Positions 1-24,453 of a stretch of DNA of 24,453 bases are shown here, piece after piece; the stretch's first letter is position 1; each line of letters opens with the position of its first letter. Made by a program: the position numbers and the translations under genes. The stretch lies in IMG/VR virus record IMGVR_UViG_3300024518_004754, positions 1-24,453 of that record, one strand, 5' to 3'. The notes below the pieces were generated by a model. The model saw only the letters and a list, made by a program, of their open reading frames with translations. It did not search any database and had not been told where the DNA came from. The stretch is from a virus.

Positions 1-909
1 GCGTCGAGCCATTGGGTACACATCATAGGTGTCCGACCCAATGGTGATCTGTGCTTCCGCGGGCAAACCCTGAATTGACATCATGTGGACGCCCGGATAG
101 GACCCAACCAGGACGCTACGAGTCCCATTAGATTCTGTTGACGCGTCCGTGACCAACGCTGGGTTTGGCGCCAAGATGCTACGCCCAGTTAGGTCGGACT
201 GCCCTGTGCGAACCATTTCGAACATGGGGCTGCGTGCGCCCTGTTCATTCCAGCCTGCGGCCCCACAGAAACCCGCGGAGAGGCGGCTACCATGGGTGTT
301 CTGGATACTGGTTTGCTCTCCAGAGGGGGTAGCACTGTAGGGGTAATGTAATACATCCTTACCGATAGTGCTGTTCGCAGTGTACGCCATCGGGGCGGTG
401 CAGTCCCCATTTGTCATGGTACTGGCGCCGCAATACGCTCCATAAGGGAGAGCAGCAGCCCAGTAGGGTTCAATGACGCCTATCCAGAAATGATGGTACA
501 AGCCAGGGGAGGGGTTCAAGACCATGCAGAAGTAGTCATTGTCCCCGGTAAGCCCTTCATCCCCATAGAAGTAGTACGTGAGGGGGAATGTGACATAGTT
601 GTTCTTGGTGGAGTCACTGTTCTCACTACCAGATGAGCCCATTGCCGTTCCGGTATGCTGCCCGAAAGTGGTACCCCCTCCGTCATTATCTGTTGACAGC
701 CAACATCGGAGTTGATCGCTAGCATGACGGAAATCGAAATTCCAGTACGCGGAACCATAGGACCAAGTAGCCGCGTCGAACAGCCCACCATCATTGTCAT
801 TGACACCATTAGTGTATGTGTTGGAAAAACGTAGATCACCCGTTAGGAAGGTGTCCATCGCGGAAACCAGGGCGGCCCAACTTGCCGCTGAACCTGTGCT
901 GAAAGCCAT
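1..909 (-). CDS. Tail-tip/virion structural protein, C-terminus cut by window edge
   Basis: The frame stays open for 303 codons from the ATG at 909 to the window edge, so the stop is missing. A strong Shine-Dalgarno (AGGAGG, 5 bases before the ATG) fixes the start. The protein begins MAFSTGSAASWAALVSAMDT and is rich in Tyr, Trp, Gly and Asn, with segments such as FPLTYYFYGDEGLTGDNDYF and HHFWIGVIEPYWAA. This recalls a class of siphoprophage tail-end proteins encoded in pairs after the tape measure. It follows the 418-residue gene by 9 bases. The role (tail tip or distal tail component) is inferred from position and style; no catalytic motif is visible. Confidence 0.75.
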   Translation of the reverse strand, partial: MAFSTGSAASWAALVSAMDTFLTGDLRFSNTYTNGVNDNDGGLFDAATWSYGSAYWNFDFRHASDQLRCWLSTDNDGGGTTFGQHTGTAMGSSGSENSDSTKNNYVTFPLTYYFYGDEGLTGDNDYFCMVLNPSPGLYHHFWIGVIEPYWAAALPYGAYCGASTMTNGDCTAPMAYTANSTIGKDVLHYPYSATPSGEQTSIQNTHGSRLSAGFCGAAGWNEQGARSPMFEMVRTGQSDLTGRSILAPNPALVTDASTESNGTRSVLVGSYPGVHMMSIQGLPAEAQITIGSDTYDVYPMARR

Positions 910-918
910 TGACGCCTC

Positions 919-2175
919 CTAAGACAGCCGAAGAGCCCAGATGTTGGCCTCGTCCACTGCCTCGATCGAGTTCACCACCAAGTAGTCTTGCCCACTTATA
1001 TCAATGATGAGAGTGGGGGTTAAGGTAAGACCATTGACGCCGAACACCCCCTCAAGAACGCCAAAGACCTGCATATCGATATTGGAATCGGGTTTACTCG
1101 TAAGCGTACAGGGCCACAGCATATGACCCCCATTCCATTCCTCCATCCTCAGAAGCTCATCACGGGAGGGCTGGGTTCTCTTGTAGGGCCAGATATGTCT
1201 AGGTTTATCGACATCGGTAGTCACATTATCGCTATCAATAGCGGCTAGCGACCCATCTACCCAACGCATGTAGGAACTCCCATTGGGGTCTATGAACATG
1301 CGTTGCTGACTCTGCCCGTCTCCACCCCAGAAGGGTATCCCTGTGCTAGATTCGCAGCCCACGAAGAAGGGATAGGGGTATTCCGTTGGTGTTGAGTATG
1401 GGGTGATGAAGCCACTGTACATTGAGTGCATGGTAGTCGAGACTTGCCAAGCGGCGACAAATCGACGCCCGTCGCACACATACCAGTAATTCGTACCCCC
1501 ATCGTACATGCCAACGAACCTTTGATTCATGGCGCCAGGCTGATTCTCAGGGAGGGCGATCCCAGTATCGTACCCCATCATAGTCCGGAGTCGGTAGCCC
1601 CATCGATTGAAGGGTATGCCACTGCGTTCAGCCATGAAGTTGTGGTAGATATCATCGGTACCCGTCAACCCCGTTGACTTGAGCACGACTTCACCATCTT
1701 CTTCGTATGTACGGTCGTAGTTGGTACTCACAACCTGATACTTGTCTGCGGCTACTGTATTAGTGTTGGCAGTGACATCGAATACAACAGTGTCACTCGC
1801 CGCCCAGTTAGACGCTCCCTGGGTTACGAGAAAACAAATCTCGTCATTGTCCGACTTGTAGATGGTATCCGCTACCCCACTTGTCTGCGCCCCGCTCACT
1901 GAGCCCGACACGTCGAAGTCACTGGCGGTAGTGAAGGTGATCGTCCATGTCTCGGGGACGCTGGAGCGGACACCCGCCAGGCCCCTCCATACAGTGTCAA
2001 CGAAATCGATATCACCGTCACCCGAAGTCGTAGCTACGATCGAACTGTAGTCTACAATCGTCGCGCCCGTCAGGAACTGGGTGAGTACGCGAAGAGCTGC
2101 AAAGTGCCCTCCGCAGTTGTCCCCTACATTTGAGAGGGACCCTTGGGCGGGCACGGATCCATTGAGATAAGCCAT
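919..2175 (-). CDS. Tail-tip/virion structural protein (418 aa) after the tape measure
   Basis: This full-length gene starts with an ATG directly after the tape-measure stop (TAA then ATG), with GGGAG as ribosome site. Residues about 70-160 look like an Ig/beta-sandwich segment (ETWTITFTTASDFDVSGSVS followed by DEICFLVTQGASNWAASDTV). The middle carries an aromatic segment (WQVSTTMHSMYSGFITPYST, then a YPYP motif and FFVGCESSTG), which I recognise as typical of tail proteins downstream of tape measures in proteobacterial siphoprophages. No enzyme motif is seen. Together with the next, truncated gene it probably builds the distal tail or tip; the exact role is unknown. Confidence 0.75.
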   Translation of the reverse strand: MAYLNGSVPAQGSLSNVGDNCGGHFAALRVLTQFLTGATIVDYSSIVATTSGDGDIDFVDTVWRGLAGVRSSVPETWTITFTTASDFDVSGSVSGAQTSGVADTIYKSDNDEICFLVTQGASNWAASDTVVFDVTANTNTVAADKYQVVSTNYDRTYEEDGEVVLKSTGLTGTDDIYHNFMAERSGIPFNRWGYRLRTMMGYDTGIALPENQPGAMNQRFVGMYDGGTNYWYVCDGRRFVAAWQVSTTMHSMYSGFITPYSTPTEYPYPFFVGCESSTGIPFWGGDGQSQQRMFIDPNGSSYMRWVDGSLAAIDSDNVTTDVDKPRHIWPYKRTQPSRDELLRMEEWNGGHMLWPCTLTSKPDSNIDMQVFGVLEGVFGVNGLTLTPTLIIDISGQDYLVVNSIEAVDEANIWALRLS

Positions 2176-4770
2176 TTAGGCGATCTCCCTGAGAATGTCG
2201 GGGTTCCTCTGGATGACGTTGATCACTGCTTCCTCCCCCGCACTGGTATTCAAAGCCTGGGGGACAGCATCGGGATCATCCACATTCACCACTTGAAGAT
2301 TGATAGGTGGCTGTGACCGCGCACCAAGCATGTCGTTAGGGATTACCGTTCCGCGCGAGTCGGGTACGAACATCTCGGGGCCGCGCTCGCCAACGGGGTA
2401 GGCGGTACCCGGATTCACGGGACCACCCTGAGCCTTCCCAGCGCCGAAGCTCAAGAAGCTACCTCCTGGTATGCCTCCTGGCATACCCACAGCTGCCTGA
2501 ATCGCTTTGAGGACCAACATCTTGATGATGACCTTTGTAATAGAGGAGATCAAAGCGCGAGCGAACACCTTACCGGACACCTTGCCGCCAGTGGCCCATT
2601 CGGTAAGAGCATCAACACTGGTGTTCAATGCTCCATTCAGCCCCTCACTAATGTTCGACTCAACGGTCCCAAGGTCTTTGATGAAGCCCTTGAAGCCCTC
2701 CCGGGTACCCCTGACCGCTTGCTGGAATGCAGTCATGCCTTCTGGGTCAATATCAGAAAGACCATCAGCAAAAGCTTCATTGACTTCCCGCTGCGACGCA
2801 GCGTACTCAAGGTTTGTGATAACTCCCTGTTCTAGGGCAGTTTGTAGGAGCTGAGTTCTTTCCACGAACTGTAGGGTCAGCTCAAGAGCTGGATCGAATT
2901 CGCTCATCAGAGAGAGAACTGAATCGCGGACACTGTCAATCTTGCTAGAGTCCAGCGATGTACTGTTTATAACCCCCATGGCCTTTGAGAACTCTTCGGT
3001 AACAAGCCTTATCGTTGTGGCATACTGCTCGTCCGTTACGACAGCTGCCTTTATAGCTGTATCCATAACCATTACGCGCTCTGCAAACTCACGGGTCACT
3101 TCAATAGCGGGCTCGAACTCCTCGATAACATCCAGTGTGGCTTTCTGGAGCCTCTTGAAGCCCTTCTCATCGAGTCCAATGTCAACAACGCCTATCGGCT
3201 TGTCAGGCTTAAATCCCTCCGCTGCGGCAGCCTTCGCGGCGGCCTCTGCTGCGGCGGCCTCCTCCTTTAACGCCACTGCAGTACGCCTTGACGCCTCAGT
3301 CAGTAGATCTGAATTCGCTGCGGCATTCTCCAGAAACTTGAAATTATCTACACTGAGTTCTTGCTTGACAATGAGGCTAACCTCGTCACCAAAACCAGAA
3401 AAGGCACTTGTGAATCCCCCTCTGAAAGATTCTGCTACTAGCCTACTCACCTCATCGGTATCCCCGAGAAGTCCAGCCGCTATGAGGAGTGGTATGTTTC
3501 CGAAGAGGTCACCAAGGTTATAGTTCAACCGGGTGAAACCCTCCGCAGTTCTTTTCAGAAACAGCCAAACGACCTGGGAGGATATGTTGAACCCATTAAC
3601 GAGATCATTGAATACCCGTTTGATGCCGGGGATTTCAAAATTTTCCAAACCAGTCATCTCAGATATGAACGCCTCAATACCAGGAATCATCTTGTCAATA
3701 ATGACACTCGCCAATTCCTTCAAACGAAAAGACTGCCCCCCGATAGATACTACCTCATTACGGAAAGCGACAGCGAGACCAACGACGGTAACAAGAGCAG
3801 TCGCGATAGCAATGAATGGGTTCGTAACTGCGAGCATGATGAGTTTTGTGTTCAAAGAAGCGATAGCAGCTGCTATGCTCAACACCACAGATGCTGTCTT
3901 GACCGCAGCAATGCCCACTAGAACAATAAGCACCTTTTCAAGTAGAGGTACCCACTTTTCTGTATTGGTAGACGCTGCCAAGATGGACTTCCCAATAGCG
4001 ATAATACCCTTTGCAACCTTACTACTGGTACCTGTTATCCTATCGAGTTCGCCAATGAAGACAGTAACTGATGTCTTCAATACCTGGAAAGACTGTCCTA
4101 GAGTGGGGAGTACCTTTTTGAACTCAGCATCAATAGTGGCAGCTTGCGCCTTGAATGATTGAATGACAACATCCCGGGTCAGCTTGCCCTGGTTCGCAAG
4201 GCCACGCAATGCGCCCATCTGCACCCCAAGGGAGTCAGATATAGCCTGAGCGATACGGGGTGTCTGCTCGATCACGGAGTTGAACTCCTGACCGGACAGC
4301 CGATTAGCTGCGATGCCCTGCGCCAACTGACGCAGGGCCCCCTCGGCCTCCTGTGCGGTCGCGCCGGACACAGCAATGGCCTTCGTCAAGGTCCCAGTGA
4401 TCTTGGTCAAGTCTTGGGTGGTGAGCCCTGCAGCGTCTTGGGCAATTGATAGGCGCTGGAATACCGTAGCGACAGCATCGAGGGGAGCACGAGTCTCGAT
4501 GGCGGTCGCAACGATACCATCCAACCGATCCTCTGCATCCGCGGCGCTAGTAGCAAAGACGCGGGTACGGCTCTGTAAAAGAGTGAAGGTATCAGCGGCA
4601 GTCGCCAACTGACGCACAAGGGCGCCAGTGACTAGGGCACCCATGGTCCTGTTCATACCCCTGAGAGCTGAATCTGCCTGACCCGCATTGCCAGCGATAT
4701 CCCGGAGTTGCTTTTGGACTGATCGCGCTCCGCGCTGGCGTATGAGGACGGTAAGAGTTTCTGTCGCCAC
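2176..4770 (-). CDS. Tail tape measure protein (864 aa)
   Basis: The protein sets tail length and is threaded through the tail tube. The N-terminal part (about residues 1-245) matches the tape-measure N-terminal domain type, with LQSRTRVFATSAADAEDRL, an LSGQEFNSVIEQTPRIAQAI segment and GQSFQVLKTSVTVFIGELDR. Residues about 277-337 are strongly hydrophobic (IVLVGIAAVKTASVVLSIAA and TNPFIAIATALVTVVGLAVA), as expected for the membrane-active segment. An Ala/Glu/Lys-rich helical stretch lies near the middle. The C-terminus carries the familiar GERGPEMFVPDSRGTVIPN motif. It starts at GTG 4770, whose G is shared with the upstream TAG, with GGAG 8 bases before. At about 1.5 Angstrom per residue the length predicts a tail near 130 nm. 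Confidence 0.95.
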   Translation of the reverse strand: MATETLTVLIRQRGARSVQKQLRDIAGNAGQADSALRGMNRTMGALVTGALVRQLATAADTFTLLQSRTRVFATSAADAEDRLDGIVATAIETRAPLDAVATVFQRLSIAQDAAGLTTQDLTKITGTLTKAIAVSGATAQEAEGALRQLAQGIAANRLSGQEFNSVIEQTPRIAQAISDSLGVQMGALRGLANQGKLTRDVVIQSFKAQAATIDAEFKKVLPTLGQSFQVLKTSVTVFIGELDRITGTSSKVAKGIIAIGKSILAASTNTEKWVPLLEKVLIVLVGIAAVKTASVVLSIAAAIASLNTKLIMLAVTNPFIAIATALVTVVGLAVAFRNEVVSIGGQSFRLKELASVIIDKMIPGIEAFISEMTGLENFEIPGIKRVFNDLVNGFNISSQVVWLFLKRTAEGFTRLNYNLGDLFGNIPLLIAAGLLGDTDEVSRLVAESFRGGFTSAFSGFGDEVSLIVKQELSVDNFKFLENAAANSDLLTEASRRTAVALKEEAAAAEAAAKAAAAEGFKPDKPIGVVDIGLDEKGFKRLQKATLDVIEEFEPAIEVTREFAERVMVMDTAIKAAVVTDEQYATTIRLVTEEFSKAMGVINSTSLDSSKIDSVRDSVLSLMSEFDPALELTLQFVERTQLLQTALEQGVITNLEYAASQREVNEAFADGLSDIDPEGMTAFQQAVRGTREGFKGFIKDLGTVESNISEGLNGALNTSVDALTEWATGGKVSGKVFARALISSITKVIIKMLVLKAIQAAVGMPGGIPGGSFLSFGAGKAQGGPVNPGTAYPVGERGPEMFVPDSRGTVIPNDMLGARSQPPINLQVVNVDDPDAVPQALNTSAGEEAVINVIQRNPDILREIA

Positions 4771-5228
4771 TATGATCGCTCCACAGTGAAGCCTGGTAGG
4801 CTCTTGCCACTACTGCTGAGTACCCTAATCCTAGTCCGCGCCAGGTTCAGACCAACAGTTATCGCGGCACGAAAAAAGCCAGCCGGAGCCTGAAGACTCC
4901 AGCCATTGTTGAGCCTACCGAGGTAAGGGACTTTCTTCCCGCCATTCGAAATGACTACGTTCTCTCCCTCTCGCGTCACCCGCCCTTTGAGAGCGCGGAT
5001 TGCTTCTTCAACGGTGGCTGCGGAGGATCGGGGAGTCCGAACCTTTCGGCTCGGACTCCCACGCCGCACAAGCCAATTGGATCGTGCGAGTCCGGTATCG
5101 ACAGGAGTGCCGCTAACGAGCGCCCCGACCACGGCAACAGCAATGCTGTCGACGCCTCTACCAGCTAGTTCCGGAAGGATTTTGGCGCGTCTGCGAATCT
5201 TTGCCTGGAACGACTTGATTGTTGCCAC
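4770..5228 (-). CDS. HK97 gp10-like neck/tail-completion protein
   Basis: This 152-residue basic protein carries GTPVDTGLARSNW (about residues 59-71), the hallmark of the HK97 gp10 / minor-tail-Z-like family, whose members have a P-x-D-T-G-x-L/A-R-x-S/N-W signature and act at the head-tail or tail-completion interface. The later segment VPYLGRLNNGWSLQAPAGFF resembles that family's C-terminal part. The start is GTG 5228, chosen because a very strong AAGGAGGT lies 11 bases upstream. The gene overlaps the 3' end of the chaperone extension by 71 bases and abuts the tape measure. It lies after the tail chaperones, whereas relatives usually lie between the connectors and the tail tube. Confidence 0.75.
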   Translation of the reverse strand: MATIKSFQAKIRRRAKILPELAGRGVDSIAVAVVGALVSGTPVDTGLARSNWLVRRGSPSRKVRTPRSSAATVEEAIRALKGRVTREGENVVISNGGKKVPYLGRLNNGWSLQAPAGFFRAAITVGLNLARTRIRVLSSSGKSLPGFTVERS

Positions 5229-5544
5229 GTCTACGCCCTACCTCCTTGCCACAATACTCCAAGAACGCTTTGTCCATGGAATCAATGAAGCATATCAAGT
5301 CTTCGTACAGTATCTCCTCATCTGCTATGCCAAGACGGCATGCGTACAGGTCAACAGCCGTCCAAGGGATGGGACCGGGAACGCCTGGTGCTATAACGCC
5401 TCTACATGTCGAGAGGCGCCAAAAGTGCCTAACGTATTCAGTCAGGTGATCTGGTACATCTGGAGGGATGCAGGACTCCGGGATAGGGTGCCCCAGCTCT
5501 ATTGCTGCACTAGCGACCGTACTCGCCTGGACGCCGAAACCCAT
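5158..5544 (-). CDS. Tail assembly chaperone, C-terminal (gpT-like) part made by -1 frameshift
   Basis: The open frame encodes MGFGVQASTVASAAIELGHP and a later PWTAVDLYACRLGIADEEIL segment ending in DSMDKAFLEYCGKEV. That Pro/Tyr/Ala and Met-Asp pattern resembles T-domains of lambda gpGT-type tail chaperones, which recruit the tape measure and tail tube. There is no ribosome site before the ATG at 5544. The frame is open further upstream (RLGDLVAWTMGFG) and lies in the -1 frame of the preceding chaperone at its stop codon. I infer it is translated mainly as a fusion of about 273 residues through a slip at the AAAA tract 5571-5574. Independent initiation at 5544 is the less likely alternative. 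Confidence 0.7.
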   Translation of the reverse strand: MGFGVQASTVASAAIELGHPIPESCIPPDVPDHLTEYVRHFWRLSTCRGVIAPGVPGPIPWTAVDLYACRLGIADEEILYEDLICFIDSMDKAFLEYCGKEVGRRRGNNQVVPGKDSQTRQNPSGTSW

Positions 5545-5547
5545 CGT

Positions 5548-5576
5548 CCAGGCGACCAGATCGCCTAGCCTTTTGC
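5548..5576 (-). promoter_or_regulatory. Probable -1 ribosomal frameshift site with downstream stem-loop
   Basis: Zero-frame codons are GCA AAA GGC TAG. Lysine tRNA on AAA can re-pair one base back with AAA, giving AGG CTA GGC and entering the downstream chaperone frame. Two bases after the GG lies an 8-bp stem (CTAGGCGA / TCGCCTGG, one G-U pair, loop TCTGG) at 5548-5568, correctly placed to stall the ribosome. The heptamer is not canonical (T GCA AAA or A AAA GGC), so efficiency is uncertain. Confidence 0.6.
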
Positions 5577-5978
5577 ATCGGCCTCCCGGCTCACCTCCAA
5601 GAAATGAGACGCAGTGTTGGCCTGGGTGATGAGGTACTCCGCCAAATCAGGGAGATCCTTCAGGAGCTTCAGGCAGTTCTCCGGGGTGTACTCGATCAGC
5701 TCGCCGTCCTTGCCGATGACATTCTCCCAGGCCAGTACGATGTGCTTTGCCATCACCTCGATGGTCCTGTCCTCGGAGATCCGATCCTTCGCCTGGCCAT
5801 CGGGCATCTGGGCGAAGGGCCGCATCGCTGCCTTGAGCGCGGTGGTGAACTTCTTGTTCCCCCCTCCGGCTCGCGCGAGAATGAAGGTGGACTTCTTGCC
5901 TTCGTCGTCGATCAGCTCCAGAGCGAAACCCTGGGTTTCGAGATCCTCATTGGCTTTGAACTGACTGTAGATGGACAT
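5565..5978 (-). CDS. Tail assembly chaperone (gpG-like)
   Basis: The 137-residue protein starts MSIYSQFKANEDLETQGFAL and has the look of tail assembly chaperones: a small beta-rich N-terminus (LELIDDEGKKSTFILARAGG) followed by helices (ALKAAMRPFAQ and PENCLKLLKDLPDLAEYLIT). The family keeps the tape measure soluble and starts tube polymerisation. I chose ATG 5978, with AAAGGT upstream. The longer frame to GTG 6017 would add 13 residues encoded partly inside a strong hairpin and has no ribosome site. The gene lies between the tail tube and the tape measure, as in most siphoviruses, and ends at the frameshift site. Confidence 0.8.
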   Translation of the reverse strand: MSIYSQFKANEDLETQGFALELIDDEGKKSTFILARAGGGNKKFTTALKAAMRPFAQMPDGQAKDRISEDRTIEVMAKHIVLAWENVIGKDGELIEYTPENCLKLLKDLPDLAEYLITQANTASHFLEVSREADAKG

Positions 5979-6014
5979 TCTGGGGGTACCTTTCTCTTTC
6001 GATGGGGGTTTCAT

Positions 6015-6043
6015 CACGGGGCCGGCAAACCGCCGGCCCCGTG
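6015..6043 (-). terminator. Very stable 12-bp hairpin between 48-aa gene and tail chaperone
   Basis: A perfect inverted repeat (CACGGGGCCGGC, loop of 5, GCCGGCCCCGTG) lies 4 bases after the stop of the 48-residue gene. No T-run follows it on the minus strand, so it is not a textbook intrinsic terminator. It could partly terminate, block 3' exonucleases after the highly expressed tail tube message, or act as a processing signal. Confidence 0.7.
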
Positions 6044-6047
6044 AGTC

Positions 6048-6194
6048 TTACTTCCGCGACTTCTTGCAGTCCGAATGGCCAAAGACCAAAGAAGGGCCAG
6101 TATAGAACCAGTCTTCGAAGCCAACAGGCTTTCGAACATAGCCGCTCACCGCTGACGCGTTGTAGCGCCAACGTCTTCCTTTTTGGTGGGTCAT
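6048..6194 (-). CDS. Small 48-aa basic protein between tail tube and chaperone
   Basis: ATG 6194 is preceded by AAGGAG with a 5-base spacer. The frame runs 48 codons to TAA, beginning MTHQKGRRWRYNASAVSGYV and continuing KPVGFEDWFYTGPSLVFGHS with a Cys-Lys-Lys-rich end. It fills most of the gap between tail tube and chaperone genes, which supports it being real despite its length. It is rich in Arg, Lys and aromatic residues, with no membrane segment. I do not recognise a family. A minor tail or neck factor expressed with the tail tube is possible, but this is only inferred from position. Confidence 0.6.
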   Translation of the reverse strand: MTHQKGRRWRYNASAVSGYVRKPVGFEDWFYTGPSLVFGHSDCKKSRK

Positions 6195-6234
6195 GATGTC
6201 TCCTTCACTACCAGACTGTCATGACATCTCCTTT
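6195..6234 (-). promoter_or_regulatory. Duplicated ribosome-binding site with four-codon mini-ORF
   Basis: Reading the minus strand there are two near-identical initiation signals: AAGGAGATGTCATGAC and AAGGAGACATCATGAC, 28 bases apart. The upstream one opens ATG ACA GTC TGG TAG (6222-6208), which stops 13 bases before the ATG of the 48-aa gene. It may be a leader peptide or the relic of a small duplication. Confidence 0.45.
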
Positions 6235-6251
6235 CTCTATCTCCGCGAGCC

Positions 6252-7727
6252 CTACACAGGTACGTGATGGAAACGCATGAGCTTCAGCGTGTACCCCAGA
6301 GTCTCATCGAGGATGCCCTGGTACTGAAGCGGGATTGTGACGTCATCATTCTTGCCGGGCACCTCGGGAGAGCCCTCAGAGAACTTCAACCGCGGGACAT
6401 CCCACAGCTGAGCCCGGCCGATCGCGTCGCGGAATCGGATGTCGAAGGACGACTCAGCATTGTTGACGACGTCAACAGCCAGCGACTTGTCATCGAAGTA
6501 CGTCTGTAGAGACCCGGTCACGCCGAACTCCCCAGAGCCAACGTCCGCAGCACCCAGCACGCCAACAGCGGGCTTCTCGCGCAAGTTGTTCGCGATCGAG
6601 ATTGACGCCTCTGTCACGAAGTTGAGACCTGAGATCACTACTCCGTTACGCGCGATACGGCCGACATTCGAGCTGGAGTTGTAGACCTGGAACCGCGGCG
6701 CGGATATGGTAACGGCGCCCGCGAAACGGCCGGTGCCATCACACCCGGGACCCTGATCGACCGAGTCCGAGTAGAACTGAGTCGATCCAAGGAATGTGGC
6801 GCCCGAGGTGACAATCGCCTGCGGCTGCGCAGTGAACGTGAAGCCATCTGTAATCATGCCGAGGAGATAACTGAAGGTCACCGGATTGTGATCGTTGTAG
6901 GTCATCTCCAGAGCGTACGAACGCTTCGTGGTGCCATTCTTGATGCGCTCGCCCAGGAAGAGCTGAACAGTATCCCCGGAACCGCTGTCTGCCGCCCAAC
7001 CCGTCGGCACGCGATCGACCGTCAGGATATTGGCAGCGACCGAGACGATACGGACATAGTCATTGTCCTCAGTCGTGGTAGAGAAGCCCTGGATCAACAG
7101 CCAGTCCCCCGCTTCCAAGCCGAGTGTAGTGAAGTCGAGGATTGTAGAGGTGAGAGTATCCGGACTCAAGGTAGCGACAATATCGCTCGTAGCGGCCTGT
7201 ACACCCACGTAGCTGAGCTTCGCGAACTCACTGGGGGTCTCTACTACCATGCCTGCGCCGACCACGGGAACGTCCGTGTTGGTCGGGCCGGCGTCGACAA
7301 CCTTCAGCCCATTGTTCGCAGCGTTCGTGAAGCCCTCTGCGAATACGAGGTCTCCCGCAGAGACTGCAGAGCCCAGATCCGCGACTGTGTAACTGTCGGC
7401 GTCTACCGCGGTGATCTGATCAACGGTGAGCCGATTGTGCCACTTGAGACGGGCCTGCCACTGACTGAAGAAGGCACCTTCGAGGAAGGTATCGTAGATC
7501 CCGAAGGCCAACTCCGAGTTGGAGTCGCCACCGGCGGACCCCCCAACGAGAGGGAGATCCGAGATCTGGCGATCATCCCGAAGCAGCTCTGACACAACGG
7601 TGGCAGGCGTGAAAGCAAGGTTGGGCGCGGAGGCGATGGGGATCGTCTCAAAGTCGGGAGTGGCCGGGATGACTCCGTAAGCCGACTCCTCGACCGCCCG
7701 AAGGGACACTCTATTCGTATCTGACAT
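6252..7727 (-). CDS. Tail tube (major tail) protein with inserted accessory domain
   Basis: The core fits the phage tail tube family: N-terminal VSLRAVEESAYGVIPATPDF, then IPIASAPNLAF and SELAFGIYDTFLEGAFFSQW, and C-terminal parts RSYALEMTYNDH, SYLLGMITDGFTF and DEVTIPLQYQ-like strands. It is 491 residues, against roughly 300 for plain members. The excess is an insertion at about residues 100-262 made of two similar small beta modules (GDLVFAEGFTNAANNGLKVV and GDWLLIQGFSTTTEDNDYVR). In mature phage this protein forms stacked rings around the tape measure, with the insertion probably on the outside. The same segment recurs in the adaptor gene at 8559. It precedes the 48-aa gene and follows the tail terminator. 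Confidence 0.88.
   Translation of the reverse strand: MSDTNRVSLRAVEESAYGVIPATPDFETIPIASAPNLAFTPATVVSELLRDDRQISDLPLVGGSAGGDSNSELAFGIYDTFLEGAFFSQWQARLKWHNRLTVDQITAVDADSYTVADLGSAVSAGDLVFAEGFTNAANNGLKVVDAGPTNTDVPVVGAGMVVETPSEFAKLSYVGVQAATSDIVATLSPDTLTSTILDFTTLGLEAGDWLLIQGFSTTTEDNDYVRIVSVAANILTVDRVPTGWAADSGSGDTVQLFLGERIKNGTTKRSYALEMTYNDHNPVTFSYLLGMITDGFTFTAQPQAIVTSGATFLGSTQFYSDSVDQGPGCDGTGRFAGAVTISAPRFQVYNSSSNVGRIARNGVVISGLNFVTEASISIANNLREKPAVGVLGAADVGSGEFGVTGSLQTYFDDKSLAVDVVNNAESSFDIRFRDAIGRAQLWDVPRLKFSEGSPEVPGKNDDVTIPLQYQGILDETLGYTLKLMRFHHVPV
6933..7526 (-). repeat. Copy A of segment shared with head-tail adaptor gene
   Basis: Tail tube residues about 68-265 align with adaptor residues about 83-276. 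They share SYTV, the 14-residue AEGFTNAANNGLKV, VVETP, LDFTTL, QGFST, GWAAD and GDT blocks. The DNA keeps long identical stretches, for example CAGCCCATTGTTCGCAGCGT on the plus strand. This copy includes flanking tube core, so it is the likelier donor. Confidence 0.9.
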
Positions 7728-7739
7728 AGCTGATCTCTC

Positions 7740-8171
7740 CTATGAGATTCGATCGTAGCTGAAGTTCGCCACTACGTTGACCTGCCAATAGGTCCCGTCG
7801 GCTGCCAGCTCATTGATATCGGCATCAGTCAATCTGACGCCGAGCGTTTCGTCGACATCCTCAAATGCTTGGGCCATCGCCTCAGCGATGTCCATAGCAC
7901 TACGAGTCCCCGACCCTTGTGGCACGAAGATCTGAACGTATACCGCTCCTCGCCGCCGATTGATGACCGAGTTTGTGCCAGGGTTCCCGACAGATTCTCG
8001 GCTACTTCCAAAATGCCTGAGTACAGTACGGCCGTACATAGCGGGGTCGCTCGGCCTATTACTGTCTTGATTATCGTAGAGCAAAGGAGTACCCGCTGGG
8101 GCGTTTGCTTCCCATGTGGCCTTTACCAGAGTGAGCAAGGCGTCTTCAGCTTCAGCTGCTGTCTCAGCCAT
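7740..8171 (-). CDS. Tail terminator-like protein (DUF4128/gpU type)
   Basis: The 143-residue protein starts MAETAAEAEDALLTLVKATW, then PAGTPLLYDNQDSNRPSDPA and RRRGAVYVQIFVPQGSGTRS, ending with WQVNVVANFSYDRIS. The order of a tPl-ydN motif, a GaVyVQiFvPqGsGtr strand-turn and a C-terminal V-V-x-F-x-Y-x-R strand is characteristic of the DUF4128 family of tail terminator/completion proteins. These cap the tail tube and dock it to the neck. It lies directly before the tail tube and after the joining protein, which is the canonical place. Its ATG overlaps the upstream TGA by one base. Confidence 0.78.
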   Translation of the reverse strand: MAETAAEAEDALLTLVKATWEANAPAGTPLLYDNQDSNRPSDPAMYGRTVLRHFGSSRESVGNPGTNSVINRRRGAVYVQIFVPQGSGTRSAMDIAEAMAQAFEDVDETLGVRLTDADINELAADGTYWQVNVVANFSYDRIS

Positions 8172-8557
8172 CAGTTCTCCACCTTGCAGATATAGAGCAC
8201 GGCCTCGGCCCCCTTCCAGACAGTACCGACCTTCTTGATCTCTAAGACCCGATCCCCATCCACAATCTGCATGGAGATAGCCGGAGCCACAGTCAACCCC
8301 GAGCCCGCGATGTACACTTGTACCCCATTCACCTCAACTGGAGAAAGTACAAGCCTAGATACAGCAGACACGCGTGCTACAAGGTCTGATGCCGTCTCAT
8401 CAATGAAGACCCCATACGCCTTGGTATCCGTGAATGCCGGATCGCCATCATCCGCCCAAGGCTTCGCAGAATCCGTCACAGAAAGAATGCGTTGCCTGAT
8501 GGAGATTGGGCGGCCATTCTTCTGTATGAGCCGCTTTGCAGTCTGCGCGATAGACAT
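8171..8557 (-). CDS. Head-tail joining (head-closure) protein
   Basis: The likely 128-residue product begins MSIAQTAKRLIQKNGRPISI, a start common among small head-tail joining proteins, followed by a beta-rich body (VYIAGSGLTVAPAISMQIVD then DRVLEIKKVGTVWKGAEAVL). ATG 8557 lies one base after the adaptor stop TAG, suggesting coupled re-initiation; the longer frame to 8599 overlaps the adaptor and has no better ribosome site. Its position between adaptor and tail terminator matches the head-closure ring of siphoviruses. The family assignment rests on position and N-terminal pattern more than on a signature motif. Confidence 0.68.
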   Translation of the reverse strand: MSIAQTAKRLIQKNGRPISIRQRILSVTDSAKPWADDGDPAFTDTKAYGVFIDETASDLVARVSAVSRLVLSPVEVNGVQVYIAGSGLTVAPAISMQIVDGDRVLEIKKVGTVWKGAEAVLYICKVEN

Positions 8558-8558
8558 A

Positions 8559-9722
8559 CTACCGAACCACACTCGAACCTGTATCCCGGGTATACCCACT
8601 ATTCCACAGGATCCGATCCGCCGCAGGGTAGGGCTGGATCAGCTTCAGCTTGCGGGTGGTGTCATACCGGACTTCCTCTTCGAGGGGACCGACCTTCTCT
8701 CGTGTCATCTTGATCGATCGAAACTGCTCATCAAGGTTGGGGTCTGGCTGGAGCTGGATTTTCTCGGTGCCATCGCTCAGGACCCGCAGTGCGTACTCCG
8801 CTGTGGCCTGCTGGACTTCAACCGGGACGACCTCCGACGCATCGACACCATTGCGGTCGTAGATGCTGCTCCGGGGCCACTGGAGGGACTGAGGCCCATT
8901 GGTGAGCAACTCACCGAAGAACATCTGGATGGTATCCCCCGCGGCGGCATCCGCTGCCCAGCCCTCTGGCCCATCCTCGATCTGGATCTCGTTGGCCGAG
9001 ATGGATACGACCTGGAAGAAGTCATTGTTGTCGGTGGCTGTCGAGAAGCCCTGTACCAACACCCAATCGCCAACTGCCAAGCTCAATGTAGTGAAATCGA
9101 GTGTGCTAGATGTGATTCGATCCGGGGATACTGCTGCCGCGATATCCCCAATACCCGCTTGGGCTCCCACGTAGCCGATCTGTGCGCCGGCCCCAGGTGT
9201 CTCGACTACAAGACCCCCTCCGACTATGGGGAGGTCCGTGCTAGTAACGCCAGCATCGATCACCTTCAGCCCATTGTTCGCAGCGTTGGTAAAGCCCTCT
9301 GCAAAGAGAAGATCACTCTGACCGAGAGTGCCCTTGTCAACTACTGTGTAGCTGTCGGTATCGACGGCAGATACCTCAGTCGCGGCACCATCATTTCGCC
9401 ACCGCAGCAAGCTCCCCCATGTCGTAAAGAACGCCTCCTCGATGAAGTCGACATAGACCGGGAACTCCGAGGAGTCTGGCAAGCTCGGGGCGGCGGCTAC
9501 ATGCTCGGGATTGGATAGTGCCCCTCGAAAAAGGAACCTCTCGTCGATGTACTGAGTCGCACGGATAAGGGCTGTTGCCTTATCGTTCTCGTCGGCTTCA
9601 CCCCATAGGGTGTTATCGCGAATACGATGATAGTCCGTTACGAAGGCGAAGTCGGTGTAGGTATTAGCATCAATTAGACCCGTACCGTCTTCAACAACGA
9701 GATCAACTTCTAGAACAGCCAT
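8559..9722 (-). CDS. Head-tail adaptor (DnaT-like) split by a tail-tube-derived domain
   Basis: The two ends form a DnaT-like adaptor: N-terminal GTGLIDANTYTDFAFVTDYH and ATALIRATQYIDERFLFRGA (residues 14-68), and C-terminal PQSLQWPRSSIYDRNGV followed by VVPVEVQQATAEYALRVLS (277-315). In the family these halves are nearly adjacent, giving proteins of about 170-190 residues. Here about 205 residues intervene. They match tail tube residues 68-265, including tube core flanks (DSSEFPVYVDFIEEAFFTTW against SNSELAFGIYDTFLEGAFFS). The frame is intact, and its start ATG 9722 has AAGGAT upstream. The adaptor normally forms a 12-mer ring under the portal. The insertion would add beta modules around it. 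No nuclease or other catalytic motif is seen. Confidence 0.8.
   Translation of the reverse strand: MAVLEVDLVVEDGTGLIDANTYTDFAFVTDYHRIRDNTLWGEADENDKATALIRATQYIDERFLFRGALSNPEHVAAAPSLPDSSEFPVYVDFIEEAFFTTWGSLLRWRNDGAATEVSAVDTDSYTVVDKGTLGQSDLLFAEGFTNAANNGLKVIDAGVTSTDLPIVGGGLVVETPGAGAQIGYVGAQAGIGDIAAAVSPDRITSSTLDFTTLSLAVGDWVLVQGFSTATDNNDFFQVVSISANEIQIEDGPEGWAADAAAGDTIQMFFGELLTNGPQSLQWPRSSIYDRNGVDASEVVPVEVQQATAEYALRVLSDGTEKIQLQPDPNLDEQFRSIKMTREKVGPLEEEVRYDTTRKLKLIQPYPAADRILWNSGYTRDTGSSVVR
8895..9476 (-). repeat. Copy B of tail-tube segment, inside the adaptor gene
   Basis: This is the adaptor counterpart of 6933-7526. Protein identity is high across the whole length and the reading frame is conserved. 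DNA such as CAGCCCATTGTTCGCAGCGT is shared exactly, implying fairly recent duplication or strong conversion. The boundaries are estimated by eye to within about 15 residues. Confidence 0.9.
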
Positions 9723-9724
9723 TG

Positions 9725-10087
9725 CTAAATCAAATCCTTCAGGAGGGTTACAGTACCAAAGAGAACCGTAGAAGTATCACCCCCCAGCTCCAGTTGCACC
9801 TCGTGATAATAATCGTCTTCCTTCATGTCAGCGGTATCCTCTGGGGTAATCGCGACATCAGCACGCCCTGTTGGCCCATCAATGAGAGTCACCCCAGAGC
9901 CCAAGGTCTTCGTTATCAGAGCACCCCCTTTCGGGATCACCGAATCAGATACCTTCTTTGAGAGGGCCCAAGTGATCTCAGTGGCCGTGGTAATATCCAA
10001 GGCCGCGCCATCTTCATCATTGATAGTGAGTTCAAGTGTTCGCGAATCCCCCGAATGGTGCGAGAAGTTCGCTTCGAGTCCAATCAT
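9725..10087 (-). CDS. Small Ig-like beta-sandwich virion protein
   Basis: This 120-residue protein has the strand pattern of small phage proteins resembling the BppU N-terminal/Ig-like fold: GDSRTLELTINDEDGAALDI, TEITWALSKKV, a GSGVTLIDGPTGRADVAITP block, then EDTADMKEDDYYHEVQLELG and a final TVLFGTVTLLKD. Homologous small proteins commonly sit in the head-tail region and are annotated only as structural. The ATG overlaps the upstream TGA by four bases (ATGA), so it is translationally coupled to the large fibre-like gene. A supporting role in attaching that fibre or decorating the neck is inferred. Confidence 0.65.
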   Translation of the reverse strand: MIGLEANFSHHSGDSRTLELTINDEDGAALDITTATEITWALSKKVSDSVIPKGGALITKTLGSGVTLIDGPTGRADVAITPEDTADMKEDDYYHEVQLELGGDTSTVLFGTVTLLKDLI

Positions 10088-12960
10088 GGGTCTTGCCTCA
10101 CTCTCCCACCTGTCAACGGAGTAGCATTGCTCCGCTGGGCGGTTTGGGCGTTTGCGGTTGACTGCTGTGCATCAAGATCATCTGAGCCAGATTGCAGAGC
10201 CTCCAAGGCCGAAGCGCTACTGCTTCGGGCAGCTTGTATGCTCGAAGTTGATTGCTGCGCCTCAAGGGCGTCTAGATTGGACTGTAGCGCTTCCAGCGAT
10301 GAGGTACTGACACGCCGAGCCACTTGAGCCTCTATGGCTGATTGCCGTCCACTGAGGGCATTTGGATTAAACTGCAAGGCTCCTAGAGCCTCGGCTACTA
10401 TCTGTCGCGCAGATAGAACATCAAAGGCTACCCGCCGGCCTGCCAATTGGCTAAAGAACTGTGCAAGCTCATTCGCCAAAGATAGAGTGAGGCTTCCTAG
10501 AACATCAACATCTCCGTAGATCGCGAGGAATCCACCCGGAAGGTTGGCTGTCTGATAGACTACTTCCAACTCCGATGGAACAACTGGCGAGGTATCTGTT
10601 ACTTGGATCGTGATCTCATCATCATCTGTTTGCTGGTAGTTTACAAAAGCTTGCGCATGCCGTACACCCGTTGATCCCGCAGCCATTGAACCGAGCACAA
10701 ACTCCAGGGAACTCGCTGAGGGGTTTGAACCTAGTAGAGTAAGAGTGTGCTCCCTATCACCCGTGACGTCATTCATATCGATAATTGAGCTACCCCGAAA
10801 AACGCTCATCTCTAAATTCTTAATAGCGTAAAGGAGCCCTTGAAAAGATGAATTCGGCATCTGTGTCAAACGAGCAGTCACCAAGCTTGAAGTAGGGCCT
10901 GGTTCCGCAAGCCAAGTAGCGTTCCAATCGTCCTGCGAAATACAATCCTGCGCAATGATCGCTTGATCCCAATCATCGATATCTACTGGGCTATTATTAA
11001 CATCCACCAGGGTTTGATCAGTACCATCATCATCCCGATCCAGCAATGCTGTGCGGCCGAGCTTCCAATTCGTTCCCCGGAACTCCCACATATCGTAATA
11101 GACAGTACAAGGCCCCACAGTACCTAATCGAATTGTCCGGAGGCCCTCAAGACCAAGAACTATGAGGACAAACCCGTGCATGACCGCAGAGAGGGGTCCG
11201 ACCTCATCAGAAGCCACCCCACAAGGAGCAGGCCACGTCCTGAATGTGGCAGGAGCGTCGACCCCCATCTGAAAGAAAAACGCGCCACCTATGTATTGAC
11301 CATTGACTATAGTGTTGACAGCCTGACCTAGGAACCGAATCTCATTAGGGCCACCGGAAACACCAAGATACTGGATGACCTGAAAAGTTACAGAGATTTG
11401 AGCAGCCTGTGCTGCTGTAGACCGATTCAAGGTAACCTGAGACGGCGAGTCTTTGGTGACCCAAACTCGGAGGTCCCTGTGATCAATCGTTGGGGGCAAT
11501 GCTCCTGTTGCAATACCCCCATCCTGCGTACATAGTAGCCGAATCCCAGTGCGCTCCATAGTGCTTGGTGCGAAATTGGGGATCGCTACCGCTAAATCTA
11601 TAGAGGAAGAGCTGCCACTAAAACTAGCACTAACTTCCCATGTCCGGAATTCAGGTCCATAAGCGACTTGCGCCAAATCTATGTAGGGGTCGACGTCGAC
11701 TACGCTGTACTGCCTCAGTAAGGTGTACAGGTTGTCTGGGTTCAGATATATGTTACCCACTACATTGACGTCGCCATCAACTTCAATGGGGATTGGCCTT
11801 ATAAAGTTGACTACCGATTGCCTAAAGTATGTGGAGTTTGTGGTAGATGCAGATCGAGTATACTCTACATCTGAAAGGTCGCGTATTGTGCTATGCCAAT
11901 GGTTCCTCGGTTGCCCTATGGCTGATGTTAGGTCTAATGCCGCTTGACTAAAGCCTCCAACGGAGCTTACGCTTGACGCACCAATCTGTACCGCATCGAA
12001 AGGCTTCGTTTCCGTCTGCCTGCCGAAGGGAAAAGACTCGCCAGGTATCGGGGTTTCCCCGCCCTCCCAGGCATTGCTATGTGATACCCTGATGTTGGGG
12101 TTTGACAGCACGACGATATGCGCGGTATCGTTAGCTCCTGGAGCTACCCCTGTGAACTTCACTCTGAGAGATGTTGTAGTCGTTCCAGGGAGAACGATGT
12201 ACCTCTGATCCCTCAGTCCCGTTTGGCTAGTCTGTGCATTGACTAGAAGGATGAAAGCGTTGTCCCAATCGCCAACATCGTTGATCAAAGCAACATTCTC
12301 GAAATTACTGTCTGAGATCAAATTAGTAACAGAAGGTACGAAAGTTACCGCCTCCTGAACCCAGTCGGACCCATTGAAATCGAGTAGAGCTGTACGGTAG
12401 TCAATGTTATAGCTCGACCCGTACCTATGCAACCATTGCCAATAAGCACCAAAAAGTAAGTTGTAGTCAGAGCGGACTGCGAAGTTTATCGGACCATCAG
12501 CAGATTGACCAAAGGGCACACTCATGCCTTCAATCACACACGCTATATTGAGCCAACCCTGCGAGGGGGTACTCACTCCCTCAGAGTTGAGATTCCAGAA
12601 CCGTGAAGCTTGGCCATTGGGCATGCTACGCACGGCACGGTGGATCACCGTGAACTCATCGGGATCCCCGGGAGCCCCTACGAAGTAGAGCAAATCCCAA
12701 AAGACCTCTACCTCCAAAGAGGGATTAGGGCGTCGCGTGATCCGTACCGTATCTGTTCCAATCAGCTCAAGATCTACCCAGAGATCATCAAGAACAACAG
12801 ATCCCGTTGTGCCCGCTTTGGGACTTATGCACGTACCCGGATAGCTCGAATTAGTCTTGACTACCGCATGATCCGGATCGAAAGTGAAAGGGAGAACCAC
12901 ATCGACCGTCGGAGTATTCACGGGGACTGTGGTCTGCCCTTGATGAACCAAGAGGGACAT
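10084..12960 (-). CDS. Large fibre-like virion protein (958 aa) with internal duplication
   Basis: No enzyme motif is visible. The protein has two diverged copies of one module, about residues 18-425 and 454-840. Paired segments include FWDLLYFVGAPGDPDEF / FQVIQYLGVSGGPNEI, TSLRVKFTGVAPG / SSLVTARLTQMPN, and module ends VDGDVNVVGNIYL / YGDVDVLGSLTL. The GDVxVxG motif is typical of phage fibre and spike linkers. The last 100 residues are three 30-residue repeats (LEALQSNLDALEAQQ type), probably helical or trimeric. It lies between the capsid genes and the neck, so a capsid fibre or neck appendage that binds host surfaces is plausible; a displaced tail fibre is the alternative. It starts at ATG 12960, 3 bases after the preceding stop. 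Confidence 0.75.
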   Translation of the reverse strand: MSLLVHQGQTTVPVNTPTVDVVLPFTFDPDHAVVKTNSSYPGTCISPKAGTTGSVVLDDLWVDLELIGTDTVRITRRPNPSLEVEVFWDLLYFVGAPGDPDEFTVIHRAVRSMPNGQASRFWNLNSEGVSTPSQGWLNIACVIEGMSVPFGQSADGPINFAVRSDYNLLFGAYWQWLHRYGSSYNIDYRTALLDFNGSDWVQEAVTFVPSVTNLISDSNFENVALINDVGDWDNAFILLVNAQTSQTGLRDQRYIVLPGTTTTSLRVKFTGVAPGANDTAHIVVLSNPNIRVSHSNAWEGGETPIPGESFPFGRQTETKPFDAVQIGASSVSSVGGFSQAALDLTSAIGQPRNHWHSTIRDLSDVEYTRSASTTNSTYFRQSVVNFIRPIPIEVDGDVNVVGNIYLNPDNLYTLLRQYSVVDVDPYIDLAQVAYGPEFRTWEVSASFSGSSSSIDLAVAIPNFAPSTMERTGIRLLCTQDGGIATGALPPTIDHRDLRVWVTKDSPSQVTLNRSTAAQAAQISVTFQVIQYLGVSGGPNEIRFLGQAVNTIVNGQYIGGAFFFQMGVDAPATFRTWPAPCGVASDEVGPLSAVMHGFVLIVLGLEGLRTIRLGTVGPCTVYYDMWEFRGTNWKLGRTALLDRDDDGTDQTLVDVNNSPVDIDDWDQAIIAQDCISQDDWNATWLAEPGPTSSLVTARLTQMPNSSFQGLLYAIKNLEMSVFRGSSIIDMNDVTGDREHTLTLLGSNPSASSLEFVLGSMAAGSTGVRHAQAFVNYQQTDDDEITIQVTDTSPVVPSELEVVYQTANLPGGFLAIYGDVDVLGSLTLSLANELAQFFSQLAGRRVAFDVLSARQIVAEALGALQFNPNALSGRQSAIEAQVARRVSTSSLEALQSNLDALEAQQSTSSIQAARSSSASALEALQSGSDDLDAQQSTANAQTAQRSNATPLTGGRVRQDP
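10117..10386 (-). repeat. Three tandem 90-bp (30-residue) repeats at fibre-like gene 3' end
   Basis: Residues 859-888, 889-918 and 919-948 align as LGALQFNPNALSGRQSAIEA, LEALQSNLDALEAQQSTSSI and LEALQSGSDDLDAQQSTANA, each followed by an Ala/Gln/Arg/Ser-rich tail. A degenerate fourth unit may precede them. Spacing is constant at 30 residues; the DNA is diverged, so the repeat is old. Confidence 0.85.
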
Positions 12961-12963
12961 GGG

Positions 12964-13350
12964 CTACGTCCAGGTAAAGCGCAGCTCTTGGATCTGGAAT
13001 CTCGCGACGTTCCCTGAATTGACAGGCTGCACCGTTTGGAGGTCATCAAATAGGAGCATAAATGTACCGGCTGTATTCCAGATCGCGGCGGAGACGATTG
13101 TCCCCCAATTCGCTGAAGCCTGCACAAAATCAAGGACATCCTGATTTCGGAGGATGTTTGGCGATGCGAATTCCCAATCAGCCGAAGCCGTCACCAAGGG
13201 AGTGTACGACCCCCCAGAGACATCCGTACCAACCCCGTCTGCATCTACTGAGTCAGTGTAGAGGCGTAGGGTAACCGCGGTCTCTACGGGCAATACCGAG
13301 ATCCCGACGGTGGCCTCTATGACCTTCTGCTTCCAATAGTTCGAGAGCAT
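12964..13350 (-). CDS. Small phage 'tail fiber protein' family member (128 aa)
   Basis: The sequence begins MLSNYWKQKVIEATVGISVL, then VTLRLYTDSVDADGVGTDVS, GGSYTPL, a DWEFASPNILRNQDVLDFVQ block, NWGTIVSAAIWNTAGTFMLL and ends in strands with V-N-S-G-x-x-x-R-F. That ladder (LYT-D, G-EVSGGsY, aWGtvt--giw--GnlL, vnsGd-fRf) fits a family widely annotated as phage tail fibre proteins of about 125 residues, although its true place in the virion is unclear. It is sandwiched between the LamG gene and the large fibre-like gene, supporting a joint surface structure. GGAGA lies 4 bases before ATG 13350. Confidence 0.72.
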   Translation of the reverse strand: MLSNYWKQKVIEATVGISVLPVETAVTLRLYTDSVDADGVGTDVSGGSYTPLVTASADWEFASPNILRNQDVLDFVQASANWGTIVSAAIWNTAGTFMLLFDDLQTVQPVNSGNVARFQIQELRFTWT

Positions 13351-13358
13351 GCTGTCTC

Positions 13359-14219
13359 CTAGACCACTGCATCATCTAGGGTGATGACGCCCGCCCGGGC
13401 GCCCTCAAGACGGGGAATCATGTCCATATTCTCCGGTCCGAAACTCTGTATCACCCCGGTATCAAAGGTGGGGTCATCAAAGGCCCCATCCCCCATCCTC
13501 CACCAATCGATCAGGCCGAGGATAGCGCCAGGCGCCCGGGGGTTGTATGTGATGCTCTCGCCATCATTGTAGATCCGTAGTGCTTCGTCACCATCAAGCC
13601 GACGATTGAAAAGCATCACTTCGTCTGAGATACCCGAATGGTAGGTGCCGTCAGTATCCGAAGCAGTATCCCCTACGGACCCCATACGCAGCGTAGCGCT
13701 GGAAGGCGCCGGGATTGGTATTACTGGGTAGGATGCCGTTATAGTATCTGCCACCCCATCGATGTATATGAGATAACCATCTGTGGGATCCCACCCGAAC
13801 ACTACATGGTGCCAAAGGGTATCTACTCCAACCGCAATGATCTCAGCGTCAGCCATGGCGCCAGCCCACAGCATGATGATACTATCAACCCTGTGGATTC
13901 CGAACCCATCAGCATTGGTTGTCTTGCTTGAGGAGGCTCCGAATACCCCAACAGGACCACTGGGTACCGATACAGGGAACCTGAACCACATCGCTATGGT
14001 GAATCCGCTGATAGTAGCTCCGAAAATGGATTCCAGGGAGCGACCGGAATCGAGGTAGGCCCCACCATTAGCCCCGCCCCCTGAATTGAAATGGGTGGCT
14101 GTGGCATTGGCTTGAGCATACTTCCTACGGTCTTGGCTCCTTCTGGTACTGACGGCCGGAGGAAAGGGGCCACGAGCAACGAGCGCGGCCTGCCTATCAA
14201 GATCCGCACGACTTGCCAT
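13359..14219 (-). CDS. LamG/concanavalin-like lectin-fold virion protein
   Basis: Residues about 50-235 form a laminin-G-type jelly roll: AYLDSGRSLESIFGATIS, FTIAMWFRFPVSVPSGPVGV, LWHHVVFGWDPTDGYLIYID, LRMGSVGDTASDTDGTYHSG and ISDEVMLFNRRLDGDEALRI. The WHHV, IYIDG and ISDEVxLFNRxL motifs are family hallmarks. Such domains bind sugars or serve as decoration modules. The N-terminus (MASRADLDRQAALVARGPFP) is a short basic helical leader, possibly the virion anchor. Lying two genes after the major capsid protein, it could be displayed on the capsid or be part of a fibre. AGGGGG precedes ATG 14219. Confidence 0.8.
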   Translation of the reverse strand: MASRADLDRQAALVARGPFPPAVSTRRSQDRRKYAQANATATHFNSGGGANGGAYLDSGRSLESIFGATISGFTIAMWFRFPVSVPSGPVGVFGASSSKTTNADGFGIHRVDSIIMLWAGAMADAEIIAVGVDTLWHHVVFGWDPTDGYLIYIDGVADTITASYPVIPIPAPSSATLRMGSVGDTASDTDGTYHSGISDEVMLFNRRLDGDEALRIYNDGESITYNPRAPGAILGLIDWWRMGDGAFDDPTFDTGVIQSFGPENMDMIPRLEGARAGVITLDDAVV

Positions 14220-14230
14220 GTCGGGTCCCC

Positions 14231-14749
14231 CTATCCGTTCTTCCCGAGGATGCCCGACTCGGTGACCATTTCCATGATGGCGCCACGCACCTGATGGCGA
14301 TGATCATCGAGCTTGCGCGACACCTCTTGGTTCCTCCGGTTCAGCTCCGCCAGCGTTAGGCGCTGGTTGGTTCTCGCCTTCACCGCGGCAAGCGCAGCAC
14401 TGGTCCGTTCGAGATGAAGGGCGTGCCTGCGAACCGTCCCCGCTTCGCGACCCAGCCCCGAGATTACGTCGTCGTAGGGGTAGCCATCTTCGCCGGGAAG
14501 CAATCCACCGATCTCAGGCGCATCGGGGACAGGGTTGATCCGCTCCGGAAGGGCATCGCCCACATCCAACGGGGAGACAGACGCCTCCTGGTCGAAAGGG
14601 CCCTGGGGGGCGGCCAAGGCCGACTCCCCACCAGCCTCGCCGGTCGGGGAATCGGAAGTAGGATCATTCTGGGGCTCCTGCGCGGACACACCGCCGCTCA
14701 AGAGATCTTCGCCGTCTGTTGACGCCGTGGTGCTCGCCTGGTCCTGCAT
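14231..14749 (-). CDS. Unrecognised 172-aa protein, disordered N-half, helical C-half
   Basis: ATG 14749 is chosen because AAGGAGG lies 8 bases upstream; the longer frame to 14833 would translate the C-rich tract. Residues 1-90 are acidic, Gly/Ser/Pro-rich and probably disordered (MQDQASTTASTDGEDLLSGG). Residues about 100-172 are helical and charged (GREAGTVRRHALHLERTSAA then LTLAELNRRNQEVSRKLDDH). It follows the capsid gene. A head decoration or capsid-associated role, or an adaptor for the surface proteins that follow, is possible, but I do not recognise a family. Confidence 0.65.
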   Translation of the reverse strand: MQDQASTTASTDGEDLLSGGVSAQEPQNDPTSDSPTGEAGGESALAAPQGPFDQEASVSPLDVGDALPERINPVPDAPEIGGLLPGEDGYPYDDVISGLGREAGTVRRHALHLERTSAALAAVKARTNQRLTLAELNRRNQEVSRKLDDHRHQVRGAIMEMVTESGILGKNG

Positions 14750-14773
14750 AGGATCAGCCTCCTTGGATTGGAT

Positions 14774-14808
14774 GGGGGTTAGGTGGGGGTGGGGGTTGGG
14801 TATGGGGG
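14774..14808 (+). other. G-tract cluster (C-rich, G-poor on the transcribed RNA)
   Basis: The plus strand has five G-runs of 5, 5, 5, 3 and 5 within 35 bases, so it could form a G-quadruplex. The minus-strand RNA is correspondingly a run of CCCCC and CCC blocks with almost no G, placed right after a strong hairpin and before the Shine-Dalgarno of the 172-aa gene. C-rich, G-poor RNA is the usual signature of Rho loading. Confidence 0.6.
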
Positions 14809-14812
14809 TCAA

Positions 14813-14846
14813 CTGGAGCGGCAGGACTGGCATCCTGCCGCTCCAG
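14813..14846 (-). terminator. Perfect 14-bp hairpin downstream of the major capsid gene
   Basis: CTGGAGCGGCAGGA, a 6-base loop and its exact complement TCCTGCCGCTCCAG begin 23 bases after the capsid stop codon. The following RNA is C-rich rather than U-rich, so it is not a standard intrinsic terminator. Transcript stabilisation, partial termination or processing to raise capsid expression over downstream genes are the likely roles. Confidence 0.75.
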
Positions 14847-14869
14847 GGTAGCGACCGCTGTGGGGTGAT

Positions 14870-15916
14870 CTATCCGTTGGTCTGGAGCACCGCGAAGGGA
14901 ACCAGCTTCCGTCCGTAGATGCGCTCCCAGTTGGCCTCAAGAGCCAACTCAGTGTTGGTCGGTGAGTCCTTCGCCATCGAAGCTCCGAGGAACCTGAAGC
15001 CCTGCGGGTGGAGAATGAACTCACGACGTGAGTACAGAACCTCCTGCCCGCCGCCATTACCCGCGGCACCCTGGCGCTCTACCTCGGCCGGGACGCGCGG
15101 AGTGCCATGACCAAGGCCGAAAACACCAGGACCGAAGATCTGAGTCCAGTAGCGCGGGTTGCCGCCATTCGCCGTGAGGGAAATCCCATCATCCACCAGG
15201 AGAGTTTTCCCCTGGTACGTCCCGAATCCGACATTGGCCTCGCTGTCCGGGATGAAGTCGATCAGGTTCAGCTTCTGCATTCGCGTGTGGACCACCGAGT
15301 GGACCGCGATTGCCGAGACTCGCGCCTTGTGGTCGCCCATGGTCTGCATGGCATCCAACATCGCGTCCGCAGAGAACAGGTTCGCACTACCAATAGCGCC
15401 CGACGTCGAAATGTCGACCAGCATATCGCTAGCGTCGTCGATGATGTTGTTCGCGATGATGCCCTCAATCGACGCGTTCAAGAGCAACTGATCCTGACGC
15501 GTCCAATACCCGGCAACACGGCCGGCGATGGCATTCATCGGATCGGCACCTGCCAGAGAGGCCGCAAGATCCATACTGGACCACGACTGATTACGGCTCA
15601 TCCGAATCGCCCGGGTCTTTCCCGTGGTGATCAGCTCCGGCGTGGAATCGAGCCGCGTGGCCGGCGTGCCGGCACCATAATCTGCAACCATGACATCGCT
15701 CGGGTCGTCGCCCGAGACATTCGCCTCGGTGTCGGCCAGGTCATCGAAATGCGGCATTTCCACATACTGGCCCCCGCCCTGAACGAACTGGTCCAGAAGG
15801 GGATCGGTGAGGATGATGCCAGTCTTGATGAAGAGCGACAGGGTTGCACTGAGTAGCTGGACGTAAGGCGCGAAGATATCCGTAATGACGATATCCGAGA
15901 TCTGAGTCTGAGCCAT
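14870..15916 (-). CDS. Major capsid protein (gp13-like)
   Basis: The 348-residue protein begins MAQTQISDIVITDIFAPYVQ and contains DLADTEANVSGDD, RAIRMSRNQSWSSMDLAASL, NAIAGRVAGYWTRQDQLLLN and the C-terminal NPRYWTQIFGPGVFGLGHGT, PEVERQ-like and SRREFILHPQGFRFLG segments. This matches a coat protein group found in siphophages and prophages (I recall it as the gp13-like major capsid family) with the HK97 fold. It lies directly after the scaffold gene. It has a GGAGG site 9 bases before ATG 15916, a stem-loop in the leader and another after the stop, consistent with high expression. Confidence 0.93.
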   Translation of the reverse strand: MAQTQISDIVITDIFAPYVQLLSATLSLFIKTGIILTDPLLDQFVQGGGQYVEMPHFDDLADTEANVSGDDPSDVMVADYGAGTPATRLDSTPELITTGKTRAIRMSRNQSWSSMDLAASLAGADPMNAIAGRVAGYWTRQDQLLLNASIEGIIANNIIDDASDMLVDISTSGAIGSANLFSADAMLDAMQTMGDHKARVSAIAVHSVVHTRMQKLNLIDFIPDSEANVGFGTYQGKTLLVDDGISLTANGGNPRYWTQIFGPGVFGLGHGTPRVPAEVERQGAAGNGGGQEVLYSRREFILHPQGFRFLGASMAKDSPTNTELALEANWERIYGRKLVPFAVLQTNG

Positions 15917-15948
15917 GGCTCAAAGCCTCCATTCTTTGTGTTAGGTGC

Positions 15949-15965
15949 GGCCCCACTGCGGGACC
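15949..15965 (-). promoter_or_regulatory. Leader stem-loop before the major capsid gene
   Basis: In the 136-base gap between scaffold and capsid genes the RNA can form GGTCCC-loop(GCAGT)-GGGGCC with one G-U pair, ending 32 bases before the capsid ATG. No promoter consensus or small gene is evident in this gap. It may protect the 5' end of a processed capsid transcript. Confidence 0.4.
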
Positions 15966-16052
15966 TTAGGTTCACGTTTGGGGCGTGATGGGCGGCTCGG
16001 ACTCACTCCTTGCCTTAGCGTCTCCGGTCTACTGGATCACCCAGCTCCGGAT

Positions 16053-16886
16053 CTACTTGTCGAGGCGGAACTGGTCGATCAAGTCCTTCCGACCAGCCTG
16101 CTTCGCCAAGTTGTGTGCACGCGGCTTATCCGCCGCGATGATTGCTTGGGCCTCCGTCATATTGAAGGAGTCCTTGTGGAAGGGGTTGTTCCCGCCACCA
16201 CCCCCGCCGCCTTCGCCATCCTTCGCTCCAACGCCTTTACTCCCAGGGAACCAGTGGGCTCGCCTCCCCTCTGCCTTGATGTCAGACAGCACCTCGGAGA
16301 AATCGACACCTGGATCGAAGCTACAACCCTCCTTGGTCACGACCTTGCCGTCCCTGACGGTCATGATGCGCTCTGCGAACGGCAGGATGTCTTCACGGGC
16401 TCCATCGACGACATTCGGGGTATCCTTGTTGCCCAGAACATCCTCGACGTGATCCCGGATCAAGCGCTGGTTGCCCGCCGCCTCATGTAGCCCAATGGCC
16501 TTGAGGTGCGACGCGTTCTCAGCAGTCAGCTGCTCGATCTGCTTGGCCGGCTTCCGAAGAGCGCGCTCGACGCGCTTCTCGACGAGGCTCTCAATCTCCT
16601 CATCAGACTTGCCCTTCTTGCCATCAGCCTTGAGATCCTCGACCTCATCGCGCAGGGCGGTAACGCCTTCCTCGTTCAAGTCACCGACCCAGTTGTAGGC
16701 CCGCAGCTTGACCTTCGTGCGGCCGTGATCGGCGCGCTCACTGTCCAAGGAGCCTTGCAGCCGTTCGACGTCACCTAGGGTTTTCATCCCCTCGATCTGG
16801 ATCTCCCACTTCCCTTTCTTCTCCTGAAACAAATGGATGTACTCAGCAGGTATGTCTTCTTTACTATCATAAATTGCGCGTAGCAT
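16053..16886 (-). CDS. Capsid scaffold protein
   Basis: The 277-residue protein is mostly charged and helical: LRAIYDSKEDIPAEYIHLFQ, LGDVERLQGSLDSERADHGR, ALRDEVEDLKADGKKGKSDE and a long stretch through AKQIEQLTAENASHL. A seven-Gly run (about residues 227-233) precedes a small C-terminal domain (FNMTEAQAIIAADKPRAHNL and a basic end), the usual place for coat binding. This matches phage scaffolds resembling minor structural GP20. No protease motif is seen. ATG 16886 is preferred over GTG 16898 because AGGTG lies 9 bases upstream. It sits between portal and capsid, the canonical place. Confidence 0.85.
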   Translation of the reverse strand: MLRAIYDSKEDIPAEYIHLFQEKKGKWEIQIEGMKTLGDVERLQGSLDSERADHGRTKVKLRAYNWVGDLNEEGVTALRDEVEDLKADGKKGKSDEEIESLVEKRVERALRKPAKQIEQLTAENASHLKAIGLHEAAGNQRLIRDHVEDVLGNKDTPNVVDGAREDILPFAERIMTVRDGKVVTKEGCSFDPGVDFSEVLSDIKAEGRRAHWFPGSKGVGAKDGEGGGGGGGNNPFHKDSFNMTEAQAIIAADKPRAHNLAKQAGRKDLIDQFRLDK

Positions 16887-16938
16887 TGGTTCATTCACCT
16901 CATGGTGGAAAGCGCATCATTGCGCAAGAACCGACGGC

Positions 16939-18459
16939 TCAATCATCCTGATCTTCATTGTCCCCATCAGGATCATTTTCATCATTCTCGTCGTCGGGGG
17001 TTTCATCATCATCGTCATCATCACTGGACTCTGAAAGCTCGATGGGTACCTTCGGCTGTAGGAGATCGCCAATATCCCATTCTTCCTTTCGAATCTGAGC
17101 AATCTCTTCATCGAAAGTACGGTTGGTAACATCATTCTTTTGAAGCCACTGGTGGATGGACTCATAGGAAAGAGGCACCCCACGAAACTTCGCCTCCATC
17201 ATCTTCACAATATCTTCAGCAGTAGCCGAATCCTCTACGAAGTCCAAGTTGGCAGTCACCTTCACCTTCTCGGGATCCGCGCCAATCCACTGTGCTATCT
17301 GCTTGAGGGTGTTCTCAAGCCCCGCGGCGCCCGCCAACGCGATGCTGTGAAGGGTCGTAGTCTTCGCTGTGACGCGGATACGGAGAGCCTCACCCGATTC
17401 TGCCTGGGACCCTGTGTTCTCCAACAGACGCGCGCCCTGGGCTGCTGCAGCCTTCTTATCATCTGACAATGATTTGCGCTGCTCTGGAACACCGTTAGAG
17501 TCGATGCCAATGAACTTCGCATCGCCATCAACAGGCAATTGAATCTTCGAACCCGCCCCAATCCGTGTAGGACTATCAGGGTTATCACCATCCTCAGCAG
17601 ACATGTCACCAATAAGAACAAGGGTATCCTGACCTAGCATATGTATGCTCTGCCGGTAGTCCGCATCCCCCCGGTAAATAGTAAGCGCAGCATTTGATAG
17701 GCCAAGTAGCGGGATGATACCTGGAGAAGATTCCAAGTCATTTGCACCAATGAAGGTGAAAGGCACGAAATCCAAAGATCGACCCTCGAAAAGCGGGGTA
17801 ACTGGCTCCATTGAGGAGTCATTCTCCTTCACGAAGGACTCGTAAAAACCGTTCTCTCCTATCTGGAACACCCGATATCGGGTCTTCTGAGTCCAATCGA
17901 AAGCAGCCTGCCCCTCTGCACCGCGTAACCATGCATCCTCAGAGGTAACGACAAAGTTCAGTTTGTCTCGATCAGTTTCTACTGACCGGAAATCATCCCA
18001 ATTGGTGATTGACTCAGCCTGGTACGTGACGATATGGGGTAGACTTGCACCCTCTGCAATATCAGCTAAAGCCCCAATACGACCGTAGCTGAGTTGATTC
18101 ACATTCAGGCGCCGCAACAGTGTTAGGAGGGACTCCCCACGACGGGTAGCATTAGCACGAAGGGGCTCCATCTCCTTGGGCAGTAGGATCTCGGCTTCTT
18201 CCCGGTGCATGATGCCAATCATGATCTGGATTGCATCACTGACCAACTCCAAGAACTGGGCTCGGTCCCGATAGGCATAGTACGAGGAAAGGCCCGGCTC
18301 GGCACCCGTCTTTACCCCATCGAGCACCATACCCTTAGTCGCCGGCAGGTACAAGAAAGTAGCCTGCTTGATTGTGCGCTGACCCGCGATAGTATCGCGC
18401 ATCTGCCGCCAATCATCCTCCTTGAGGCCATATTCAGGATGGGTTGTTTCGATTGACAT
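16939..18459 (-). CDS. Portal protein (DUF4055 type)
   Basis: The 506-residue protein forms the dodecameric DNA gate. Diagnostic segments are the N-terminal YYAYRDRAQFLELVSDAIQI and MHREEAEILLP, the middle SLDFVPFTFIGANDLESSPG with PLLGLSNAALTIYRGDADY, and the C-terminal LRIRVTAKTTTLHSIALAGA. These are typical of the DUF4055 portal group. The last 30 residues are extremely acidic (SDDDDDDETPDDENDEND and further D/E), an uncommon tail that may face the DNA channel or bind the terminase. ATG 18459 overlaps the large terminase TGA by one base (TGATG), with GGAG 7 bases upstream, so the two are translationally coupled. Confidence 0.9.
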   Translation of the reverse strand: MSIETTHPEYGLKEDDWRQMRDTIAGQRTIKQATFLYLPATKGMVLDGVKTGAEPGLSSYYAYRDRAQFLELVSDAIQIMIGIMHREEAEILLPKEMEPLRANATRRGESLLTLLRRLNVNQLSYGRIGALADIAEGASLPHIVTYQAESITNWDDFRSVETDRDKLNFVVTSEDAWLRGAEGQAAFDWTQKTRYRVFQIGENGFYESFVKENDSSMEPVTPLFEGRSLDFVPFTFIGANDLESSPGIIPLLGLSNAALTIYRGDADYRQSIHMLGQDTLVLIGDMSAEDGDNPDSPTRIGAGSKIQLPVDGDAKFIGIDSNGVPEQRKSLSDDKKAAAAQGARLLENTGSQAESGEALRIRVTAKTTTLHSIALAGAAGLENTLKQIAQWIGADPEKVKVTANLDFVEDSATAEDIVKMMEAKFRGVPLSYESIHQWLQKNDVTNRTFDEEIAQIRKEEWDIGDLLQPKVPIELSESSDDDDDDETPDDENDENDPDGDNEDQDD

Positions 18460-20060
18460 CAAACGACTCCGGAAGTCCTACCAGTCCGCATCTTCGGTTT
18501 ATCTGGGGCAAGTCCCAGTATGAGTGTATCCGCGCGATCCGGCGATTTCACGCCACGCACTTTGAGTTGTTCCTTCGTCTCAGTCATGATCTTACCACCT
18601 GTCATGAAATGCCAAGTAGGGATACATAACTGAGCGTTCAATTCTTTGTCTTGCGGCAAAAGGAGCAGGTCCATCGGGTCATTCTTCTCACCCTCAAGCC
18701 CCGATGTCTGGATCCATGTCCAATGCTGATGTGTCTTACGCAGTCTATCCCGCGCATCCCACCACAGCTCAGCCTTCAGATGTCGGAACTTGTCCTTAGC
18801 CTTATTCCTGTCCGCCCATATGCGGTTTGTCGGGGACTCACCAGTGTTGACACTCTGAGCATCGACACCTTCGAGACGCTTGAAGGTAGCCGCTGCCCCT
18901 TTACCTACGCCGGGCGCGTCATACTTGACGACGCGCACCCCATCTTGTATGGCCATGTCGCGAGCACGACACGCCACATCAGTGGTATCGTCCTTGACCC
19001 AGGCTACCGGCTTCCCAATGATTGGGCCCCAACGGGGGATGTAGCAATTCTCGGCTTTGCCTCCGCCAATATCGAGCCCTGCCACCCCTTCCATGGGGTT
19101 GACCCGAGGCAGCTCACCCCTCTTCCTCAGGTACTCACGGAGAGCGAGGGAAGACCGTACCCATTCGTGCCGGATGATTGACTCCTCGCCGGATGCTTCA
19201 TAATCGAGATCCAACTCTTGAGCAATAATCTTCTCGTCACCGAGACGGATACACTCCTTCCGATACCACTCATCATCCTTCCGTGGGTCATCTTTCCAAT
19301 GGAAAGAGAACACCGGGGTGTTACCTGAGTGGCGTTTGAAGGCGAAGGGGTTGTCCTTACCGTTTGGCGTTGACACGTCGATGCGTATTGATGTGTTTTG
19401 GAACAGTGCTGCATCGGTACGCTCAGGGCGTTCAAGGTATGCAGCCTCATCCACAAAGTACATCGTGGAGCGACCACCCCGCCCGATGTTGTCCCCGGCC
19501 TCCCCCGTGATGATTGCCCCATTTGAGGGATTTTCGATCTTCATGAACTTGGCGTGTCTCTGCTCACTGTAGCCAGCTGGCTGCAACTCTACCGGCAGCA
19601 TCCGGATCATGATCCGGAACTTCTCTAGAAGCGAATCTGGATCGCCGAGCTTGTCAACCAAGTTCTCCTTACGGGAACCAAAGGAGATCTTCGAGCCAGG
19701 GCAAAAGGACCACTCACAGACAGCAAATGCAAGAGAGCACCATGAGATGCCCATATCGCGAGACTTCTCACACAGCCCATCCTCGATAGCTACCTTGCGG
19801 TCCTGGAGCCAACCAATGTACTGGGCCTGCTTCAAGAACAGGAGAAAGGGTATCATCGTAGGCTTACCACGCGCGTTCATGCGCGGGTCGTATGTGACTA
19901 GCCAATCCTCAATGAAGTCGACATAGTTTCCATCTGCGTAGTACCTCTTCACCAAATGCCACGCATTGTCCTCACGTAGCCCTGTGAGCCTCTTGGTACG
20001 CTCCTTAAATACCGCAGTATATTCAGGATTCTTAAAATCTAGGGGACGGGCTTTAGCCAT
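18459..20060 (-). CDS. terL: Terminase large subunit (ATPase-nuclease)
   Basis: The DNA-packaging motor has 533 residues. The ATPase shows Walker A-like EKSRDMGISW (98-107), Walker B with catalytic Glu in MYFVDEAAY (200-208), and the coupling motif STPNG (230-234). The nuclease domain shows acidic residues in GLDIGGGKAEN (D330), VVKYDAPG (D381) and the C-terminal KSPDRADTLILGLA (D508, D511), the RNase H-like arrangement. The length is normal. TAGGAG lies 10 bases before ATG 20060. It is followed with one-base overlap by the portal. Unusually, about 3.6 kb of small genes separates it from the probable small subunit. Confidence 0.95.
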   Translation of the reverse strand: MAKARPLDFKNPEYTAVFKERTKRLTGLREDNAWHLVKRYYADGNYVDFIEDWLVTYDPRMNARGKPTMIPFLLFLKQAQYIGWLQDRKVAIEDGLCEKSRDMGISWCSLAFAVCEWSFCPGSKISFGSRKENLVDKLGDPDSLLEKFRIMIRMLPVELQPAGYSEQRHAKFMKIENPSNGAIITGEAGDNIGRGGRSTMYFVDEAAYLERPERTDAALFQNTSIRIDVSTPNGKDNPFAFKRHSGNTPVFSFHWKDDPRKDDEWYRKECIRLGDEKIIAQELDLDYEASGEESIIRHEWVRSSLALREYLRKRGELPRVNPMEGVAGLDIGGGKAENCYIPRWGPIIGKPVAWVKDDTTDVACRARDMAIQDGVRVVKYDAPGVGKGAAATFKRLEGVDAQSVNTGESPTNRIWADRNKAKDKFRHLKAELWWDARDRLRKTHQHWTWIQTSGLEGEKNDPMDLLLLPQDKELNAQLCIPTWHFMTGGKIMTETKEQLKVRGVKSPDRADTLILGLAPDKPKMRTGRTSGVV

Positions 20061-20083
20061 GGGGGTTTGGCTCCTACAATCCG

Positions 20084-20491
20084 TTACCCCTCAAAGGAGT
20101 ATAGGTAGAACACAATGGAAAGTACCGAAGAGATTAGCCCCAGGTACCAACACAACCGTGCTCTAAAGCATGCGACGCGCGCTTCTTCAATTGTTGCAAT
20201 GAGGCCGGGTTCCTTTTCGACAATCCCTGCCGAGAGCGCTTCCACCTCATCTGAATACATGTAGAAGACCCTCTGACCTCCCGGGTCTTCTGGATTTCTT
20301 TCTTGCCCGACCACTGTCACCCTGCAAAAGTCGTCAGGATCCGCGTCAGTGTCTACCAGGCATCCGACGAGGCCATGCCCAGGACAAGGCCCCTTCGGGC
20401 CTACCATCGTGACCGATGGGATCGGCATGGGTGCGCAGCTGCTCTCACAGCTGAAGCACCCGTGCCTCTCACCCGGATCTACCCGGTCCAA
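20084..20491 (-). CDS. Cys-rich protein with C-terminal membrane anchor, function unknown
   Basis: The frame opens at TTG 20491, overlapping the lipoprotein stop; ATG 20428 is an alternative start, and no strong ribosome site settles it. The N-terminal half has Cys at 12, 15, 19, 36, 44 and 56 with Gly and Pro (PKGPCPGHGLVGCLVDTDAD). The middle is acidic. Residues about 114-132 form a single hydrophobic helix (LCWYLGLISSVLSIVFYLYS) two residues from the end, a tail-anchor arrangement. With the upstream lipoprotein this could be an envelope pair, for example affecting entry or lysis, but no spanin or holin signature is clear. Confidence 0.6.
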   Translation of the reverse strand: MDRVDPGERHGCFSCESSCAPMPIPSVTMVGPKGPCPGHGLVGCLVDTDADPDDFCRVTVVGQERNPEDPGGQRVFYMYSDEVEALSAGIVEKEPGLIATIEEARVACFRARLCWYLGLISSVLSIVFYLYSFEG

Positions 20492-20958
20492 ACTGGCGCC
20501 TGGCCGTCGTGTTCAGAGATATCAGCACGCTGCGCGTCGCGCGCAGCGTGCCCCGTATCCCGACTCCCGCGTAGTGCAGGAGCCTCCTTCCCATCCACAG
20601 TGGGTGCATTCAGAAGGCGATAATGGGCATCGTTGCCGAGAGTGTCAGCGTCCGGCCCATAATCCCAGGGATTCTCGTCAGTATCGAGGAACACAGCGTC
20701 TCCAATACCGGGCGTACCCGGATCCGGGCTCCGTACACCATCACAGTAGGCTCCCAGCTTTCCGGTAGGAAAGGGAAGCTTGTCGGCGCCCTCACACATG
20801 ACCTTGGCGGGATCCACCTTGATGTGGCCCTCGACGTTGTCCAAGTCGGCCTGGCCTGAAAGCATGATGCCATCCACCGGCTGAATGGACGTCATTGCGC
20901 ACGCCGGCAGAAAGAGAATTGCGAATGCCACGCAAAGCGCGACAAGATATCTGTTCAT
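20479..20958 (-). CDS. Phage-encoded lipoprotein (159 aa)
   Basis: The N-terminus MNRYLVALCVAFAILFLPAC is a clear lipoprotein signal: a positive residue, a hydrophobic core and a lipobox L-P-A-C with Cys20. The mature part is soluble and acidic (SGQADLDNVEGHIKVDPAKV then DAVFLDTDENPWDYGPDADT), with two Cys at about 55 and 72 that could pair. It would be anchored in the periplasm. Phage lipoproteins are known as outer-membrane spanins or superinfection-exclusion factors. This one is longer than most o-spanins and lies next to the terminase. AGGA precedes ATG 20958 by 11 bases. Confidence 0.75.
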   Translation of the reverse strand: MNRYLVALCVAFAILFLPACAMTSIQPVDGIMLSGQADLDNVEGHIKVDPAKVMCEGADKLPFPTGKLGAYCDGVRSPDPGTPGIGDAVFLDTDENPWDYGPDADTLGNDAHYRLLNAPTVDGKEAPALRGSRDTGHAARDAQRADISEHDGQAPVWTG

Positions 20959-21001
20959 CAGATCATTATTCCTTTCGAATCAGTTGATGGGTCGTTTCCT
21001 T

Positions 21002-21493
21002 CTAGTCGCGCCCTGCGGCGCTGACAACGGTGATCAGGACGTCCGTGTCTGCCCCCCAGGCGGCGTCGGGCGGCGCCGGGGTGACGTCAAAGGAGGTCTC
21101 CACAAGGCTCGACACGACGCCCAGGTAGCGCTCGGATCCGTTCGGGAAGTCGTCACCGCTGTAGATCAACTCAACGAGATCCGCATCGGCGATGCCAAGT
21201 GTGGCGTACGCCGCGCCCGTGTCTGTGACTGTCCCGCTGGAGATGCTTGTTGCGCCACTGCCGGTGACCGCGCCAGTCGTGACGATTCCGACGTCTGTCG
21301 GCGTCGCGTCGGTGGCGGCCTCAACATCGGCCACTTCCTCTGCTCCGAGCAGAACGAGAATGTCACGTACGCCGCGGGCAGACGTTGCCAGGCGTGCCGC
21401 TTCCCGGACAAGCCAGTCGAAGTAGTTCGAATACCGCTGGCGCGTGAAAGCGGAACGTCGGGTTCGTCGGCGCCGCGGACTGGTGATGGGCAT
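21002..21493 (-). CDS. Unrecognised 163-aa protein with beta module like the tail-tube insert
   Basis: Residues 1-30 are very basic (MPITSPRRRRTRRSAFTRQR), then come a helix and a low-complexity Thr/Val/Gly/Ser region. Residues about 90-160 (GTVTDTGAAYATLGIADADL, then ERYLGVVSSLVETSFDVTPA) resemble one module of the tail tube insertion (STILDFTTLGLEAGDWLLIQ, then DYVRIVSVAANILTVDRV) in strand order and key Leu-Gly, Asp-Leu/Trp and Val-(S/V)-x positions. That similarity is weak and by eye. AAGGAG lies 5 bases before ATG 21493. A virion role would fit the late operon, with the basic end contacting DNA. Confidence 0.6.
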   Translation of the reverse strand: MPITSPRRRRTRRSAFTRQRYSNYFDWLVREAARLATSARGVRDILVLLGAEEVADVEAATDATPTDVGIVTTGAVTGSGATSISSGTVTDTGAAYATLGIADADLVELIYSGDDFPNGSERYLGVVSSLVETSFDVTPAPPDAAWGADTDVLITVVSAAGRD

Positions 21494-21515
21494 GCTTCTC
21501 TCCTTGAAATTTTTG

Positions 21516-21593
21516 GGGCTCTGATAATGGGACTCGAACCCATATCACCCTGTGTTTGGGCACCTACTCCACAATTGGACGATACCAGAGCCC
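21516..21593 (-). tRNA. Degenerate tRNA or tRNA-like element
   Basis: On the minus strand a perfect T-arm (ATGGG-TTCGAGT-CCCAT) is followed directly by TATCAGA, which pairs with TCTGGTA at the 5' end to give a 7-bp acceptor stem. Four more pairs (GGGC/GCCC) extend it to 11 bp. The core is 70 bases (21520-21589). The D-arm is weak (GTCC/GGAG). The anticodon region (TGCCC-AAACACA-GGGTG is the best fold) lacks the near-universal T33 and leaves too short a variable loop, and no correctly placed CCA is encoded. It fits exactly between two genes of the operon, starting 1 base after a stop codon. Confidence 0.5.
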
Positions 21594-22118
21594 TTATTCC
21601 GATTGAATCTCGGCAACAATGACAACATCCCCCAACTGAGTTTCCACAGTTACGGGCTTGCCACCCCGCTCCATCCGGATGATTATCTCAGTCTCAGACT
21701 CAACGCTCTTGACGAATCCAGACAATTCAATCGGCGAATCATTGAAAGACGGCCCATCAGCATACAGACAAAGGAGCATATCATCGAGAAAGCCAAGCGT
21801 AACGAATGTCGCGTCACCACGAACAATCGTCAGCTCTGAGCCCAGTCTCTCCAGATCCGTGCCGGCGTCCTCCATCTGGATCCAGACTTCTTCGCCCGGC
21901 GGCGGGCCGCCACCCCCTGCAGCTGCTTCCAGCTCCCAGGGCTCGTAGTCGCCCTTGTGCTTGATCGCATCGCGCACATCGAGCGGCGCAGTGTCGAACT
22001 TGACGCCCATTCGGACGAGGAAGTCGGGGAATCGAGCTGGATAGCGGATACGAAAGTGGTCTTGGCGGCGGAGGCGTCTTCGATGCGGAGTTGTTTCGAT
22101 ACTCCCGTTGCGCGCCAC
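21594..22118 (-). CDS. Unrecognised 174-aa two-domain protein
   Basis: GTG 22118 has GAGGGG just upstream and follows the preceding stop by 2 bases. Residues 1-35 are basic (SIETTPHRRRLRRQDHFRIR). A Gly/Pro-rich linker at about 66-75 (AAAGGGGPPPGEE) separates them from a beta-rich, acidic C-terminal domain (VWIQMEDAGTDLERLGSELT, LGFLDDMLLCLYADGPS, ETEIIIRMERGGKPVTVETQ). No family is recognised. The arrangement looks like a small structural or DNA-associated accessory protein. Its stop TAA abuts the tRNA-like element. Confidence 0.6.
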   Translation of the reverse strand: MARNGSIETTPHRRRLRRQDHFRIRYPARFPDFLVRMGVKFDTAPLDVRDAIKHKGDYEPWELEAAAGGGGPPPGEEVWIQMEDAGTDLERLGSELTIVRGDATFVTLGFLDDMLLCLYADGPSFNDSPIELSGFVKSVESETEIIIRMERGGKPVTVETQLGDVVIVAEIQSE

Positions 22119-22120
22119 CT

Positions 22121-22414
22121 CTACCCCTCTCTTGCGCCCCCTCTGAACTCATAGTGAGTGCTCAGATGACGTACCATCTCTTCGGCGTCACAGAGAGCTA
22201 CCTCTTCCGTGGTATTGCCGATCTTGATCTGAATAGACTGCTTTGCCAACCTCTTGGCGATCCTGCCCAAAACAAATCGCTGAACCTTGTCCCTCTTGTC
22301 TACAATGAGATCGAGAAGAGGGCAATACAGCAACCACAGCATGAAGCGGATAGAGAGGCGAAAATCAGGGGTTCTTACTTTGACCTGGGCCTCAATTGCC
22401 CCTACTACACTCAT
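22121..22414 (-). CDS. Small 97-aa protein with one hydrophobic segment
   Basis: ATG 22414 forms an ATGA overlap with the previous gene's TGA and has GAAGGGG about 9 bases upstream, so I prefer it to the longer frame from 22447. The product starts MSVVGAIEAQVKVRTPDFRL and has a hydrophobic stretch at about residues 24-38 (FMLWLLYCPLLDLIV), then a basic helix (KRDKVQRFVLGRIAKRLAKQ) and an acidic end. A short membrane-associated or amphipathic helical protein is likely. No holin or other family is recognisable with confidence. Confidence 0.6.
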   Translation of the reverse strand: MSVVGAIEAQVKVRTPDFRLSIRFMLWLLYCPLLDLIVDKRDKVQRFVLGRIAKRLAKQSIQIKIGNTTEEVALCDAEEMVRHLSTHYEFRGGAREG

Positions 22415-22701
22415 ACCAAGTTGCCCCTTCGATCTTGGATCCGCCAATCCAGGCTACAACCACACTCATCGACCAGTGGATTCCAGATCACAGCGAACTG
22501 GTCCTCCATCATACGGCCCACATGCTCTCCAAGGTGACCTTTTGGGCCTGCACAGTGTGTGATGACCCCACGGATCTTGTCGGGTATAGGGCTATCCTCA
22601 ATCTCATCCCCACTCAAGAGCGCATTGAAGCTTGCACAGAACATGACCCGGCACATCTCGTCGGAGTCGCTCGGCGGTGCCGGCGGCGCGGGCGCGGTCA
22701 T
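22411..22701 (-). CDS. Small Cys/His protein, possible zinc-binding
   Basis: The 96-residue protein has a Pro-rich start (MTAPAPPAPPSDSDEMC). Its core is ITHCAGPKGHLGEHVGRMME (C50, H56, H60) followed by W73, with further Cys at 80 and 82. The C-x5-H-x3-H pattern with a downstream Trp recurs in many short phage proteins (C-x-x-P-x-G-H-x-G-x-H) and suggests metal binding. Its function is unknown. The ATG directly follows the TAG of the 57-aa gene and its TGA overlaps the next ATG, so it is tightly coupled within the small-gene cassette. Confidence 0.6.
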   Translation of the reverse strand: MTAPAPPAPPSDSDEMCRVMFCASFNALLSGDEIEDSPIPDKIRGVITHCAGPKGHLGEHVGRMMEDQFAVIWNPLVDECGCSLDWRIQDRRGNLV

Positions 22702-22875
22702 CTAGCCGCGCCGCGCCTGCCGCTCGCGAAGCTCCTGGGCGTAGCGCTCCTGCGCCTCTTCCAGCTGGGAAGCTCGCTCTGCTCTGTCCGCGGCGCCCGC
22801 CCCCTGCATCTCTGAGGAAGTGAGTAGGTGCTCGGGGGAGAGGAGATCGTCCTTCATCTGGTCGTGCTCGGGCAT
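22702..22875 (-). CDS. Short 57-aa charged helical protein
   Basis: ATG 22875 has AAAGGA 9 bases upstream. The frame reads MPEHDQMKDDLLSPEHLLTS and ends in a highly charged helix (RAERASQLEEAQERYAQELR), stopping with TAG immediately before the next ATG. The tight fit between two genes and the ribosome site support it. The C-terminal heptad-like Leu/Ala spacing suggests a short coiled coil. No family is recognised; it could be a small adaptor or assembly helper. Confidence 0.65.
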   Translation of the reverse strand: MPEHDQMKDDLLSPEHLLTSSEMQGAGAADRAERASQLEEAQERYAQELRERQARRG

Positions 22876-22888
22876 CGGGGGCTTCCTT

Positions 22889-23266
22889 TCAGATCAGTAT
22901 TTCTCGGGGTTCCGGGTCCGGATCTTGCTGGTGGTACTTGGGGTCATGGATGTCATGCCCCTCTCCGTCATCGTGCATCCTTCGGAGATGGCGCAATACC
23001 ATAGCAGGTGAGCAATAGAAGCGCGACTCCTTAATTGCGTTGCCCTCTTTCCAGACCCAAGAGTAGAATTCGGCTTGCTCGGCCTTGGTCATGAGGGCCT
23101 GGATGTCTTCTTTCGCGGTCCGTCTTGCGGGCAGAGCATTCGGCTGTTCACGATCGCGATGCTTGTTGCGGCCGGAGACGGACACTCGTGTGGGCAGAGC
23201 ATTCGGCTGTTCACGATCGCGATGCTTGTTGCGGCCGGAGACGGACACTCGTGTGGGTAGCAGCAT
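22889..23266 (-). CDS. Protein with two perfect 21-residue N-terminal repeats
   Basis: ATG 23266 is chosen (GAGGG 9 bases upstream) over TTG 23275. Residues just after the start are a 21-residue unit (PTRVSVSGRNKHRDREQPNA plus L) twice in tandem, very basic and identical at DNA level. The rest reads AKEDIQALMTKAEQAEFYSW, then SRFYCSPAMVLRHLRRMHDD and a His/Asp/Pro-rich end (GHDIHDPKYHQQDPDPEP). The C-terminal half is probably the original fold. The repeated basic arm could bind nucleic acid. No recognised family. Confidence 0.65.
   Translation of the reverse strand: MLLPTRVSVSGRNKHRDREQPNALPTRVSVSGRNKHRDREQPNALPARRTAKEDIQALMTKAEQAEFYSWVWKEGNAIKESRFYCSPAMVLRHLRRMHDDGEGHDIHDPKYHQQDPDPEPREILI
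23129..23257 (-). repeat. Perfect 63-bp tandem repeat, two copies, in frame
   Basis: Bases 23129-23191 and 23192-23254 are identical over 63 positions, with the first three bases of a third copy following. The unit is a multiple of three, so copy-number change adds or removes 21 residues without a frameshift. Identity without a single difference implies very recent expansion. Confidence 0.95.
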
Positions 23267-23271
23267 ATCAC

Positions 23272-23616
23272 TCAACCCTCATCGAAATCGTCCTTCTTCA
23301 GTCTACGTCCAAGCCAAGAGCGCCGCGCCGGACTCCTCGGAGCCTCTGGAACGCCGTCCTTGTCGACCTCGACAAGAGCCTCGGTCTCAGAAGCGATGAA
23401 GAGCGCCAGGGCCTGCGCCAATTCGCGGTGCGCGCTGGGGGTGAAGAGACCCGCACGGAATTTCTTCGCGATGTCATCGGCCTGCTCGCGGGACAGCCTT
23501 CCGGTGTTTCTGATCTCCTCATCTGTGAGCTGGTAGAGGTCGATTCCGCCCAAGAGGTCGCTCTCAATGATTGCCTCGATCGCGGAGGTCGTGAATCCCT
23601 CCAACAGCGTTGTCAT
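23272..23616 (-). CDS. Unrecognised 114-aa protein next to small terminase
   Basis: ATG 23616 has AGGGAT 8 bases before it. The protein is helical and acidic first (MTTLLEGFTTSAIEAIIESD, LYQLTDEEIRNTGRLSREQA), then AHRELAQALALFIASETEAL, and ends basic (RSPARRSWLGRRLKKDD). It follows the probable small terminase by 32 bases and overlaps the longer reading of the next gene. The position suggests a packaging or head accessory factor, but no domain is recognised. Confidence 0.6.
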   Translation of the reverse strand: MTTLLEGFTTSAIEAIIESDLLGGIDLYQLTDEEIRNTGRLSREQADDIAKKFRAGLFTPSAHRELAQALALFIASETEALVEVDKDGVPEAPRSPARRSWLGRRLKKDDFDEG

Positions 23617-23648
23617 TTTTGTGTATCCCTAGCTTGCGCCTGTGCCAA

Positions 23649-24026
23649 TCACGCGTTCATCACATCGTCGTAGTACCTCTGAGCACTCGACTGCTCCTCG
23701 TTGTCTCTCGAAGCCATCGGGGCACCACCATTGGCGCCCGGAGTGATCACTGCGACTTGTGGCCGACTGGGCTTTGGTTGGAATCTGTCCACGAAGATGT
23801 TGAATGCCTCTCCACTGCCGCCAGCGGCACGGAGGGACTGCACGTAAACGAGTAGCCCTGCCACCGAATCGAATCGGGGCAAGAGATCCGGACCATCAAG
23901 GCCGGCGTACTCTGCGGCGCGCTTGATATGGGCTTCTGAGGGCGTCGCATGCATCTGCACACGCATCTCATCGCCGAATACCTTCTCGCGCTCCAATTCC
24001 CATGCTGACTTCGAAGACTTTCCCAT
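23649..24026 (-). CDS. Probable terminase small subunit
   Basis: This is the first gene after the control region. The product begins MGKSSKSAWELEREKVFGDE (ATG 24026; GTG 24035 would add three residues, and neither has a strong ribosome site). The region EAFNIFVDRFQPKPSRPQVA recalls the DR-x-E/x-G-KP-x-Q end of many small-terminase-like proteins, preceded by helices (SEAHIKRAAEYAGLDGPDLL). Small terminases bind the packaging site and load the large subunit. The evidence is one motif plus location at the head of the late operon. No classic helix-turn-helix is obvious, so the call is tentative. Confidence 0.45.
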   Translation of the reverse strand: MGKSSKSAWELEREKVFGDEMRVQMHATPSEAHIKRAAEYAGLDGPDLLPRFDSVAGLLVYVQSLRAAGGSGEAFNIFVDRFQPKPSRPQVAVITPGANGGAPMASRDNEEQSSAQRYYDDVMNA

Positions 24027-24120
24027 GATGCCCACAAAGTACCAGCCGTGATCCAGTCGTGCAATGGGGTGGTAAACATCCAGGCTGAGCGGAATCGTGG
24101 GAGGCGGCGGGCCGGGGCGG

Positions 24121-24205
24121 CGCGGCGCGGCGCGGCGCGGGGCGTCGCGGGGCGTCGCGCGCGTTGCGGGGCGTCGCGCGCGTTGCGGGGCGTCGCGCGC
24201 GTTGC
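24121..24205. repeat. GC-rich tandem repeats (5-bp and 19-bp units)
   Basis: Four copies of CGCGG (24121-24140) run into a partial unit and then three exact copies of GGGGCGTCGCGCGCGTTGC (24149-24167, 24168-24186, 24187-24205). This lies about 100-200 bases upstream of the probable small terminase. Tandem sites near that gene are typical of terminase-binding (cos/pac) regions, but this is inferred. Confidence 0.9.
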
Positions 24206-24310
24206 GCTCGGGCCGTGAAAATGGGATGTGTTGCCTAAAAAGCGAGTAATTACGGGGGCTTCGAGGTTTTGCCGGTCCCGCGCGGGCCGCACTGGGACGT
24301 GACTTGTTAA

Positions 24311-24330
24311 ATACCGAAAAATACCGAAAA
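24311..24330. repeat. Direct decamer repeat ATACCGAAAA x2 leading into A-run
   Basis: Two exact adjacent copies of ATACCGAAAA are followed by more A residues up to 24339. The A-tracts are phased at 10 bases, so the DNA is expected to be bent. Confidence 0.85.
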
Positions 24331-24351
24331 AAAAAAAAATTCCCGCGGGAA
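24327..24351 (-). terminator. Short palindrome plus T13: weak terminator or attenuator
   Basis: Read on the minus strand, TTCCCGCGGGAA (24340-24351) is followed by 13 T. It can fold as TTCC-CGCG-GGAA, only 4 bp. It lies between the proposed promoter and the first late gene, where an antitermination-controlled attenuator would be placed. The short stem keeps confidence low. Confidence 0.4.
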
Positions 24352-24405
24352 AAGGGAGAAGGGAAGAAGAACCTACGAGCCCCTAAGTAGGCAACTATTT
24401 CGCTA

Positions 24406-24434
24406 TTTATAGAGTTTTAAACATATACTGTAAT
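24406..24434 (-). promoter_or_regulatory. Sigma70-like promoter reading into the late operon
   Basis: On the minus strand ATTACA (4 of 6 to TTGACA) and TATAAA (5 of 6 to TATAAT) are 17 bases apart, in AT-rich DNA. Transcription would start near 24399 and run toward the small terminase. The -35 box lies inside the palindrome at 24425-24442. Confidence 0.5.
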
Positions 24435-24450
24435 TACAGTATTTGTTTAA
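24417..24450. promoter_or_regulatory. 34-base palindrome, probable repressor or activator operator
   Basis: The core ATACTGTAATTACAGTAT (24425-24442) is a perfect 18-base palindrome. One T/T mismatch is followed by TTAAACA/TGTTTAA arms, so 16 of 17 base pairs match. The two-fold symmetry without a loop favours a protein-bound DNA site over an RNA hairpin. CTGT and ACAG half-sites recall LexA-type operators, but the spacing (12, not 16) differs. Confidence 0.7.
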
Positions 24451-24453
24451 TTG

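Follow-up and report, generated by a model that had tools for sequence, protein, structure and literature searches.

A segment of the tail tube has been copied into the head-tail adaptor of the phage analysed here, where it separates two adaptor halves that stand next to each other in related phages. The window, by which we mean the whole stretch of 24,453 bases (an IMG/VR virus record that is classed as linear and is therefore probably a fragment), holds both copies on its minus strand. They are homologous, with intact frames and under joint constraint, the copying went from tube to adaptor, and the loop that received the segment holds other modules in other phages. We take the insert to be an old copy of a tube segment in a loop that tolerates it, which would be displayed as peripheral two-domain arms around the neck, and we give this reading a probability of roughly 0.65. 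On the minus strand lies a siphophage block of head and tail genes; besides terminase, portal, scaffold and major capsid protein it comprises the genes listed below, which from adaptor to tape measure are ordered as in YuA, Sonora, PaMx25 and Bordetella phage MW2:

8559-9722, minus strand: head-tail adaptor, 387 amino acids (DnaT_2 / phrog_477), interrupted by the insert, in synteny with YuA, Sonora and PaMx25
8171-8599, minus strand: head closure protein (stopper; phrog_161, 1.9e-6), between adaptor and tube; its true start may be the ATG immediately beyond the adaptor stop
7740-8171, minus strand: tail terminator (PF13554, phrog_179)
6252-7727, minus strand: tail tube, 491 amino acids (Phage_tube_2 / phrog_290), with a duplicated tube fold
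5565-6017 and 5158-5544, minus strand: two tail chaperones
4770-5228, minus strand: Neck1
2176-4770, minus strand: tape measure

The adaptor matches Pfam DnaT_2 (PF20557, 1.7e-25) and phrog_477, 'head-tail adaptor Ad1' (3.2e-33), in both cases as two separate stretches, and with both halves covered by the family match it is a DnaT-like head-tail adaptor. Between the halves lie about 200 residues without counterpart in the relatives, and the adaptors of YuA (gp63), Sonora and two of the fetched loci (L012 and L092), which share family and gene order with the window adaptor at 35-53% identity, lack the insert and have their halves adjacent, so that the original prediction of an insert splitting normally contiguous adaptor halves is borne out. 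The parts of the two proteins are as follows:

9513-9722, minus strand: adaptor N-terminal half, residues 1-70, with the DnaT_2 stretch at 7-69; nearest relatives L092, L093 and L012
9465-9512, minus strand: adaptor linker, residues 71-86, mostly without clear counterpart, outside the BLASTP match and of low pLDDT
8895-9464, minus strand: adaptor insert derived from the tube, residues 87-276
8562-8894, minus strand: adaptor C-terminal half, residues 277-387, with the phrog_477 stretch at 267-382; nearest relatives L012, L092 and L093
6930-7505, minus strand: donor-type segment in the tail tube, residues 75-266, with helix alpha1 at 79-86 and two beta modules at 95-263
9262-9287, minus strand: 26-nt exact run in the adaptor copy, shared with 7300-7325
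7300-7325, minus strand: 26-nt exact run in the tube copy, shared with 9262-9287

The fusion is seen in a single metagenomic contig, which could invite the suspicion that adaptor and tube sequences were joined during assembly. However, the nearest relatives of the N- and C-terminal adaptor halves are the identical set, which excludes a simple chimera; both borders are in frame, the gene order is normal and the copy differs widely from the tube, so that an artefact would have to involve some third, unknown tube, joined in frame at both ends, and we regard it as highly improbable. The structural model of the adaptor has a mean pLDDT of 69.9 and is weak outside the insert, within which residues 115-270 mostly reach 75-95. 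Sequence searches turned up no solved structure related to the DnaT-like adaptor, a profile comparison meant to place the loop on HK97 gp6 did not align usefully (probability 1.0 on a scale of 0-100), and Foldseek and VIA comparisons with this model, weak as it is outside the insert, had no adaptor among the PDB matches listed.

The tail tube matches PF18906 (3.8e-31), its AF2 model is confident (pLDDT 93.7) and aligns with the SH-Ab15497 tube 8xan (Z 33.1, rmsd 1.5, 302 aligned), so that both sequence and fold place it in the tube family, with the fold duplicated as in SH-Ab15497, P74-26 and T5. In the model two beta modules interrupt the tube fold between alpha1 and the next strand (at 271), whereas in 8xan alpha1 leads straight into that strand with no modules there. 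The tubes of YSD1 and chi have an extra 'domain2' at this place, between alpha1 and the next strand, which in YSD1 packs against the neighbouring subunit (PMC8718954). The window tube, as modelled, thus carries an insertion at the place used in YSD1 and chi, and the likeness is one of insertion place; the YSD1 tube fold is single and that of the window tube duplicated, and the VIA comparison aligned 6xgr with the second tube domain only. The first beta module resembles the FCCH domain of the ubiquitin E1 enzyme Uba1 (Z 8.7, rmsd 2.1, 71 aligned) at a level close to that of commonly shared arrangements, and the tubes of Mystique (8.1) and T1 (7.6) are other fold matches. Neither copy matched the Big_1, Big_2, I-set, FN3 or carbohydrate-binding Pfam families in a scan to E = 10, in which the HMMER filters discard most matches above 0.1.

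The comparison of the two proteins by BLASTP aligned adaptor residues 87-318 with tube residues 75-295 at 49% identity (E = 1e-72), and when trimmed to adaptor 87-276 and tube 75-266 the identity was 55% at the amino-acid level and 64% at the DNA level over 190 codons, through which both frames are open, without stop or frameshift. The intact frames and the adaptor end at 276 agree with what had been predicted; the adaptor start is at residue 87 and not near 83, the tube segment spans 75-266, and the identity, which had been called high, is only moderate. The long exact DNA that had also been claimed comes down to one run of 26 nt, which holds the shared 20-mer, and the remaining DNA has diverged. 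When both proteins were re-coded synonymously 2000 times, 0.05% of the re-codings reached a run of that length (P = 0.0005). A profile of the tube alpha1 flank, made from other tubes with the window tube left out, found its top position in the whole adaptor at residue 87 (score -1.1, with -10.3 for the runner-up and none of 5000 shuffles reaching it), and the C-terminal flank scored 23.2 in the adaptor against a shuffled mean of -36.8. The insert thus comprises an alpha1-like helix, the two beta modules and the beginning of the next tube strand, and the expectation that the copy had brought the flanks of the tube core with it is upheld. The adaptor copy retains 27 of 40 tube-conserved positions and the window tube 32. 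Chance similarity is ruled out by the BLASTP E-value, the re-coding test, the flank-profile scores and the tree.

In regards to the donor, we placed the adaptor copy in an IQ-TREE phylogeny of 102 segments in which it was the sole row not taken from a tube. It is the sister of its own phage's tube segment (support 100/97) and is nested within the tube clade; since it lies among tubes only, the source was a tail tube and the direction was from tube to adaptor. The path between the adaptor copy and its own tube is 0.91, and that to any other sampled segment is at least 2.08. Even so, the two copies differ at 45% of their residues with a dS of 1.4-1.6, which would leave room for an unsampled sister tube, and virion modules are widely exchanged (PMC10276861), so that the segment could instead have come by horizontal exchange from the tube of another, related phage. 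We consider this a minority possibility, given the sister position and short path of the own tube among the sampled segments and the 26-nt exact run shared with it. The intragenomic domain insertion put forward in the original prediction accordingly stands as a tube-derived insertion whose closest relative is the own tube, but its supposed recency does not: with a dS of 1.4-1.6 (dN 0.33-0.34) the synonymous sites are close to saturated, and a duplication with such a dS is not recent.

Further indications on the timing came from the relatives. In the adaptor tree nine adaptors without an insert (L012, L092, L093, L042 and others) form the sister group of the window adaptor, with an SH-aLRT of 97 for all ten together, and within a wider set of 13 adaptors the window adaptor alone has an insert. 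At the position of the two modules of the window tube, the tubes of four of these relatives (L012:2717-3907, L034:2221-3384, L042:2980-4149 and L021:4511-5647) have a shorter stretch of roughly 85-100 residues; close relatives thus differ in the inserted part of the tube. Because the sister adaptors are uninserted and the relatives' tubes are shorter at this place, the copy was most likely made within the window's own branch; an earlier gain followed by loss of the adaptor insert is possible.

The branch of the adaptor copy is about three times as long as that of the tube copy (0.69 versus 0.22), as would be expected if constraint on it were weaker, and the loop tolerates several modules; the insert could therefore be a neutral passenger, kept since it is harmless. 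However, the 190 codons remained free of stops and frameshifts over a synonymous divergence of 1.4-1.6, most conserved positions were retained and the pairwise dN/dS is about 0.21-0.25, a constraint on the pair in which both branches are taken jointly, and we find a purely neutral insert rather unlikely. The constraint shows that the copy was retained and does not show its role.

To see how the adaptor loop is occupied elsewhere, we compared 174 distinct adaptor ORFs from all fetched loci; one of the scans was seeded with inserted adaptors, and the inserted fraction in this biased sample is not a frequency. More than 40 extra residues were found in 28 of the 174, namely the window adaptor, 26 adaptors of uncultured viruses with what we call a 'type-2' module and the L071 adaptor. 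The tube-type segment is present in the window adaptor only. The type-2 module (101-126 residues) occupies the same loop as the window insert and is unrelated to it; examples are L041:915-1796, L088:2015-2905, L078:374-1219 and L105:1452-2348, which like the window adaptor have in that loop a folded module to which some tail tubes hold relatives. In these four adaptors and others no tube-core flanks were found around the module. Tail tubes with the type-2 module are those of Sonora (L004), L162 and L173, and L068 has it in another ORF. The L071 adaptor (L071:1282-2103) carries a module of yet another kind, placed elsewhere in the protein and related to sequence in its upstream neighbour gene L071:309-1313. 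By parsimony the adaptor tree contains at least six changes of insert state, two of them forced by well-supported branches, and the window insert was gained separately from the other adaptor inserts. Since 26 of the 174 adaptors carry another module there, the loop tolerates folded domains, and it is a reused insertion site.

We propose that once, long ago, a segment of a tail tube of the phage's own lineage was copied into a tolerated surface loop of the DnaT-like adaptor, after its second core helix. The segment consists of helix alpha1, the beginning of the next strand and, between them, the pair of beta modules by which the tube fold is interrupted. Siphophage adaptors form twelve-subunit rings below the portal and outside the capsid (PMC10276861, PMC11445458), and by analogy with these solved dodecamers an outward-facing loop would give twelve two-domain arms around the neck, which would project from it as the same modules project from the tube fold and would leave the channel-forming part of the adaptor unaltered. 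It is plausible, as was originally suggested, that the same beta modules decorate both the neck and the tail. The arms might serve as a peripheral accessory, either adhering weakly to the cell surface or stabilising the neck against adjacent subunits or the vertex of the capsid; by analogy, adhesion and local stabilisation are each possible. The adaptor of the roseophage vB_DshS-R4C has a peripheral Ig-like attachment domain that touches the capsid, for which local stabilisation was proposed (PMC10276861), and the window adaptor would likewise have extra beta structure at the ring periphery. However, the R4C domain is N-terminal, while the window adaptor has two tube-derived modules in an internal loop, and there is no sequence signal between the R4C adaptor and the window adaptor family (hhalign probability 0.1 on a scale of 0-100). 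The Ig-like domains of the Douge tube and capsid bind mycobacterial glycans (PMC13033339), and 936 lactococcal phages have carbohydrate-binding modules in neck and tail (PMC6669499). As in these phages and in lambda gpV, accessory beta modules are common to virion proteins, including those of the neck, but the modules of lambda gpV, Douge and the 936 phages are Ig-like or carbohydrate-binding and those of the window match no such Pfam family.

That the adaptor imitates tube subunits at the head-tail junction, aiding the docking of terminator or tube, had been offered as another role, and it draws on the tube-core flanks that were copied along with the modules, alpha1 on one side and the edge of the following strand on the other. 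The adaptor nevertheless contains only the counterpart of tube residues 75-266 and lacks the tube-forming beta-sandwich, which rejects it as a full tube mimic and makes any mimicry unlikely; moreover, stopper and terminator rings lie between adaptor and tube in known siphophages (PMC10276861). The unrelated module at the same loop in other phages favours a general insertion and display site over a special mimicry event, and we hold mimicry to be a weakly supported and distant alternative to peripheral arms. It is equally doubtful that the adaptor and tube modules interact and so build a single outer sleeve that runs uninterrupted from the neck along the tail; if they do, duplicated tube parts would have a structural role that we found described for no phage.

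The copying of a folded segment from a tail ring protein into a neck ring protein is a route to new virion surface modules, and the copied segment bears recognisable scars of the donor protein. That virion proteins share surface modules is known; what is new is that the donor belongs to the same lineage or even the same genome, together with the reuse of the adaptor loop. This loop holds folded modules in many uncultured phages, with no case found among the isolated phages searched, and is a candidate site for neck decoration. No second tube-type fusion was found in scans of viral contigs and bacterial genomes or by tblastn of annotated phages, from which near-identical records may be absent; the fusion is known from a single contig, and its lone occurrence is not proof of uniqueness. 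No match in the annotated phage records covered at least 80% of an inserted adaptor query, and the best of them matched both halves and skipped the insert. Three loci suggested as fusions by their match range (L234, L240 and L242) proved to have ordinary tubes and separate adaptors without a large insert.

Some further features of the contig can be mentioned. The two tail chaperone ORFs (5158-6017, minus strand) are laid out like the usual frameshift pair, and CAAAAGG, shortly ahead of the stop of the first, is a candidate slippery site. Between the capsid and adaptor genes lies an ORF of 958 residues (10084-12960) that matches PHROGs only weakly and has repeated LEALQSNLDALEAQQS-like units at its C-terminal end. 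At 23129-23266 there is a tandem repeat with a unit of 63 bases (2.2 copies, 97%), in frame within ORF 22889-23275, and GC-rich short tandem repeats occur at 24104-24206, close to the contig end.
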